From assembly GCA_030539165.1 (NCBI GenBank), contig JAUNSO010000001.1:1-64000 (forward strand): a DNA stretch of 64,000 bases. The letters run 5' to 3'. Each line of letters begins with the position of its first letter. The first letter of the stretch is position 1. The stretch comes from a bacterium. Its GTDB lineage: Bacteria; Bacillota; Clostridia; Lachnospirales; Lachnospiraceae. The translations under genes and the position numbers were made by a program. The notes beneath the pieces are model-generated. The model worked only from the letters and a program-made list of their open reading frames with translations, did not search any database and had not been told where the DNA came from. Below, in pieces: positions 1-64,000 of the stretch.

Positions 1-30
1 AAAGGACGCCAACATTGTTGACGTCCTTTT
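1..30 (-). terminator. Probable lexA transcription terminator
   Basis: An inverted repeat pairs bases 1-8 (AAAGGACG) with 22-29 (CGTCCTTT), with an inner CAAC/GTTG stem around an ATT loop. Read on the minus strand it follows the lexA stop after a few bases and ends in a T-run that the window edge cuts off. The A/T flanks on both sides mean it could also work in the other direction. The stem is seen directly; the terminator role is inferred. Confidence 0.7.
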
Positions 31-33
31 ATT

Positions 34-651
34 TTAGTGGTATAGGCGGAAGACTCCGTATACTTTGCCCAGGATTTCTACCTGGTCTACGATGATGGGA
101 TCCATCGTGTCGTTCTCAGGCTGCAGGCGGTAGTGACCGTCTTCTTTATAAAAGGTTTTGACAGTGGCTGAGTCGTCTACAAGCGCTACGACGGTGTCTC
201 CATTACGTGCTGTGTTACAGCGCTCTACGAAGATGCTGTCACCACTGTAGATGCCGACATTAATCATACTGTCACCTTTGACCTTCAAAACAAAGGACTC
301 TGCATTCGGCGCCATCTCGATCGGGAGAGGAAAGTAGCCCTCGATGTTCTGCTCAGCAAGGATTGGCTGACCGGCTGCGACTGTGCCAACAATCGGAATG
401 CTGGCCATTTCATGTCTGACGAGCTGAAAGCTGTCATCCATAATTTCAATTGCACGTGGCTTGGTCGGATCTCTGCGGATATAGCCGTTTTTCTCTAAGG
501 TTTCCAGATGAGAATGAACGGAAGAGGTGGACTTCAGATGAACAGCCTCACAAATCTCACGAACTGCGGGCGGATAACCTCTTTCTAATATTTCTTTTTT
601 AATATATTCTAAGATCTCAGACTGTTTGGATGTAATTTTACCAAATCCCAT
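34..651 (-). CDS. lexA: LexA, SOS transcriptional repressor with self-cleaving S24 peptidase domain
   Basis: LexA represses DNA-damage genes and is inactivated by RecA-stimulated self-cleavage. The 205-residue protein has the usual length. A winged-helix DNA-binding domain spans residues 1-70. The Ala93-Gly94 cleavage bond lies in VAAGQP. The Ser/Lys dyad is Ser128 (in GDSM) and Lys165 (in ATVKTF). The ATG is preceded by AGGAGG at good spacing. The gene is divergent from a LysM-containing YneA-like gene, the arrangement known in Bacillus subtilis, and LexA-like boxes lie between the two genes, so autoregulation is expected. All key residues are intact. Confidence 0.97.
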   Translation of the reverse strand: MGFGKITSKQSEILEYIKKEILERGYPPAVREICEAVHLKSTSSVHSHLETLEKNGYIRRDPTKPRAIEIMDDSFQLVRHEMASIPIVGTVAAGQPILAEQNIEGYFPLPIEMAPNAESFVLKVKGDSMINVGIYSGDSIFVERCNTARNGDTVVALVDDSATVKTFYKEDGHYRLQPENDTMDPIIVDQVEILGKVYGVFRLYH

Positions 652-684
652 ATAAAACCCTCCTTGAATGTATGTTCTGTTATC

Positions 685-713
685 AGTATAGCATATGAGT
701 TTTTAAAAAGCAA
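685..713 (-). promoter_or_regulatory. Putative lexA promoter
   Basis: On the minus strand a -10 of TATACT (685-690) and a -35 of TTGCTT (708-713) are separated by 17 bases and point to lexA. A weak LexA-like element (711-724, three mismatches to CGAAC-N4-GTTCG) overlaps the -35 side, and a better half-site (724-737, perfect GTTCG arm) lies just upstream. This would fit weak autorepression of lexA. The box positions are read from sequence; the activity is inferred. Confidence 0.5.
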
Positions 714-756
714 ACATATATTCCAAATATTTGTTCGATTTTTTGCTAAAAACCTA

Positions 757-785
757 TTGACACACGAACAATTGTTCGCTATAAT
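757..785 (+). promoter_or_regulatory. Consensus SigA promoter of the YneA-like gene, occupied by a LexA box
   Basis: A perfect TTGACA (757-762) and a perfect TATAAT (780-785) are separated by exactly 17 bases. A perfect 14-base palindrome, CGAACAATTGTTCG (765-778), fills the spacer. It matches the Gram-positive LexA box core CGAAC-N4-GTTCG. LexA bound here would block RNA polymerase directly, so the promoter should be strong when derepressed and tightly off otherwise. It reads into the YneA-like gene. Confidence 0.9.
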
Positions 786-791
786 AATCAC

Positions 792-818
792 AGAACAAAC
801 GTTTGCAACACTTGTTCG
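792..818 (+). promoter_or_regulatory. Two additional LexA-like boxes downstream of the SOS promoter
   Basis: Bases 792-805 (AGAACAAACGTTTG) and 805-818 (GCAACACTTGTTCG) each match CGAAC-N4-GTTCG with two mismatches. They abut each other, sharing base 805. The second keeps a perfect GTTCG arm, and the first contains the palindrome CAAACGTTTG. They sit in the initially transcribed region of the YneA-like gene, where extra LexA dimers would act as roadblocks. The matches are seen; occupancy is inferred. Confidence 0.55.
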
Positions 819-857
819 AGACATTGTATTCATAGAAGTTGAAAGGATGTGTGCAAT

Positions 858-1232
858 ATGGATTATAGTATGAGAAGCAAGGAAAGAAGTATCAGAAGAA
901 AAAAGCAGGTACATACACAGCGAATCATAATCTGTGCAGCCATTGCAGTGCTGATCATTTTATTCAGTATCATATTTGGAAGCAGATTTGCCTATGCGGA
1001 TGAAACAGAATCCGGTATGGTTTCTCAGAAATATTTCAAGAGCATTACAATAGAATCAGGAGATACACTGGAATCTATAGCCTCAGCATATATCAGCTCA
1101 GAATATAAAAATACATCTCAGTATATCAATGAAGTGAAAAAAATGAACAGAATGCTGGATGACGAGATCAAGACAGGTGATAGTCTGATCATACCTTATT
1201 ACGGATATACAATGACCGTTGCTGCTAAGTAG
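858..1232 (+). CDS. yneA: YneA-like LysM membrane protein, SOS-induced cell-division inhibitor
   Basis: A 124-residue protein with a basic N-terminus, one membrane segment at about residues 23-41 and an extracytoplasmic LysM domain at about 60-113 that includes SGDTLESIA and a TGDSLIIP end. YneA delays division during the SOS response in Bacillus. Size, topology, divergence from lexA and a LexA box inside the promoter all support that role here. The ATG at 858 was chosen because GAAAGGA (841-847) lies 10 bases upstream; an in-frame GTG at 849 is too close to it. Orthology to YneA is inferred from context and architecture, since LysM proteins are otherwise diverse. Confidence 0.85.
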   Translation: MDYSMRSKERSIRRKKQVHTQRIIICAAIAVLIILFSIIFGSRFAYADETESGMVSQKYFKSITIESGDTLESIASAYISSEYKNTSQYINEVKKMNRMLDDEIKTGDSLIIPYYGYTMTVAAK

Positions 1233-1276
1233 TTGTATAGGGAGCTCTGAATGAAGTAATTAATGCTCTGTGATGT

Positions 1277-1293
1277 CATAAAGTAGCTTTATG
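1277..1293. other. Small hairpin between convergent genes
   Basis: CATAAAG and CTTTATG form a 7-base-pair stem with a 3-base loop between the ends of the YneA-like gene and the recombinase gene. There is no T-run on either strand, so it is at best a weak bidirectional terminator. Confidence 0.3.
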
Positions 1294-1322
1294 CACATTA
1301 TATAAATATAACATTAGCAAAT

Positions 1323-2396
1323 CTATGAAGATGTCTGTCCCGGATTTTCTCTGAGTGTAACAGCACTGGCAGCCATACGACGGCGTTCATCTTCAAGGGC
1401 AGCATAGTGCTTTTTTGTTGTATTAACATCCTTATGGCCAAGAACATCAGCCACAAGATAGATATCACCTGTTTCACGATAGAGACTGGTACCGTATGTA
1501 CTACGTAGCTTATGTGGCGTTATTTTCTTTAGTGTTGTTACGGTCTCGGCATATTTCTTGACAAGCTTCTCCACAGAGCGGACGCTGATCCGTTTGTTCT
1601 GTAAAGAGAGGAATAATGCATCCTCATGACCGCTCTCGGGAATGATCTGGTGACGTTCTTCCATATAATCCAGTAATGCCTGCTCCACCTCAACACCAAA
1701 GTATACGACTGCTTCATATCCACCTTTACGGCGAATTAAGATACCGCCGTTTTTAAAGTCTACATCTTTCATATCCAATCCGACACATTCAGACACACGA
1801 ATACCTGTACCAAGCAGCAAAGTCATTAACGCAAGATCCCGGATTTTTGTTTTTTTATGATATTCCATTTGTTTTTCAGTCAGACTGGTTCCCTGTTCAA
1901 CCTGATCAAGTAAAATGGCCACTTCATCCGGATCCAAACGGATGATTTCTTTCTGATGAAGCTTTGGCATCTGTACAAGAGCCGCAGGATTTTTCTCAAT
2001 GAGTTCATTTCGGAAATAGAAATTATAAAAACTACGCAGACAAGCAAGCTTTCTGGATTTACCACGTTCATCATTTGTATATTCCTTGCCGTCTTTTTCA
2101 TAATAAGTAAGGTAATCCAGATATTCCGTAATATCCATAGGTTTGATTTCATCTAAAAGAGTAATCGGAAAATCTGTAATCTCCATTTTTCTGCATATGG
2201 GATTGGTGTCATGTAAAAATTCAAAGAAAATTCGCATATCATAAGCATATGCAAGTCTGGTACGGGCAGAAGTCGTTTCCTTGATCCCGGCAAAGAAGTC
2301 CCTGCAGAAGGAGGGGAGAGTAGTGATAACCTCACGCATTTTCAGCGTATTCTCGATATTCATTTGATCATGATAGTTTTTTGCAACTGGTTTCAT
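1323..2396 (-). CDS. Tyrosine recombinase/integrase, XerC/XerD-like
   Basis: A 357-residue site-specific recombinase with an N-terminal SAM-like core-binding domain (about residues 25-135) and a catalytic domain (about 150-340). In the numbering that starts four residues earlier, the catalytic set is Arg204 (GTGIRVSE), Lys228 (RRKGGY), His299 and Arg302 (HKLRSTY), His325 (LGHKD) and the nucleophile Tyr335 (TKKHY), so it should be active. I prefer the ATG at 2396 because AAGGA lies 11 bases upstream; the ATG at 2408 overlaps that site. It converges on the YneA-like gene. No flanking phage genes or att-like repeats are visible, so a chromosomal Xer-type role is more likely than prophage integration. 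Whether it is the dif recombinase cannot be told from the window. Confidence 0.85.
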   Translation of the reverse strand: MKPVAKNYHDQMNIENTLKMREVITTLPSFCRDFFAGIKETTSARTRLAYAYDMRIFFEFLHDTNPICRKMEITDFPITLLDEIKPMDITEYLDYLTYYEKDGKEYTNDERGKSRKLACLRSFYNFYFRNELIEKNPAALVQMPKLHQKEIIRLDPDEVAILLDQVEQGTSLTEKQMEYHKKTKIRDLALMTLLLGTGIRVSECVGLDMKDVDFKNGGILIRRKGGYEAVVYFGVEVEQALLDYMEERHQIIPESGHEDALFLSLQNKRISVRSVEKLVKKYAETVTTLKKITPHKLRSTYGTSLYRETGDIYLVADVLGHKDVNTTKKHYAALEDERRRMAASAVTLRENPGQTSS

Positions 2397-2543
2397 AGAT
2401 ATACACATCCTTAAACGAATCAGAAATAAATGAAAATATATTAATATGTAAAATGTACGAAAAAAATATAGAATATAAAATATTTATACAATATAAACAA
2501 AATAGAACACCATCAATCAACTATTCGTAAAACAAATATGAAA

Positions 2544-2568
2544 GTTTACATAATATATTTATGTAAAC
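2544..2568 (-). terminator. Hairpin downstream of the TtcA-family gene
   Basis: A 10-base-pair stem (GTTTACATAA with TTATGTAAAC) around a TATAT loop lies 11 bases beyond the stop of the TtcA-family gene, followed on the minus strand by a T-rich stretch. The stem is entirely visible. It has low GC content, so its terminating strength is uncertain. The surrounding region 2397-2579 is very AT-rich and holds no other feature I can support. Confidence 0.5.
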
Positions 2569-2579
2569 TAATGATTAAA

Positions 2580-3305
2580 TTATCGTGATTTTTCAGGCCA
2601 GCCTTTGATATTTCCATCCAAAATCGCCCGAAACATTCTTTCCTTTGCTCCGGGATGCTCCTGGTTTAATGATTTCAACAAATCCTTGGCATATTCGCGT
2701 TTTGTGAACCCATCTGCAGGGCAAGGACTCTTGGCAACAGGAAGCTCATACAGATTACGAAAACCGATGACATCAGACTCTGAGACATACATGAGTGGAC
2801 GTATCACGGTTAAATCCATACGATCAAGATAGGTGCGCGGTGAGAAGGTATGAAACCGCCCCTCAAAGATCATTGATAATAGCATTGTTTCTACGACATC
2901 ATCTTTGTGATGTGCATAAGCTACTTTATTACATCCGAGAGCTTTAATTGCTTCATTTAGAGCTCCCTTTCGCATTTTCGCACACAAAGAGCATGGATTT
3001 GTCTCTTTACGATCCTCAAAAACGATTTTACCGATCTCAGTCTTTACAATGGTATAATGTACCCCTAATTCATCACAAAGAGACTGAATCTGACTCAGAT
3101 CAAATCCCTCAAAGCCAAGATCAACGGTCACGGCCTCAATCTCATACGGATGCGGATAAAATCTTCTCATACCGGCAAGAGCGTAGAGCAATGTCAGACT
3201 ATCCTTACCGCCCGAAATCCCAACTGCAATCCGATCCCCATCCTCAATCATATCATAATCATCCAAAGCCCGCCGTACAAAGCTATATAACTGCTGTAAT
3301 TTCAT
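2580..3305 (-). CDS. TtcA-family tRNA thiolation enzyme (PP-loop ATPase)
   Basis: TtcA adenylates cytidine 32 of tRNA and replaces its oxygen with sulfur, using a [4Fe-4S] cluster. The 241-residue protein has the PP-loop SGGKDS at residues 31-36, a CSLC motif (Cys105, Cys108) and a third cysteine (Cys195 in SPCPADG). This matches the three cluster-ligand cysteines of TtcA. The start is the ATG with AAAGGA seven bases upstream; the longer frame would need an upstream TTG. It is bounded by hairpins on both sides and appears monocistronic. Firmicute relatives are often annotated only as TtcA-like ATPases, so the exact target nucleotide is not certain. Confidence 0.85.
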   Translation of the reverse strand: MKLQQLYSFVRRALDDYDMIEDGDRIAVGISGGKDSLTLLYALAGMRRFYPHPYEIEAVTVDLGFEGFDLSQIQSLCDELGVHYTIVKTEIGKIVFEDRKETNPCSLCAKMRKGALNEAIKALGCNKVAYAHHKDDVVETMLLSMIFEGRFHTFSPRTYLDRMDLTVIRPLMYVSESDVIGFRNLYELPVAKSPCPADGFTKREYAKDLLKSLNQEHPGAKERMFRAILDGNIKGWPEKSR

Positions 3306-3343
3306 AATAAAATTCCTTTTGCCTTTCAACCCACCAACAACAC

Positions 3344-3370
3344 AATAGTTTATCTATTCGATAAACTATT
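3344..3370. terminator. Strong AT-rich hairpin between the permease and TtcA-like genes
   Basis: An 11-base-pair perfect stem (AATAGTTTATC with GATAAACTATT) around a TATTC loop lies 69 bases past the stop of the AI-2E-type permease. Neither side has a full T-run. On the plus strand CTTTT follows, and on the minus strand a GT-rich stretch follows. A terminator for the permease operon is the simplest reading, but a regulatory element in the leader of the TtcA-like gene is possible. Confidence 0.5.
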
Positions 3371-3439
3371 CTTTTGCGAATAGTTGCGCATCGCTTTCCA
3401 TCACTCTTTTCAGTACAATGTGGCAGGTTCTTCGAGAGT

Positions 3440-4786
3440 TTATGATTGATCCGTATGATCTGTTTCATCTTTTTTTCGTTCATATGATACGGTTTTTTTA
3501 TTCTGAGTCACCTCAACCTTACGCTTGGAAAAGCGAATGGATGCACCGGAATGATCAGAATGATTGTTAATGTATGGATTTCCACAACTACTCATATAAA
3601 ATGTTGTTTCGTCAGTTAATCCTTTTTTCACAAGCTTCTGGTTGACAACTGTCTTAAATGCCGCATATATGACTGCAAATAAAGGTACACCTATAAACAT
3701 ACCCAATATACCCATCAATCCTCCGAATATCGTAATCGAGAAAATAACCCAGAAGCTCGATAGTCCTGTAGAATCTCCCAGGATTTTAGGGCCAAGTACA
3801 TTCCCGTCAAATTGCTGAAGAATCAATACAAATATCAAGAAATATAATGCCTTGACAGGGCTCACCATGAATATGATAATCGCACTCGGTACTGCTCCAA
3901 GATAAGGACCAAAGAACGGTATTACATTCGTGATGCCGACAATCACACTGACCAGCAATGCATATGGGAACTTTAATATTTCCATACCGGCATAACACAG
4001 AATGCCGATAATCAGCGAATCCAGGATCTTTCCGGTCAGGAACCCGCCAAAGGTCTTGTTTGTAAAGCGCAGATTATTTAAAAATGTATTAGCCCTGTCT
4101 TCATTTAAAAATGCATAAATCACCTTTTTAGACTGTGCACAGAACTTCTCTTTTCCTGCCAGCAGATAAATGGAAATAATAAAACCCAGTATAAAGTCCC
4201 ACGTACCGACAAGAAATGTCCATACACCGCCTAAAAGTGAATTAGAAGCCTGTGTCAGCATCTTCTGTGCACTCGGTAATGCCTGTGTGGTCAGCCAGTT
4301 TTCGATATCAGCCCAGTAATCTATGGTCAGCTTTTCTATCTCAGGATAGTTCTTCAGAGTGCCAGCAAGCCAGATACTGATCTGATTAAAATAGGTCGGC
4401 ACCTTAGATATAATACTCTGGATACTGGATAATAATTGCGGTACAATTAACATGATTAAGCTGTACAGTAATAATAAAAATATAACAGCCGTCAAAAAAA
4501 CACCGATATTACGAATCATCTTCTTCGTTTTATCAGTAATCCTGCATTTCAATTTGACGGCCAAAGGATACAGCAGCTTCTTTTCTATCGCATTGAGCAG
4601 AAAGGATAAAAGATATGCCAATCCAAGACCATCCAGAATCGGCATTAATACTTTTATAACACTTTTCCACATGATGGAAATATCCGCACCCTTAAACAAT
4701 GCATAATAAAATAAAATTGCACTGCATAATACAACTGTGCCAGTTACGCCCCAGTAAAGAAATTTTTTATCCCAATGATACTTCAT
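3440..4786 (-). CDS. AI-2E transporter family (TerC/PerM-like) membrane permease
   Basis: A 448-residue protein of the AI-2E transporter family (YdbI/PerM-like), with about eight membrane segments. The family signature region in its second half includes GITNVIPFFGPYLGAVP. Members are linked to export of small molecules or to Na+/H+ antiport, so the substrate cannot be read from sequence. A charged, Lys-rich C-terminal tail of about 70 residues extends past the last membrane segment. The start ATG has AGGAG upstream. It lies 14 bases behind the cytidylate-kinase-like gene and is probably co-transcribed with it. Confidence 0.85.
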   Translation of the reverse strand: MKYHWDKKFLYWGVTGTVVLCSAILFYYALFKGADISIMWKSVIKVLMPILDGLGLAYLLSFLLNAIEKKLLYPLAVKLKCRITDKTKKMIRNIGVFLTAVIFLLLLYSLIMLIVPQLLSSIQSIISKVPTYFNQISIWLAGTLKNYPEIEKLTIDYWADIENWLTTQALPSAQKMLTQASNSLLGGVWTFLVGTWDFILGFIISIYLLAGKEKFCAQSKKVIYAFLNEDRANTFLNNLRFTNKTFGGFLTGKILDSLIIGILCYAGMEILKFPYALLVSVIVGITNVIPFFGPYLGAVPSAIIIFMVSPVKALYFLIFVLILQQFDGNVLGPKILGDSTGLSSFWVIFSITIFGGLMGILGMFIGVPLFAVIYAAFKTVVNQKLVKKGLTDETTFYMSSCGNPYINNHSDHSGASIRFSKRKVEVTQNKKTVSYERKKDETDHTDQS

Positions 4787-4800
4787 CCGGCTGCTCTCTC

Positions 4801-5430
4801 CTATGACTGATTTCTTTTCTCGTAATCTTCAATAAACTGTGTAATCAGCTGTACAGTACCATCGACACCTAAAAGGCTGCTGTCAACAGAAAGATGGTAG
4901 CTGTCTGCATGCCCCCACTTCTTTGAAGAATAATAATTATAATAGTTTGAACGCTGCTTATCCTTTTTTGCAATCATTTCTCTTGCTTTATCCGGTTCCA
5001 GATTGTATTTCTCACTGATTCTTTTGATTCTGCTATCAAGATCAGCATGAATAAAAAGATGTACACAGTTTTTAAAATCAGACAATGCATAATCAGCACA
5101 TCTGCCAACGATCACACAAGGCCCCTCTTCTGCTATCTTCTTTATGGCATCAAACTGTGCAAGGAAAACCTTATGGCTGATCGGCATATCCACAAAAGAG
5201 GATGCATTATATCCGAATGAATATGTATCCATGACCAGATTATACAGAAAACTGCTGGTGGGCTTTTCATCATGATTTTCAAAAATCTCAGGACAAAGTC
5301 CACTGTCTTTTGCTGCTCGCTGCAGCAGCTCCTTATCATAGCATTTGATTCCGAAATTAGCCGCTAACTTCTCTCCCACTTCTCTTCCGGCACTACCAAA
5401 TTGTCTTCCTATTGTAATAATTGTCTTCAT
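4801..5430 (-). CDS. Cytidylate-kinase-like P-loop protein
   Basis: A 209-residue P-loop kinase of the cytidylate-kinase-like family. The N-terminus ITIGRQFGSAGREVGEKLA is the family's divergent Walker A region, followed by the lid region CVIVGRCADY. Members are distinct from the essential Cmk, and their substrates are mostly unknown. The ATG has AAAGGGG seven bases upstream. It is the first gene of a two-gene unit with the AI-2E-type permease and has its own promoter (5478-5506). Family membership is clear; physiological function is not. Confidence 0.8.
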   Translation of the reverse strand: MKTIITIGRQFGSAGREVGEKLAANFGIKCYDKELLQRAAKDSGLCPEIFENHDEKPTSSFLYNLVMDTYSFGYNASSFVDMPISHKVFLAQFDAIKKIAEEGPCVIVGRCADYALSDFKNCVHLFIHADLDSRIKRISEKYNLEPDKAREMIAKKDKQRSNYYNYYSSKKWGHADSYHLSVDSSLLGVDGTVQLITQFIEDYEKRNQS

Positions 5431-5477
5431 ACAATCACCCCTTTGAAAGATTAGAATTTCTCTAATTCTATAGTTTC

Positions 5478-5506
5478 AGTATACCTTATTTTACGAAAGA
5501 TGTACA
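5478..5506 (-). promoter_or_regulatory. Promoter for the kinase-like/permease operon
   Basis: Minus-strand TATACT (5478-5483) and TGTACA (5501-5506) are spaced 17 bases apart, just after the cstA terminator and 48 bases upstream of the start codon. A six-base inverted repeat, ATTAGA...TCTAAT (5450-5466), lies in the predicted leader and could be an operator or weak hairpin. Confidence 0.55.
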
Positions 5507-5510
5507 CATT

Positions 5511-5543
5511 AAAATAACCCCTTATACTGGGTATAAGGGGTTA
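5511..5543 (-). terminator. Intrinsic terminator of cstA
   Basis: A 13-base-pair stem pairs TAACCCCTTATAC (5515-5527) with GTATAAGGGGTTA (5531-5543) around a three-base loop, followed on the minus strand by TTTTAA. It begins 27 bases past the cstA stop. This is one of the clearest terminators in the window. Confidence 0.9.
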
Positions 5544-5570
5544 AAATACTGTTAAAACAATGTGTCCGTA

Positions 5571-7325
5571 TTAAGCCTTAGCTGATTCTTTTGACTGATT
5601 CATCAGTGTCTTAACACCATCAACTGCAAGAATAATGGCGAGAACGACTAACAATGCACTGATTGCAAAACGAACGATGCTCCAGCCTGCTTCTGTTCCA
5701 CTCATGATGTTTGAAAGATTTGTCTTTAAAGTGAAGCAAAGTGAAGTAATGGTAACGACCAGCATAAATGCCATAGGGATAAAGAACATTTTGTTCTTCT
5801 TGCCGATCTTTCCAAGCCATGTAGCTACTGCAAGCAGACCAAGAGCTGCCAGTAACTGGTTAGCAGCACCAAACAGAGGCCAGATCTTAGCATAGCCTGT
5901 CATACCAAGTGCAATACCAAGGACTACTGTAATCACTGTAGCCACATAAGGATTTACAAGAACCTTCTTATATCCTGTTGCATCCTCTGCTGACTGACCA
6001 GGCTCAAGCCAGAACTCCTGGAACATATAACGTGCAAGACGTGTAGCTGTATCCAGGGATGTCAGACAGAATACAGAAACAGCCAGAACAAGCATACTGT
6101 ATGCAACTGTGACAGCCTGGCTTTCTGCACCGACAAATGTGCCGATCATCTGTGAAATACCTTTTGCAAATACTGCTGTAGGTGCTGCAAGACCTGCTGA
6201 TTTTAATGCTTCAGGATCTGTAGCACTGACTGTGTTCCATACATATCCTACGGCACAAAGAGCGATAACAGCAACCACACACTCAATTAACATAGCGCCG
6301 TAACCAATCGGTAAAGCATCTTTTTCATTATCAATCTGTTTAGCGGTTGTTCCTGAAGATACCAGTGAATGGAATCCAGAAATAGCACCGCAGGCAATTG
6401 TAATGAATAATGCAGGGAATAATGTTCCCTTTGCAAACAAACCATTTCCGTTTGCAGCAGTAAAGCCTGTGAACGCAGGAATATCAAGACCTGCATTTCC
6501 TGTGCATGCTGCACCGATGATACCGATAAATGCAACTACTATCATAAAATAAAGAAGGAAAGAACTTAAATAATCACGCGGCTGTAACAGAATCCATACA
6601 GGTGTTACAGATGCAACCAGGATATAGAATCCAAGGATGATCATCCAAACCTTTGATGATAAAGTGATCGGATGCCAGTTCAAGCCGATTGCTACAATAA
6701 TGATGATACCGACAATACCCAGTACTGTAGAAATTCCAACAGGTGCATTTCTTCTGTATACAGCAAAACCAAATACGATAGCCAGAAGAATGAAGAGTAA
6801 TGAGATCATGGCTGTTGATGCATTTGCGTTTGCTGCTGCTTCTGCCATCTCAGGATTCACACCAAATGTGCTGGCCACGATAGAAGCAAATGCTGCTACT
6901 ACCAGAAGTAATGTCAGGTATGCAAATACAATAAACAGCTTCTTGGATTTTCCGCCCATTGAATCCGCAATGACTTCACCAATAGACTGTCCTTTGTGAC
7001 GAATAGATGCAAATAATGCACCAAAGTCATGTACGGCGCCAAAGAAAATACCACCGACGATGATCCAAAGGAATACGGGAACCCAACCAAATACGGCTGC
7101 CTGAATAGGTCCATTAATCGGGCCGGCACCTGCGATTGATGAGAAATGATGTCCCATTAAGACCGGTGTCTTTGCAGGTACATAATCAATACCGTCTTCC
7201 ATGTCATGGGATGGAGTTGTCTTACTCTCATCGACACCCCAGGTCTTTGCAAGCCATTTTCCATAGAATAAATAGCCGCAGACCAATAAGATAATACTTA
7301 GAACTAAAATTACTGCTGCATTCAT
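5571..7325 (-). CDS. cstA: CstA, carbon-starvation peptide/pyruvate transporter
   Basis: CstA-family proteins import peptides or pyruvate, often when carbon is limiting. This 584-residue protein is rich in membrane segments (about 15) and contains the family motifs VLMGHHFSSIAGAGPINGP near the N-terminus and FHSLVSSGTTAKQ in the middle. It is shorter than the roughly 700-residue Escherichia coli protein but in line with the shorter Firmicute forms. The start ATG (7325) has GGGAGG at correct spacing; an upstream ATG at 7355 belongs to the 3' end of the preceding gene. It follows that uncharacterised gene by four bases and ends at a strong terminator, making a two-gene operon. Confidence 0.95.
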   Translation of the reverse strand: MNAAVILVLSIILLVCGYLFYGKWLAKTWGVDESKTTPSHDMEDGIDYVPAKTPVLMGHHFSSIAGAGPINGPIQAAVFGWVPVFLWIIVGGIFFGAVHDFGALFASIRHKGQSIGEVIADSMGGKSKKLFIVFAYLTLLLVVAAFASIVASTFGVNPEMAEAAANANASTAMISLLFILLAIVFGFAVYRRNAPVGISTVLGIVGIIIIVAIGLNWHPITLSSKVWMIILGFYILVASVTPVWILLQPRDYLSSFLLYFMIVVAFIGIIGAACTGNAGLDIPAFTGFTAANGNGLFAKGTLFPALFITIACGAISGFHSLVSSGTTAKQIDNEKDALPIGYGAMLIECVVAVIALCAVGYVWNTVSATDPEALKSAGLAAPTAVFAKGISQMIGTFVGAESQAVTVAYSMLVLAVSVFCLTSLDTATRLARYMFQEFWLEPGQSAEDATGYKKVLVNPYVATVITVVLGIALGMTGYAKIWPLFGAANQLLAALGLLAVATWLGKIGKKNKMFFIPMAFMLVVTITSLCFTLKTNLSNIMSGTEAGWSIVRFAISALLVVLAIILAVDGVKTLMNQSKESAKA

Positions 7326-7329
7326 GTTT

Positions 7330-7851
7330 CTACCTCCCTTTTTTGTTTTTAACATGAATCATACTTTTCAAAAATTTCGCATTTTCATGGCCGCTTCCAT
7401 TGGTATAAACTTTGTCGGCAGTTAGATCAATCAAAGCGGTATGGAAATCCATCCATCCCAAAAGCGAAAATTGAAAATTCTTGTGAAGCCTGCATCTCCT
7501 CAGTGCTTTGACCGCATCCTGTTCACTTCGGTCACACACAAAAAGAGTCGTAATATATGTATACATATGACCAGGCTTTGGATCTATCAATGCCATACCC
7601 TTTTCATATGCATAATCACGACATTTCTCATAAATCATCTTATTAAAAACGGGAACAGAAAAAATATAGACATATTCATTGCTGTCAGCAGACCAGAGCT
7701 TGGCTTTTTTGACCAACACATACTTTTCAGAATGCACATAAAAAGAACATGTAGCAACTAATGGCAATTCTGCAGTTGCTTCACATTCCTCAACATCATA
7801 ATATGCTTCATAGCTTTTGATTACCTTATTTAAAGTTTCTTCGCGGGTCAA
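7330..7851 (-). CDS. Uncharacterised cytosolic protein co-transcribed with cstA
   Basis: A 173-residue protein I do not recognise. It has no signal peptide or membrane segment. It is mixed alpha/beta in character with several aromatic-rich stretches and a basic C-terminus. It lies four bases upstream of cstA and shares its promoter, which suggests a role tied to CstA, either as a regulator or an accessory factor; that is inference from context only. The only in-frame start is a TTG at 7849-7851. It lacks a good Shine-Dalgarno sequence, so the true start or translation level is uncertain. Confidence 0.7.
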   Translation of the reverse strand: MTREETLNKVIKSYEAYYDVEECEATAELPLVATCSFYVHSEKYVLVKKAKLWSADSNEYVYIFSVPVFNKMIYEKCRDYAYEKGMALIDPKPGHMYTYITTLFVCDRSEQDAVKALRRCRLHKNFQFSLLGWMDFHTALIDLTADKVYTNGSGHENAKFLKSMIHVKNKKGR

Positions 7852-7918
7852 CTTTGTTACCGGCTTTCTGCTTAGAATTTAAACGATTACTAAAAATAAT
7901 GTTAAAAATCTATTAAAA

Positions 7919-7947
7919 ATTATAGCATAACAATATTGAAACCGCAA
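7919..7947 (-). promoter_or_regulatory. Extended -10 promoter of the cstA operon
   Basis: Minus-strand TGCTATAAT gives a perfect -10 (7919-7924) with the TG extension. A weaker -35, TTGCGG (7942-7947), lies 17 bases upstream. The predicted start of transcription is about 60 bases ahead of the first gene. Confidence 0.65.
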
Positions 7948-7975
7948 TACTTTCAGACACTTTATTATGCTAAAT

Positions 7976-8890
7976 TTATAAAGTGCTATTTTTCAGTAAT
8001 TCCACAAAATATGCCGGCAGAGGAGCTTCAAATTCCATATATTGATTGGTTCGGGGGTGAATGAATCCGATTGTTTTGGCATGCAGTGTCTGCCCCTGCA
8101 GGTGATATGGATTTTTTTGCCTTCCATATATCTCATCTCCTAATACAGGATGTCCGATGCTTGCCATATGGACTCTGATCTGATGAGTACGTCCTGTTTC
8201 CAGCCTACATTCTATATAAGTATGATTTTGAAAGCGCTGCAGGACGGTATAATGAGTCACGGCATGCTTTCCGTTTCTCACATTGACAGACATTTTCTTG
8301 CGATCGACAGGATGTCTTCCTATGATATGATCAACCGTACCACCGTCTTCCGTTATTACCCCATCGACAATGGCTTCATAGACGCGTGTAATGCTGTGTT
8401 CTTTTAATTGGGCTGCGATACTGTTATGAGCAAGATCATTTTTGCAAACCAATATAGAACCTGTTGTATCCATATCTATGCGATGGACGATTCCGGGCCG
8501 CATGACTCCATTGATTCCGGAAAGATCATTTTTACAATGATACATCAATGCATTGACCAGAGTATTGCTGTAATGTCCGGGAGCGGGATGCACGACCATT
8601 CCCTTTGGTTTATTCACAATGAGCAGATCATGATCCTCATACAGGATATCAAGTGGTATGTTCTCAGCCAGAATTTCAGGCTCAACCGGATCCTCAACAC
8701 AAAAAGAGAGACAGTCACCTGTATGTACCTTATCATTTGCCTTGCAAATCATATTGTTAACAGTGACCTTCTCTTCTTTGATAATCCTTTGTATATAAGA
8801 ACGTGACAAATGATCAAAAACGGCAGCAATACATTTGTCGATCCGTATTCCGTCAAATTGTTCTTCAACGACATAATCATTTTGTTCCAT
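7976..8890 (-). CDS. rluD: RluA/RluD-family 23S rRNA pseudouridine synthase
   Basis: It converts uridine to pseudouridine in large-subunit rRNA. The 304-residue protein has an N-terminal S4 RNA-binding domain (about residues 12-65) and an RluA catalytic domain. The catalytic Asp is Asp139 in HRIDMDTTG, where the commoner form is HRLDxxTSG. A later GRTHQIRVHMASIGHPVLGD stretch is characteristic of the family. The gene start overlaps the end of lspA by 14 bases, the usual lspA-rluD pairing in Firmicutes. Position-specificity (RluD versus RluC-type) cannot be decided from sequence alone. Confidence 0.92.
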   Translation of the reverse strand: MEQNDYVVEEQFDGIRIDKCIAAVFDHLSRSYIQRIIKEEKVTVNNMICKANDKVHTGDCLSFCVEDPVEPEILAENIPLDILYEDHDLLIVNKPKGMVVHPAPGHYSNTLVNALMYHCKNDLSGINGVMRPGIVHRIDMDTTGSILVCKNDLAHNSIAAQLKEHSITRVYEAIVDGVITEDGGTVDHIIGRHPVDRKKMSVNVRNGKHAVTHYTVLQRFQNHTYIECRLETGRTHQIRVHMASIGHPVLGDEIYGRQKNPYHLQGQTLHAKTIGFIHPRTNQYMEFEAPLPAYFVELLKNSTL

Positions 8891-9404
8891 CTTGATTCTC
8901 TTTCTTTTTGAAACCGAATACCGCCAGATCCTCTTCCTGATAATAAAACAGTATCACCAGAGCAAGGAGAATTGTAGATACTGTTACATAGCAGTCAGCG
9001 ACATTGAAGATCGGAAAATTAATCGCTGATACATAAATGAAATCAACCACATATCCCAGATTGACACGATCGATCATATTGCCGATTGCCCCTGAGGCGA
9101 TCATAATGAGCAGCACATTTAATATACGATACTTACGCTCATGCGGAGTTACAAACAAAACATACATGACAAGAACTAAAATAACAGCGCCTGCTATGAC
9201 AAAGAATGTCTGCTGGTTCTGTAGAATTCCAAATGCTGCACCTTGATTTTCCAGATAATTAAACTGAAGAACACCGGGTATCAATTCAATGACCCGTCCC
9301 TCCTTCAGAGTATCGACAGCCCAGATTTTTGTGATCTGATCCGCCAGTATGAATACTCCGATACATAAAAGCTCAGCGATCATTCTGATTAATTTCTTAG
9401 TCAT
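8877..9404 (-). CDS. lspA: LspA, lipoprotein signal peptidase II
   Basis: LspA removes signal peptides from diacylglyceryl-modified prolipoproteins in the membrane. The 175-residue protein has four membrane segments and the two catalytic aspartates, Asp112 (GNMIDR) and Asp137 (FNVADC). The ATG at 9404 follows GAGGAG four bases upstream. The longer frame from 9434 would sit inside aroB without a ribosome-binding site. It overlaps the aroB stop by eight bases, suggesting translational coupling. Two likely substrates are in the window: the D-Ala-D-Ala carboxypeptidase and the DUF3048 lipoprotein. Confidence 0.95.
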   Translation of the reverse strand: MTKKLIRMIAELLCIGVFILADQITKIWAVDTLKEGRVIELIPGVLQFNYLENQGAAFGILQNQQTFFVIAGAVILVLVMYVLFVTPHERKYRILNVLLIMIASGAIGNMIDRVNLGYVVDFIYVSAINFPIFNVADCYVTVSTILLALVILFYYQEEDLAVFGFKKKENQDGTK

Positions 9405-10521
9405 AAAGCTCCTCTTCCTGAAAGAATATTTCATTTACGGCAGCCAGCATCTCATCCTGATTGACATCCGTATGGATGACTGCTTTGCCTATTTTCTTTA
9501 ATAAGATAAATTTGAGTGTACCATCAGTCATTTTTTTATCTGAGGCTGTCAGAGCAACAATCTCCTCAGGAACAATATCATCAATGGAAATGGGTAGATC
9601 AAAGGGTACAAACATATCTCTGATTTCATAATACTCATCCATGGACAATAATTCTTTCTTCCAGGAGATATACGCAGCCATAATACAGCCGAGTGCAACA
9701 CATTCACCATGTGTCAGAGAAAAATTCTTATATTTTTCAAGTGCATGTCCTAATGTATGCCCTAAATTCAATAAAGCACGGTCGCCCTGTTCTGTCGGAT
9801 CTTTCTCTACCACGTTTTTTTTGATCAGACACGTGCGATGAATCATTTCAGATACGATATCCGGCTCCTGATCGTTGATTTCATTAAAATGATCAATCAG
9901 CCATTCATAGAAAACCGCATCCTTGATTAAGGCTGATTTCATGACCTCTGCCATGCCGGAGCTGTATTCTCTGTCAGGAAGTGTGCTCAGCACAGATGTA
10001 TTGATATATACGAGCTGAGGCATTTTGAATGCACCAACCATATTCTTATAGGAATCGAAATCAACCCCGGTTTTTCCGCCGATACTGCTGTCCACCTGAG
10101 ATAATAATGTCGTAGGTATCTGTATGAACTCAATTCCTCTCATATAGGTAGCAGCAGCGTAACCTGTCAGGTCACCTGTGACTCCGCCGCCAAGAGCAAT
10201 TAACATATCTTTTCGTCCAAATTGATGTTCCAGCAGAAAAGAGTACAGCTTTTCTACTGTATGTAGATTTTTTTGCTGCTCTCCTGCTTCAAACTCAAAC
10301 AAAAGGACTCTTTTTGCACATGTTTCCAAAAGGCTGATAACTTTTTCGGAATACAGAGGAGATACATGACTGTCTGATACCACACAAAAAGAAAGATCAC
10401 GGTCTGGAACACTCTGCATGAGTGCATTTGGAAGCTCATCAAAAGAATTATAGATCAAAATAGGATAATCTAAGACTTTTGACTTCATATTCTTGCAGTT
10501 TACAATGATTTCATAGGACAT
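9397..10521 (-). CDS. aroB: 3-dehydroquinate synthase
   Basis: AroB makes 3-dehydroquinate from DAHP, the second step of the shikimate pathway, using NAD and a divalent metal. The 374-residue protein carries the NAD-binding stretch GGGVTGDLTGYAA, the SIGGKTGVD loop, and metal-ligand regions EVMKSALI, HTLGHALE and HGECVALG. The start at 10521 has GAGGT seven bases upstream; the ATG at 10539 lacks one. It is the first gene of aroB-lspA-rluD. A terminator-like hairpin ends only 18 bases upstream, leaving no room for a promoter in between, so expression probably depends on read-through. Confidence 0.94.
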   Translation of the reverse strand: MSYEIIVNCKNMKSKVLDYPILIYNSFDELPNALMQSVPDRDLSFCVVSDSHVSPLYSEKVISLLETCAKRVLLFEFEAGEQQKNLHTVEKLYSFLLEHQFGRKDMLIALGGGVTGDLTGYAAATYMRGIEFIQIPTTLLSQVDSSIGGKTGVDFDSYKNMVGAFKMPQLVYINTSVLSTLPDREYSSGMAEVMKSALIKDAVFYEWLIDHFNEINDQEPDIVSEMIHRTCLIKKNVVEKDPTEQGDRALLNLGHTLGHALEKYKNFSLTHGECVALGCIMAAYISWKKELLSMDEYYEIRDMFVPFDLPISIDDIVPEEIVALTASDKKMTDGTLKFILLKKIGKAVIHTDVNQDEMLAAVNEIFFQEEELYD

Positions 10522-10539
10522 AACATTTACCTCATACAT

Positions 10540-10566
10540 AAAAACTTCCTACCGGCGGCAGGAAGC
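10540..10566 (-). terminator. Intrinsic terminator or attenuator between sepF and aroB
   Basis: On the minus strand CTTCCT and AGGAAG form a GC-containing stem, extended by flanking A/T pairs, followed directly by TTTTT (10540-10544). It has the shape of a factor-independent terminator for the sepF operon. Because aroB begins 18 bases beyond it with no intervening promoter, it may act as an attenuator for aroB-lspA-rluD. Confidence 0.75.
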
Positions 10567-10582
10567 TTTTGACTCAATCTGA

Positions 10583-11107
10583 TCAGAATCTGTTATTCAA
10601 TGCCGGAACATCAAATGCTCCGGATAGGATTTCCTGAAAGTCACCTGATATATCTACACTTCTTGGTGTGATAATAAATATGTAATGTGAGATCTTTTGC
10701 AGGTTACCACTGATGGCAAATGTGGAACCGGATGTAAAATCGATGATCCTTTGTGCAATATCGACATCCAGACCTTCCAGATTTAATACAACTGTGCGGT
10801 TTGCCAACAATGTTTCGGTAATCTCTCTGGCATCCTCAACGGAGGTCGGTTTAATCACACAAACTTCCATACCGCTGGCGGTTGATCGTACCTTTCCGGT
10901 TGTACGCATCGGTGTTACTTTTGGTGTCGGCTTTTCTTTCTTAGCGTCTATAAAATCATCATGCATAACATCCTGCTGCTTAGCAGACTTTTTCTTTGGA
11001 GCCTGTTCCGGAAAATCATCTTCTTCGTCAAAGTAATCATCGTCGTAGTCATCATAATCTTCGTCGTTTAATTTCATTGCGTTCAAAAACTTGTCCAAAA
11101 CTCCCAT
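10583..11107 (-). CDS. sepF: SepF, cell-division protein that anchors and aligns FtsZ
   Basis: SepF polymerises into rings, bundles FtsZ filaments and tethers the Z-ring to the membrane. The 174-residue protein has an N-terminal amphipathic segment (MGVLDKFLNAMKL), an acidic linker at about residues 15-33, and a conserved C-terminal SepF domain at about 80-170 with LEGLDVDIAQRIIDFTSG. AGGAGA precedes the ATG at good spacing. It lies 12 bases behind yggS, the conserved yggS-sepF order. Confidence 0.95.
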   Translation of the reverse strand: MGVLDKFLNAMKLNDEDYDDYDDDYFDEEDDFPEQAPKKKSAKQQDVMHDDFIDAKKEKPTPKVTPMRTTGKVRSTASGMEVCVIKPTSVEDAREITETLLANRTVVLNLEGLDVDIAQRIIDFTSGSTFAISGNLQKISHYIFIITPRSVDISGDFQEILSGAFDVPALNNRF

Positions 11108-11119
11108 TATTAACTCTCC

Positions 11120-11842
11120 TTATTCTCCCTGCTGTTTCGTAATTGTATTTTCAACACTATAATTACGTTCACCAAAGATCGCTGTACCGACCCTGATACA
11201 GGTCGCACCCTCTTCAATAGCGATCATATAATCCCCTGTCATTCCCATGGATATACAATCCATACATACATTATCAATGTTTTTATGTATTATGTCAACA
11301 GATAATTGTTTCATTTTCTTAAAAAACTGCCTGTTTTCCTCGGCATTTTCTACATAAGGGGCGATTGTCATCAAACCTTTGATCCTAATTCCGGGTAATT
11401 TGGCCACATCTTCTACCAGTTGCACCGCATCTTCTTCATATACTCCGAACTTGGAAGCTTCCTTTGCAATATTGACCTGTATCAGTATATTGACCTCTGT
11501 CTGGTGCTTCACTGCTTCTTTACTGATTTCCTTTGCAAGCTTGAAAGAGTCTACGCCATGAATCATATAGACCTTATCAACAATATACTTTACCTTATTG
11601 GTCTGCAGGTGGCCGATTAGATGCCAACGGATATCCTGAGGCATGACCTCATACTTTTCTACGAGCTCCTGTACTTTGTTTTCACCGAAATCACGGATTC
11701 CTTCATCATAAATCTCCTGAAGCATTTCTACCGGCTTCGTCTTGCTGACGGCAATCAGCGTTACATCCGAAGGCTTCCTTCCGGCAGTCTGACAGGCCAT
11801 TGCCAGATGTTCCTGTACAGATAATAATTGATCTTTCAGCAT
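11120..11842 (-). CDS. yggS: YggS/YlmE-family PLP homeostasis protein
   Basis: A fold-type III PLP-binding protein that buffers pyridoxal phosphate and has no known catalytic activity of its own. It is 240 residues with PLP-binding Lys34 in AVSKTKP. Family motifs include FGENKVQEL, WHLIGHLQTNK and SMGMTGDYMIAI. It is the middle gene of the membrane-fusion-protein/yggS/sepF set, with 20 bases upstream and 12 downstream. Confidence 0.95.
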   Translation of the reverse strand: MLKDQLLSVQEHLAMACQTAGRKPSDVTLIAVSKTKPVEMLQEIYDEGIRDFGENKVQELVEKYEVMPQDIRWHLIGHLQTNKVKYIVDKVYMIHGVDSFKLAKEISKEAVKHQTEVNILIQVNIAKEASKFGVYEEDAVQLVEDVAKLPGIRIKGLMTIAPYVENAEENRQFFKKMKQLSVDIIHKNIDNVCMDCISMGMTGDYMIAIEEGATCIRVGTAIFGERNYSVENTITKQQGE

Positions 11843-11862
11843 TCTATCAGAACCTTTCTGTT

Positions 11863-13254
11863 TTAATATATAAAATCATCTTCATTGACACTGTTTCCGT
11901 CCAGTACAATATGGTCATATACACTCAAGCCATATTCTGTATTGGATTTTACAATGGCATATTCTTCATTTTGATTCAATATGGTAATCTGTTTGAAATC
12001 AGCATATCCCTTATTGATATTATAGACACCAATCAGCGTTGCCTTTTTGCTGATGGCATACTTTTCGGCTGAATCAGGCATAATAATATAGTCACCGATT
12101 TCAAACAGGGAATTATCCACATAATAGTCCTCTTCTGTGGAGTTATAGATCGTAGCATCTATAAATTCCGTAGAAGCCGTGCCATCCTCGAGATATACTT
12201 CCTTGATGAATCCGTCGTTTCCACTGTTTCCGCCTTTTGTCATGTATTCCTTGGGAATCAGATAGAATTCACGTTCCACAATAGAAGAATTGGGAATTTT
12301 CAAACCTTCCTGTGTATTTGTCATCAGTTCTACTTCCAGAATGCGGTCTGTAGCAAATGAAATCATGGAATTGGTGAAATCCAGTTTCAAATAAACAACG
12401 CCGTCCTGTCTGATAATATTGCAGGCACCCCACGATTCATATCCGTTTTTCAGGAATTTCACATTGATGTAGGTTTCATTTTCCAGTTCTAATGCTCTTT
12501 CCTCATCAATTTCTATAATTAATGACCAGTTTTCACTGGTGATCAGCTTATAGGCAGGATCTGTATCAGCGATCAGATCATTGCTGTGAAACTGCTTCTT
12601 TGTATAGGCACTAAAATCCATCAGTTCCGGTGTCAGATGATCAACTGTTACAGATTCATATCCATCTACAGAATAAACCAGTACTCCCGACTCGGGCGCA
12701 TACCCGAACTGTACCGAATCACTCAAATTGGCATTATCAAGGCTGTCGAGACTGGATAATACCTTATAATTTGCCAGCTTTAAAACAGTACCCTCAATTT
12801 CATATTTGAAATCATAGGTTTTTCTGAAATTTTTCACATCAAATCCGGTTGAAAAGTCCGCAATAGAAGTTTTCAGCTCAGAAAGATCCTCATCTGAAAG
12901 AGTGCTTCCCTCTCCTGCCGCACCGTTTACGAGATCCGCCAGCTTTCCTGTTGCATCTACTGTATAAATCATAGAGCCCTTGGCAACCTTTTCATTTTCT
13001 CTTGCATAGTAATTGATATATCCGGAATGGTCGGCGTTTATGATTTTTTCATCTCGCAGCACCAGCCCTGAATATGTATTATTGACGGCAAGGGAACCTG
13101 ATTTTACCTCATATGGTGTAATCTTGTCCGTTTTCAGGTACATGATGACACTGGCTATGATATAAACAAAAATAAAACCAAAAATAATCAATCCAAGATT
13201 GATATTCAATGGCTTTCTGTATTTTGTAATTTTCGGATTTCTGTTCTTTGCCAA
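11863..13254 (-). CDS. HlyD-like membrane fusion protein at the head of the sepF operon
   Basis: A 463-residue protein with a short basic N-terminus, one membrane segment at about residues 22-41, and a long extracytoplasmic part containing beta-barrel/lipoyl-like segments typical of HlyD/periplasmic-adaptor families (for example GLVLRDEKIINADHSGYINY). No ABC or RND exporter is next to it. Its link to yggS and sepF suggests a role in division or envelope assembly, which is an inference. The start is TTG (13252-13254), preceded by GGGAGGT with seven-base spacing; no ATG fits. Confidence 0.75.
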   Translation of the reverse strand: MAKNRNPKITKYRKPLNINLGLIIFGFIFVYIIASVIMYLKTDKITPYEVKSGSLAVNNTYSGLVLRDEKIINADHSGYINYYARENEKVAKGSMIYTVDATGKLADLVNGAAGEGSTLSDEDLSELKTSIADFSTGFDVKNFRKTYDFKYEIEGTVLKLANYKVLSSLDSLDNANLSDSVQFGYAPESGVLVYSVDGYESVTVDHLTPELMDFSAYTKKQFHSNDLIADTDPAYKLITSENWSLIIEIDEERALELENETYINVKFLKNGYESWGACNIIRQDGVVYLKLDFTNSMISFATDRILEVELMTNTQEGLKIPNSSIVEREFYLIPKEYMTKGGNSGNDGFIKEVYLEDGTASTEFIDATIYNSTEEDYYVDNSLFEIGDYIIMPDSAEKYAISKKATLIGVYNINKGYADFKQITILNQNEEYAIVKSNTEYGLSVYDHIVLDGNSVNEDDFIY

Positions 13255-13362
13255 AAAAGAAACCTCCCTGCTTCTTTTTCATGAAATCATTTCCTCAATA
13301 TTATTTGATTTGCTGGTCACAATAATAAATGCATATGATTATGCGAAAAGGAGGAATGCATC

Positions 13363-13575
13363 ATGGGAGCAAAATGGCTTGATTATACCTTATTAACAAT
13401 TGCAATCATCGGTGCTGTCAACTGGGGTCTGATCGGATTCTTCCGATTCGATCTGGTCGCATTATTGTTTGGCAGCATGTCTGTGTTCAGCAGAATCGTA
13501 TATGGCATTGTGGGACTTGCAGGTCTATATCTGATCGGCATGTTCGGAAGGATCAGATCAGACGCAGACAGCTAA
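13363..13575 (+). CDS. DUF378 small membrane protein
   Basis: A 70-residue protein with two membrane segments and the DUF378 signature AVNWGLIGFFRFDLV. The function of the family is unknown. The ATG is preceded by AAAGGAGG with eight-base spacing. It is one of only two plus-strand genes in the window, stands alone, and ends at a bidirectional terminator. Confidence 0.9.
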   Translation: MGAKWLDYTLLTIAIIGAVNWGLIGFFRFDLVALLFGSMSVFSRIVYGIVGLAGLYLIGMFGRIRSDADS

Positions 13576-13591
13576 CGCTTATTTTCATTCT

Positions 13592-13631
13592 AAAAGCCTC
13601 GGCAGTATGAATCATTACTTCCGAGGCTTTT
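13592..13631. terminator. Bidirectional terminator between DUF378 and the P-loop gene
   Basis: An 11-base-pair perfect stem pairs AAAAGCCTCGG (13592-13602) with CCGAGGCTTTT (13621-13631). An inner AGTA/TACT pairing lies in the loop. T-runs on both strands serve the two convergent genes. Confidence 0.9.
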
Positions 13632-13642
13632 ATGTATTTTTA

Positions 13643-14062
13643 TTACAAAGAAACAATTACTTTTGATTTTAAGTCTTCTGAAAGCTCGGATCCATCGACT
13701 GAGATGCTGATGACAAAATCAACTGAAAATTGTTCGCTGATTTTTTCTAATTTTAATAGTACAGGTTCAGGATTTCTGTCTTTGATAAAAGCTACATCCA
13801 AAAAACTATCCAAGTACATTTGCTCCAGGTCGTGATCCTGTGAGACAATACCGCATATAAATCCTGTGAATTCATCTGCGTTTGTAATTGGATATTCTGA
13901 TGCATTGATTAACCTTATTTTATTTTTGAGTTCATACATGTGTTTTGCATTTTTGTCGAGATAAACGATATTTCCGCTGGCTGTCTTAATTGTGGAATTC
14001 ACTTTCTCGAGCAGATACTTTGTCTTTCCTTTGCCCTTCTCGCCTACGATTAACTGTATCAT
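13643..14062 (-). CDS. Small P-loop ATPase-like protein of unknown function
   Basis: A 139-residue protein with an N-terminal Walker A motif GEKGKGKT (residues 7-14) directly after the first strand. A strand-like VDFVISISVDGSEL stretch near the C-terminus could be a Walker B equivalent. The rest is helical, with no membrane segment. I do not recognise the family beyond the P-loop. The ATG at 14062 has AGGAGGAG six bases upstream. It is monocistronic, with its own promoter and terminator. Short size leaves little room for extra domains. Confidence 0.7.
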   Translation of the reverse strand: MIQLIVGEKGKGKTKYLLEKVNSTIKTASGNIVYLDKNAKHMYELKNKIRLINASEYPITNADEFTGFICGIVSQDHDLEQMYLDSFLDVAFIKDRNPEPVLLKLEKISEQFSVDFVISISVDGSELSEDLKSKVIVSL

Positions 14063-14118
14063 TGTAATCTCCTCCTTTGGCATTTTCGGTAACGAAATAA
14101 CCATCACCCATATGCATT

Positions 14119-14147
14119 ATTATAGTCTATTTATATCTAAAAAACAA
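14119..14147 (-). promoter_or_regulatory. Promoter of the small P-loop gene
   Basis: Minus-strand TATAAT (14119-14124) and TTGTTT (14142-14147) are spaced 17 bases apart, 57 bases upstream of the start codon. The same box pair and spacing recur at 39303-39331. Confidence 0.6.
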
Positions 14148-14166
14148 CCTCTATTTAGTTCTATTA

Positions 14167-15135
14167 TTATTTGATTTCCTGCAATAATTCGGACATTTCG
14201 ACATAGAGCACATCTCTGTCATTTGCCTGCAGTACAACGGAAATAAAGGGCTCTCCTGCGGTATCCTTTGAAAGCAGGATCAGACAGGAACCGGCTGCAT
14301 TTGTCGTACCTGTTTTACCACCTATCACCGTCACATTTTCAGGAGTATTCACTGCGCCCGTCAGATATTGATTTGTTGTTGAAAAATCAAGTTCCTTTTC
14401 ATTGCCCTCACTGTCATGATAGACAGAAGTATAGCTTTGCATATGGATAATCTCTTTGAATTTTTCATACTTCATTGCCTCATTAAAAATCAGATAGAGA
14501 TCATATGCTGTTGTATAATGCTTATCATCGGTAAGTCCATGTGGATTTTTGAAACTGGTATTTGTTGCACCTAATTTTAAAGCTTCCTGATTCATCAAAT
14601 CTGCAAAGGCTTCTACACTGCCTGATATATGTTCGGCAATGACCACGCCTGCATCATTTCCGGAATACATCAGCAGACCATGAAGTGCCTGCTCCAGTGT
14701 CATCGTGTCACCGGGCTTAAAACCGACAAGCTGAGCGCCGGACTCCGTAATCAGAACCTGATCAGAGGCCGTCAGAATATCATCCAGCTTTCCGTACTTT
14801 AAAGCAAGCAAAGCTGTCATGACCTTGGTAAGACTCGCCGGATACAGCTGCTTATGGACATTCTTTGCATACATGGTATTACATCCGGATACATTAAATA
14901 AACCGGCGGCTGTTGCCTGTGACATATCTACTTCCGTACCATCTGTAATATCAGATGATACGACACAAAGGCCAGAGGCAAATGAATCAGCTGTCATGGA
15001 AACATTGCTCGTATCAAAGCTGTATGCACTGGTTGTCGTATCAATATCATACGGTATATCAAATTTTTTTCCTTTGCATCCGGTCAACACAAGCAGCACA
15101 AATAAAACCGGAATGATTTTATTTATACATTTCAC
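14167..15135 (-). CDS. D-Ala-D-Ala carboxypeptidase (peptidase S11), predicted lipoprotein
   Basis: It trims the terminal D-alanine from peptidoglycan pentapeptides. The 322-residue protein has a lipoprotein signal with lipobox LTGC (Cys20), so it should be membrane-anchored by lipid, unlike the C-terminal helix of DacA/PBP5. Active-site motifs are SLTK (Ser101-Lys104), SGN (158-160) and KTG (274-276). The start is GTG at 15135, with GAGGAG about 12 bases upstream, and overlaps the end of mgsA by 17 bases. It is the last gene of the cell-shape operon. Confidence 0.92.
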   Translation of the reverse strand: MKCINKIIPVLFVLLVLTGCKGKKFDIPYDIDTTTSAYSFDTSNVSMTADSFASGLCVVSSDITDGTEVDMSQATAAGLFNVSGCNTMYAKNVHKQLYPASLTKVMTALLALKYGKLDDILTASDQVLITESGAQLVGFKPGDTMTLEQALHGLLMYSGNDAGVVIAEHISGSVEAFADLMNQEALKLGATNTSFKNPHGLTDDKHYTTAYDLYLIFNEAMKYEKFKEIIHMQSYTSVYHDSEGNEKELDFSTTNQYLTGAVNTPENVTVIGGKTGTTNAAGSCLILLSKDTAGEPFISVVLQANDRDVLYVEMSELLQEIK

Positions 15136-15514
15136 GCCACTCTAAATCTCCTCTATCCAGTGATTTGATTAATAATTCAGCTGATGCCAGATTTGTAGCC
15201 AGCGGAATGTTATGAACATCACAAAGCTTCACCACATTATTGACATCCGGTTCATGAGACTTTGGTGTCAGCGGATCACGCAGGAATATCAAAAGATCGA
15301 TCTGATTGTGTTCGATCTGTGCACCAAGCTGCTGCTCTCCGCCCAGATGACCTGCAAGGTATTTGTGCACATTCAGATTGGTCACTTCTTCAATCAATCT
15401 GCCGGTTGTGCCGGTAGCATATAGTTCGTTTTTACTAAGTATCCCCCGATATGCGATACAGAAATTCTGCATCAGCTTCTTTTTTGCATCGTGAGCAATT
15501 AATCCTATGTTCAT
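15119..15514 (-). CDS. mgsA: Methylglyoxal synthase homologue with Asp-to-Glu at the catalytic base position
   Basis: MgsA converts dihydroxyacetone phosphate to methylglyoxal, a bypass of lower glycolysis. The 131-residue protein aligns well with the family: LIAHD with His8, phosphate-binding GTTG, and SHEPD with His87 and Asp90. The usual GPxGGDQQ is GHLGGEQQ here, so the position equivalent to Escherichia coli Asp71 is Glu60 and the preceding Pro is His56. Activity may be lowered or altered. The ATG at 15514 has GGAGGG seven bases upstream. It lies between rodA and a carboxypeptidase in the cell-shape operon. Confidence 0.85.
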   Translation of the reverse strand: MNIGLIAHDAKKKLMQNFCIAYRGILSKNELYATGTTGRLIEEVTNLNVHKYLAGHLGGEQQLGAQIEHNQIDLLIFLRDPLTPKSHEPDVNNVVKLCDVHNIPLATNLASAELLIKSLDRGDLEWREMYK

Positions 15515-15533
15515 ATATTTTCCCTCCAAAACA

Positions 15534-16643
15534 TTATGTTAGATAATTTGGTGTCTGCAGTCTGACATTGATCACAAATCCCATACCGATAAATAGACTG
15601 ACAAGCGAAGTCATTCCATAGCTGACAAATGGAAGCGGTATACCTGTGTTCGGCAATAATCCGGTCGTAACACCGATATTGATAAAGCTTTGTACGCCTA
15701 CCAGTCCCGCCATACCGGAAGCAATCAGCTCACCGGCAAGATCTTTGCTTTTTCTGGCGACCATAATACACTCTATCGTGATTAAAGCAAGTAAAATAAT
15801 GATCGCACAGCATCCAATAAAGCCAAGCTCCTCTCCCACGATCGCAAAAATAAAATCAGTCTGGGGTTCAGAAATAAAGTTGCCGTTTTTGACAGAACCG
15901 ACTACATTATTTGCAAGACCTTTTCCATACAGCTGTCCGGATCCGATCGCTGTAATGGAATTGACCTGCTGATATGCGATATCCGGATATTTATCCGGAT
16001 GCAGCCATGCCAGAATACGCTCCTGCTGGTATTCATTGATCAATTGCTGACCGGGTTTCAGAACCATGTTCATAAATACGATAACTGCAGGGATGGCGAC
16101 AACCAGAACAGCGCCAATCACCTTATAACTGAGACCACCGACAAACAGCAGAATAAAGAACAGGACGCAAGTCATGATTGTCGTAGAAAGATCCGGCTGC
16201 TCATAAATAAAAAAGAGCGGAGGTCCCAGTAATATAATCATAATGCCAATGATTCCTACTGTATTTAAAGTCTCTCTATGTTTCATAATAAACTGTGCAT
16301 AAAATAAAATCAATATGATTTTCACGACCTCTGAGGGCTGAAACTGAACACCGAATATCTCAACCCAACGGGTCGCATTATTAACACTGACACCCCAGAA
16401 GTGAACCATCGCAAGCAATGCGATACCGACAATGTACCACAGCCAGCTGAATTTTAAAATGAAGCTGTAGTCAATCAGTGATACGACGATCATGCATACA
16501 AATCCGAAGATCAGGCCATAAATCTGATTGTCCTGAACTGTTTTTTTTGCACTGCCGATGACCAGTATCCCAAGTATGGAAACTGCAAGCATCAATAATA
16601 TTAAAATAAAATCATATCTTCTGAAATCGTACTTTTTAAACAT
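15534..16643 (-). CDS. rodA: RodA, SEDS peptidoglycan polymerase
   Basis: RodA polymerises lipid II into glycan strands for side-wall growth with its partner PBP2, which is encoded upstream in the same operon. The 369-residue protein has ten predicted membrane segments and SEDS landmarks: RWVEIFGVQFQPSEV, the large loop before GSGQLYGKGL, and a C-terminal PFVSYGMTSLV where the family usually has VSYGGTSL. TGAGGT precedes the ATG. It follows minE by three bases. RodA rather than FtsW is chosen because of the elongation-gene context. Confidence 0.92.
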   Translation of the reverse strand: MFKKYDFRRYDFILILLMLAVSILGILVIGSAKKTVQDNQIYGLIFGFVCMIVVSLIDYSFILKFSWLWYIVGIALLAMVHFWGVSVNNATRWVEIFGVQFQPSEVVKIILILFYAQFIMKHRETLNTVGIIGIMIILLGPPLFFIYEQPDLSTTIMTCVLFFILLFVGGLSYKVIGAVLVVAIPAVIVFMNMVLKPGQQLINEYQQERILAWLHPDKYPDIAYQQVNSITAIGSGQLYGKGLANNVVGSVKNGNFISEPQTDFIFAIVGEELGFIGCCAIIILLALITIECIMVARKSKDLAGELIASGMAGLVGVQSFINIGVTTGLLPNTGIPLPFVSYGMTSLVSLFIGMGFVINVRLQTPNYLT

Positions 16644-16646
16644 GTT

Positions 16647-16913
16647 TTATAACCTCAGATTCCGAATCGGTATGTTGGCAAACAGTGCAGGAACTACCGA
16701 ATTCTTGGATCCGCTCCGGGTTCTTGTGATCTGGACTTCTACACCCTCGGGATCAATTTCTATGTATTTTGAAATCACTTTAATCATGTCATTTTTGATC
16801 ATTTCAATGACTTCTGTGGAACAGTCAACCCGATCAGATATTAATAACAGTTTTAAACGGTCCTTCGCGAGCTCACTGGAACTTTTCTTATGTAGAAAAT
16901 GAAATAATCTCAT
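16647..16913 (-). CDS. minE: MinE, topological specificity factor for division-site placement
   Basis: MinE stimulates MinD ATPase and drives its removal from the membrane, setting up Min oscillation. The 88-residue protein has the N-terminal amphipathic/MinD-binding part (MRLFHFLHKK and a helix through residue 40) and the topological domain in the second half. It overlaps minD by four bases (ATGA). MinE presence, rather than only DivIVA/MinJ, marks a clostridial oscillating-type system. Confidence 0.94.
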   Translation of the reverse strand: MRLFHFLHKKSSSELAKDRLKLLLISDRVDCSTEVIEMIKNDMIKVISKYIEIDPEGVEVQITRTRSGSKNSVVPALFANIPIRNLRL

Positions 16914-17719
16914 CGCTGCGCCCCCTCATAGTTATGTTTGAATGCGAAAAACATTTTGTTCCAAAGGGACCTGTTATAATTCAAATCGGTAAACGGAATG
17001 TTTTCTCCCAGTACACGTTTGCAGATATTTGTATAGATCTTGCTGACAGATGTATTCATACCGGTCAGAGGTTCGCCCTGATTGGTCGCGATCACGACAC
17101 ATTCATCATCTGGAATTGCTCCAAGCAGAGGTATGGATAAGATATCCACAACATCATCAACAGACATCATATCTCCACGCTTGATCATATCCGGGCGCAG
17201 TCTGTTTACAATCAGTTCAATCCGATGGATCTCATTTGCCTCAAGCAGTCCTATGATCCTGTCAGCATCCCTGATGGCAGATACTTCAGGAGTTGTGACC
17301 ACAAATGCCCGGTCGGCTCCTGCAATTGCATTTTTAAATCCCTGCTCGATTCCTGCCGGACAATCTAATAAAATATAATCAAATGATTCCTTCAGGACAT
17401 TGACGAGCTTTCTCATTTGTTCCGGTGAGACTGCATTTTTATCTCTTGTTTGTGCTGACGGCATCAGATACAGTCCCGGATATCGTTTGTCCTTGATCAA
17501 GGCCTGTTTGATACGGCAGTTTCCTTCAATGACATCGACCAGATTGTATACGATACGGTTTTCGAGTCCCATAACGACATCCAGATTGCGTAGTCCGATA
17601 TCGGTATCAATCAACGCGACCTTCTGGCCCAGGCTGGCAAGACCGGCTCCTACATTTGCGGTGGTAGTGGTCTTTCCTACCCCGCCCTTTCCTGACGTAA
17701 TGACAATTACTTCACTCAT
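16910..17719 (-). CDS. minD: MinD, septum-site-determining ATPase
   Basis: A membrane-cycling ParA/MinD ATPase that recruits MinC. It is 269 residues with the deviant Walker A GKGGVGKTT (residues 10-18), switch regions DTDIGLRNLD and LDCPAGIE, and a C-terminal amphipathic membrane-targeting helix around SLWNKMFFAFKHN. GGAGGG precedes the ATG by nine bases. It is coupled to minE by ATGA overlap. Confidence 0.96.
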   Translation of the reverse strand: MSEVIVITSGKGGVGKTTTTANVGAGLASLGQKVALIDTDIGLRNLDVVMGLENRIVYNLVDVIEGNCRIKQALIKDKRYPGLYLMPSAQTRDKNAVSPEQMRKLVNVLKESFDYILLDCPAGIEQGFKNAIAGADRAFVVTTPEVSAIRDADRIIGLLEANEIHRIELIVNRLRPDMIKRGDMMSVDDVVDILSIPLLGAIPDDECVVIATNQGEPLTGMNTSVSKIYTNICKRVLGENIPFTDLNYNRSLWNKMFFAFKHNYEGAQR

Positions 17720-17773
17720 TGGCTTTTGCCCTCCGTGTTGAAATATTTGTCCCCTGATGTCAGCCCCTGATCT

Positions 17774-18445
17774 TTACAAAGGCAGATCGTTCAGTAATTC
17801 TTTTGTGATTGCGTCAGAACAGATTTCTCCGTCTTTTACATATGCGATTTTAGGAATAGAACGGCTTTTCAGCCATTTGTTTCCTTTCTCACCTGCTGTT
17901 TCTGTGTAATCTCCAATCCGTATCTTGCTTGACTGCATGTCAAGTGCTACGACAAAGGTTTTATCATTTCCGTTTGCTCCGGCATAGGCATGTCCATACA
18001 AAGTTCCCAGAACGACAATATTTCCGGTTGATATGACATTTGCGCCCGGATTGACATCTCCAAGTATGATAATACTGGAATCAGTCTCCAATACCTGACC
18101 TGCACGGAGTGTACCCTTATAATACTGTCCGTCAGCATTATTTTCATTGTTGACCAGTTGTCTTGTCGCATGAATAAAAGATTTATTCTTTTCCTCATCG
18201 TTACCAATGATACATAATACCTGTAAACTTGAATTATCGGTGATGGCACCGACTAGTAAGGTCTCTTCTTCCGAGTCAAGATTGCGTCCTTCAAATGATA
18301 TGACCATCTTGGCATTTTTAAAGAACTTTTCAGATTCCCGGAATTTTCTTGCTACTTCAAGATAAATATCCTGAAATGGAAGCTCCGGATCCAGCTTGAC
18401 TGATATTCCGTTTTGAAAGCTCTTGATCATGACTGCATTTTTCAA
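17774..18445 (-). CDS. minC: MinC, FtsZ polymerisation inhibitor
   Basis: MinC blocks FtsZ assembly at the poles when activated by MinD. The 223-residue protein has an N-terminal FtsZ-inhibiting domain (about 1-100) and a C-terminal beta-helix MinD-binding domain with GDVNPGANVISTGNIVVLG. I place the start at TTG 18445: AAAGGGG is nine bases upstream and the result, MKNAVMIKSFQNGI, matches usual MinC N-termini. The ATG at 18454 abuts the ribosome-binding site. A 54-base gap separates it from minD. Confidence 0.9.
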   Translation of the reverse strand: MKNAVMIKSFQNGISVKLDPELPFQDIYLEVARKFRESEKFFKNAKMVISFEGRNLDSEEETLLVGAITDNSSLQVLCIIGNDEEKNKSFIHATRQLVNNENNADGQYYKGTLRAGQVLETDSSIIILGDVNPGANVISTGNIVVLGTLYGHAYAGANGNDKTFVVALDMQSSKIRIGDYTETAGEKGNKWLKSRSIPKIAYVKDGEICSDAITKELLNDLPL

Positions 18446-18481
18446 TGAAAACATCCCCTTTATAATATCCCTTACTGCAGA

Positions 18482-21337
18482 TTAATCCTGTATGATCGTT
18501 CCGTCTGACTGTGTTGCCTCTCCACTCAGCAATGTCGTTTTATCTTCAAGGTTAAAGTAATATTTAAAAACATCCTTTGACAACTGAGCCGAATTCGCAG
18601 ATGTATAGCCGAATGCAATACGAGTCGTCACGACAATTTCCGGCTGATCATAAGGTGCATAGCCGACAAACCATGCATGATTGGCTCTTGTTGTTTTTTC
18701 CTGTGCTGTTCCGGTCTTTCCGGCGACTGCAATCGGCATGTCATCGTAGGTAGCCATATTCTCAACAACTGCTCTCATACCACGGTGTACTGCAGACCAT
18801 GTGCTGTCCTGAATGCTGACCTGATTTCTGACATTGGGAGTATAATCCTGCAGCAGATTTCCCTTGGAATCAGTCAGCTTGTCCAATATGGAAAGATTGT
18901 AACAGGTTCCACTGTTTGCTACCGTCGTCAGATATCTTGCCATACCAATCGTTGTATAGTTATTGGTTCCCTGCCCGATTGCTGATAATACAGGAAGCTC
19001 ATCAGATACCTTTGGATCATTTTCTACTATTTCAATTCCGGATTTTTCACTCAGTCCGAACATATCTGCATATTTTGCAAGTCTGTTCAGGCCCAGCTCT
19101 GCATTATACTTACCCAGTGGATCAGTACTGAGGCGATATCCGACCTCATAAAAGAAATAGTTGCAGGAATTCTTAATTGCACCAACGACATCCAGATCTC
19201 CATGTGTTCCCTGCGGATAGATCCAGCACTTGGGTGACGGTACGATTGTTTCATAAATGCCCTTACATTGTATGATATCTCCAAGCCCGATGACTCCTTC
19301 CTCCAGTCCGCAGACGGAGGATATCATTTTGAAGGTAGATCCGGGAGCTGTTCTTTGCTGGGTTGCATAGTCATACAAAGGCAGAGACATATCACTTCTC
19401 AGGTCATTATAATAATCTGCATCAATGCTGTTAGCCAGTCTGTTATTGTCATAGCCGGGGTAGGAAACACAGGCCAATACTTCTCCGTTTGTAGATGTCA
19501 CCACACAGGATGCAGAGCAGGGATCCAGCGCCAGCTGTGCCGGCGTGATCTCCAGCTTGGAGATCTTGTCCATCATAAAGTTATATGGGGTGATACCGCC
19601 GCTTTCAAGCGCTTCCTTCTCATTAGAGGTACCGTATATTGCTTTCTGTTCAAACATGGTCATACAGATTTCTTTGCCATAGATCTCATTATCACGAAGC
19701 ATATAACGATACAGCTTCTTGGAAAAGCCATTATCTTTTCTGAGGTTGGTATCAATATAAGAAATCAGCTCATCATAAATCTGGGCAGAATCCGAATACT
19801 GCGTTTCAAGCTGGAACTTTGATATATCAATCCAGTTTTCTGCAATTGCATATTCCAGATATTCCTTCAGGCTGATGGTTTCATCCTTCCATGCCAGATA
19901 AACCTCATCTGTTTTGTCAATTTCCGAATCCAAAAGAACGCCATAATTGCTGGATGACAGCATAGTCGTAATATAGCTTTCATATACCTGCATTTCTGTT
20001 GCCAGCTGGTTATATGGAGTCGCTGTCTCCTGCAGCTCCGTCACCAGTGCACTGAGTGCCCGATTTTGTTTATCAATGAACTTTGTATAGATCTCTTTCT
20101 CATAGGGCTTTGCATCTGATTCTCCGAAATGATCAATATCTACAATATTATTGTTCAAAATTGCATAATAGACATCATCAATGGGAATACGGATCTTTGA
20201 GGACGTGACTCCTTCATTACTGATTTCTTTGATGTTGTCAATCTTATCTACAAGAATACCGGCAAGCTTCTGCTCTACCAGATTGTAAACAGCCTTTTGC
20301 AGATCCTTATCAATCGTCAGATACAGATCATTTCCGGCAACCGGTTCCACACGCTCAGATGTTTCCTTTACTCGTCCTAGATTATCTACATAAAGGACTT
20401 CTTTGCCTTTTTTACCCTGCAGCTCCGTTTCCAGAACCTGCTCAATGCCGGCTTTACCAACCATATCTGTCATTGTATAGCTGTCGTTTTCCTTGGACAG
20501 CTCCGCGAGTTCATCAGTGGATACATTGCCTGTGTATCCAAGAATATGGGAAAAATAAAGTGCATCATTATAACGCCTCAGCGTATCTTCTGATATATTC
20601 AGTCCCTGCAGGACATCCTTGTTCTCCATGATGGCTGCAACTGTTTTTTCATTTACATCCTTTGCAATGGTCGTAAACAGATATTTCTGATAGCTGTTTG
20701 TACTGATGGCATAGCGAATCGTTATGATCTGGAGCAGCTCTGCATCTGTCATATCTTTACCTACGATAAAGTTGGATTTTCTGTCCTCAGGATTCTCATA
20801 GGCTCCGACCTCAAATTTCTTTGTACCGCCGAGATACTCAATGACCTGCTTCGGAGTTGCATTCCGCTCGTTATATTTCAGCTCGCTTGTCTTTGTTCGC
20901 CCATATACATCTGCAAGAAAACGAAGCAGCTGTGTTCCTTCAACTGAGAATTCAAACTCCCCTTTTGTGTCCAGATAGATATGAAACTCATCTATGACTT
21001 TATCGCCGTTTTTTTCTATCATTTTGCAGGCACGATAAATCGTATCATTGATAGCCGCATTTTTGCCGGTTCCGGATTCGTATGTATCCTCTATCGTAAC
21101 AGAATAAGCAAGCTCATTATAAGCCAGCAGATTACCATTTCTGTCATAAATACAGCCTCTGGTGCTTGGCAGCGTCCTCTCCTTTTTGATCTTCAGTTCA
21201 AAGTTATCTACATAAGATTCGCCATTTACGATCTGCAGAACAAATAATTTCTGAATCAATACAGTAAACATGACAATGAACAGAATAATCAATACAAATA
21301 ATCTGGAAAAGATTATATTTTTAAGAAAATCTTTCAT
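18482..21337 (-). CDS. mrdA: PBP2-type class B penicillin-binding protein with a large insertion
   Basis: The transpeptidase partner of RodA in lateral wall synthesis. The 951-residue protein has one N-terminal membrane segment (about 8-35), a dimerisation/pedestal domain (about 60-335), and a transpeptidase domain with STFK (Ser667-Lys670), SCN (723-725) and KTG (873-875). About 240 residues (roughly 355-600), rich in helix and charge, lie between the pedestal and the catalytic core, making it much longer than the 630-residue Escherichia coli PBP2. The ATG at 21337 is four bases after the mreD stop. A TTG at 21346 with AAAGGAG 11 bases upstream is an alternative start. Confidence 0.92.
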   Translation of the reverse strand: MKDFLKNIIFSRLFVLIILFIVMFTVLIQKLFVLQIVNGESYVDNFELKIKKERTLPSTRGCIYDRNGNLLAYNELAYSVTIEDTYESGTGKNAAINDTIYRACKMIEKNGDKVIDEFHIYLDTKGEFEFSVEGTQLLRFLADVYGRTKTSELKYNERNATPKQVIEYLGGTKKFEVGAYENPEDRKSNFIVGKDMTDAELLQIITIRYAISTNSYQKYLFTTIAKDVNEKTVAAIMENKDVLQGLNISEDTLRRYNDALYFSHILGYTGNVSTDELAELSKENDSYTMTDMVGKAGIEQVLETELQGKKGKEVLYVDNLGRVKETSERVEPVAGNDLYLTIDKDLQKAVYNLVEQKLAGILVDKIDNIKEISNEGVTSSKIRIPIDDVYYAILNNNIVDIDHFGESDAKPYEKEIYTKFIDKQNRALSALVTELQETATPYNQLATEMQVYESYITTMLSSSNYGVLLDSEIDKTDEVYLAWKDETISLKEYLEYAIAENWIDISKFQLETQYSDSAQIYDELISYIDTNLRKDNGFSKKLYRYMLRDNEIYGKEICMTMFEQKAIYGTSNEKEALESGGITPYNFMMDKISKLEITPAQLALDPCSASCVVTSTNGEVLACVSYPGYDNNRLANSIDADYYNDLRSDMSLPLYDYATQQRTAPGSTFKMISSVCGLEEGVIGLGDIIQCKGIYETIVPSPKCWIYPQGTHGDLDVVGAIKNSCNYFFYEVGYRLSTDPLGKYNAELGLNRLAKYADMFGLSEKSGIEIVENDPKVSDELPVLSAIGQGTNNYTTIGMARYLTTVANSGTCYNLSILDKLTDSKGNLLQDYTPNVRNQVSIQDSTWSAVHRGMRAVVENMATYDDMPIAVAGKTGTAQEKTTRANHAWFVGYAPYDQPEIVVTTRIAFGYTSANSAQLSKDVFKYYFNLEDKTTLLSGEATQSDGTIIQD

Positions 21338-21341
21338 ATCA

Positions 21342-21860
21342 TTAAACAAACTTGCTTGCACTCCTTTTTTCACGAATCTCCAGCTTTTCATTGATCCAGA
21401 GAATGATCTTGTAAAATACAAGGGTGACTAATACGGTATATACGATTTCCGGTAATATAACATGTACAAAATAGAATGAAAAATTAAATTTGGAGCGCAG
21501 CAGGAACAGAAAAACATATGCAGAGAAGCAATAAAGAAGCTCACTTCCTGATATCAGTATCAGAGGAAGCTTAATATCCTCCGGATAGAACAGCTGCCTG
21601 AAAAAGCCGTTTAAATACCCGATGATCATATAGATCAATGCATAAAAGCCCAAGATATCTCCATAAAAGACATCAATGATAAAGCCTGCGAAGAAACCAA
21701 TCAACAATCCTTCTTTTTTACCACGCATAAAGCCAAAGGAGGATGTAATGATAACAAGGATATTTGGAACAATCCCACCCAGGGATATTCTCTGAAAAAG
21801 AGTACATTGCAGCAGATATCCGATAATGACTGTAAAGAAAACGATAATTTTACGAAGCAT
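21342..21860 (-). CDS. mreD: MreD, rod-shape-determining membrane protein
   Basis: A 172-residue integral membrane protein with about five to six membrane segments and the family pattern GFFAGFIIDVFYGDILGFYALIY. It links MreB/MreC to the elongation machinery. The ATG follows AAGGAG by five bases. It lies 12 bases behind mreC, in the standard mreBCD order. Confidence 0.92.
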   Translation of the reverse strand: MLRKIIVFFTVIIGYLLQCTLFQRISLGGIVPNILVIITSSFGFMRGKKEGLLIGFFAGFIIDVFYGDILGFYALIYMIIGYLNGFFRQLFYPEDIKLPLILISGSELLYCFSAYVFLFLLRSKFNFSFYFVHVILPEIVYTVLVTLVFYKIILWINEKLEIREKRSASKFV

Positions 21861-21872
21861 CTGTACTCCTTC

Positions 21873-22739
21873 CTACTCAGCTACAGTCTGTTTCAGATCC
21901 AGAATGACAAGTACAGTATCCAGTCTTTTGAAATCTACTGACGGAGTCAAATATCCGGACTTCGTGAGATTATTGGGATCATTGTTGATTTCTGATATAT
22001 ATCCGATTGTCAGCCCCGGAAGATAGATGTCACTGATCTGTGAAGTCACAAGCTGATCACCCTCTGCGACTTGGTTATCCTCATCTCGGAGCTGTTCAAA
22101 ACGGATCATGCCATCATTCATGGTTTCCAGATCGCCGGTTACAATCAGACGGTCAGAGGTGGACAGAACCATGGCACTGACATTACTGCTGTCATCTATG
22201 ATAGATTTAACGGTTGCCCAGTTTGGCCCGACTTCTACAATACGACCTACCAAACCACTGCCGGACATGACATTCATATTCACGGAGATACCGTCATTGG
22301 TTCCTTTGTCTATTAAAAATACACTGAACCAGTTTCCAGGATCCATACCGATGACTCTGGCTCCCACCTTTTCATAATCGGAATACTGTTCATCCAGAAG
22401 ATACAGTTCCCTCAGTCTGCTCAGCTCATATTTATCCTGCTGGAGCATACTGTTTTCAATCGTCAGACTGTCTACCTGTTCCTGCAGGGAAGTGTTCTCT
22501 GCAATCAGTTCGTTCATTTTCTTGATATTATCCTTGCGGCTTGTTAAAAACATACCTACTTCACTGATTCCGTCCTGAAACGGGATGATAATGTATCCGG
22601 ACACTGCCTCAAGAGGACCTGTCACCGCATCTGTTGTAAAGGTCAGGATCATCAATGCAATACACAGGATCGTCATAATCAGCAGCAAATACTTGCTGGG
22701 TATGGTAAATTTAGTTTTTCTGACTTTCACTCTTGCCAT
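21873..22739 (-). CDS. mreC: MreC, rod-shape-determining scaffold protein
   Basis: MreC activates PBP2-RodA from outside the membrane. The 288-residue protein has an N-terminal membrane segment (about 17-38), a coiled coil (about 65-115) and a double beta-barrel domain with GMDPGNWFSVFLIDKGTNDGI and a GLVGRIVEVG loop. The start at 22739 (MARVKVRK) follows AAAGGGG; the longer frame from 22862 has no ribosome-binding site and runs into mreB. Canonical in length and order. Confidence 0.93.
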   Translation of the reverse strand: MARVKVRKTKFTIPSKYLLLIMTILCIALMILTFTTDAVTGPLEAVSGYIIIPFQDGISEVGMFLTSRKDNIKKMNELIAENTSLQEQVDSLTIENSMLQQDKYELSRLRELYLLDEQYSDYEKVGARVIGMDPGNWFSVFLIDKGTNDGISVNMNVMSGSGLVGRIVEVGPNWATVKSIIDDSSNVSAMVLSTSDRLIVTGDLETMNDGMIRFEQLRDEDNQVAEGDQLVTSQISDIYLPGLTIGYISEINNDPNNLTKSGYLTPSVDFKRLDTVLVILDLKQTVAE

Positions 22740-22758
22740 TGATTCATTAGCCCCTTTA

Positions 22759-23769
22759 TCAATTGGACATTCCCATAATAGAATAAGCAACGGATCTGAA
22801 CTGTTCGTCGCAAATGACCTTTGCCAGTCCTCCGGCGACGCTTTCTCCTGCATTTTCGGCAAGATTTACACGTAATCCGGTGCTTTTTGCAATCAGTTCA
22901 TTCAGATGATTGATCTGCGCAGAACCGCCTGTCAGATAAATACCTTTACGATATATATCAGCACCAAGCTCAGGTGGTGTTCTTTCCAAAATAACTCTGA
23001 TATTATCAACAACCGATTCAAAATGCTCTTTCATTGCCTTTTCGACTAACGCAATCGGGATGCTTCTCTCGACCGGAAGACCGGTCACGATATCTCTGCC
23101 GTATACGACAGCATCCTCTCCTGCCTCTTCTAACTCACGCATGGATATCTTGACTTTTTCGGCTGTTTTGGTACCGATCATCAGGTTATATTCTTTACGG
23201 ATTGTATTGCGGATACTTTCATCGAATTTAAAACCGCCGGTCTTGATCAGACGGCTGAGAACGATGCCGCCCAATGATAAAATAGAGATTTCTGTCGTAT
23301 CAAATCCAATATCTACAATCAATACACCTTGAGAATTCTTGACATCGATTCCGAGACCAAGTCCGTCTGCAATAGCCTTTTCAACAATCATAATCTTGCG
23401 GGCTTTGATATTGGCATCCTTTACAAGATCATAGAAAGCACGCTTTTCCACTTCCGTGATATCTGTCGGAACAGAAATATAGTAATCTGCAGGATGTAGA
23501 TTCCCCTCTGATATATCATTCATAAAATTTCGGAGCAGTGTCTGCATATTCTGGATGTCTGCGATGACTCCGTTATTAACAGGATAAGAAACATGAATAT
23601 TTGCAGGCGCTTTCTCATACATTTCAAATGCAGGATTACCGTAAGCAAATAACTGCGTTCTATTTTTAATGGCAATCATATTTTTCTGATTTAGAATCAT
23701 GCCATCCATATTGTTATAGATTTTGATGTTACTGGTACCCAAGTCGATACCAAATGCACTGGAAGCCAA
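22759..23769 (-). CDS. mreB: MreB-family actin homologue with a divergent nucleotide-binding loop
   Basis: MreB filaments guide side-wall synthesis. The 336-residue protein has the phosphate-1 loop GIDLGTSNIKIY, a LTGGSAQINHL adenosine-motif region and the family order. Two core motifs differ from typical MreB: the phosphate-2 loop DIGGGT is DIGFDT (residues 153-158), and the EEPMAAAIGAG stretch is VEKAIADGLGLG. It may be a slow or non-hydrolysing filament protein. I choose the TTG start at 23769, nine bases after GGAGG; a GTG at 23778 is too close to it. It is followed by mreC, and radC precedes it. Confidence 0.88.
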   Translation of the reverse strand: MASSAFGIDLGTSNIKIYNNMDGMILNQKNMIAIKNRTQLFAYGNPAFEMYEKAPANIHVSYPVNNGVIADIQNMQTLLRNFMNDISEGNLHPADYYISVPTDITEVEKRAFYDLVKDANIKARKIMIVEKAIADGLGLGIDVKNSQGVLIVDIGFDTTEISILSLGGIVLSRLIKTGGFKFDESIRNTIRKEYNLMIGTKTAEKVKISMRELEEAGEDAVVYGRDIVTGLPVERSIPIALVEKAMKEHFESVVDNIRVILERTPPELGADIYRKGIYLTGGSAQINHLNELIAKSTGLRVNLAENAGESVAGGLAKVICDEQFRSVAYSIMGMSN

Positions 23770-23784
23770 CTGTGACACCCTCCT

Positions 23785-24489
23785 TTATAGTAATCCGAAT
23801 TCCTTGAGACTGATATATTTACGGTCTCCGATAATGATATGATCAATCAATTCAATGTCCATAATCAATCCGGCATCCTGCATACGGCGCGTCAGCTGCA
23901 GATCCTGTTCACTCGGAGTCGGATCGCCGCCGGGATGATTATGTAATAACATAAAAAATACTGCACCATATTTCAGTGCTTCTCTGAATACTTCCCTTGT
24001 CGATATCAATGTACGATTTGCAGTACCGATCGAAAGTGTGAAGTCGGTAATTAATTTATTGCTGCCGGTCAGTAAAATGACCAGCGCATGCTCTCGTTCC
24101 AGATGTCTGTATTCCTCCATATAGTAGTCTGCTACTGTCTTTGGAGAATCCATGATCAATGCTTTCCTGGCATTTCTTTTAGATAACCGTTTTGATAGTT
24201 CGGCAATGCTTTTCAGCTGTATTGCTTTCACTCTGCCGATGCCCGGAATCTGCATCAGTTCTTCAACAGATAAATGATGCAGGCCGAGAATACTCTTTTC
24301 CAGACAGCCTTCAGATAAAACTCTTTTTGCAAGATCAACAGAGGTTTCCTTTCTGGTGCCTGTACGAAGAATGATGGCCAATAGCTCTGCATCAGACAGA
24401 GCAGAAGCACCTGCACTTTCAAAACGTTCGTAGGGACGTTCGCCGACAGGCAGATCCTTCAGTGTAAAATGTGCTTTCATTTGATTCAT
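23785..24489 (-). CDS. radC: RadC-family JAMM/MPN+ protein
   Basis: RadC-like proteins carry a JAMM metalloprotease-type fold. The name comes from a DNA-repair phenotype later attributed to another gene, so their role is unresolved. The 234-residue protein has a helix-hairpin-helix (IPGIGRVKA, about 81-89) and the metal motif HNHPGGDPTPSEQD (183-196), all ligands intact. It heads the radC-mreB-mreC-mreD operon, a widespread order. The ATG follows GAGGAAAAT. Confidence 0.93.
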   Translation of the reverse strand: MNQMKAHFTLKDLPVGERPYERFESAGASALSDAELLAIILRTGTRKETSVDLAKRVLSEGCLEKSILGLHHLSVEELMQIPGIGRVKAIQLKSIAELSKRLSKRNARKALIMDSPKTVADYYMEEYRHLEREHALVILLTGSNKLITDFTLSIGTANRTLISTREVFREALKYGAVFFMLLHNHPGGDPTPSEQDLQLTRRMQDAGLIMDIELIDHIIIGDRKYISLKEFGLL

Positions 24490-24583
24490 ATTTTCCTCTT
24501 TCTGATTTGCATCTAAAGGAGGAAAGCCCTGTTGAAGCTACATCTTATTGCATTTATGCCCTCACACGGCACAACATATAGAT

Positions 24584-24612
24584 ATATTAACACATTTCAC
24601 ATATCCTGTACA
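24584..24612 (-). promoter_or_regulatory. Putative promoter of the radC-mre-min-rodA operon
   Basis: Minus-strand TAATAT (24584-24589) and TGTACA (24607-24612) are spaced 17 bases apart, about 95 bases upstream of radC. The -35 hexamer is the same as at 5501-5506. No other promoter-like pair stands out in this 185-base gap. Confidence 0.45.
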
Positions 24613-24620
24613 CCGTTATT

Positions 24621-24667
24621 GTCTTAAATTTATGTGAATTTTATCGACAAAATGTGCATTTTAAGAC
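24621..24667 (-). terminator. Hairpin after the aluminium-resistance-type gene
   Basis: GTCTTAAA (24621-24628) and TTTAAGAC (24660-24667) form an eight-base-pair outer stem with inner ATTTT/AAAAT pairing. It lies just past the stop of the upstream gene and before the radC promoter. It lacks a T-run, so it is a weak terminator candidate. Confidence 0.4.
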
Positions 24668-24674
24668 TGTTGGA

Positions 24675-25982
24675 TCAGTTATGAAGCTTAATAATATTTT
24701 GATCCTTCATATACTGGATTGTCTTTAAAATTCCATATTTTGCATGAGGCCATGTGAGCCCGCCCTGAAAATAAACGGCATAAGGCGGTTCCATCGGTGC
24801 ATCTGCACTGAGTTCAATGGAAGAACCGGATACAAAAGCTCCGGCGGCCATGATCACAGGCACATCATAACCGGGCATATCCCAAGGCTCCGGAACTACA
24901 AAGCTGTCTACAGGGGCAGCTGCCTGTATTCCTCTGCAAAATGCGACCACTGCTTCCGGTATCCCGAATTCTACAGCCTGTATGATATCATGCCGGCTCT
25001 CTGTACTGTCCGGTACAACCTTAAAGCCAAGCTTTTCATAAAGATTTGCAGCAAAAATGGCTCCCTTTAAAGCATTTGCAGTTACAGTAGGTGCCAGAAA
25101 CAGTCCCTGATAAAAGCTTCCGATGACGCCGAGTGATGCACCGACTTCCTTCCCAAGCCCCGGAGATGTCAGCCTGTATGCGGCATTCTCTACATATTCT
25201 TTTTTACCGACGATATAGCCGCCGATCGGAGCCAGTCCTCCACCCGGGTTTTTGATCAGAGAACCGACACACAGATCTGCGCCGACTTGTGTGGGCTCTG
25301 TTGTTTCGACAAATTCTCCATAACAATTATCTACCATACAGATCACATCAGGTTTGATGGATTTCACAAACGAAATCAACTGTCCGATTCTTTCAACCGA
25401 TAAGGTCGGCCGGGTCTGATACCCTTTGGAACGCTGTATCGTGATCAGTTTTGTGCGCTCATTGATTGCCTTTTTGATCCCGTCATAATCAAATATGTTC
25501 CCGTTCTGATCCTCAGGGAGAAGATCCACCTGTCTATAGCTTACCCCATATTCTGCAAGTGAACCACGTGATTTTCTGATACCAATGATTTCTTCCAATG
25601 TATCATACGGTTTACCGACAGGTGACAGCAATTCATCACCGGGTCTTAAATTGGCGGCAAGCGCAATATGAAGGGCATGAGTACCGCATGTGATCTGGGG
25701 ACGCACCAATGCATCCTCCGTCTGAAAGATATTTGCATATACCCGTTCCAGCGTGTCTCTTCCCATGTCGTTATATCCATATCCGGTTGTTGCCTGAAAA
25801 CAGGCTTCGCTGACCTTACACTCCTGCATTGCCCTAATGACCTTCAGCTGATTATATTCTGCTGTGAGATCAATCTGCCCGAATCTTTCCTTCAGGCTGT
25901 CTGATACTGATTCTCCGAATTGTTGTACCTGTTCATCTATTTTCATATCCTGGTACATTTTTTGTAAAAATGCTTCTGACAT
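24675..25982 (-). CDS. Aluminium-resistance/methionine gamma-lyase-type PLP enzyme
   Basis: A 435-residue fold-type I PLP protein of the family annotated as aluminium resistance or methionine gamma-lyase-like. Family signatures include TTGYGYNDMGRDTLE, ITCGTHALH and the PLP-lysine region GSLIKNPGGG (Lys244). The true substrate of this clade is not established. AAAGGA precedes the ATG, inside the end of miaA; only one base separates the two genes. It is the last gene of the long operon starting at 39253. The miaA-PLP enzyme pairing is common in Firmicutes. Confidence 0.88.
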   Translation of the reverse strand: MSEAFLQKMYQDMKIDEQVQQFGESVSDSLKERFGQIDLTAEYNQLKVIRAMQECKVSEACFQATTGYGYNDMGRDTLERVYANIFQTEDALVRPQITCGTHALHIALAANLRPGDELLSPVGKPYDTLEEIIGIRKSRGSLAEYGVSYRQVDLLPEDQNGNIFDYDGIKKAINERTKLITIQRSKGYQTRPTLSVERIGQLISFVKSIKPDVICMVDNCYGEFVETTEPTQVGADLCVGSLIKNPGGGLAPIGGYIVGKKEYVENAAYRLTSPGLGKEVGASLGVIGSFYQGLFLAPTVTANALKGAIFAANLYEKLGFKVVPDSTESRHDIIQAVEFGIPEAVVAFCRGIQAAAPVDSFVVPEPWDMPGYDVPVIMAAGAFVSGSSIELSADAPMEPPYAVYFQGGLTWPHAKYGILKTIQYMKDQNIIKLHN

Positions 25983-25983
25983 G

Positions 25984-26940
25984 TCAGTTTCCTTTCGTTT
26001 CTGTAGTTTTATGTTCCTTGATGATCTGCAGCATATCCTGCAGCAGATGTTCTTCGTCTGTATATTGGCTGCGATCCATCCATATAACGTCTCGTTCCCG
26101 TCTAAACCATGTTAACTGACGCTTGGCAAAGTGTCTAGTATCCCGTTTCAGAATATAAATGGCTTCTTCTAAAGTACATTCCCCATTTAGATAAGACAGG
26201 ATCTCCTTATAACCAAGCCCCTGCATGGACACCATATCCTTTGTGCATCCGCGGAATTTTAAGGCCTGTACCTCTTCTATCAGACCCTCCTTCAGCATTT
26301 GATCAATCCGTTCATTGATGCGTCTGTACAGAGCTTCTCTATCATTCTTCAATACGAAATAACAGGCGTAATATGCTGGAGGTTTCTCACGCTCCTGAAG
26401 ATTATGCGCAGAAATAGGAGTTCCTGTCAGATGATAATATTCCAATGCTCTGATGACCCGTTTCATATTGTTTTCATGGATCTGATCAGCTGCTACAGGA
26501 TCAACTTCACGCAGCATGGCATGTAAAAAAGCAGGACCCTTTTCCAGACCGATGGCCGATAACTCAGCTCTATATCCAGTCTCCTGCTCTGTCGATTCAA
26601 AATCAATATCATATAATACAGATTGAATATAAAATCCTGTTCCGCCTACAATGATCGGTATCTTTCCCTTTGCCTGTATTTCTTTGATGCATTCTCTGGC
26701 ACGCTTTTGAAAATCAACAACATTAAATTCATCCTCAGGCTCCAGTTCATCAATCAGATAATGAGGAATACCGTCCATCTCCGCCGTCGTAATCTTGGCA
26801 GATCCGATATTCATACCTCGATAGACCTGCATGGAATCAGCAGATATGATCTCGCCGTTGATTGCATGCGCCAGCCGGATCGAAAGTGCACTTTTCCCGA
26901 CTGCAGTTGGTCCTGCTATAATGATTAAATCCGGTTTCAT
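25984..26940 (-). CDS. miaA: MiaA, tRNA dimethylallyltransferase
   Basis: MiaA attaches dimethylallyl to N6 of A37 in tRNAs reading UNN codons. MiaB, also in this operon, then adds the methylthio group. The 318-residue protein has Walker A GPTAVGKS (10-17), the DSMQVYRGMNIGSAK stretch and the C-terminal RQLTWFRRE motif. AAGGGG precedes the ATG by five bases. It lies 11 bases behind mutL. Confidence 0.96.
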   Translation of the reverse strand: MKPDLIIIAGPTAVGKSALSIRLAHAINGEIISADSMQVYRGMNIGSAKITTAEMDGIPHYLIDELEPEDEFNVVDFQKRARECIKEIQAKGKIPIIVGGTGFYIQSVLYDIDFESTEQETGYRAELSAIGLEKGPAFLHAMLREVDPVAADQIHENNMKRVIRALEYYHLTGTPISAHNLQEREKPPAYYACYFVLKNDREALYRRINERIDQMLKEGLIEEVQALKFRGCTKDMVSMQGLGYKEILSYLNGECTLEEAIYILKRDTRHFAKRQLTWFRRERDVIWMDRSQYTDEEHLLQDMLQIIKEHKTTETKGN

Positions 26941-26951
26941 GAAAACCCCTT

Positions 26952-28862
26952 CTAAACAATGCGTTTAAACTTCTTCTCAATTTCATATTTTGTAAAGGCG
27001 ATAATGGTCGGTCTGCCATGAGGACAGTGATATGGATTGTCCAAGGCAAGAAGCTCTTCAATCAATGCAGCAGCTTCCTCCTGTGACATGGCATGGTTGC
27101 CCTTGACAGCGCCTTTACATGCCATGGATGCTAATTTATGCAGCACTGCATCCGGCTCGCCCTTTGGCATGTCTTCTGAAAGAGAATCCAGTATTTCACG
27201 AAACAGTTCTTTTTCATTCATACCATACAGATCTGCAGGTATTGCACGTATTGAATATTCATTTCCACCAAAATGTTCAATTTCAAATCCGATTTCGGTA
27301 AACTGATTCAGATACATCTGGATCAGTTCCTCCTCATGTCTGGATACAGATACTATGAGCGGTGGGCTGAGGGCTTGTGAGATACATTCCTTCTCCCGCA
27401 GTCTGTTGACCAGCTTTTCATAAAGCACCTTTTCATGAGCAGCATGCTGATCAATGATAAACAGCTTATCTGAAAAGGAAACAAGCCAATAGGTATCAAA
27501 TATCTGACCAAGGATCCTGTGCTCGTGGGCAGCCTCCTTTGATAGGAATGGCTGGTCAAAAAGCTCCAGCTGTGACGCTTTTTCAATAATCACCTGCTCA
27601 TTTGCTTTAATGATATTATGAGAGTAATCCTCCGGTGAAACAGAAGGCTCCTCCGGTGCCATCAGGACCTTTTTCAAAATCGGGCTGTTCATGACATCTC
27701 TCATATCGACAGTCTCTGTCACATATCCTGTCGGCTCTCTTAATTCATTTTTAACACTGTTCTCCTGCTCTATACGTATCTTTTCAAATGGTTCGGGTGA
27801 ACATTTGTCATAGCATACCGGCGTCTCTCTTTTTGCCTTGTCGCTCTTTACGTCAGTCGGTATCATCTCCTGCCGGTGCAGTCCTTCATGGATGCACTTC
27901 AAAATAAAATGATATATTTTTTCGGATTCCAGAAATTTGATTTCTAGCTTGTTCGGATGCACATTCACATCAATCAGATCAGGGTCAATCCGAAAATACA
28001 GGACTACAAACGGATATTTATGCTGCATCATATATGGCTTATATGCTTCTTCCAGGGCTCTTGTGATCAGATCACTTTTGATATACCGGCCATTTACAAA
28101 ATAAAGCTCAAAGTTTCTGTTGCTTCTGGCCAGCTCAGGTGTACCGATAAACCCGTCCAGCATCATGTGTTCTTCCTTACACTTGGCAAGCAGGAGGGAT
28201 TCCGTCACATCTCTTCCGTAAATCTGATAAATGATATCCTTTACCTGTCCGTTGCCTGATGTCTGAAGCTTTGTTTTTCCACTGTTGATATATTTAATGG
28301 CTGTATTTGGATGGGACAAAGCCATTTTTTCAATTAATTCAGTGATATAAGAACCTTCTGTTGTAGGGGTTCGCAAAAATTTTCTTCTGGCAGGTGTATT
28401 AAAAAACAAGTTGCGGATGACAAATGTCGTTCCCTCAGGAGCGCCGATATCCTCAAATATCCGCTCTCTTGTTCCTTCAATCACATAACGGACACCGGTC
28501 AGAGCAGATTTTGTTTTCGTGATCAGCTCTACCTGACCGACAGCGGCAATACTGGATAACGCTTCTCCTCTGAATCCAAGACTTTTGATCGTAAACAGAT
28601 CCTCTATGGATTTGATCTTGCTTGTTGCATGACGCAGAAAGGCAGTTGGTACCTGAGATTTATCAATACCCTCTCCATTATCGGTCACGCGGATGAAGTT
28701 AATACCGCCATCCTTGATTTCGATTGTGACAGCAGTGGCTCCGGCATCAATTGCATTTTCCAGCAGCTCCTTTACAACAGAGGCCGGTCTTTCTACGACT
28801 TCGCCGGCAGCAATTTTATCAATCGTATTGCTGTCCAGTACTTCAATTTTATGATTGCTCAT
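26952..28862 (-). CDS. mutL: MutL, DNA mismatch repair protein with endonuclease motif
   Basis: A GHKL ATPase that couples MutS mismatch recognition to strand incision. The 636-residue protein has ATPase motifs ENAIDAGA, DNGEGID and GFRGEAL in the first 105 residues. A C-terminal DQHAAHEKVLYE metal-binding endonuclease motif starts at residue 471, and CPHGRP lies near the end. MutL here should therefore nick DNA itself, as expected in bacteria without MutH. The ATG at 28862 follows AGGTGG; the longer frame from 28919 overlaps mutS. It lies four bases after mutS. Confidence 0.95.
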   Translation of the reverse strand: MSNHKIEVLDSNTIDKIAAGEVVERPASVVKELLENAIDAGATAVTIEIKDGGINFIRVTDNGEGIDKSQVPTAFLRHATSKIKSIEDLFTIKSLGFRGEALSSIAAVGQVELITKTKSALTGVRYVIEGTRERIFEDIGAPEGTTFVIRNLFFNTPARRKFLRTPTTEGSYITELIEKMALSHPNTAIKYINSGKTKLQTSGNGQVKDIIYQIYGRDVTESLLLAKCKEEHMMLDGFIGTPELARSNRNFELYFVNGRYIKSDLITRALEEAYKPYMMQHKYPFVVLYFRIDPDLIDVNVHPNKLEIKFLESEKIYHFILKCIHEGLHRQEMIPTDVKSDKAKRETPVCYDKCSPEPFEKIRIEQENSVKNELREPTGYVTETVDMRDVMNSPILKKVLMAPEEPSVSPEDYSHNIIKANEQVIIEKASQLELFDQPFLSKEAAHEHRILGQIFDTYWLVSFSDKLFIIDQHAAHEKVLYEKLVNRLREKECISQALSPPLIVSVSRHEEELIQMYLNQFTEIGFEIEHFGGNEYSIRAIPADLYGMNEKELFREILDSLSEDMPKGEPDAVLHKLASMACKGAVKGNHAMSQEEAAALIEELLALDNPYHCPHGRPTIIAFTKYEIEKKFKRIV

Positions 28863-28866
28863 ACGG

Positions 28867-31554
28867 TCACCACCTGTTCTTGATTTTGTTTTGTAAGCGG
28901 TAAATGGTATTGAGTGCATCCATGGGTGTCAGATTGCTGACATCTAATGACTCCAGTTCATTTAAGATATCATCATCCTTTACCGTATCGAACAGGGACA
29001 TCTGTGCAAGGTCTACCTGGTCATACTTTTTCACGGCATGTTTGGCAGCCTGACTGCTCTGGGCAGCGATGTCCTTGACTCTGGAGGTGATATCATTATC
29101 CGATAATTCATCGACAAGTATTTTGGCTCGTTCTATGACGATATCCGGTACACCTGCCAGCTTGGCAACCTGTATACCATAGCTTCTGTCTGCTCCGCCC
29201 TTGACGATCTTTCTGAGAAAAACAATATTGTCGCCCTGCTCCTTGACAGCAATGCAGTAATTATTGACGCCGTTCAGTTTGCCCTCGAGCTCCGTCAGCT
29301 CATGATAATGCGTTGCAAATAAGGTTTTTGCACCCAGCAGCTTTGGATTACTGATATATTCGATCACAGACCAGGCGATACTGAGACCGTCAAATGTAGA
29401 GGTGCCTCTTCCAATCTCGTCAAGAATCAGGAGACTTCTGCTCGTTGCATTTCTTAAAATATTAGCGACCTCCGTCATTTCGACCATAAAGGTACTCTGA
29501 CCGCTCGCCAGGTCATCTGATGCGCCTACACGTGTAAATATCCTGTCGACCAGACCGATATTCGCAGACCTTGCAGGAACAAAGCTGCCGATCTGTGCCA
29601 TCAGAGTGATCAATGCGGTCTGCCTCATATAGGTGGATTTACCCGCCATATTAGGCCCGGTAATAACAGATATCCTGTTTGCCTTGTCATCCAGATAAGT
29701 ATCATTGGATATAAACATCTCAGAAGGAATCATTTTTTCGACTACAGGATGTCTTCCGTCTTTGATTTCGATTGTTCCCTTATCATTCAGTTTCGGACGT
29801 ACATAATGATTATGCTCAGCAACTACGGCAAGGGACGCATATACATCAACTGCAGCGATGGCTTTTGCTGTTTTCTGAATGCGGTCAATCTGGTCTGCGA
29901 TTGTATCTCTGATCTCACAGAAAAGATCATATTCCAGAGAAAACAGTTTGTCCTCTGCATTCAGGATGGTATCCTCAAGCTCCTTTAATTCCGGAGTTGT
30001 ATAGCGCTCTGCATTTGCAAGTGTCTGTTTACGAATGTAATCCTCAGGCACAAGCTCCTTAAAGGAATTTGTCACTTCAAAATAATATCCGAAGACTTTA
30101 TTATATTTTATTTTCAGGTTTCTGATCCCTGTACGTTCACGATCCTTCTCCTCCAGCTGTGCAAGCCAATGCTTCCCTTCTGTCTTTGCATTTCGCAGAG
30201 AATCAATGGTTTCGTGATATCCTGTTTTGATAATGCCGCCCTCTTTGATTGCAATCGGAGGTTCTTCAGCAATTGAGGATACTATCAAATCATAGAGATC
30301 TGTTAAAGGATCCAGTGCCTCTTCAATAGAAGCAAGTTCGTTACATTGATATTCCTGCAAAAGATTTTTAATATGCGGCAGCATCTCCAGCGAGTTTTGA
30401 AAAGCAATTAAATCTCTGGGATTTGCTGATTTATAGGTGATTTTACTTAATAATCTTTCAAGATCATAAACCGGATTCAGATATTCTCTGATTTCCTCAC
30501 GGGAAATGGCAGTACGGTTTAACTCTTCAATTGCATTGAACCGTTCATTGATTGCATCCTTGTCAATCAGAGGCTGTTCTATATAGGTCCTTAACAGACG
30601 TCCGCCCATAGCAGTTTTTGTCTTGTCCAGCACCCACAGCAAAGAGCCACGTTTCTGCTTTTCACGCAGGGTCTCTGTCAATTCAAGATTTCGTCTTGTA
30701 GAAGAATCAATCAGCATATACATACTGACATTGTATGGTGTGATATGCGTCATATGAGCCAGAGATGTTTTTTGGGTCTCATACAGGTACTGCATCAGTG
30801 CGCCTGCAGCAATCGTACCACTGTCATAATCGGCCAGCCCCAGGCCATCCAGAGAGGCGACCTGAAAATGCTCCTTCAGGCATCTTTTGCAGCCTTCATC
30901 GTCAAAATACCATGGTTCAAGTGAATACATGGATACCGACAGCCTGTATTTCAGATCTTCCATTTCTATGCCGCATACCTCAAAGGCTTCATTGTATATA
31001 ATCTCAGTGGGCATATATTTATAAATCTCATCCAACAGACTGCGTTTAGAATCGACTTCTGTTGTCATAAAATCACCTGTGGTGATATCAGCTGTCGCGA
31101 TTCCGAACTGATCGGCGATATAGACAATACACATGATATAGTTATTTTTTGTTTCCTCCAGAGCCTGCATATTGATATTGGTGCCCGGTGTTACGATACG
31201 GGTCACCTCACGTTTGACAAGTCCCTTTGCAAATTTGGGGTCCTCCACCTGTTCGCAGATTGCCACTTTATAGCCCTTGGATACCAGCTTGTTCAGATAG
31301 CCGTCAACCGCATGATAGGGAATCCCGCACATGGGTGCACGCTCTTCCTGACCACAGTTTTTTCCTGTCAGAGTGATTTCCAGCTCTTTTGATGCTGTCA
31401 ATGCATCATCAAAGAACATCTCATAGAAATCACCCAGTCTGTAGAACAGAATACAATCCTGATACTCTTCCTTGGTCTCTAAATATTTCTGCATCATTGG
31501 TGATAATTCTGACACTGCTTTTTCCTGCCTGTTCTGTTTTTGATCGCTGGTCAT
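28867..31554 (-). CDS. mutS: MutS, DNA mismatch recognition ATPase
   Basis: MutS binds mismatches and short loops and starts repair. The 895-residue protein has the mismatch-probing Phe-X-Glu in RLGDFYEMF (domain I), core and lever domains, and the ABC-type ATPase with GPNMAGKST and DEIGRGTSTFDG. The C-terminus keeps a helical tetramerisation-type tail. The ATG overlaps the stop of the SulP gene in an ATGA, so translation is probably coupled to that transporter. Canonical length and motifs. Confidence 0.96.
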   Translation of the reverse strand: MTSDQKQNRQEKAVSELSPMMQKYLETKEEYQDCILFYRLGDFYEMFFDDALTASKELEITLTGKNCGQEERAPMCGIPYHAVDGYLNKLVSKGYKVAICEQVEDPKFAKGLVKREVTRIVTPGTNINMQALEETKNNYIMCIVYIADQFGIATADITTGDFMTTEVDSKRSLLDEIYKYMPTEIIYNEAFEVCGIEMEDLKYRLSVSMYSLEPWYFDDEGCKRCLKEHFQVASLDGLGLADYDSGTIAAGALMQYLYETQKTSLAHMTHITPYNVSMYMLIDSSTRRNLELTETLREKQKRGSLLWVLDKTKTAMGGRLLRTYIEQPLIDKDAINERFNAIEELNRTAISREEIREYLNPVYDLERLLSKITYKSANPRDLIAFQNSLEMLPHIKNLLQEYQCNELASIEEALDPLTDLYDLIVSSIAEEPPIAIKEGGIIKTGYHETIDSLRNAKTEGKHWLAQLEEKDRERTGIRNLKIKYNKVFGYYFEVTNSFKELVPEDYIRKQTLANAERYTTPELKELEDTILNAEDKLFSLEYDLFCEIRDTIADQIDRIQKTAKAIAAVDVYASLAVVAEHNHYVRPKLNDKGTIEIKDGRHPVVEKMIPSEMFISNDTYLDDKANRISVITGPNMAGKSTYMRQTALITLMAQIGSFVPARSANIGLVDRIFTRVGASDDLASGQSTFMVEMTEVANILRNATSRSLLILDEIGRGTSTFDGLSIAWSVIEYISNPKLLGAKTLFATHYHELTELEGKLNGVNNYCIAVKEQGDNIVFLRKIVKGGADRSYGIQVAKLAGVPDIVIERAKILVDELSDNDITSRVKDIAAQSSQAAKHAVKKYDQVDLAQMSLFDTVKDDDILNELESLDVSNLTPMDALNTIYRLQNKIKNRW

Positions 31555-33191
31555 TCACTGACCAGTTCCTGTGCTCTGCGTAATGCATCATCAATATGGG
31601 CACACATATTTTCAGATCCTATCAGCTCATCAAATCCAGCTTTTTGAATGACATTCATTGGCTGTTCGTTGATATGCGACAGTATTAATATAATACCATT
31701 TTTTTTGCATTTTTCATATACTTTTTGTAAAGAATGCAAGGCCGTTGCATCGATTGCAGAGACACTTCTCATACGCAGAATGACACATTTTACAGAACAG
31801 TCCGTGTCTATTTTCATAAATTTATCGGAGGCCCCGAAAAACATCGGGCCATTGATTTCATAAACACGCGTATGATCAGGAACGACTCTTAATGAAATGC
31901 TTTCAGGATCATCCTCTTCCTCTATATACTTCCAACTCATAACATCTGTTACGTCACTCATACGTTTCATGAACAGAAAAGCCGCCAGGATCATTCCGAT
32001 TTCGATCGCAACGACAAGATCAAAGATAACCGTCAGCAAAAATGTCGCAACCAGCACTGCTACATCTGATTTTGGTGACGTTTTCACAAGTTCAGTAAAT
32101 TCTCTCCACTCACTCATGTTATATGCAACCATAAAAAGAATGGCAGCGATCGTCGGCATGGGAATCAATGCGGCATACGGCATCAAAACCACTAATACAA
32201 GGACAAGCGTTATTGAATGTACCATTCCTGCAATAGGTGTTCTTCCACCGTTTTTGACGTTTGCTGCTGTTCTTGCAATGGCGCCTGTGGCAGGAATACC
32301 ACCAAATACGCCAGAGAAGATATTGCCGGTTCCCTGTGCGATGAGTTCCATATTAGAACGATGTCTGGAATTGATCATTCCGTCTGATACCACACACGAT
32401 AATAAAGATTCGATGGCAGCCAGTATGGCAATTGTGAATGCATCAGGAAGGACATTCTGTACTGTCTGTAGTGTGAAATGTGGTAATGAAGGAACAGGCA
32501 GCCGATTCGATATATCATACAGGCTTCCTATGGTATTCACATTCATGTTCAGGATTTTTACCATCAGGATGCCAATGATAACAGCTATGAGTGAACCTGG
32601 GATTTTTTTGTTGATTTTGGGCCATATAATCAGGATGGCAAGAGAAACGGCACCAACGAGCAGTGCCTGTACATTGAACGTATTTCGAACCGCTATGATC
32701 TCTTTCAGCTTATCAAGGGTCTCGATCGGAGCATTTTGAAACTGCAGCCCCAGAAAGTCCTTGATCTGTCCGATCAGGATCGTGACGGCAATTCCTGATG
32801 TGAATCCGGTTGTAATCGTATAAGGAATAAATTTGATCAGATTGCCAAGTCTGCAAAGTCCCATAATGATCAGGATGATGCCGGCAAGTATGGTTGCAAT
32901 GATCAGACCGTCCATTCCGTTTTTTGCAACAATTCCTGCTACAATCGTTGCAAATGCCGCCGTAGGACCCGATATATTTACACGGCTTCCACCAAGAAAT
33001 GAAATCACAAAGCCTGCAATGATTGCAGTGTAGATACCTCTTTCAGGATTCACACCGGATGCCAGTGCTAATGCGATTGATAACGGTAATGCTATGATAG
33101 CGACAATAACACCTGCTATCACATCCTTAAAAAATTGTTCTTTTGTGTATGTTTTCATGACAGAAAACAACTTTGGTTTTAACTTTTCCAC
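31551..33191 (-). CDS. SulP-family anion transporter with STAS domain
   Basis: A 546-residue SLC26/SulP protein. The membrane domain (about residues 20-430) carries the family stretch GSRVNISGPTAAFATIVAG, and a cytosolic STAS domain (about 440-546) includes ILRMRSVSAIDATALHSL. Members move sulfate, bicarbonate or dicarboxylates with Na+ or H+; which applies here is not decidable from sequence. The start is GTG (33189-33191) after GAGGAG with short spacing. It sits between miaB and mutS and overlaps the mutS start by four bases, an odd place for a transporter. Confidence 0.9.
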   Translation of the reverse strand: MEKLKPKLFSVMKTYTKEQFFKDVIAGVIVAIIALPLSIALALASGVNPERGIYTAIIAGFVISFLGGSRVNISGPTAAFATIVAGIVAKNGMDGLIIATILAGIILIIMGLCRLGNLIKFIPYTITTGFTSGIAVTILIGQIKDFLGLQFQNAPIETLDKLKEIIAVRNTFNVQALLVGAVSLAILIIWPKINKKIPGSLIAVIIGILMVKILNMNVNTIGSLYDISNRLPVPSLPHFTLQTVQNVLPDAFTIAILAAIESLLSCVVSDGMINSRHRSNMELIAQGTGNIFSGVFGGIPATGAIARTAANVKNGGRTPIAGMVHSITLVLVLVVLMPYAALIPMPTIAAILFMVAYNMSEWREFTELVKTSPKSDVAVLVATFLLTVIFDLVVAIEIGMILAAFLFMKRMSDVTDVMSWKYIEEEDDPESISLRVVPDHTRVYEINGPMFFGASDKFMKIDTDCSVKCVILRMRSVSAIDATALHSLQKVYEKCKKNGIILILSHINEQPMNVIQKAGFDELIGSENMCAHIDDALRRAQELVSE

Positions 33192-33245
33192 TTTCTCCTC
33201 ATTCTCCCTCTTTAGTACTGAATATATTTAATGCTCATATAACTT

Positions 33246-34703
33246 TTAAGAATCACAGCGTGTTCCAAGATAATAGAAGCCCTTACACTCTGTCAGCCTG
33301 ACTCTGACGATCTGCCCGATCAGCTTTGCATCTCCCGGAAAATGTACAAGCAGATTATTTCCAAGTCTTCCGGTCAGCAAGGTCTGATCCTGCTCATTGA
33401 TTCCTTCTACCAGAACCGTATCTGTCATTCCTTCAAACCGTTCTGCCATTTCACGGGATACATCCTGTACAACGTTCAGTACACGATCAAAGTTTCTCTT
33501 GACGACATCTTCAGGCACCTGATCTTCCATTGCTGCGGCAGGAGTTCCTGTCCTTTTGGAATAGATAAATGTAAATGCCCCATCAAACCGAACTTTTTGT
33601 ATCACATCAATTGTATCATCAACATCCTGATCTGTTTCTCCCGGAAAACCGATAATAATATCGGTGGTAATTGCGATGTCCGGAATTGCTTTTCGGACTC
33701 TGGCAGCCAGATCGATGAATTGTTCTTTTGTATAGCGCCGGTTCATTTTGGACAGGATGTCGGTACTGCCTGACTGGAGAGGCAGATGCAGATGATGACA
33801 TATTTTCCCGGAGGAGGCCATGGCCTCGATCAGTTCATCAGAAAGATCCTTTGGATGCGACGTCATGAAACGGATACGCTTGATGCCCTCTATTTCCTCT
33901 ATCATTTGCAGCAGCTTTGCAAATGTAACCGGTGATTCCAGATTTTTGCCGTAGGAATTCACATTTTGACCGAGCAGCATGATCTCTTTCACTCCATCAT
34001 CAGCCAGACGGCGGATTTCTGCCAGGATATCCTCCGGTTTACGGCTTCGTTCTCTTCCACGCACATACGGCACAATACAATAGGAGCAGAAATTATTGCA
34101 GCCAAACATGATATTGACTCCGGATTTAAATGGATATTTTCGTTCAATCGGAAGATCCTCTACGATCAGGTCCGTATCCTTCCAGATATCGATGACCATG
34201 GAATGAGCATCACTGCCGTTATTCTGTTCGGTTTGTAATTTTGTGACCAATAGTTCTGCAAATTTAAAGATATTATGAGTTCCAAATATCATATCAACAA
34301 AGCGGTACTTCTCTTTGATCCTTTCTACTGCAGAAGGCTCCTGCATCATGCATCCGCATAAAGCAATCAGCATGTGAGGATTTTTCTGTTTATAGTTTTT
34401 CAGCTTTCCCAGTCTTCCGTAAACACGTGTATTGGCATTATCCCTGACCGTACAGGTATTATAAATCACAAGATCTGCATCTTCCTGATCGGTCTTTCGA
34501 TAGCCAATCTGTTCCAGAATACCGGTCAGTTTTTCTGAGTCTCTCGCATTCATCTGACATCCAAATGTAACAACGCAAAAAGTAAGGTCGCGTCCTAGGC
34601 TCGCGACCTGTTGCTTAATCATTTCCTTTGCCTGCTCCATATATGCATATTGCAGCGTGGACTCTTGATCTGAACGTTCTTTGATATCTTCTTCTCTATT
34701 CAT
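33246..34703 (-). CDS. miaB: MiaB, tRNA-2-methylthio-N6-dimethylallyladenosine synthase
   Basis: A radical-SAM methylthiotransferase that modifies A37 after MiaA. The 485-residue protein has an N-terminal UPF0004 domain with cluster cysteines Cys49 (FGCQMN), Cys84 (YNTCTV) and Cys118 (LCGCMM), a radical-SAM CxxxCxxC (Cys202, 206, 209 in FGCNNFCSYC) and a C-terminal TRAM domain. GGAGG precedes the ATG. It lies 15 bases behind the cyclo-ligase gene. MiaB rather than MtaB is supported by the FGCQMN motif and overall length. Confidence 0.95.
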   Translation of the reverse strand: MNREEDIKERSDQESTLQYAYMEQAKEMIKQQVASLGRDLTFCVVTFGCQMNARDSEKLTGILEQIGYRKTDQEDADLVIYNTCTVRDNANTRVYGRLGKLKNYKQKNPHMLIALCGCMMQEPSAVERIKEKYRFVDMIFGTHNIFKFAELLVTKLQTEQNNGSDAHSMVIDIWKDTDLIVEDLPIERKYPFKSGVNIMFGCNNFCSYCIVPYVRGRERSRKPEDILAEIRRLADDGVKEIMLLGQNVNSYGKNLESPVTFAKLLQMIEEIEGIKRIRFMTSHPKDLSDELIEAMASSGKICHHLHLPLQSGSTDILSKMNRRYTKEQFIDLAARVRKAIPDIAITTDIIIGFPGETDQDVDDTIDVIQKVRFDGAFTFIYSKRTGTPAAAMEDQVPEDVVKRNFDRVLNVVQDVSREMAERFEGMTDTVLVEGINEQDQTLLTGRLGNNLLVHFPGDAKLIGQIVRVRLTECKGFYYLGTRCDS

Positions 34704-34718
34704 AAAAACCTCCGAAAG

Positions 34719-35315
34719 TCATTTTATACTGTTCACGTCAGATTTGCAATACATATTGCTCTCTGTCATGATATAATGCAGTTGAAAATCATGCGCTTCT
34801 GCAGGAATGCTGTCTGTTAATTGACTTTCATATGCAATACCGGCGGTTATGACAGATCTTGTTCCCATACTTTCCATGAACGCATCATAATACCCTTTGC
34901 CGTATCCGATTCTATTTCCACTTTGATCAAAAACAACGCCCGGAACCAGTATCAGATCCGGTCTGGGTGCTGCAGGTGCATCAGGCACCGGTTCTTCTAT
35001 TTGAAAATAGCCATGTTCCGTCTGGAAGTGTCCATCTGCATCCATTTTGGGACAGTAAAATGCCATCCAGTCATCCTGTACTCTTGGAATTGCGACCAGC
35101 TTATTGTCCAGATATGCATTCTGCATCACCAATGAAAGATCTACCTCATTACGAAACGCCATATAAGCATAAATGACCTTAGCCTTCTGATAGAAATCCG
35201 ATTGCAGGATTCTTTGACAGATGCATTCACTTTTCTCAATGCATTCTTCCATTGACATGGATGTCCTGACTTCCATAAATTCTTTTCTGATTTCCTGTTT
35301 ATTTGTTCTTTCCAT
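34719..35315 (-). CDS. 5-formyltetrahydrofolate cyclo-ligase
   Basis: It converts 5-formyl-THF back to 5,10-methenyl-THF using ATP, clearing a dead-end folate. The 198-residue protein has the C-terminal family motif DQSGNRIGYGKGYYDAF and the N-terminal substrate region around KQEIRKEF. The ATG at 35315 has a GGGGAAG ribosome-binding site; the longer frame has none. It overlaps the DUF896 gene by 17 bases. FolD and Fhs elsewhere in the window belong to the same folate pool. Confidence 0.92.
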   Translation of the reverse strand: MERTNKQEIRKEFMEVRTSMSMEECIEKSECICQRILQSDFYQKAKVIYAYMAFRNEVDLSLVMQNAYLDNKLVAIPRVQDDWMAFYCPKMDADGHFQTEHGYFQIEEPVPDAPAAPRPDLILVPGVVFDQSGNRIGYGKGYYDAFMESMGTRSVITAGIAYESQLTDSIPAEAHDFQLHYIMTESNMYCKSDVNSIK

Positions 35316-35520
35316 ATTTCTTCCCCAGATTTGTGACAGAGCCGTCTGTCTCTTGTATATTGACATTGTTTAACTGCCCTCTCAGATTTGCCTTTACAGA
35401 CGCGATATATTCTGCCCGAAGACTTTTCTGTTCTTCTTTTTCAGCCTCTGAGAGCCCTGTATCAGATTGCGATTTATGATACAGCTCATTGATCCTCTGA
35501 ATCCGTTCTTCCATGTTCAT
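35299..35520 (-). CDS. DUF896 / YnzC-family small protein
   Basis: A 73-residue helical protein with the DUF896 (UPF0291, YnzC) signature ERIQRINELYHKSQ. The function is unknown. In Bacillus subtilis ynzC lies in the SOS-regulated yneA operon, whereas here it is 34 kb away between proB and the cyclo-ligase gene. GGGAGA precedes the ATG. It overlaps the following gene by 17 bases, suggesting translational coupling. Confidence 0.9.
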   Translation of the reverse strand: MNMEERIQRINELYHKSQSDTGLSEAEKEEQKSLRAEYIASVKANLRGQLNNVNIQETDGSVTNLGKKYGKNK

Positions 35521-35538
35521 GATCGTTCTCTCCCTGTT

Positions 35539-36390
35539 TTACATTTCATTGATATAATCCGTAATGTGAAAATGCTCATCCTTATGTGCCATAAAAACAG
35601 TTCCGTAATTTCTGCCTTCTATGATTTTATGAATCACACTGACATCCTTGCCATTGGCGATGACCATTTCTGCGCCTGCATTTGTGGCAATCTTGGCGGC
35701 ATGCAGCTTTGCACTCATGCCTCCTGTCCCGACAGAGCTTCCGGTGGTGCTCTTTCCCATGCTCATCAGATGTTCATCCAGTTCTTCCACCACATCAATG
35801 AATCTGGCATTCTCATTTGTATGAGGATCATCTGAGTACAGTCCGTCTATATCAGATAACAGAATCAGCAGATCTGCACCGATCAGATAGGCAACAATTG
35901 CAGATAATGTATCATTATCTCCGATGACATCCTCTACCTCGTATGTAGAAACAGTATCATTTTCATTCACAACAGGGATCACTCCCAGCTTTAATAGTTC
36001 TGTAAAGGTATTATGAGCATTATGTCTGCTTGTTTTATCTGTAATCGTATTCTTGGTCATCAGGATCTGTGCAGTGACATGATTATATTCACCGAAAAGC
36101 TTCTGATATACCATCATCAGCCGCGCCTGTCCGATTGCAGCACATGCCTGCTTTACAGATACTTCATTATCCTTCGGGTCTATATTCACTGTTTTTTTGC
36201 CAACTGCAATGGCGCCTGAGGAAACCAGTACGACATCCTTCCCCTGATTTTTCAGCTCACACAACTCTCTGACCAGACGTTCCATTTTTGTCAGGTTTAA
36301 TTCTCCTGTTTTGCTGTGATGTAAAGAAGAAGAACCGATCTTGATTACGATTCTCTGTTTATTCTTCAGTGCTTTTCTGATCTCTTCCAA
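35539..36390 (-). CDS. proB: Glutamate 5-kinase without PUA domain
   Basis: ProB phosphorylates glutamate, the first step of proline synthesis. The 283-residue protein covers the whole amino-acid-kinase domain: VIKIGSSSL, LVSSGAIAVG, VNENDTVS, GDNDTLSAIVA and GTGGMSAKLHAA. It lacks the C-terminal PUA domain of the 367-residue form. The start is TTG (36388-36390), nine bases after GGAGG. It overlaps the end of the upstream flavoprotein gene by 32 bases. proA is not adjacent. Confidence 0.92.
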   Translation of the reverse strand: MEEIRKALKNKQRIVIKIGSSSLHHSKTGELNLTKMERLVRELCELKNQGKDVVLVSSGAIAVGKKTVNIDPKDNEVSVKQACAAIGQARLMMVYQKLFGEYNHVTAQILMTKNTITDKTSRHNAHNTFTELLKLGVIPVVNENDTVSTYEVEDVIGDNDTLSAIVAYLIGADLLILLSDIDGLYSDDPHTNENARFIDVVEELDEHLMSMGKSTTGSSVGTGGMSAKLHAAKIATNAGAEMVIANGKDVSVIHKIIEGRNYGTVFMAHKDEHFHITDYINEM

Positions 36391-38014
36391 TGCTGTATTC
36401 CTCCAATAGATATTCTGCTGTTTTCATGCCATCCATTGCAGCAGATGTGATGCCTCCGGCATAGCCTGCTCCTTCACCGCAGGGATATAATCCTTTGATA
36501 TTACTCTGACCGCTGTTGTCTCTTTTGATTCTCACAGGTGAAGATGTCCTGCTTTCCACCCCTGACAGGATTGCATCAGGTCTGTTATATCCTAACATAG
36601 TATAGCCGAACTTTTCAATAGATTCAACCAGTGCTTCATTCATCTGTTCCGGAAGCAGTTCCCGTAGATTGGCACTGTGAAAGGCTCCTTTGATAGATGG
36701 CGCAAAGGTACCCTTTGTCAGGTCACTGATTGTGCCGGTCTTGAAATCGCCATAATACTGCACAGGTACGTTTCCCTTTCCGATTTCATATGCCTTTTCT
36801 TCCAGCCTTCTTTGAAATTCTATGCCTGCAAGTGCATCATCTGAGCCATAATCATCCGGAGTTACGGAAACAATCATGGCACTGTTTGCATTTGCTCCGT
36901 CTCTATCGCTGTAGCTCATGCCATTGACAGCGAGCCGGTTCCTTTCGGAGGAAGCATTTACAACATATCCGCCTGGGCACATACAGAAGGAATAGACGCT
37001 TCTCCCATTAGAAGCTTGGTTTGTAAGCTTGTAGTCGGCTGCGGGCAGCGTCTGAGTCTTTTGAAGTCCATACTGGCATTCGTTGATCTGTGCCTGTGGA
37101 TGTTCTATTCTGAGCCCCACTGCAAATGACTTTGCCTCCATCTCAACATGACTGTTTTTTAACATATAAAATGTATCACGTGCACTGTGCCCGATTGCCA
37201 GAACCACATGACCGGACATCATTGCTCCCTGTTCTGTCTCCACCCCTGTAACGGCATTGTTTTGAATCAGCAGTCCTGTCGCTTTTCTTTCAAAATAGAA
37301 TTCACCACCGAGACTGATGATAGATTCACGCATGTTTTTTACTATTCCGGTCAGTTCATCCGTACCGAGGTGCGGCTTTTGCTCATAAACAATACTGTTC
37401 TTTGCACCAAAACGGACAAAAGTCTCCAGAACAAACTGATTTCGTCCGGCCGGATCCTTTACCAGTGTATTCAGTTTTCCATCGGAAAAGGTACCGGCAC
37501 CTCCTTCGCCAAACTGCACATTGGACTCAGGATTTAAGGTGGCTGTTCCGCTCCAGAAGCTCTCTACAGTCCTCTTTCGGTTTTCTACAGACTCTCCCCG
37601 CTCCAGTACAATCGGTCTGCAGCCGGCACAGGCAAGCAAATATGCACAGAACAGACCGGCCGGTCCGCTGCCGATGATGATCGGTCTGTCGGTACAGCTG
37701 GCTTTGGATGGAAGGGTATATTTTTTCACGTCTGTTAACATGATATTGTTGTTCTTCAGCATTTGGAGCATTTTTAACTCAACTGCTTTTTCTTCCTGTG
37801 TATGGAACCCTGAAAATAATACATCCACAGAGTATACATAGAATAAATCCGGCTTCTTTCGAGCATCTATGGATCTTCTGACAATCTTGTATGTATATTG
37901 ATCAGAAAAAGGTGCTTTTAAAAACCGCCTGATCTGCAATGTTTTTTGAATCTTCTGCCTGAGATCTTCTTCAGAGTGGCCGATTGGTAATTTTAACTGA
38001 TTGATTCTGATCAT
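36359..38014 (-). CDS. FAD-dependent oxidoreductase (NAD(FAD)-utilising dehydrogenase family)
   Basis: A 551-residue flavoprotein. An N-terminal domain of about 100 residues precedes a Rossmann dinucleotide motif, IIIGSGPAGLFCAYLLA. A VQFGEGGAGTFSDGKLNT stretch and a C-terminal GLYPCGEGAGYAGGITSAA motif close the FAD site. The family is widespread in Firmicutes, and its reaction is not established. AAGGAG precedes the ATG. It lies between a HI0933-type flavoprotein and proB, so two related but distinct flavoproteins are adjacent. Confidence 0.85.
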   Translation of the reverse strand: MIRINQLKLPIGHSEEDLRQKIQKTLQIRRFLKAPFSDQYTYKIVRRSIDARKKPDLFYVYSVDVLFSGFHTQEEKAVELKMLQMLKNNNIMLTDVKKYTLPSKASCTDRPIIIGSGPAGLFCAYLLACAGCRPIVLERGESVENRKRTVESFWSGTATLNPESNVQFGEGGAGTFSDGKLNTLVKDPAGRNQFVLETFVRFGAKNSIVYEQKPHLGTDELTGIVKNMRESIISLGGEFYFERKATGLLIQNNAVTGVETEQGAMMSGHVVLAIGHSARDTFYMLKNSHVEMEAKSFAVGLRIEHPQAQINECQYGLQKTQTLPAADYKLTNQASNGRSVYSFCMCPGGYVVNASSERNRLAVNGMSYSDRDGANANSAMIVSVTPDDYGSDDALAGIEFQRRLEEKAYEIGKGNVPVQYYGDFKTGTISDLTKGTFAPSIKGAFHSANLRELLPEQMNEALVESIEKFGYTMLGYNRPDAILSGVESRTSSPVRIKRDNSGQSNIKGLYPCGEGAGYAGGITSAAMDGMKTAEYLLEEYSIGRDQKSTEE

Positions 38015-38029
38015 GAATAAGAGCTCCTT

Positions 38030-39253
38030 TTATAGCATCTGTGCTGCAAGCAATCCTGTAGACCATGCCCACTGCAGGTTATAGCCGCCACAGTCACCAT
38101 TGATATCCATGATTTCTCCGGCAAAATACAGTCCCGGGATCAGCTTTGACTCCAGTGTATCTTTGATTTCAGCAGTATCAATTCCACCCGAACAGGTTTG
38201 GGCCTGATCAAAAGAATTGGTGCTGTTGATTCTGACAAAAAACTCTTTCATACATTTCGACAGTCTGAATAGTGCTTCGTCAGACAGGCATTCTGCCTTT
38301 TTTGTACTTTTCAGGTCACATTGCCTGATAAATAAAGAACATAGATTTTTATGAAACATCCCGATCATCAATTCCCCAATTGTTTTATATGGAGTATCCT
38401 TAATTCTCGATTGGAGATATACTTTCAGATCATTGACTGACGGCATATCAGGCATAAAATCAATCAGTACATGAACATGATGATGTTCGTATAACGCTCT
38501 TGCGGCTGCTCCGCTGAGCTGAAATACGGGGATTCCTGATATTCCATAGTCGGTCAGCTGCAGTTCTCCGCGTTCATGATTGAGATACACCTGGTCAATA
38601 TAGAGCTGTATATCCGCATCACATCTGATACCGGCGATCCCTTTGAAAAAAGCATCCGGAGATCTCAGCTGTACCAATGCCGGCAATGGCTCTATGATTT
38701 TATGTCCCATAGAGGCAGCAAGTCTGTATCCACTGCCGTCTGATCCGGTCATTTTTGCAGCCTTTCCACCCGTGGAGAGGATCAGTCTGTCAAACAGATA
38801 CTCCTTCTTTTCGGACGAATTCCGGTCAACGGTAAAAACATGAAACTGATCTTTGTGTGCAATCTGCTCCACCTCTGTATTGCAGCAGATCTGAATATGT
38901 AAAGCCTCCATTTTCATTCTGAGAACATCTAATACAGCCGATGCCTGCTCGGAATATGGATAAAGGCCTCCGTTTTTATTCTTTGTGTAAATACCAAGCT
39001 TCGTAAAAAAATGCAGAACCTCTGCATAGCTGCATTGTCTGAAAACCTGTTCTGCAAAGTCAGGATGTGTTCCGTGATAATGCTCCGGGCGCTGATCGGT
39101 ATTGGTTAAATTACATTTTCCGTTTCCGGTGGACAGAATCTTCTTTCCTACTCTGTCCATGTGTTCCAGAACAGTGACTTCATTACATCCTTCAGCTGCC
39201 TGAATGGCAGCTGTCAAACCGGCGGCACCGCCGCCGATAATTCCTATCTTCAT
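38030..39253 (-). CDS. HI0933/BaiN-family flavoprotein
   Basis: A 407-residue NAD(P)/FAD-dependent oxidoreductase of the HI0933 family. The dinucleotide motif GIIGGGAAGLTAAI is at the extreme N-terminus, SGNGKCNLTN follows near residue 45, and the C-terminal LYFAGEIMDINGDCGGYNLQWAW closes the FAD fold. Some members (BaiN) act on bile acids, but most have no assigned reaction, so no specific role is claimed. GAGGA precedes the ATG. It is the first gene of the long operon that runs to the PLP enzyme at 24675. Confidence 0.87.
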   Translation of the reverse strand: MKIGIIGGGAAGLTAAIQAAEGCNEVTVLEHMDRVGKKILSTGNGKCNLTNTDQRPEHYHGTHPDFAEQVFRQCSYAEVLHFFTKLGIYTKNKNGGLYPYSEQASAVLDVLRMKMEALHIQICCNTEVEQIAHKDQFHVFTVDRNSSEKKEYLFDRLILSTGGKAAKMTGSDGSGYRLAASMGHKIIEPLPALVQLRSPDAFFKGIAGIRCDADIQLYIDQVYLNHERGELQLTDYGISGIPVFQLSGAAARALYEHHHVHVLIDFMPDMPSVNDLKVYLQSRIKDTPYKTIGELMIGMFHKNLCSLFIRQCDLKSTKKAECLSDEALFRLSKCMKEFFVRINSTNSFDQAQTCSGGIDTAEIKDTLESKLIPGLYFAGEIMDINGDCGGYNLQWAWSTGLLAAQML

Positions 39254-39302
39254 ACGTCATTCCTCTATTTTCGTCAATCCCTTTGATACAGCTTTCAGTT
39301 CG

Positions 39303-39331
39303 ATTATACTGAAAAAAAGAAAATTAAACAA
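39303..39331 (-). promoter_or_regulatory. Promoter of the flavoprotein-proB-miaB-sulP-mutS-mutL-miaA operon
   Basis: Minus-strand TATAAT (39303-39308) and TTGTTT (39326-39331) are spaced 17 bases apart, about 50 bases upstream of the HI0933-type gene. Downstream gene gaps are all short, so this is the most likely start of the whole unit. Confidence 0.65.
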
Positions 39332-39342
39332 CTGTAGATTCC

Positions 39343-39963
39343 TTAACTGGAATAAGTCTCAAGAAAACCATACAATTCATGAATGCTTGGTATGAATTTA
39401 CCGCTGACAATCTCTCTTTGTACATTCTCCGGAAGACTGTCAAGTGCAATGCCGGTATACATATAGATTGTCTCGCGATCATCATAATACACGGAAACGT
39501 AATGGTTTTCAGCCATCAGATAAAACTGTTCCGGGAGTATGACCGGCTTATATGATTTTCTGACGATCACCTTATCCTCCGAAAATGAAATCAACTGCAT
39601 AGATTCAAACCCTGCTGAAATATCTTCCTCAGTCGGATAACTGCAGTAATCTGAGATGGCGGCAATCAATTCATCTCTGGTCAGCCCGATGTATTCCATC
39701 GGAAGCTCCTCGTCTGCAATAGACAATGTATAATCATTCAGGTCATAAGATTCAATGACCAGCTTCGTATTGACTTTTACGCTGGGCGTATCATTCGTAT
39801 CTACCAGCACTGCTTCAGAATGCTCCTCTTCACTGATCACTTCTGTCTCCAGCGGGATCGTATGATCATTCAGCACAAATACAGAATAAAAATATGCACT
39901 GAAATAGACCAGACCCAATGTAATCACACATAGAAAAAAACTGATGAAATATGTCTTTCGCAT
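39343..39963 (-). CDS. BofC-like C-terminal-domain membrane-anchored protein
   Basis: A 206-residue protein with one N-terminal membrane segment (about residues 5-30) and an extracytoplasmic remainder. The last 60 residues (YVSVYYDDRETIYMYTGIAL, then SLPENVQREIVSGKF) look like the C-terminal domain of the sporulation forespore regulator BofC. The N-terminal BofC part is not evident. A role in intercompartment signalling would be inference. AAAGGTGG precedes the ATG by six bases. It stands alone between the flavoprotein operon and a flippase gene. Confidence 0.65.
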   Translation of the reverse strand: MRKTYFISFFLCVITLGLVYFSAYFYSVFVLNDHTIPLETEVISEEEHSEAVLVDTNDTPSVKVNTKLVIESYDLNDYTLSIADEELPMEYIGLTRDELIAAISDYCSYPTEEDISAGFESMQLISFSEDKVIVRKSYKPVILPEQFYLMAENHYVSVYYDDRETIYMYTGIALDSLPENVQREIVSGKFIPSIHELYGFLETYSS

Positions 39964-40031
39964 GGCTGTCCACCTTTCGATTTATACATATAGTATCAGC
40001 TTTTTTCTGTTATTTATTCAGTTTTTATAAA

Positions 40032-41681
40032 TTACATCAGTCTGAACAGCTTTGCAATGGCTACGATTCCGCCACCCATTGGTATATTTCTCAGTTCAGA
40101 TTCCTTGATTCCCTTTAATGCAATCAATACTGCAAAGTAAACCAATGCGCCGATTGCGATAGACAAAAGTGTTGAAGGTACAATGGACAGGAATAAGGAA
40201 AACAGCAGATGCATCAGCCAGCAGACAATTCCCATCACTGCAGCAGCTATGACCGGAATGACAAATGTCCGTTTGATCTCCTGCGTATAATGCAGATGCT
40301 TTTTAATTGACAATCCATTCAGAACACACATTGTAAATGCGAAAATAATACATGAAAATACGACAGCATACAGCTTCAGATTAAAATATTCGAGCATCAC
40401 ATATAAAGATGCAAGATGTATCAACAGTGCAATTGCAGCGTTTCTGACCGGAATATTCATTTTATCAATTCCCTGAAGGATTCCGTTTGTTAATGTGGAT
40501 AAGGAATAAAATACAACTGAAATGGAACCAATCTGTAACAGCTTTGCCGGAATATCAATCTCTCCGGTAAACAGCATGGAAAGAATGGGCTTTCCGAGAA
40601 CACTTAAACCAACAGCGCACGGAATGGCAAGAATCATCGTAAATCTTGTAGCAGTGCTGACCTTATGCTTTGCAGCTCTGTATTCACGTTCTTCCATGCA
40701 TTGCGTCAGCGTAGGCATCATGGAAGCACTGATGGAGCTTGCCAGAGCAATCGGGACATTGGTCAATACACGATATTTTCCGGAGAACATTCCCCAGTAG
40801 GATGTCTGGATATCACCCATTCCGTTCTTGGTCATAATATAGTTAAAAATACTTTGATCCAAAGGATCACTGATATTATAAATAGCTGCACTCATAATCA
40901 CCGGAAGAATGGTCAGCAGTAAAACCCTGAAAATCTGTCCATAGGATTCCATATATCTTCCCGTATCTTTATTCATCTGTCTTTTTAAAACTCTGTTTTG
41001 TGACAAAAGAACAAGGAACAGAAAAAACAGACCCATCAAAGCTCCGGCACCTGTTCCGAGTGTACCTCCTGCAGCCCCGTATGCAGCTGCATAGGAGTTA
41101 TCTCTTAGTAAAGCAGCAACCTTTGTCCCGTACTGAAACAAATAAGTGGCAGCAAGAATGGACATAACCGCATTGACGATCTGTTCCAGTATCTGTGAGA
41201 TTGCAGTCGGCATCATGGTTCCCATACCCTGAAAGTATCCACGCAGAACACCCATCAGGGCAACGATCAAAAGTGCCGGCCCGAGTACACGCAGTGCAAC
41301 AGCACTTTTTGGCTCTGTCATCAATGTTCCGGCAAAAAAATCTGCACCAAAGAAAACAATGACTGCAACGGCTCCGCCTGATATCAGCGCAAATAATAAA
41401 GCCCCGCGAAATATTTTCCTGGCATTTCTGTATTGACCCTTTGCAACTCTTGAGGATACAAGCTTTGACACTGCCAGAGGCAGACTGTAAGAAGAAATCA
41501 GAAGCATGATCGAATAAATCTGAAAAGCAGCGGCATATAAGCCGTTTCCTTCATCTCCGATGATATTTGTGAGGGGTACGCGATACAGCAGGCCAATCAA
41601 TCTGGATATGATGCCTGCTGTTGCTAATATACCACCTTGCACTATAAAGTTAGATCTTCTGCTGTTTCCCTGACTACCCAT
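40032..41681 (-). CDS. MOP-superfamily flippase (SpoVB/MurJ/polysaccharide exporter type)
   Basis: A 549-residue protein with about 14 membrane segments. Features of the SpoVB/polysaccharide-biosynthesis family include an N-terminal GGILATAGIISRLIGLLYRVPLTN stretch (residues 17-40) and repeated amphipathic helices. Such proteins flip lipid II or other lipid-linked oligosaccharides. Whether this one is the vegetative MurJ-type or the sporulation SpoVB-type cannot be told. The ribosome-binding site is weak. It follows the DUF3048 lipoprotein gene by 30 bases. Confidence 0.88.
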   Translation of the reverse strand: MGSQGNSRRSNFIVQGGILATAGIISRLIGLLYRVPLTNIIGDEGNGLYAAAFQIYSIMLLISSYSLPLAVSKLVSSRVAKGQYRNARKIFRGALLFALISGGAVAVIVFFGADFFAGTLMTEPKSAVALRVLGPALLIVALMGVLRGYFQGMGTMMPTAISQILEQIVNAVMSILAATYLFQYGTKVAALLRDNSYAAAYGAAGGTLGTGAGALMGLFFLFLVLLSQNRVLKRQMNKDTGRYMESYGQIFRVLLLTILPVIMSAAIYNISDPLDQSIFNYIMTKNGMGDIQTSYWGMFSGKYRVLTNVPIALASSISASMMPTLTQCMEEREYRAAKHKVSTATRFTMILAIPCAVGLSVLGKPILSMLFTGEIDIPAKLLQIGSISVVFYSLSTLTNGILQGIDKMNIPVRNAAIALLIHLASLYVMLEYFNLKLYAVVFSCIIFAFTMCVLNGLSIKKHLHYTQEIKRTFVIPVIAAAVMGIVCWLMHLLFSLFLSIVPSTLLSIAIGALVYFAVLIALKGIKESELRNIPMGGGIVAIAKLFRLM

Positions 41682-41711
41682 CTTCTATGCATTTCCTACT
41701 TATCATTTCAT

Positions 41712-42830
41712 TTATTTGATGACTACTTTATCTCCCATGGTATCCTGTATCATACAGATCCATGTCTTTCCCTGATTAAATACAACTTCTTCACCATCAT
41801 TGTTATAATACTTTGTAACGCCTTCATCATGGTTTCCGCTGTTTTCGTCTTCAACAGTTCTGATCCAGAATCCATCAATGACCTTTCCTTCTGTAATGAA
41901 CTTCATTTTTCCGCCGGAATGACAGTTAAATGCCAGATAATCATTTTCATCCAGCTTGACCCATTCGCAGTACTGAAGGACAATATTATCATAAGAAATC
42001 TGCTCATTTGTCATTTCATCGATCTGAGGCCCGTCATATTGGAAACGATAGTATTTCTTATCGTCTGCTTTGTACTCAAACCACGGCTTATTGATCAGAT
42101 ATCCGGGTTCTATATACTCTGCGCTTGTACCGTCTTCGTTTTTGTTTTCTTTACCGTCTTCTGCAAACAAAAATTTACCGGTATATGTGCTTCTGTAATT
42201 CTCATCATAGCCCATTTTCTTTATGCCGGCCTTAATGCCCTCAGCACTGGCATATGCGTTGTGCGGAGCCGGTCTGTCACTGGTTCTGTAAAATACGGTA
42301 CTTCCGATTTCAGAAAGTCCGCTCAGATTGTCTACATAATCCTGATCGAGCAGTTCTACCGCATATGCTGCCTGTCCATAGTGTGCATAAATTGCATCAA
42401 ATTCAAGAGCACAATAAACAAAATAACTTCTGCAGCTGCGAACAGATCCTATCTTCTCCAGATCATCATAATTTTCAAAAATACCCATCAAACGTGTTAT
42501 AGAACCCTCTACGACACACTCATATACAACATCTGCTCTGGATATACCGCACATAGGCTGGGCTGCTTCCAGATTATTTAACATAATCGCAACCGGTCTT
42601 CTTCTTGCAATGGCAGGATCGGTTACTTTTCCTGTCAAATAGCTTCTGATGGCATCATCGGATGCCGGTGCTGCGGATTCATCTGCGGCAGGAGCCTGTG
42701 TAGCCTGTTGAACCTGTGTTTCAGCAGGTTCTTCTGTCTCTTCATTGCTGTTCTTATTACCACAGCCTGTAAAGCTGCACAATGCAACAATACTGATGAG
42801 TAAAAAGCAGAACATTCTCATCTTTTTCAT
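41712..42830 (-). CDS. DUF3048 lipoprotein (YerB-like)
   Basis: A 372-residue secreted lipoprotein with signal peptide and lipobox FTGC (Cys23), a low-complexity Glu/Ala/Gln-rich linker (about 28-58), and a DUF3048 body with RPVAIMLNNLEAAQP, RADVVYECVVEGSITRLM and a C-terminal GKTWICMIQ. Its function is unknown. AGAGGT precedes the ATG. LspA, encoded at 8877-9404, would process it. It is grouped with a flippase and ybeY. Confidence 0.92.
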   Translation of the reverse strand: MKKMRMFCFLLISIVALCSFTGCGNKNSNEETEEPAETQVQQATQAPAADESAAPASDDAIRSYLTGKVTDPAIARRRPVAIMLNNLEAAQPMCGISRADVVYECVVEGSITRLMGIFENYDDLEKIGSVRSCRSYFVYCALEFDAIYAHYGQAAYAVELLDQDYVDNLSGLSEIGSTVFYRTSDRPAPHNAYASAEGIKAGIKKMGYDENYRSTYTGKFLFAEDGKENKNEDGTSAEYIEPGYLINKPWFEYKADDKKYYRFQYDGPQIDEMTNEQISYDNIVLQYCEWVKLDENDYLAFNCHSGGKMKFITEGKVIDGFWIRTVEDENSGNHDEGVTKYYNNDGEEVVFNQGKTWICMIQDTMGDKVVIK

Positions 42831-42856
42831 AATTCAAGTACCTCTTTTCAAATCAT

Positions 42857-43354
42857 TTAGCGCTCGATCCCCAGAGCACTTAATATTGTTTTTTGCTTGA
42901 CTTCCATGACACTTGCATCTTCTTCTGAAATATGGTCATATCCAAGTAAGTGTAACACACTATGAGCAATAAGGAAAGAAAATTCTCGCAATACAGAGTG
43001 TCCGTATTCCTCAGCCTGTGACAAAACTCTGTCTGCACAGAGTACAATATCGCCAAGAAGAAGCTCGCCGGATTCAGGGTGAAAGCAGTCCCCAAAATCA
43101 CTCTCCAGTACAGAAAAATCAGAGGGCTTCGGATAATCGATCATCGGAAATGACAAAACATCTGTTACGCGATCGATTTCTCTGTGTTCACGGTTGATTT
43201 CCCGAATACGCTCTGCTGTTGTAACTGTCAGGCTGATTTCTGCCTCATAAGGGCACTTTTCGTAATCCAGTACAGCTTCTGCTACGATTTGAAACTGTTT
43301 TTCATGATCAAACCCAAAGTCTGCGTCTGTCTCATTTTCAACGTAAAAAGTCAT
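42857..43354 (-). CDS. ybeY: YbeY, rRNA maturation endoribonuclease
   Basis: YbeY acts in 16S rRNA 3'-end maturation and ribosome quality control. The 165-residue protein has the zinc motif HSVLHLLGYDH (His131, His135, His141). It overlaps the upstream PgpH-like gene by 17 bases, the classical phoH-pgpH-ybeY order. GGAGG precedes the ATG by nine bases. Confidence 0.95.
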   Translation of the reverse strand: MTFYVENETDADFGFDHEKQFQIVAEAVLDYEKCPYEAEISLTVTTAERIREINREHREIDRVTDVLSFPMIDYPKPSDFSVLESDFGDCFHPESGELLLGDIVLCADRVLSQAEEYGHSVLREFSFLIAHSVLHLLGYDHISEEDASVMEVKQKTILSALGIER

Positions 43355-44561
43355 AGTACAGTGCCTCCGATTTATAGTATTCCTTCATTTTATGAAGATC
43401 CTTTAAAGAGATCCCGGAATCCTGCAGGATGCCGCTTTCATATTTCTTTTTAAAAACCGCCTCAATGATTTTATCATAATCCAGTTTTTGCTCCGGATTT
43501 TTATCGTACATGTAAAGAATGGATGTTACAATTGCATCGGATAGCATGACAATGACTGCCTCTACCGTTTTAGGAGTTTCATATCGTCCTGTATATTCAT
43601 TGATCAGCTGGAGCAACGGCTCCGGAAATTGATGTTCTTTTCCTATCTCCAGGCTTTTTGCTACATGGCTTTTTGCCCTTAATATGCCTATTTTATGATA
43701 ATAACCGCCCGCCTTTGCCAATAAACAGTCAGCCTCCAGCAAACGAGCAACTCTGTCGCTCAGATAGGCTGTATGTACGGCATTATAATAATCACTTTTT
43801 GCTTTTTCCTTCAGTTCCAGTAATAATGGATACTCAGGATTCATGATTTCCTGATATTTACGTACATATTTATGAATCATTTTTTTGTCTGCAAGATATA
43901 GAATCAGATAGAGCGCAGTCAGGTTTATGACCAGACCGCCCGCAAACCATATTCCTTCCTTTAGAATATCAAATATATTCAGAAAATGAAAAGCCATATA
44001 TAAAACGATATATTGTCCGGACATGATCCCTATGAACTGCCATATATGAAAAGTTTTTTCTGCACTTCTGACAAGACAGCATCCGATTATACCGGATAAA
44101 AAGAGATTCATAAACGATAATCCAAAATCCAGCCCGCATAACAAAGAAGAAACAAGTATGAAATGCGTATACAGCGCGATTCCGATTTCAAAATTTGAGA
44201 ACAAAGCAAATAAAACAGCTGCAGACATATATGGAAAAAGATAAATACATTCATTTGGAAGAAAGCCTGAGGATAATATGTTTAGTACAGCCATCAGAAT
44301 CAGACAGACAATATAGGAAATCATTAATCGTGCAGGATGCTCCGCATTATCAGCCAGATAATCCTTTCTGATATCAGACTGCAGCATAACAATCACAGCG
44401 ATTCCCATACTGAACATAACGGTTATGATATTTCGAAGAATCGTTGCTGCATCAAATTCCAGAAATAATGAACCAAATCCGATCACAGCTGTTGTAATGA
44501 AAAAAATGCATGTATACATTTTGACCCTGACAGGGTCTAGCTTTAATTTTATTTCATTCAT
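43338..44561 (-). CDS. PgpH-like 7TM protein with degenerate HD domain, N-terminal domain absent
   Basis: It occupies the conserved place of pgpH (yqfF) between phoH and ybeY. PgpH is a membrane c-di-AMP phosphodiesterase of about 700 residues with an extracellular 7TMR-HDED domain, seven membrane segments and an HD domain. This protein has only 407 residues: membrane segments at about 15-225, then an HD-like region at about 255-370. His263 and Asp342 remain, but the HD signature is His289-Lys290 (YYHKIGIL), and the later paired histidines are missing. Phosphodiesterase activity is unlikely. Only 14 bases separate it from phoH, so the missing domain is not hidden nearby. Confidence 0.8.
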   Translation of the reverse strand: MNEIKLKLDPVRVKMYTCIFFITTAVIGFGSLFLEFDAATILRNIITVMFSMGIAVIVMLQSDIRKDYLADNAEHPARLMISYIVCLILMAVLNILSSGFLPNECIYLFPYMSAAVLFALFSNFEIGIALYTHFILVSSLLCGLDFGLSFMNLFLSGIIGCCLVRSAEKTFHIWQFIGIMSGQYIVLYMAFHFLNIFDILKEGIWFAGGLVINLTALYLILYLADKKMIHKYVRKYQEIMNPEYPLLLELKEKAKSDYYNAVHTAYLSDRVARLLEADCLLAKAGGYYHKIGILRAKSHVAKSLEIGKEHQFPEPLLQLINEYTGRYETPKTVEAVIVMLSDAIVTSILYMYDKNPEQKLDYDKIIEAVFKKKYESGILQDSGISLKDLHKMKEYYKSEALYYDFLR

Positions 44562-44575
44562 ATACCTACTCCGGT

Positions 44576-45583
44576 CTATTTTTTCTTTTGTGTTTTATAA
44601 CTGCTTCTTCTCTTATCTTTTCCTGATTCTTTGCTTTCATAGGTTTCATAAGCCTTGACGATTTTTTGTACGAGAGGATGTCTTACAACATCTTTACTGG
44701 TCAGATAACAGAAACCGATATCATCCAGCTTTGACAGGACACGGATAGCGATGTCAAGTCCTGATGTTGCCCCAGGTGCCAGATCCTTCTGCGTCATATC
44801 TCCGGTGATGATTACTTTTGATCCGAAACCGATACGTGTCAAAAACATCTTCATTTGTGCCGGTGTCGTATTCTGGGCTTCATCCAGAATAATAAACGCG
44901 TTATCAAGTGTACGGCCTCTCATATAGGCAAGAGGTGCAACCTCTATCAGTCCTTTTTCCATATTCTTTTGATAGCTTTCCACTCCCATGATCTGGTATA
45001 AAGCATCATATAAGGGACGCAGATACGGATCGATCTTACTTTGCAGATCGCCCGGCAAAAAACCAAGCTTTTCACCGGCCTCTATCGCCGGACGGGTCAA
45101 TATAATCCTGCTGACTTCATCGTTTTTAAAAGCTGTAATACCCATTGCCATTGCCAGATAAGTCTTACCGGTTCCAGCAGGACCGATTCCAAATACAATC
45201 ATTTTCTCCTTGATCGCATCAATGTACTGCTTTTGTCCAAGCGTTTTCGGCTTAATCGGCTTTCCGTTTGTCGTATGGCAGATCAGCTCTTTATCAATAT
45301 CCAATACAGCAGAATCATTTTCTTCCATACTCATGGCGATGGTATAGTCAACATTCTGTTCATGTATGATATTTCCTCTGTCAGATAGCTGCTGCAGCTG
45401 ATTCAGTACGGATGCTGCTTTCTGAACCGAGGCTTCAGCCCCCACAATTTTGATTTTGCCTTCCCGCTCTATGACAGAGACCTGAAAGGCACGCTCAATT
45501 TTTTTTGCATTGGCATCCATCTGGCCAAATACATTGCCCATATCCTTTGACGGAATATCTATATAGACTTCAGATATACTCAC
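44576..45583 (-). CDS. phoH: PhoH-family ATPase (PhoL/YbeZ type)
   Basis: A 335-residue P-loop protein with an N-terminal KH-like part, Walker A GPAGTGKTYLA and Walker B FIILDEAQNTTP. It works with YbeY in RNA metabolism. The start is GTG at 45583, seven bases after GGAGG, and forms a GTGA overlap with the yqfD stop; the longer frame from 45664 lies within yqfD. The C-terminal tail is Lys-rich. Confidence 0.94.
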   Translation of the reverse strand: MSISEVYIDIPSKDMGNVFGQMDANAKKIERAFQVSVIEREGKIKIVGAEASVQKAASVLNQLQQLSDRGNIIHEQNVDYTIAMSMEENDSAVLDIDKELICHTTNGKPIKPKTLGQKQYIDAIKEKMIVFGIGPAGTGKTYLAMAMGITAFKNDEVSRIILTRPAIEAGEKLGFLPGDLQSKIDPYLRPLYDALYQIMGVESYQKNMEKGLIEVAPLAYMRGRTLDNAFIILDEAQNTTPAQMKMFLTRIGFGSKVIITGDMTQKDLAPGATSGLDIAIRVLSKLDDIGFCYLTSKDVVRHPLVQKIVKAYETYESKESGKDKRRSSYKTQKKK

Positions 45584-46791
45584 AAGGTATCCTCCATAAC
45601 AATTGAAATCTTCTGCTCTTTTCCTGCATCCTCTATGACTTGAATATCTCCGGATGCAGTACACAGATCACTCGTAGATTCTATTTTAACACTATTTGTG
45701 ATTATTTGTACCCCTTTTTCCATTAAATTCATACAATATTTCTCTAATTTTTTGGAAGCAAGTTCATATGCTGCTTCCTTTGTATACTTTCTGCTGGCTT
45801 CATAATATTCTCTGTTTCGCGTATATCCGATAAAAACAGGCAGTCTGACGTCCTTCACGAATGGTATCTGATACTCTGTCAGATAGCTGTCATATAACTG
45901 AAAAGAATGATTACACTGTGGAAGGTAAATGATTTCTTCATGATTGGCCAAGTACAAGCTGCTTCTCTCTCTGCCTGTATATTCCCGTTTCATAATTCGT
46001 AGCGGAAACGTATCCTGATAATGATACACCGTTTTCAGTTTGATATCTGCATCCGCAGCAACATAACGATAATCCGTAATTGTTCCGCTGTCATCCTTGA
46101 TTGGAATACTCCCTGATACCAGAACAGTCCCCTTCGTAACGCCCATATCCTTTGTACACAAAGGGACTCCGCTTCGGGTGATGATTTCTACAATGGTTCC
46201 TGTCTTTTCGGAAACAAGATCACATGCCGTTTGTTCCGAGGTGTCCGGGACAGGCATAGTATTCTCTTTGATCTGTATTTTGAGACCGGTACCCTGGATT
46301 TTCGCAGAAGCCCATGTGATATCATCAAACCTCTGACGAAGCCCTTTCTCGATCTGCTCACAATCAATTTTTCCCTTCAGAATACCAGGTACAATTTCAA
46401 TCTCACGCAAATAATCATTGATCACATCATCTGTTCTGTATAAGTTTCCATCAATCCTGATCTCCCACAAAAACAAAGACATCAACCATAAGAAAACAGC
46501 ACAAAATAAAATACCTGCAGGAAAAACCTTTCGCTTCTGATACCGGTGTACCAGAAAAGGAAAACCATATTTTTTTAAAATGGTGACTTTTGTTCTTGTT
46601 TTTTTTAAGATTGGCCGGAGACACAGAAAATCCCGAATACTGATGCACATAATATAATCATCATTTTGGCGCTGTACCTGCCACAGCAGAATATCACGAT
46701 TTCCGCAAAGATTCATAAACCGTTCAGGTGAAAATCCCGAAATCCTGATCTTGACATAACCACGGCATCGTTTTATGAAATTTACAAACAA
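45580..46791 (-). CDS. yqfD: YqfD, sporulation membrane protein
   Basis: A 403-residue protein with one membrane segment at about residues 90-109, flanked by an N-terminal cytoplasmic part and a larger extracytoplasmic domain with TWASAKIQGTGLKIQI and the VPLCTKDMGVTKGTVLVSG stretch. YqfD is made in the mother cell under SigE in Bacillus and is needed for spore formation. The start is TTG (46789-46791), seven bases after AGGAGG. It forms an operon with yqfC and phoH. Confidence 0.92.
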   Translation of the reverse strand: MFVNFIKRCRGYVKIRISGFSPERFMNLCGNRDILLWQVQRQNDDYIMCISIRDFLCLRPILKKTRTKVTILKKYGFPFLVHRYQKRKVFPAGILFCAVFLWLMSLFLWEIRIDGNLYRTDDVINDYLREIEIVPGILKGKIDCEQIEKGLRQRFDDITWASAKIQGTGLKIQIKENTMPVPDTSEQTACDLVSEKTGTIVEIITRSGVPLCTKDMGVTKGTVLVSGSIPIKDDSGTITDYRYVAADADIKLKTVYHYQDTFPLRIMKREYTGRERSSLYLANHEEIIYLPQCNHSFQLYDSYLTEYQIPFVKDVRLPVFIGYTRNREYYEASRKYTKEAAYELASKKLEKYCMNLMEKGVQIITNSVKIESTSDLCTASGDIQVIEDAGKEQKISIVMEDTL

Positions 46792-46813
46792 AGGGAGACC
46801 TCCTTTATGAATC

Positions 46814-47110
46814 CTAAAGATAATGTATTTCTTTGATGCATCCTGTGATTTTCATCTCTTCGTTTGTATAATAGCTGATTTCAAGCTGTTTGCCGCAGAT
46901 ATGGATTCTGCACGTTTTTGTCTGTATCATCAATGATTCACAATGATATTCCAGAATTCCTTTATAGTTTTCAATCAGAAGCTCACAGTTTCCTGTAATC
47001 GTAACAATGGCGGAACCAAGCACATAATCCTTAGGAAGATGCAATGTTTCCACCATGTTTGTTTTTAAATCATGATTTCTGAACGAATGTTTTTCATTTT
47101 TCTTATACAT
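46814..47110 (-). CDS. yqfC: YqfC, sporulation protein (YabP/YqfC family)
   Basis: A 98-residue protein with the family pattern LPKDYVLGSAIVTITGN. It is paired with yqfD as in other spore formers. The only nearby start is an ATG with a weak AGGTG site 13 bases upstream, so translation may be low or the start slightly different. No convincing SigE-type promoter was identified in the short gap upstream. Confidence 0.88.
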   Translation of the reverse strand: MYKKNEKHSFRNHDLKTNMVETLHLPKDYVLGSAIVTITGNCELLIENYKGILEYHCESLMIQTKTCRIHICGKQLEISYYTNEEMKITGCIKEIHYL

Positions 47111-47138
47111 ATAAAACTATATGCACCTGATCCATGTA

Positions 47139-48446
47139 CTATTCCTTGATGATACCCTTGATAAATTTCTTCTTTTTAACAGCTGTTTGTGAATAAAAAT
47201 AGGCATCTTCGATTCTGTTATAGGCATCTTTGATCTTTTCAGGATCATTTCCGTAAATGGTTGCGATAGAATCGCCTTGATTTACAAAATTTCCGACCTT
47301 TTTACGAAGCATAATGCCGACAGAAAGATCGATCTCATCTTCCTTTTTCCGTCTTCCACCACCCAACAGCAAGGATGCGACACCGATTTCTTCACAGAAG
47401 ATCTTCTGTATATATCCGGTCTCAAGAGCGGCAACCTCTTTTACGATTGAGGCCTGTGGCAGCTTTTCGGGATGATAGATACAGTCAGTGTCACCGCCCT
47501 GAGCAGAAACAAATTCTGCAAATTTTTTCAAAGCAGCTCCGTTTTGGATGGTTTCCTTCAGCATTTCTTCGGCCTCTGCTTCTGTAGCAGCTTTTCCGGC
47601 ACATAGAAGCATCTGTGTGCCGAGTGTAACACAAAGCTCTTCCAAATCCGCAGGGCCTCTTCCATTCAAAGTTTCAATTGCTTCTCTCACTTCAATGGCA
47701 TTGCCGACAGCATATCCAAGCGGCTGATCCATATCCGATATAACAGCAACTGTTTTTCTTCCCGCCGAGTTGCCGATCTTAACCATTTCTTTTGCTAGTA
47801 AACGCGAATCCTTTTCTTTCTTCATAAAGGCTCCGCTTCCGGTTTTTACATCGAGAACGATTGCATCAGCACCGGCCGCCAGCTTTTTACTCATGATGGA
47901 GCTTGCAATCAATGACATATTATCTACGGTCGCTGTCACATCACGTAATGCATACAGTTTTTTATCTGCAGGAGCAATATCAGCTGTCTGTCCCATAATC
48001 GCCAGCTTGACACGATTGACATTCTCTATAAACTGTTCTGTTGTTAAAGAGGTATGAAAGCCTTTGATGCTTTCCAGTTTATCAATGGTACCTCCTGTGT
48101 GTCCCAGCCCTCTTCCGCTCATTTTGGCTATTGGAACGCCAAGAGAAGCAACCATGGGGCCTAGTACCAGCGATGTTTTATCTCCAACGCCTCCGGTGCT
48201 GTGTTTATCAACCTTGATTCCATTAATAGCACTCAGATCCAGCATATCACCACTATGAGCCATAGCCGTCGTCAGACAGACTGTTTCCTCATCGTTCATT
48301 CCCATGAAGTAGATGGCCATCATCATAGCTGCCATCTGATAATCAGGAATCTCGCCTTTTACATAACCATTGATCATGAATTCTATTTCTTCTTTTGTTA
48401 ATGCATCACCGTTTCTTTTCTTTACAATCAGTCCACCCATATACAT
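47139..48446 (-). CDS. Pyrimidine-nucleoside phosphorylase
   Basis: It splits thymidine/uridine with phosphate to base plus (deoxy)ribose-1-phosphate in nucleoside salvage. The 435-residue protein has the signature SGRGLGHTGGTIDKLES and DKHSTGGVGDKTS for phosphate binding. The family includes Pdp and DeoA; the Firmicute context favours Pdp. AGAGGAG precedes the ATG. It lies 37 bases downstream of trkH on the same strand. Confidence 0.94.
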   Translation of the reverse strand: MYMGGLIVKKRNGDALTKEEIEFMINGYVKGEIPDYQMAAMMMAIYFMGMNDEETVCLTTAMAHSGDMLDLSAINGIKVDKHSTGGVGDKTSLVLGPMVASLGVPIAKMSGRGLGHTGGTIDKLESIKGFHTSLTTEQFIENVNRVKLAIMGQTADIAPADKKLYALRDVTATVDNMSLIASSIMSKKLAAGADAIVLDVKTGSGAFMKKEKDSRLLAKEMVKIGNSAGRKTVAVISDMDQPLGYAVGNAIEVREAIETLNGRGPADLEELCVTLGTQMLLCAGKAATEAEAEEMLKETIQNGAALKKFAEFVSAQGGDTDCIYHPEKLPQASIVKEVAALETGYIQKIFCEEIGVASLLLGGGRRKKEDEIDLSVGIMLRKKVGNFVNQGDSIATIYGNDPEKIKDAYNRIEDAYFYSQTAVKKKKFIKGIIKE

Positions 48447-48483
48447 GACAACAGTCTCCTCTCTTTAGAAACATACTTTACAA

Positions 48484-49923
48484 TCAGCCCTTTTTCCAGG
48501 TCGCTGGAGTGATCAACAAGAGCATCGGAAAGACCTCAAGACGTCCGATCAGCATATCAAATATCAGCACAAGCTTGGAAAATGCAGAAAAATGTGAATA
48601 ATTTGTCATTGGTCCAACCTTGGAAAGTCCGGGTCCGATATTATTAATCGTCGCAGCAACTGCAGTGAAGTTTGTCGAAAAATCACATCCATCAAAGGAA
48701 ATCAGAAATACAGATCCTGCTACAATCAGCATAAATGCTGCAAAAAAAACATTAACGGAACGTAAAACCTCATGTTCGATTACACGTCCTTCTATCTGTA
48801 TCTTTTTAATACTTCTCGGATGGATCAATGACAACAGTTCTTTTTTGATCGTTTTGGCAAGAATCAGTATTCTGGATACCTTCATACCACCGCCGGTACT
48901 GCCGGAGCATGCACCGATAAACATCAGAAGTACCAGTATGGTCTTCGCTTCTGATGGCCATAGATCAAAATCCACAGTAGAATATCCGGTCGTTGTCATA
49001 ATGGAGGATACCTGAAAAGCGGAATGGTGAAGGGCTTCTCCAAAAGAACTGAACATATCCTTGATATTGACTGCAATGATCAGAGTCGCTGTGATCAGTA
49101 CACATAAATAATATCTAACCTCTTCTGCCTTCACAGCCTGTTTGAATTTTTTTTGAACAATCAAAAAATAAACGCCAAAATTCACGCCAAAGACAGCCAT
49201 AAAAATTGTGATGATCGTCTGCTGTGCATAGGTATAACTCGCAATACCATCATTTCTGATTCCAAAGCCTCCGGTTCCTGCTGTTCCGAAAGAAAGGGTC
49301 AAAGAATCAAACAAAGGCATTCCTGCAATCAGTAAAATAATAATCTGGCTTAGAGTCAGTACAAAATATATTTTATATAAGATCATTGCAGATTCCCGGA
49401 CTCTTGGAACCAGCTTACCCACCTGGTGGCCGGGGCTCTCTGCACGCATCAGATGCATGTTATATCCACCTGTCATTGGCAAAATGGCAAGGATAAACAC
49501 CAGTACACCCATGCCGCCGATCCAGTGCGTAAAGCTTCTCCAAAACAGGCTGGTATGTGACAATGCCTCTACGTCGGTCAGGATACTGGCTCCTGTTGTT
49601 GTAAATCCGGATACGATTTCAAACAGAGCATCTTCTATCTTTGGAATCTCTCCTGTGAAAATAAACGGTAATGCACCGACAAAGCTGAGCAGCAGCCAGC
49701 TGAGTGCAACGACGACAAAGCCTTCACGTGTATAAAAGACTTTATTTTTCGGCTTCTTTCTGACGATCCAAAAGCCGATAAAGGCAGAGATCACAGCAAC
49801 CATAAAGTATACAATGCCCTGTTCTTCTCCGTAAACTGCAGCTACGATACATGGCAGCAGCATAAAGCCTGCTTCAAATTCCAGTATCCATCCTAATATA
49901 TATAAGATCATTGAAAAATTCAT
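48484..49923 (-). CDS. trkH: TrkH/KtrB-type potassium transporter, membrane subunit
   Basis: The ion-translocating subunit of a Trk/Ktr potassium uptake system. The 479-residue protein has four M1-P-M2 repeats, with pore-loop stretches such as GFTTTGASI, GTAGTGGFGI and TTTGYSTVD, and a final GPGLSKVGP. GAGG precedes the ATG. It lies 17 bases behind trkA, its regulatory partner. Confidence 0.93.
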   Translation of the reverse strand: MNFSMILYILGWILEFEAGFMLLPCIVAAVYGEEQGIVYFMVAVISAFIGFWIVRKKPKNKVFYTREGFVVVALSWLLLSFVGALPFIFTGEIPKIEDALFEIVSGFTTTGASILTDVEALSHTSLFWRSFTHWIGGMGVLVFILAILPMTGGYNMHLMRAESPGHQVGKLVPRVRESAMILYKIYFVLTLSQIIILLIAGMPLFDSLTLSFGTAGTGGFGIRNDGIASYTYAQQTIITIFMAVFGVNFGVYFLIVQKKFKQAVKAEEVRYYLCVLITATLIIAVNIKDMFSSFGEALHHSAFQVSSIMTTTGYSTVDFDLWPSEAKTILVLLMFIGACSGSTGGGMKVSRILILAKTIKKELLSLIHPRSIKKIQIEGRVIEHEVLRSVNVFFAAFMLIVAGSVFLISFDGCDFSTNFTAVAATINNIGPGLSKVGPMTNYSHFSAFSKLVLIFDMLIGRLEVFPMLLLITPATWKKG

Positions 49924-49940
49924 AAAAACATCCTCATCCC

Positions 49941-51296
49941 TTATGCCAAGATATCGCTGATATCATCCAGCCCTTTATGCGAAGTCACGACAACAACAGT
50001 ATCTCCTATCTGCAGTTCATCCTGTCCACGTGGAATGATGATCTTGCCTCTGCGGTTGATGCTGCATAACAGCAGGTTGTTCTTCAGGTTTAATCTTTCA
50101 AGAGGGACTCCTACTACAGGGGATTCTCCTCTGATGACAAACTCCAAAGCTTCGACCTTGTCTTCAATCAGCTGATAGAGTGTTTCTATATTACTGCCAA
50201 TAGAATTCTGCATGGCACGGACATATCTGATAATATACTCTGCTGTGACGTGCTTTGGATATATGATGCTGCCAAGATCCAGAGAGTCAATGACCGTATC
50301 AAATGAAATTCTGTTGATCTTCGTTATGATTTTCGCATTTGAAACTGATTTTGCAAATAAAGATAAAAGAATGTTTTCTTCATCAAAATTCGTCAGGGAG
50401 ATAAATGCTTCTGAATGTGACAGATCTTCTTCCAATAAAAGACTCTGGTCAATCGCATCTCCGTTGATAATGGTAGCTTTCGGAAGCAATGCGCTCAATC
50501 TCTCACATCGTTCCTTCTTCAGCTCTATGATCTTAACGGAAATTCCCATGTCTAAAAGCTGTGAAGCAAGATAATACGTGATTTCTCCGCCTCCGGCAAT
50601 CATTGCGTCCTTCACCTGGCTGTTTGCGATACCCAGCTTTTTAAATAACTGAGAAGAGCTTCTCGGGCTTGCCACAACGGAGATAATATCTTTTTCCTTT
50701 AATACGAAGCTGCCGTTCGGAATCGTAATCTCATCTCCACGTTCAACAGCACAGACAAGAACATCATATTTGTATTTAGACAGCAATTCCATAATGGAGT
50801 GATCACACAAAGGTGAGCCTTCTGAAATGGCTATTTTCACAATTTCAACACGTCCCTTGGCAAAGGTATCTATTTTCTTTGCAGAAGGAAAACGAAGTAA
50901 TCTAGACATTTCATAGGAAGCCGCCAGTTCAGGATTGATGATCATGGACAGTCCCATTTCCTCACGAATGACATCAATTTCCTTGCTGTAGATCGGATTG
51001 CGGACTCTAGCAATCGTATTACAGTTTCCCATCTTTTTCGCAATCAGGCAGCACAGCAGGTTTAGTTCATCAGAACCTGCAACTGCAATTAACAGGTCTG
51101 CATGATCCAGACCTGCTTCTAACTGTACATTATAGCTTGCTCCATTTCCGGTGACACCTAATACATCAAACTCATTTGAAACAGATGTCACGACATTACT
51201 GTCCAGATCAATGACAGAGATATTATGACCTTCATTTACAAGCTGCTCTGTCAGGGTAATACCGACTTTTCCGCAGCCTACAATAATAATCTGCAT
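49941..51296 (-). CDS. trkA: TrkA, NAD-binding regulatory subunit of potassium uptake
   Basis: A cytosolic gating subunit for TrkH. The 451-residue protein has two RCK units in tandem, each with a Rossmann TrkA-N domain (first motif VGCGKVGITLTEQL) and a TrkA-C domain. TrkA-C domains of this kind often bind c-di-AMP in Firmicutes. The ATG at 51296 follows GGAGG by five bases; the longer frame would start at a TTG overlapping that site. Confidence 0.93.
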   Translation of the reverse strand: MQIIIVGCGKVGITLTEQLVNEGHNISVIDLDSNVVTSVSNEFDVLGVTGNGASYNVQLEAGLDHADLLIAVAGSDELNLLCCLIAKKMGNCNTIARVRNPIYSKEIDVIREEMGLSMIINPELAASYEMSRLLRFPSAKKIDTFAKGRVEIVKIAISEGSPLCDHSIMELLSKYKYDVLVCAVERGDEITIPNGSFVLKEKDIISVVASPRSSSQLFKKLGIANSQVKDAMIAGGGEITYYLASQLLDMGISVKIIELKKERCERLSALLPKATIINGDAIDQSLLLEEDLSHSEAFISLTNFDEENILLSLFAKSVSNAKIITKINRISFDTVIDSLDLGSIIYPKHVTAEYIIRYVRAMQNSIGSNIETLYQLIEDKVEALEFVIRGESPVVGVPLERLNLKNNLLLCSINRRGKIIIPRGQDELQIGDTVVVVTSHKGLDDISDILA

Positions 51297-51321
51297 TTTA
51301 TCCTCCAAATAATCATGTTCA

Positions 51322-51801
51322 TTATTTATGATAGGGTTCTCCGTTGATAATCCGGAAACTCCGATAAATCTGTTCTAATAATATGACTCTCATCAGCTGA
51401 TGAGGAAATGTCATTTTGGAAAAGCTCAAGTGAAAATCCGCACGCTCTGATACAGAATGATGCAGTCCGATCGAACCGCCAATGATAAAAATAATATGAC
51501 TGATTCCATTAATTCCGGTCTGTTCGATTTTATGAGCCAGTTCTACAGAATCCACAGCAGTGCCGTTGATTTCAAGCGTTATGATGAAGGCATCCTCACG
51601 TATATGGTGAAGAATTCTCTCCGCTTCCTTCTTTTTGATCAGTTCATCCTGTACAGGACTGCTTTTATCCGGTGTTTTTTCATCTGCGACTTCGATCATC
51701 TGCAGTCTGCAATATTTGGACAGCCTTTTTGTATATTCCAAAATGGCATCTGTAAAATACTTTTCCTTGATCTTTCCTACCGTTATGATGGTAATATTCA
51801 T
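51322..51801 (-). CDS. rlmH: RlmH, 23S rRNA pseudouridine-1915 N3-methyltransferase
   Basis: A SPOUT methyltransferase that modifies pseudouridine 1915 in helix 69. The 159-residue protein has the knot region HIIFIIGGSIGLHHSV and C-terminal TFPHQLMRVILLEQIYRSFRIINGEPYHK pieces (residues 131-159), as expected. It overlaps the upstream zinc-ribbon gene by four bases (ATGA). RluD-type synthases, such as the one at 7976, make the pseudouridine substrate in helix 69. Confidence 0.96.
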   Translation of the reverse strand: MNITIITVGKIKEKYFTDAILEYTKRLSKYCRLQMIEVADEKTPDKSSPVQDELIKKKEAERILHHIREDAFIITLEINGTAVDSVELAHKIEQTGINGISHIIFIIGGSIGLHHSVSERADFHLSFSKMTFPHQLMRVILLEQIYRSFRIINGEPYHK

Positions 51802-52649
51802 GCTTCAAATATTCCCTGGTACAGCTCATCTATCAAATGCTCCAGATATGCATCATCAAGCCCCGGATACTGTTCCAGAATCAGATGCTTCATCACTTCT
51901 GTTCTCTTAAAATAGTTCAGTTCCTCTTCGCCTTCCATGCCTTCTGTCAGCTGATCAATTGCGTCTGCTTTATAGGTTGCAGCAAACCATTCCAGTATTT
52001 CTGCTGTTTTGGAGTTTTCCATATTGGCTTCTCCGGCATATTTCTTAGCTGTAATCATAGAATGAACACCCATAACGATAAAGATCACAAACATCAGATC
52101 CAGCACAATATAAGCGATCAGCTTTACATTAGAAGCAAAATGAAGCGGAATAATGCCGATCATAATGAGTATCATGGCAACCAGACCGACTGCACCTACG
52201 ATCGTCAGTGCATATGCAGATGACTTGAAATTCTCAGCTTTTTCTTCTGCCTTGACAAAACTCTTAGTCTGCTTGGCTGATGCCTTGTCTTCTGGCATTT
52301 CAGCTTCTTCATTCTGTCCGTCCATAGAGCTGTCTGCATCAGCAGCATTTTCCTTTGATGCAGTTTCTCTTAGGAATACAACAGCCGCTCTCTTGGATAA
52401 CTCTTCATCTTCCTTTGAGACACTCAGCTCATATGTGTATGCATCGCCTTCCGGCATTTGTGTAATCACACATGACATAATATCATTATACTCAAGAAAT
52501 TTCTTCAGCAGTTCTATCTGATCCTCTTCACCGGAAAGAATACTACACCTTTCCTCTGTTTCCAAAGATTCAACCAGTTCGGCACCACAGTCACTGCAGA
52601 CTGTGATCCCTTCCTTGTATTCTGTTTTACAATTTGGACACCATGCCAT
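51798..52649 (-). CDS. Zinc-ribbon two-TM protein of unknown function
   Basis: A 283-residue protein with an N-terminal zinc ribbon (Cys4, Cys7, Cys18, Cys21), a region to about residue 95 resembling DUF2007-type signal-transducing domains, an acidic linker, two membrane segments (about 146-168 and 175-198) and a helical acidic C-terminus. I do not know its function. AAGGGG precedes the ATG. It sits between nfnB (13 bases) and rlmH (overlap), so it is probably in the nfn transcript. Confidence 0.7.
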   Translation of the reverse strand: MAWCPNCKTEYKEGITVCSDCGAELVESLETEERCSILSGEEDQIELLKKFLEYNDIMSCVITQMPEGDAYTYELSVSKEDEELSKRAAVVFLRETASKENAADADSSMDGQNEEAEMPEDKASAKQTKSFVKAEEKAENFKSSAYALTIVGAVGLVAMILIMIGIIPLHFASNVKLIAYIVLDLMFVIFIVMGVHSMITAKKYAGEANMENSKTAEILEWFAATYKADAIDQLTEGMEGEEELNYFKRTEVMKHLILEQYPGLDDAYLEHLIDELYQGIFEA

Positions 52650-52662
52650 TGTAATTTCCCCT

Positions 52663-54048
52663 TTACTGATTTGAAAGATACTCGTCTATTCCTTTAGCAC
52701 CTGCTTTACCCGCACCCATTGCAAGTATCACGGTGGCAGCTCCTGTCACTGCATCTCCTCCGGCATAGACACCCTCTTTAGATGTTTGACCATGTTCTTC
52801 ATCTGCTACAATACATTTCCATTTATTAACTTCAAGTCCTTCTGTTGTTGAAGCGATCAATGGATTCGGAGATGTACCAAGTGACATGATGACGGTATCA
52901 AGCTCCATCTCATATTCTGACCCTTCCTTGACAACTGGACGTCTTCTGCCGGATTCATCAGGCTCTCCCAGTTCCATCTCTACGCACTTCATTCCTCTGA
53001 CCCATCCGTTGTCATCCGTTAAGATCTCAGTCGGATTCGTTAACAGATTGAAAATGATACCCTCTTCCTTTGCATGGTGTACCTCTTCCACTCTCGCAGG
53101 AAGCTCTTCTTCACTTCTTCTGTATACGATATGCACTTCGGCTCCGAGTCTGAGTGCAGTTCTTGCGGCATCCATAGCAACGTTTCCACCGCCGACTACT
53201 GCCACTTTTTTACCAATCATAATCGGTGTATCATAGTTGTCATCAAACGCTTTCATCAGATTGCTTCTGGTCAGATATTCATTTGCAGAGAAAACCCCAT
53301 TCGCATTTTCACCGGGGATTCCCATAAACTTTGGAAGTCCGGCTCCTGATCCGATAAAGATGGCCTCAAAGCCTTCTTCGTTTAACAGCTCATCAATGGT
53401 AGTGGATTTTCCGATGACTACATTTGTTTCAATCTTGACACCGAGATGCTTTACATTTTCGATTTCTTTCTGTACCACCTTGCTCTTTGGAAGACGGAAC
53501 TCAGGAATACCATATACCAGTACCCCACCTGCTTCATGTAGTGCTTCAAAGATCGTAACGTCATATCCAAGCTTGGCAAGATCTCCTGCACAGGTCAACC
53601 CTGCCGGGCCTGAACCGATCACGGCGACCTTTTTACCATTCTTCTGTTTTGGAGGCTCAGGCTTGATTCCATTCTCTCTTGCCCAGTCTGCCACAAATCT
53701 TTCGAGCTTTCCGATTGAAACAGGCTCACCCTTGATGCCTCTGATACATCTTTGCTCACACTGACTTTCCTGAGGGCATACACGACCGCAGACAGCAGGC
53801 AGTGCAGAGGATTCTCCAATGATTCTGCTTGCTTCTTCAAAATTTCCTTCTTTTACTTCATGTATAAATGCAGGAATATTAATAGAGACAGGACAGCCCT
53901 CCATACATTTTGCATTCTTGCAGTTGATGCATCTGGAAGCCTCCTCACGTGCTTCTTCTTCATTATAGCCGTAGCACACCTCTTCAAAATTTGTTGCTCT
54001 TATTTTCGCATTCTGTTCTCTGACAGGTACTTTCTTTAATACGTCCAT
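52663..54048 (-). CDS. nfnB: NfnB/GltA-type subunit of NADH-dependent ferredoxin:NADP oxidoreductase
   Basis: A 461-residue flavoprotein of the glutamate-synthase small-subunit family. Paired with the NfnA gene upstream, it fits the large subunit of the electron-bifurcating Nfn complex (NADPH, ferredoxin, NAD). Two [4Fe-4S] sites are encoded: Cys40/43/48/52 and Cys87/91/97/101. Two dinucleotide motifs, VIGSGPAGLTCAGDLA and VVGGGNVAMDAARTA, follow. GGAGGT precedes the ATG, which shares one base with the nfnA stop. Annotation as glutamate synthase small subunit is the older alternative; no large subunit is nearby. Confidence 0.92.
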   Translation of the reverse strand: MDVLKKVPVREQNAKIRATNFEEVCYGYNEEEAREEASRCINCKNAKCMEGCPVSINIPAFIHEVKEGNFEEASRIIGESSALPAVCGRVCPQESQCEQRCIRGIKGEPVSIGKLERFVADWARENGIKPEPPKQKNGKKVAVIGSGPAGLTCAGDLAKLGYDVTIFEALHEAGGVLVYGIPEFRLPKSKVVQKEIENVKHLGVKIETNVVIGKSTTIDELLNEEGFEAIFIGSGAGLPKFMGIPGENANGVFSANEYLTRSNLMKAFDDNYDTPIMIGKKVAVVGGGNVAMDAARTALRLGAEVHIVYRRSEEELPARVEEVHHAKEEGIIFNLLTNPTEILTDDNGWVRGMKCVEMELGEPDESGRRRPVVKEGSEYEMELDTVIMSLGTSPNPLIASTTEGLEVNKWKCIVADEEHGQTSKEGVYAGGDAVTGAATVILAMGAGKAGAKGIDEYLSNQ

Positions 54049-54938
54049 TATTGGTCACCTCCGCAGTTTCCACATCCACCGTGATGTGTATCGCCTTCTT
54101 TGAGCTTCAGCATGGCTCTTCCTTCTTGTGTTTTATAAAGCTGCTGACGTTTCATAGCCTCATCAAAGTTCACTGCATGACCGTCGAATTCAGGACCGTC
54201 AACACATGCAAATTTAACCTTGCCATCGACTGTCAGTCTGCATGCGCCACACATACCTGTTCCATCTACCATGACAGGATTCATACTGACGATTGTAGGG
54301 ATGCCCAGTTCTTTTGTTAACAGACATACGAATTTCATCATGATCATGGGGCCGATTGCCACACATACATCATACTTCTTTCCTTCATTCTGTACGAGAT
54401 CCTTGATGACTTCTGTCACCATGCCTTTTCTCTTATAAGAACCATCATCGGTTGTAATATACAGATTTCCGGCAACTGCTTCCATCTCTTTTTCTAATAT
54501 CAGCAGCTCATGATTTTTTGCTCCGACGATCACATCTGCATCAATTCCGTTCTCATGCAGCCATTTTACCTGAGGATACACAGGAGCCGTTCCGACGCCG
54601 CCTGCGACAAAGAGAATTTTCTTTTTCTTTAATTCTTCGGCAGGTTCATGTACGAACTCTGAAGGCTGTCCAAGAGGTCCTGTAAAGTCTCTGAAAGCAT
54701 CTCCTGCCTTTAAATGAGACATCTTATCCGTTGATGCGCCAACTACCTGAAATACGATTGTAACGGTGCCTTTCTCTCTGCTGTAATCGCAGATCGTCAA
54801 AGGAACACGTTCCCCCTTCTCATCCATTTTAACAATCACAAACTGTCCGGGAAGACATGTTTTTGCTACACGTGGTGCTTCTACGTCCATCATAAATATG
54901 TTTTCGGCAGGTGATTCTGCTTTTAATATTTTGTACAT
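54048..54938 (-). CDS. nfnA: NfnA-type FAD/[2Fe-2S] subunit
   Basis: A 296-residue PyrK/ferredoxin-reductase-like protein with an N-terminal FAD domain and NAD motif FVAGGVGTAP. Its [2Fe-2S] region has Asp225, Cys230, Cys233 and Cys245 (MVDGTGMCGACRL). This fits the Asp/three-Cys ligation reported for Nfn rather than the four Cys of PyrK. A C-terminal GGCGNCGG tail adds two cysteines. The ATG at 54938 follows AAGGAG by eight bases. It is the first gene of the nfnA-nfnB unit. Confidence 0.9.
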   Translation of the reverse strand: MYKILKAESPAENIFMMDVEAPRVAKTCLPGQFVIVKMDEKGERVPLTICDYSREKGTVTIVFQVVGASTDKMSHLKAGDAFRDFTGPLGQPSEFVHEPAEELKKKKILFVAGGVGTAPVYPQVKWLHENGIDADVIVGAKNHELLILEKEMEAVAGNLYITTDDGSYKRKGMVTEVIKDLVQNEGKKYDVCVAIGPMIMMKFVCLLTKELGIPTIVSMNPVMVDGTGMCGACRLTVDGKVKFACVDGPEFDGHAVNFDEAMKRQQLYKTQEGRAMLKLKEGDTHHGGCGNCGGDQ

Positions 54939-54976
54939 TTTAATGACTCCTTCTTCCATAATATTCGCTATTTATC

Positions 54977-55005
54977 ATCATAATTCAAAGCTGTATAAAA
55001 GGCAA
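54977..55005 (-). promoter_or_regulatory. Promoter of the nfn operon
   Basis: Minus-strand TATGAT (54977-54982) and TTGCCT (55000-55005) are spaced 17 bases apart, about 40 bases upstream of nfnA. No terminator for the preceding gene is visible. Confidence 0.5.
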
Positions 55006-55013
55006 TACCATTT

Positions 55014-56447
55014 TCAGTTAAAAAGAATTGAAAATAATGAGAACTCATATGCTCCCGTATCCGCATTGATCGTTACATTATATAGCTCTCCGGTTCTGAT
55101 ATCCACACCGAAATATCGTCCTGTGCTCTCCTCAGTCCTCTCATTTTGTTGAAATTCTTCTACGAGATAATAAACGCGTTTTCCTGCTTTTGCAGCCGCA
55201 TTACAATGATAGCTGTATTTTGTACTGCCATCCTTAGAAGTGCCTGAAATATCAGACAGCTGTCCCTTGCCGAATAAAGTCATGACAACTGCATTCTCTG
55301 CTGTTGCAGTATCAATCAGAGATACAATATTCAGCTGATACTCGACCTCCGTCTCCAGACTTTTGGCGCCTTCATTACTGATAGCAATGAATCGGTAATG
55401 ACTTTTTCCAAGAGGCATCGGAATCGGAATCGTATATAGATTGGATTCCTCTGTCGGTTCAGAGCCATCATCGGTATAATAGATCAAAGCACCGTCCGTT
55501 TCTTCTCTGACTGCAGTGATCGGTTCAGGCTCAGTGTAGGTACCACCTGCCGGTGTTACGACCGGCTCCGCCGGTATTACCAGTTCAATCTGATATGTAT
55601 GTGTCACCGGTTCACTCATAATTCCATTCTGATTCACAGAGACTGCAGTGATGACATTGACGCCTTCCTCAAGGGTCAGTGGATCATGATACTTCTCTCC
55701 GGTCATGGATGGAATGCTGCCATCTGTTGTATAGTATATATCACAATCATCAGAACACAGTAATTTCAATAGCTCCTTTTGATCATATGTGCCTTCCTCC
55801 AGACTGAATTCAGGCGGATCTGAAATATATTGATCAAATTGTGCGGTGATTTCTACATCATTACATGATTGCATCAACTGATTAATCGACTGATAGTCAT
55901 TTTTTTGAACATAGATCAGAACAATCCGCTCATAGACAGAAAGCTCTTCCGGCATTGCTTCCAGTAAGGGCAATAAGATGGCAAGTGCCTCATCATACTG
56001 ACTGTTTTGTATATATAGATCTGCCAGCAACAGCTGCGCATCTGACTTTGTATAATCAATTTCAATTGCTCGTTTGATAAAAACAGCCGCCTCTTCAAAG
56101 TGTTTCTCCTGAAAGCATTCCTGTGCCTTTTGATATTGATAATCATAGGAACAGTATCGGTTGACCCTGATACAGATCAGTGTCACTGCAGACATCACAA
56201 AAAGACCGATCAGACCATAGAGAAAGATCTTTTTTTTCGGTCTCTTTTTATGGGGCTTTGCCTTATTTGCATCATTTTGTGACTGATCACTTTCTTCCAC
56301 AATGATATCGGCAACCCCTGATAACGTCTCATTAATACTTTCTTCCACCTCTGGTTCAAATATCGGAACCATTTGAATTTCAGTTCCGCATTTTTCACAA
56401 TACAGATGACCTTTGGGCAGTTCAGTATTACAGTTGGGACATACCAT
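55014..56447 (-). CDS. Zinc-ribbon / TM / TPR / chitobiase-C-like repeat protein
   Basis: A 477-residue membrane protein with an unusual domain order: a cytoplasmic zinc ribbon (Cys3, Cys6, Cys17, Cys20), a Lys-rich stretch, a membrane segment (about 74-93), extracytoplasmic TPR-like helices (about 105-200), two repeats resembling the C-terminal domain of chitobiase/beta-hexosaminidase (about 215-287 and 293-373, each with IYYT-DG), and a C-terminal domain of about 100 residues. Function unknown. The ATG at 56447 gives a CPNC start close to the N-terminus as in related zinc-ribbon proteins; the ribosome-binding site is weak. It follows folD by 27 bases. Confidence 0.72.
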   Translation of the reverse strand: MVCPNCNTELPKGHLYCEKCGTEIQMVPIFEPEVEESINETLSGVADIIVEESDQSQNDANKAKPHKKRPKKKIFLYGLIGLFVMSAVTLICIRVNRYCSYDYQYQKAQECFQEKHFEEAAVFIKRAIEIDYTKSDAQLLLADLYIQNSQYDEALAILLPLLEAMPEELSVYERIVLIYVQKNDYQSINQLMQSCNDVEITAQFDQYISDPPEFSLEEGTYDQKELLKLLCSDDCDIYYTTDGSIPSMTGEKYHDPLTLEEGVNVITAVSVNQNGIMSEPVTHTYQIELVIPAEPVVTPAGGTYTEPEPITAVREETDGALIYYTDDGSEPTEESNLYTIPIPMPLGKSHYRFIAISNEGAKSLETEVEYQLNIVSLIDTATAENAVVMTLFGKGQLSDISGTSKDGSTKYSYHCNAAAKAGKRVYYLVEEFQQNERTEESTGRYFGVDIRTGELYNVTINADTGAYEFSLFSILFN

Positions 56448-56474
56448 AAACATCCACACTCATTTCTATCATCA

Positions 56475-57311
56475 TTATCTGACTGCTTCTACACAGTTAT
56501 TCATCAGCATTGCTATCGTCATCGGCCCTACCCCGCCAGGAACAGGTGTGATGGCACTGCAAAGTGGAAATACATCCTCATAATCCACATCTCCGCACAG
56601 CTTGCCGTCATCATTTCTATGAATGCCGACATCTATGACAACTGCACCGTCTTTGACATATTCATGATCAATCATTTTGGGCTTTCCGATTGCAACAATC
56701 AGAATATCAGCTCTTTTTGCTACAGCTTTTAAATCCTTTGTTTTAGAATGTGTAATTGTAACGGTACCGTTCTCTCTGAGCAGCAGCATAGACATAGGCT
56801 TTCCTACAATATTGCTTCTTCCTATAACAACACATTCTTTTCCGGCAATTTCTATTTCTGATCGCTTTAACAGCTGGATAATACCTGCCGGCGTACAGGA
56901 CACAAATCCCTTTTCACCAATGCATAAACGTCCGACAGAAACCGGATGAAATCCATCAACATCTTTATCAGGACTGATTGCCTGTATGACATTTGCTTCA
57001 TGAATCTGACCTGGTAACGGAAGCTGAACAAGGATACCATTTACATGAGGATCCTGATTCAGTCTGTTAATCAGCTGCAGCAGCTCCTCCTCTGATGTCG
57101 TATCAGGAAGTTCATATGCCTGCGACTCAATCCCGATATATGCGCATGCTTTCTTTTTATTTCCTACATATACTGTCGAAGCAGGATCATTGCCTACCTG
57201 TATGACCGCCAGTGTAACATTTTTACCGTCCGCCTTTAATGCAGATACCTCTTTCTTTAATTCATCCTTAATCTGTGACGAAATCAGCTTGCCGTCTATG
57301 ATCTTTGCCAT
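56475..57311 (-). CDS. folD: FolD, methylene-THF dehydrogenase/methenyl-THF cyclohydrolase
   Basis: A bifunctional enzyme interconverting 5,10-methylene-, methenyl- and 10-formyl-THF. The 278-residue protein has the catalytic YVGNKKKACAYIGI region with its lysines, GILVQLPLPGQ and the C-terminal TPVPGGVGPMTIAMLMNN signature. AGGAGG precedes the ATG by nine bases. It follows fhs by 18 bases, so 10-formyl-THF made by Fhs can pass directly to FolD. Confidence 0.97.
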   Translation of the reverse strand: MAKIIDGKLISSQIKDELKKEVSALKADGKNVTLAVIQVGNDPASTVYVGNKKKACAYIGIESQAYELPDTTSEEELLQLINRLNQDPHVNGILVQLPLPGQIHEANVIQAISPDKDVDGFHPVSVGRLCIGEKGFVSCTPAGIIQLLKRSEIEIAGKECVVIGRSNIVGKPMSMLLLRENGTVTITHSKTKDLKAVAKRADILIVAIGKPKMIDHEYVKDGAVVIDVGIHRNDDGKLCGDVDYEDVFPLCSAITPVPGGVGPMTIAMLMNNCVEAVR

Positions 57312-57329
57312 ATTGTCAATCCTCCTGGT

Positions 57330-59000
57330 TTAGAAAAGTCCCACTATCTTTCCTCTTTCATCAACATCAATATTAAATGCCGCCGGCTTCTTCGGAAGTC
57401 CGGGCATGGTCATAATGGACCCTGTAACAGCGACAACAAAGCCTGCACCTGCTGAAACATAGATTTCTCTGATATGAATCCTGAACCCTTGAGGGCGTCC
57501 GAGCAAGGATGCATCATCAGATAAGGAGTACTGCGTCTTTGCCATACAGACAGGCAGACCGCCAAATCCAAGCTGCTCCATATGCTGCAGCTCTTTGAAT
57601 GCACCTGCATCATAAGTAACTCCATCCGCACCATAGATCTCTGTCGCAATCTTATTGATCTTATCCTGAAGCGGTAATTCTGAATCATAGATCGTATGGA
57701 AATGACTTTCTTTGGTTTCGATTGTCTTTATGACCTTCTCAGCAAGGGATACACCGCCCTGGCCGCCATACTTCCATACCTCGGATAATGCAAATTCACA
57801 ATTACGTGCTTCGCAGAATTCACGAATAAATGCAACCTCCTGATCTGTATCAGTTATAAATGAATTTAATGTGACAACAACCGGCACACCAAATTTCTGA
57901 AGATTTTCAATATGCTTTTCGAGATTTACAATCCCCTTTTCCAAAGCCACCATATTAGCTTCATTTAGTTCACTTTTGGGTACTCCACCGTTATATTTCA
58001 ATGCTCTGACTGTTGCAACCAATACCGCTGCATCCGGTTTCAGACCACCGATGCGGCATTTGATATCAAAGAATTTCTCAGCGCCGAGGTCAGCTCCAAA
58101 TCCAGCCTCTGTTATACAGTAATCCGCCATTTTCAAGGCAGCCTTAGTGGCTCTGATGCTGTTGCAGCCATGTGCAATATTAGCAAATGGTCCGCCATGT
58201 ACCAATGCAGGTGTATGTTCCAACGTTTGGATCAGATTGGGCTTTATGGCATCCTTGAGCAATGCAGTCATGGATCCGACTGCATGGATATCAGATGCTG
58301 TAACAGGATTTCCGTCTATATCGTATGCAACAACAATTCTGCCAAGTCTGAGCTTCAGATCCTGCAGATCCTCTGCAAGACACAATACCGCCATAATCTC
58401 AGAAGCCACTGTGATCACAAAATGGTCTTCTCTAACAAAGCCATCCGTTTTGCTGCCAAGTCCGACAACAACGTTTCTGAGTACACGATCATTCATATCC
58501 AGACATCTTTTCCACAGGATACTTCTGGTATCGATTCTCTTTTCATTTCCTTGTTGGATATGATTATCCAATAGGGCTGCGAGCAGATTATTTGCTGTTG
58601 TAATTGCATGAAAATCACCAGTAAAGTGAAGATTCAGATCTTCCATCGGAACAACCTGTGCATATCCGCCTCCGGCTGCCCCTCCTTTAATTCCAAAGCA
58701 TGGTCCGAGAGATGGCTCACGCAGTGCAAGAATCGCTTTTTGCCCCAATTTGGCAAATGCCTGTGCCAGTCCGATGCTGGTCGTTGTCTTACCTTCTCCC
58801 GCAGGAGTCGGATTGATGGCAGTCACTAAAATCAGCTTTCCGTTTTTATGATCTTTTATTTTCTGCAGATACTCTTCAGATATTTTTGCTTTATATTTGC
58901 CATAAAGCTCAAGATCATCCTCAGTCATATCCAGACCTTCTGCTATTTCCTTAATGGGTAATAATGTTGCTTCCTGAGCGATTTCGATATCAGTTCTCAT
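57330..59000 (-). CDS. fhs: Formate-tetrahydrofolate ligase
   Basis: It joins formate to THF with ATP to give 10-formyl-THF, feeding purine synthesis and, in acetogens, the methyl branch. The 556-residue protein has the ATP-binding motif TPAGEGKTT and the family stretches [20 protein letters not shown] and [10 protein letters not shown]. The ATG at 59000 follows AAGGAG by eight bases; the longer frame starts upstream of that site. Full-length and canonical. Confidence 0.97.
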
Positions 59001-59035
59001 ATGTGGGTCTCCTTCATTCAATCATAATCAGATGA

Positions 59036-61504
59036 TCATACACTTTCTTCTACGAAATTCTCGAATTCCTCCATGGACATCAGTACTTTTCTCGGTTTCG
59101 TACCTTCTTCCTCACCGACGACTCCTGCATCAGCAAGCTGATCCATGATTCTGGCAGCTCTGTTAAAGCCTATTTTAAATACTCTTTGCAGCATTCCGAT
59201 CGAGGCTTTATCCTTATCAATGATAAACCTTGCAGCATCCTCAAAATAGGAATCTCTGTCTGAAAGCGAATCACTGTCACCACTCTGGCTTTGTCCGACA
59301 TCAGCCTTGGCAATTCTTTCTTCTACATCCGCACTGTAGTTCGGACCTTTTGTCTGCTTTGCAAGGAACTGTACGACATCCATGACTTCCTGATCTGAAA
59401 TAAATGCTCCCTGTATCCGGGCCGGTTTGGAATAGCCCTGCGGATAAAACAGCATGTCACCCTTACCCAGCAGCTTCTCTGCTCCGATCATATCCAGAAT
59501 CGTACGGGAATCAACACCACTTGATACACTAAATGCAATTCGGCTTGGCATATTTGCCTTGATCAGTCCTGTGATGACATCTACAGAAGGCCTTTGTGTT
59601 GCAATGATCAAATGAATGCCTGCTGCTCTGGCTAATTGCGCCAGACGGCATATGGACTCTTCGACTTCACCAGGAGCCACCATCATCAGATCTGCCAGCT
59701 CATCTACAATAATCACAATCTGCGGCATTTTCTGCGGACGTTCTTCTTCCGGCAGGTCTGTGATTTCTGCTACTTTTTTATTATAACCCTTCAGATCCCT
59801 GACATTCATATCCGCAAATTTCTTATATCGCTCTGTCATTTCAGACACACCCCAATGAAGTGCTGCTGCTGCTTTTTTTGGATCTGTGACCACGGGAATC
59901 ATCAGATGCGGGATATTGTTATAAACACTTAACTCGACCACCTTGGGGTCAATCATGATCAGCTTTACATCATCCGGATGCGATTTATAAAGCAGACTCA
60001 TAATCAATGTATTGATACAGACTGATTTGCCTGATCCAGTGGCACCTGCAATCAGCAGATGCGGCATCTTTGCAATATCAGCAACCACTGTTTTGCCTGC
60101 AATATCTTTTCCAACTGCAAAGATCAGGCTTCCGCCAAATTCATCAAATTCCTTTGATTCAACGAGATCACGAAACATGACTGCGCTGTTTTCTTTATTT
60201 GGCACCTCAATACCAACGGCTGCTTTGCCGGGGATAGGCGCTTCTATTCTGATATCTGTTGCGGCCAGATTCAGCTTGATATCATCTGTCAGACCTACAA
60301 TCTTGCTGACCTTTACACCCTGTTCAGGCTGCATTTCATAGCGCGTTACTGTAGGACCCTGACTGATATCTGTAATCGTAACATTCACTCCGAAGTTGCT
60401 TAATGTCTGCTGCAGCTTCTTTGCTGTTTCCTTCAGCTGCTTTTCAGAGTCTACATTGCTGTTTCTGGAGCCCTTTTTCAGCAGATTAACAGATGGAAAA
60501 CGATAGGTATGTCCAATATCTGAAGCTGCTGCTTTCTGTGAAATGTCCTTGGATATATCAGGCTCTTTTTCAGCGGCGGCAGGCTTGACAGCTTTCTTTC
60601 GCTCATGTGTGATCTGTGGTTCTTCTGGAACATTGACTTCCGGTGCTGTTTCTTCGGCTGTCACTTCATCAGTCATCCGTTCAATGGAATGTGCCGTTCT
60701 GATATTGATCTTGTCAATCGCATCATCCTGTTCAGGAAGGATCTCATGAATATCCTCTGTATCCTTTTCTTCCTTGGTTAGTGTTGTATTCAGCATCACT
60801 CCGGACACTTTTTTCGAAGATCTTGGTACTCTTTCTTCTTCTGCAGCATCACTTCTCAGGGCTCGTTCCTGTTCTCTGACAACACGTTGTTCCTTACGGC
60901 GCTGTACATCATCCTTTGCCGTATGATAGATCTTCTCGCTTCCTTTTTTGACGCCACCGAAGAAGGAACGTTCTGTAATCAATACCACACATGCAATCGC
61001 AAGTATAATTAATACAACATAAGTTCCGATATCACTGATGGTACTGCATAGGGCTTTGGCAATTGCACCGCCTATGATGCCGCCGCCTTCTTTGTTTGCA
61101 GATGACAGCTGATAATATTCCTTCATTCCGGAAATGGTTTCATTTTCTCCAAACAGCATCTGACAGAATACACATAGGATAAAAAATAAAACAATCGCTG
61201 CGATACATTTCATCGTTGCGATTGTATTTCCTTTATTGGCAAATAAAAATACGCATGCAAAAAACAAAATGACAGGAGCAATATATGCCGGAATACCAAA
61301 CAATCCAAACATCACTCCGCTGATCACGGTTCCAAAGCTTCCGATCAGTCCGAAATTACTTAACAGTAATAAAATAGATAATGCCAAAACAAGCAGCATT
61401 ATCACTTCATCCTGCAGACCATTCTGTTCTTGAGTTTTCTTTTTTGAGTTACTTTTCCCCCTGCTGTTCGAAGATGTTCTTCGCTTTCCGGAATTTGCTG
61501 CCAT
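59036..61504 (-). CDS. FtsK/SpoIIIE DNA translocase
   Basis: A septal DNA pump that clears chromosomes from the division or sporulation septum. The 822-residue protein has a basic N-terminus, four membrane segments (about 35-180), a charged linker (about 185-330), a RecA-like motor with Walker A GATGSGKS and Walker B IVIIVDELADLMM, and a C-terminal winged-helix gamma domain. The ATG at 61504 has GGAGG eight bases upstream; a GTG at 61546 in the longer frame does not. FtsK versus SpoIIIE roles cannot be separated here. Confidence 0.94.
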   Translation of the reverse strand: MAANSGKRRTSSNSRGKSNSKKKTQEQNGLQDEVIMLLVLALSILLLLSNFGLIGSFGTVISGVMFGLFGIPAYIAPVILFFACVFLFANKGNTIATMKCIAAIVLFFILCVFCQMLFGENETISGMKEYYQLSSANKEGGGIIGGAIAKALCSTISDIGTYVVLIILAIACVVLITERSFFGGVKKGSEKIYHTAKDDVQRRKEQRVVREQERALRSDAAEEERVPRSSKKVSGVMLNTTLTKEEKDTEDIHEILPEQDDAIDKINIRTAHSIERMTDEVTAEETAPEVNVPEEPQITHERKKAVKPAAAEKEPDISKDISQKAAASDIGHTYRFPSVNLLKKGSRNSNVDSEKQLKETAKKLQQTLSNFGVNVTITDISQGPTVTRYEMQPEQGVKVSKIVGLTDDIKLNLAATDIRIEAPIPGKAAVGIEVPNKENSAVMFRDLVESKEFDEFGGSLIFAVGKDIAGKTVVADIAKMPHLLIAGATGSGKSVCINTLIMSLLYKSHPDDVKLIMIDPKVVELSVYNNIPHLMIPVVTDPKKAAAALHWGVSEMTERYKKFADMNVRDLKGYNKKVAEITDLPEEERPQKMPQIVIIVDELADLMMVAPGEVEESICRLAQLARAAGIHLIIATQRPSVDVITGLIKANMPSRIAFSVSSGVDSRTILDMIGAEKLLGKGDMLFYPQGYSKPARIQGAFISDQEVMDVVQFLAKQTKGPNYSADVEERIAKADVGQSQSGDSDSLSDRDSYFEDAARFIIDKDKASIGMLQRVFKIGFNRAARIMDQLADAGVVGEEEGTKPRKVLMSMEEFENFVEESV

Positions 61505-61542
61505 TCCTTCTGCCTCCCCACTCTTTGCTGATCGACCCCTGA

Positions 61543-62421
61543 TCACATCATAATCAATGCACCTATAACAGATACTGCTCCAACAATCAGGCAGTAAAAT
61601 GCAAATGGTTTGAATTTTCTGCTCTGAACAATAGCCATCATAATCTTAATACAAACGAAACCTACTGCTGCGGCTACAATCATGCCTATGATATAGCCTG
61701 CTATCTCCCCTGCTTCCAGAGAGACATTTCCGATATCCTTGATCTGTAGAATCAGTGCTCCCAAAATTGCAGGAATAGACATGATAAATGAATATTTGAC
61801 TGCAAATTTTCTCTCCAGTCCCAGCAGCAGACATGCCGTCACTGTAGTACCGGATCGGGTAATACCGGGTAATGTTGCCACTCCCTGACACATTCCTATC
61901 GTAAAGGCATCCAGATAGGTTGTTTCTTTTGGTTTCTTACGGCCCTTTTCCGTACGATCCGCAATCAACAATATACCACCTGAAATCATCAGACAGATTC
62001 CCGGAACCATCATCCCGGCACCTGCAGATTCCGCAATATCCTGCATCAAATAGCCTATGACACCTGTAGGAATGGTAGAAACTATGATCAACACAACAAA
62101 CTTTCGATAGGAATTGTATGTAAGCTGAATATATGCTTCATCTCTTCTTCCGAATAGATTTCCAAAGAAAATCCCGATGTTTTTAAAGATATCTATAATA
62201 ATCATAAAGAATTCTACAATCAGCTTTACGACATCCTTGAAAAATACAATGCATATTGCAATCAGAGTCGCAACATGCAGTAAAACATCATACAGCATTC
62301 CCGAATCCAGATTAATATGCAGTAAATTCTTTATGATTGCGAGATGTCCGGAGCTGCTGACCGGAAGAAATTCGGTCAAACCCTGCAGTATTCCCAACAG
62401 AATCGCCTGAAATATAGACAT
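61543..62421 (-). CDS. uppP: UppP/BacA, undecaprenyl-diphosphatase
   Basis: It recycles the lipid carrier for peptidoglycan by dephosphorylating undecaprenyl diphosphate. The 292-residue protein has about eight membrane segments with the active-site stretches LQGLTEFLPVSSSGHLAI and PGITRSGTT. GGAGG precedes the ATG by six bases. It confers bacitracin tolerance when overexpressed in other bacteria. It has its own promoter overlapping the end of mscS. Confidence 0.95.
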   Translation of the reverse strand: MSIFQAILLGILQGLTEFLPVSSSGHLAIIKNLLHINLDSGMLYDVLLHVATLIAICIVFFKDVVKLIVEFFMIIIDIFKNIGIFFGNLFGRRDEAYIQLTYNSYRKFVVLIIVSTIPTGVIGYLMQDIAESAGAGMMVPGICLMISGGILLIADRTEKGRKKPKETTYLDAFTIGMCQGVATLPGITRSGTTVTACLLLGLERKFAVKYSFIMSIPAILGALILQIKDIGNVSLEAGEIAGYIIGMIVAAAVGFVCIKIMMAIVQSRKFKPFAFYCLIVGAVSVIGALIMM

Positions 62422-62459
62422 ATTGTGCCTCCTGCGTTTTTGTCAACAAAATCATTAAC

Positions 62460-62488
62460 AGTATATCATTTATCGGAAGAATTGTCTA
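62460..62488 (-). promoter_or_regulatory. Promoter of uppP overlapping the end of mscS
   Basis: Minus-strand TATACT (62460-62465) and TAGACA (62483-62488) are spaced 17 bases apart. The -35 lies inside the last codons of the mscS gene. TSS would be about 30 bases upstream of the uppP start. Confidence 0.55.
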
Positions 62489-63329
62489 TCAAATGAACAT
62501 CCAGCTGATTATAAGGGATCATAATTCCTTCCTGATCAAATCTGGTTTTAATCTTTTCTAATATGTCCCATCTTGTTTTCCAATATTCTTTGGCAGAAAT
62601 CCAGCATCGAAATCCCAATATCACAGAGCTTTCAGCGAAATCATCAACAAATACAAGCATTTCCTTCTTCTTTTTTACTTCGGTTTCTTCATTAAAAATC
62701 TGAAGTATGATTTCTTTTGCTTTTTGAATATCAGCTTGATATGAAATGCCGATTTTCATGTTCAGCCTCAATTCTCTCATATGAGATACGTTGGTCAGAG
62801 AGGAATTGGCCAGAACACCGTTCGGAATGACAACGGTTTTATTTTCTATTGTAGTCAGTCTGGTATAAAAGATACTGATCTCATGAACAAAGCCTTCATT
62901 TTTATGATTATCTTCTATGATATAATCTCCGACTTTGAACGGTTTGGTTGTCATGATCAGTACGCCGCCTGCAAAATTAGACAGACTTCCCTGCAGTGCC
63001 AGACCGATCGTCAAGCCAAGAGAACCGATCATTGCCATAATAGACGCAGCATCCACACCCATCCACGCGCCTATAAACAGAATCAGCAAAGCCCATAGTA
63101 CCACCTTCAGACAGGAATCCACAAACTGCACGGCCCCTGTCTCAACAGCTGCCTTTTCAAGAGAACGCTTCATGATTTTTCGCAGCAGCTTTGTGATCCA
63201 CAAACCTACGGCAAACAATACAGCAGCAAGCAGTACCCTGACGCCGAGATTGAGTGCTTTTTCCGGAAGTGTCTGCAAGTATTTTTCTATTAATCCTACA
63301 TCTAGATCCGTTCCAATATCAGTTGTCAT
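62466..63329 (-). CDS. mscS: MscS-family small-conductance mechanosensitive channel
   Basis: It opens on membrane tension to release solutes after hypo-osmotic shock. The 287-residue protein has three membrane segments (about 28-110). The pore-lining third segment has the stretch GSLGLTIGLALQGSLSNFAGG, and a C-terminal beta/vestibule domain includes PFKVGDYI. Length matches Escherichia coli MscS (286). GAGGAG precedes the ATG by eight bases. It lies three bases behind glgB. Confidence 0.94.
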   Translation of the reverse strand: MTTDIGTDLDVGLIEKYLQTLPEKALNLGVRVLLAAVLFAVGLWITKLLRKIMKRSLEKAAVETGAVQFVDSCLKVVLWALLILFIGAWMGVDAASIMAMIGSLGLTIGLALQGSLSNFAGGVLIMTTKPFKVGDYIIEDNHKNEGFVHEISIFYTRLTTIENKTVVIPNGVLANSSLTNVSHMRELRLNMKIGISYQADIQKAKEIILQIFNEETEVKKKKEMLVFVDDFAESSVILGFRCWISAKEYWKTRWDILEKIKTRFDQEGIMIPYNQLDVHLIDNSSDK

Positions 63330-63332
63330 CCA

Positions 63333-64000
63333 TCAGACTCCTCTTTCCTCTTCCTGATATTTTTTCTCCAGTTCTTTTTTGAGTCCGCTTTTCTTACGAA
63401 CTGCCTTTTTCCCTTTTTGAACTGCTTTTTCTCTGGCTGTCTGATTATCTGTTAACAGCTCATTGACCCGTGTATATTGAAATACGCAGACGCTGAGGGG
63501 AGCAATTTTGATTCTGACAGAGTCCTCACGGTTGTCACATTCTTCTTTCTTGGACTGCTTTAATCTGGGATTGGTAATACCAGTTCCACCGAACAAAACA
63601 GCGTCTGTATTCAGTACTTCTTTGTATTTACCGGGACCTGGAACACCGATTTTATAGTTATCCTGCGCATTTCCGCCAAAATTGCATACTACAAGTAATG
63701 TTTCGCTCTCCTCATAGCTTTTTCTCAGGAAAACAATGATATTCTCATTTGCAGAAATATTATTGATCCATTCAAAGCCTTCATGCTTATGATCCAGCTT
63801 ATAAAGAGAGGGATGGGATTTGTAGAAAGCATTTAATGCCTTCATGAGCTGATGAATGCCTTGGTGTTCCTCATATTGCAGCAGATTCCATTCTACCTCA
63901 CGTGATTCATTCCATTCATTAAACTCTCCGAGATCCTGTCCCATAAATAATAATTTCTTTCCGGGATGCATCATCATATATGCCAGTGAAGCTCTCAGAT
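63333..64000 (-). CDS. glgB: GlgB, 1,4-alpha-glucan branching enzyme, C-terminal part (cut by window edge)
   Basis: GlgB makes alpha-1,6 branches in glycogen. Only the last 220 or so residues are in the window; the frame continues past base 64000. The segment MMMHPGKKLLFMGQDLGEFNEWNE matches the end of the branching-enzyme barrel, followed by the C-terminal beta domain to about residue 165 of this fragment. A Lys/Arg/Glu-rich tail of about 45 residues extends beyond the usual end. The gene is followed by mscS after three bases. Confidence 0.9.
   Translation of the reverse strand, partial: LRASLAYMMMHPGKKLLFMGQDLGEFNEWNESREVEWNLLQYEEHQGIHQLMKALNAFYKSHPSLYKLDHKHEGFEWINNISANENIIVFLRKSYEESETLLVVCNFGGNAQDNYKIGVPGPGKYKEVLNTDAVLFGGTGITNPRLKQSKKEECDNREDSVRIKIAPLSVCVFQYTRVNELLTDNQTAREKAVQKGKKAVRKKSGLKKELEKKYQEEERGV

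Follow-up and report, generated by a model that had tools for sequence, protein, structure and literature searches.

The window, a stretch of 64,000 nucleotides from a Lachnospiraceae genome (GCA_030539165.1, contig JAUNSO010000001.1), carries three adjacent genes on its minus strand: phoH (44576..45664, read as a GTG-start ORF, with a start near 45589 also possible), a gene here called X (43338..44561) and ybeY (42857..43354). The frame of X is intact, with 407 codons plus a stop. Its ATG lies 14 nt past the phoH stop and is preceded at 7 nt by the ribosome-binding site GGAG (44569..44572), in line with the earlier note's description of an intact 407-codon frame with a good ribosome-binding site, and its 3' end overlaps the start of ybeY by 17 nt (43338..43354). 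The slot between phoH and ybeY is common to full, reduced and extracellular domain (ECD)-less forms of PgpH, and on the evidence of gene tree and synteny X is a PgpH ortholog.

X reads as a reduced, inactivated PgpH of 407 aa, with eight predicted transmembrane helices and a trimmed HD domain. The membrane part (residues 10-228, 43878..44534) consists of the former N-terminal anchor helix and a seven-helix bundle, with a Pfam match to 7TM-7TMR_HD (PF07698) at residues 42-220 that scores 31.9 bits against a cut-off of 29.4. The HD domain (residues 245-407, 43341..43829) matches Pfam HD (PF01966) at 23.3 bits, just above the cut-off. At the site of the approximately 260-300 residue ECD of full PgpH there is a loop of four residues (34-37, 44451..44462), and the 7TMR-HDED extracellular domain has no Pfam match in X nor anywhere in the window genome. 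With the phoH-X-ybeY order, this confirms the earlier claim that the ECD is absent at the conserved pgpH position.

The helix count comes from an AlphaFold model of X, built with 62 sequences (mean pLDDT 89.5, pTM 0.70), in which the old N-terminal anchor is joined by seven further membrane helices. In the model, eight helices instead of seven would fit an excision of the ECD from between the N-terminal anchor and the seven-helix bundle, with the 4-residue loop left behind. The predicted HD fold superposes on Listeria PgpH (4S1C) with a Z of 19.1 and an rmsd of 2.0 Å over 159 residues. This is the best match among solved structures, and the next family reaches a Z of only 12.5.

Active site of the trimmed HD domain

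In Listeria PgpH, two metals are bound via H514, H543, D544, H580, H604, H605 and D648, the reaction is Mn-dependent, and the metals and the seven ligands together hold the c-di-AMP phosphates (PMC8177086). The initial portion of the HD domain in X can be aligned gap-free with 4S1B and with 16 PgpHs that belong to other families in the order, which allows these positions to be mapped. In the alignment, H514 is replaced by N260 (43782..43784), D544 by K290, and H604/H605 by Y323/T324, while H543 is kept as H289 and D648 as D342 (43536..43538). H580 aligns to H299, but with uncertainty, as a deletion lies just before this residue. The seven-ligand set H...HD...H...HH...D of PgpH is not matched by X. 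The replaced His-Asp pair itself (codons 289-290, 43692..43697) reads His-Lys within a YYHKIG motif, encoded by CAT AAA at 43697-43692. Both the His-Lys motif and the loss of further metal ligands, as reported in the earlier note, are thereby upheld.

The same note had listed His263 and Asp342 as retained. This stands for Asp342, which occupies the D648 ligand position, but not for His263 (43773..43775), which has no canonical ligand position although it is invariant in 88 relatives. A role for His263 as a metal ligand is ruled out by the ungapped alignment to 4S1B, in which the ligand position corresponds to Asn260; His263 sits three residues, or one helical turn, beyond it. Relative to the 16 PgpHs, two blocks are missing from the HD domain of X, one of approximately 28 aa after HD(I/V)G and one of approximately 30 aa after the HHG motif. 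Two-metal hydrolysis needs residues that X has lost, so non-hydrolysis is its likely state.

Conservation and selection among relatives

A scan of genome contigs with a single sequence found no relative. A scan of 84,980 species genomes with a profile from the subclade alignment recovered 379 relatives of the window's subclade. Most of the records are labelled Lachnospiraceae; one (L134) is Kineothrix sp. MSJ-39, and the cultured Kineothrix alysoides (L199) has a K/R-type member. Among the 80 relatives kept, phoH lies upstream and the frame is intact in all 80, and ybeY is also seen in 79, the contig of the remaining one (L192) being too short. In the window's subclade (n=88), residue 290 is Arg in 61 sequences, Lys in 24, another residue in 3 and Asp in none. 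His263 is invariant (88/88), Asp342 is found in 86/88, and neither histidine of motif IV remains. Residues invariant in the subclade are also present in the window gene. The C-terminal LYYDFLR is conserved in the subclade as well (43338-44561, L134-L213), which the 17 nt shared with the beginning of ybeY explain. In a second subclade the motif is YYR(L/I)G in 20/20 sequences, so that Tyr-Arg replaces His-Asp, and the motif-I His and motif-V Asp are each present in 20/20. The gene is found there in 25/26 species of one genus, with an HD dN/dS of 0.03-0.15. A replacement that recurs in scores of independent assemblies rules out artefact or sequencing error as its cause.

Selection was measured with pairwise Nei-Gojobori dN/dS on 26 independent pairs with usable dS, values at high dS being rough. 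Median values were 0.026 (HD part), 0.100 (membrane part), 0.031 (phoH) and 0.078 (ybeY); these figures describe the genes of relatives and not the window gene, whose nearest relatives are approximately 33% identical. The low HD dN/dS, the conservation of the altered motif and the intact frames together indicate that the relatives' genes are not decaying, and relaxed selection is ruled out for them by dN/dS. Comparison of the locus and of HD selection, which the earlier note had called for, thus finds strong purifying selection on the HD domains of relatives. Its view that X is no decaying gene but a pseudoenzyme under maintenance is strongly supported by the conserved altered motif, the HD dN/dS near 0.03 and the intact frames of nearly all relatives. 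Two irregular copies were seen. In a MAG that is 74% complete (G001), X (L004) looks frameshifted near its start, which could be true decay or an assembly error, and genome G295 has a second, broken copy of X (L239) with two internal stops.

Distribution and evolutionary series

The phoH-ybeY junction was read in 107 Lachnospiraceae genomes, nearly all from different genera, although the genomes were not chosen strictly at random. Of the 107, 32 have a reduced 7TM+HD protein (approximately 360-470 codons) between the two genes, X is absent from the junction in 75, and full PgpH is found there in none. Thus roughly a third of Lachnospiraceae genera keep X and the rest have lost it. In one genus (L074), an aroB-like gene (3-dehydroquinate synthase) takes the place of X between phoH and ybeY. 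Mapped on a phoH+ybeY tree, the presence and absence of X require approximately 15 changes, and at least 7 when strong branches alone are counted. Combined with a gene tree that shows a single origin, these changes indicate one ancestral form and repeated loss. No association with sporulation was found, SpoIVA being present in approximately 23/33 X-bearing genera versus 124/180 overall (hand count).

An order-wide comparison of 116 genomes places these proteins in a series. PgpH in other families is full-length, at approximately 690-800 codons, or is missing. Three related families (L017, L019, L022, L214-L224) carry ECD-less PgpHs, 457-523 codons in length, whose HD domain is complete; some of these have HQ for HH at motif IV. 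A tree built on the part common to all forms joins the ECD-less and reduced proteins in one group (support 100), inside which the reduced Lachnospiraceae proteins are a single clade (support 100) on a long stem of 1.17 changes per column. Horizontal gain of X is not supported, as the slot is ancestral and the reduced clade nests within the PgpH tree of the order. The simplest reading of tree and distribution would be a single loss of the ECD, after which the HD domain was trimmed and inactivated in the Lachnospiraceae ancestor, followed by repeated gene loss. The succession from full PgpH through ECD-less PgpH and trimmed pseudo-PgpH to gene loss traces at one locus, in a stepwise way that is rarely seen, how an enzyme became a pseudoenzyme.

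Within the reduced proteins, clade A mostly has HE at the HD motif, with HD in two genera and HQ and SK in one each. Most members of clade B have Lys, Arg or His at the position of the HD aspartate. The branch with HD and HE types may still bind metal. Individual reduced proteins that keep the His-Asp pair are L006 and L008, and several others keep His-Glu.

Turnover of c-di-AMP in the family was surveyed in 180 Lachnospiraceae genomes. GdpP (PF24898) is above the cut-off in 177 of them, including the window genome, and the PgpH extracellular domain is above it in none. The window genome has one diadenylate cyclase (DAC) and a GdpP with GGDEF_GdpP, DHH and DHHA1 domains, of which DHH and DHHA1 look intact. 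The earlier note had asked for another phosphodiesterase elsewhere, and this GdpP answers that point; no full PgpH is present elsewhere in the genome, and selection on the relatives' genes is not relaxed, so that at the level of sequence nothing that the note named as refuting its view has turned up. Breakdown of c-di-AMP in Lachnospiraceae therefore appears, as far as gene content goes, to be done by GdpP alone. The evolutionary series likewise suggests that this large family, whose members are dominant gut commensals, depends on GdpP for that step.

Function of X

The PgpH ortholog X, its ECD lost and its HD domain trimmed and inactivated, has probably become a non-hydrolysing membrane protein that is kept by selection. 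As such it would no longer hydrolyse c-di-AMP by the known two-metal mechanism. Lys/Arg290, His263 and Asp342 might instead be linked in a network without metal, which would stabilise the fold and create a basic pocket. The protein would then act at the membrane as a regulatory or binding unit. It could sense an anionic ligand, for example a nucleotide, or associate with a protein partner, and could signal through the membrane bundle. Membrane regulation via ligand or partner binding is the most likely function judging from sequence. A more specific and tentative proposal is that a cyclic-dinucleotide phosphodiesterase gave rise to a metal-free receptor, in which Arg/Lys, His263 and Asp342 form a pocket for an anionic nucleotide or metabolite, with transmembrane signalling in hundreds of Lachnospiraceae species. 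Against the preferred reading of X as a selected, non-hydrolysing membrane protein are its many losses in Lachnospiraceae, so that its role is dispensable in many lineages, and the clade-A members that retain H-HE...H...D or even HD (L006, L008), with which part of the wider family could still bind metal.

The alternatives, two of which (a membrane scaffold and a c-di-AMP sensor) the earlier note had tentatively put forward, differ in what the altered HD domain would do. A scaffold, in which the HD surface binds a partner such as PhoH, YbeY, CdaA or GdpP and the pocket is structural only, would account for the constant gene order with phoH and ybeY, the tight spacing and overlap, and the strong constraint across the entire HD part. 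However, phoH is joined straight to ybeY without X in many genera, and the basic residues specifically fixed in the old site point to a pocket, so that this reading is a minority one, although it deserves weight. Somewhat less likely, possible but not favoured, is a c-di-AMP receptor that binds without cutting and signals via the membrane bundle or to GdpP/CdaA. X descends from a c-di-AMP enzyme and its genome has both c-di-AMP synthesis and GdpP, but most of the ligands that hold the phosphates in PgpH are lost in X (PMC8177086) and both deleted blocks lie inside the HD domain. GdpP is also equally present in genera without X, which shows that X is not its obligate partner.

Retained catalysis is unlikely. 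An altered HD site with one metal or none would hydrolyse c-di-AMP or another phosphoester, and the HD domain is indeed the most constrained part of the protein. Several clade-A genera keep the motif-I His, HE or HD, one motif-IV His and the motif-V Asp, a set near the mononuclear H...HD...D of other HD phosphatases (PMC8177086). In the window's subclade, however, the metal-binding Asp is Arg or Lys in 85/88 sequences, where a basic residue should repel metal, and neither motif-IV histidine survives; the second subclade has lost the His of the HD motif too (Tyr-Arg). Least probable by far is a decaying relic, or a mere translational bridge from phoH to ybeY. The repeated loss of X, the 17-nt overlap and the apparent frameshift in one MAG copy (L004) are what such a relic might leave, but the HD dN/dS of 0.026 in independent pairs, the intact frames in all 80 kept relatives and the distance of the new invariant residues from the overlap all argue otherwise.

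Compared with known systems, X is closest to PgpH (Listeria Lmo1466, Bacillus subtilis YqfF; HD structure 4S1B/4S1C), with which it shares the phoH-ybeY locus in the order, the 7TM-7TMR_HD region, the HD fold and orthology. Unlike these proteins, X is without an ECD, two blocks are missing from its HD domain, at least 4 of the 7 metal ligands are replaced and a basic residue stands at the HD aspartate. The ECD-less PgpHs of the three sister families share its locus and its lack of an ECD and are nearest to it in the gene tree, but their 457-523 aa include an entire HD domain, in which HDIGK/HDVGK and almost all of the ligands are kept. X is best classed as a pseudoenzyme derived from PgpH, not as PgpH itself, since two of the features that define PgpH, the ECD and the seven ligands, are absent from it. 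It would otherwise be annotated as a plain HD/HDIG protein and mistaken for an active c-di-AMP phosphodiesterase. A literature search found no reduced PgpH in Lachnospiraceae, although most subscription papers were beyond its reach, which makes this weak evidence of novelty.

There are precedents for retention of such domains. RelA has a divergent HD domain without ppGpp hydrolysis (PMC8177086), and so resembles X in keeping an HD domain after hydrolysis was lost; it differs in family and domain context, X having no second catalytic domain. The degenerate GGDEF of GdpP offers an example of a degenerate nucleotide domain retained in a regulatory role (PMC5575661). GdpP shares the c-di-AMP pathway, but it retains an active DHH/DHHA1 domain and its fold is unrelated. 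X raises a testable question, namely the role of a dead HD domain that selection guards as tightly as PhoH. Among the reduced proteins, the one in genome G011 (L009) has a long acidic repeat before its HD domain, on a contig that ends before the membrane part.
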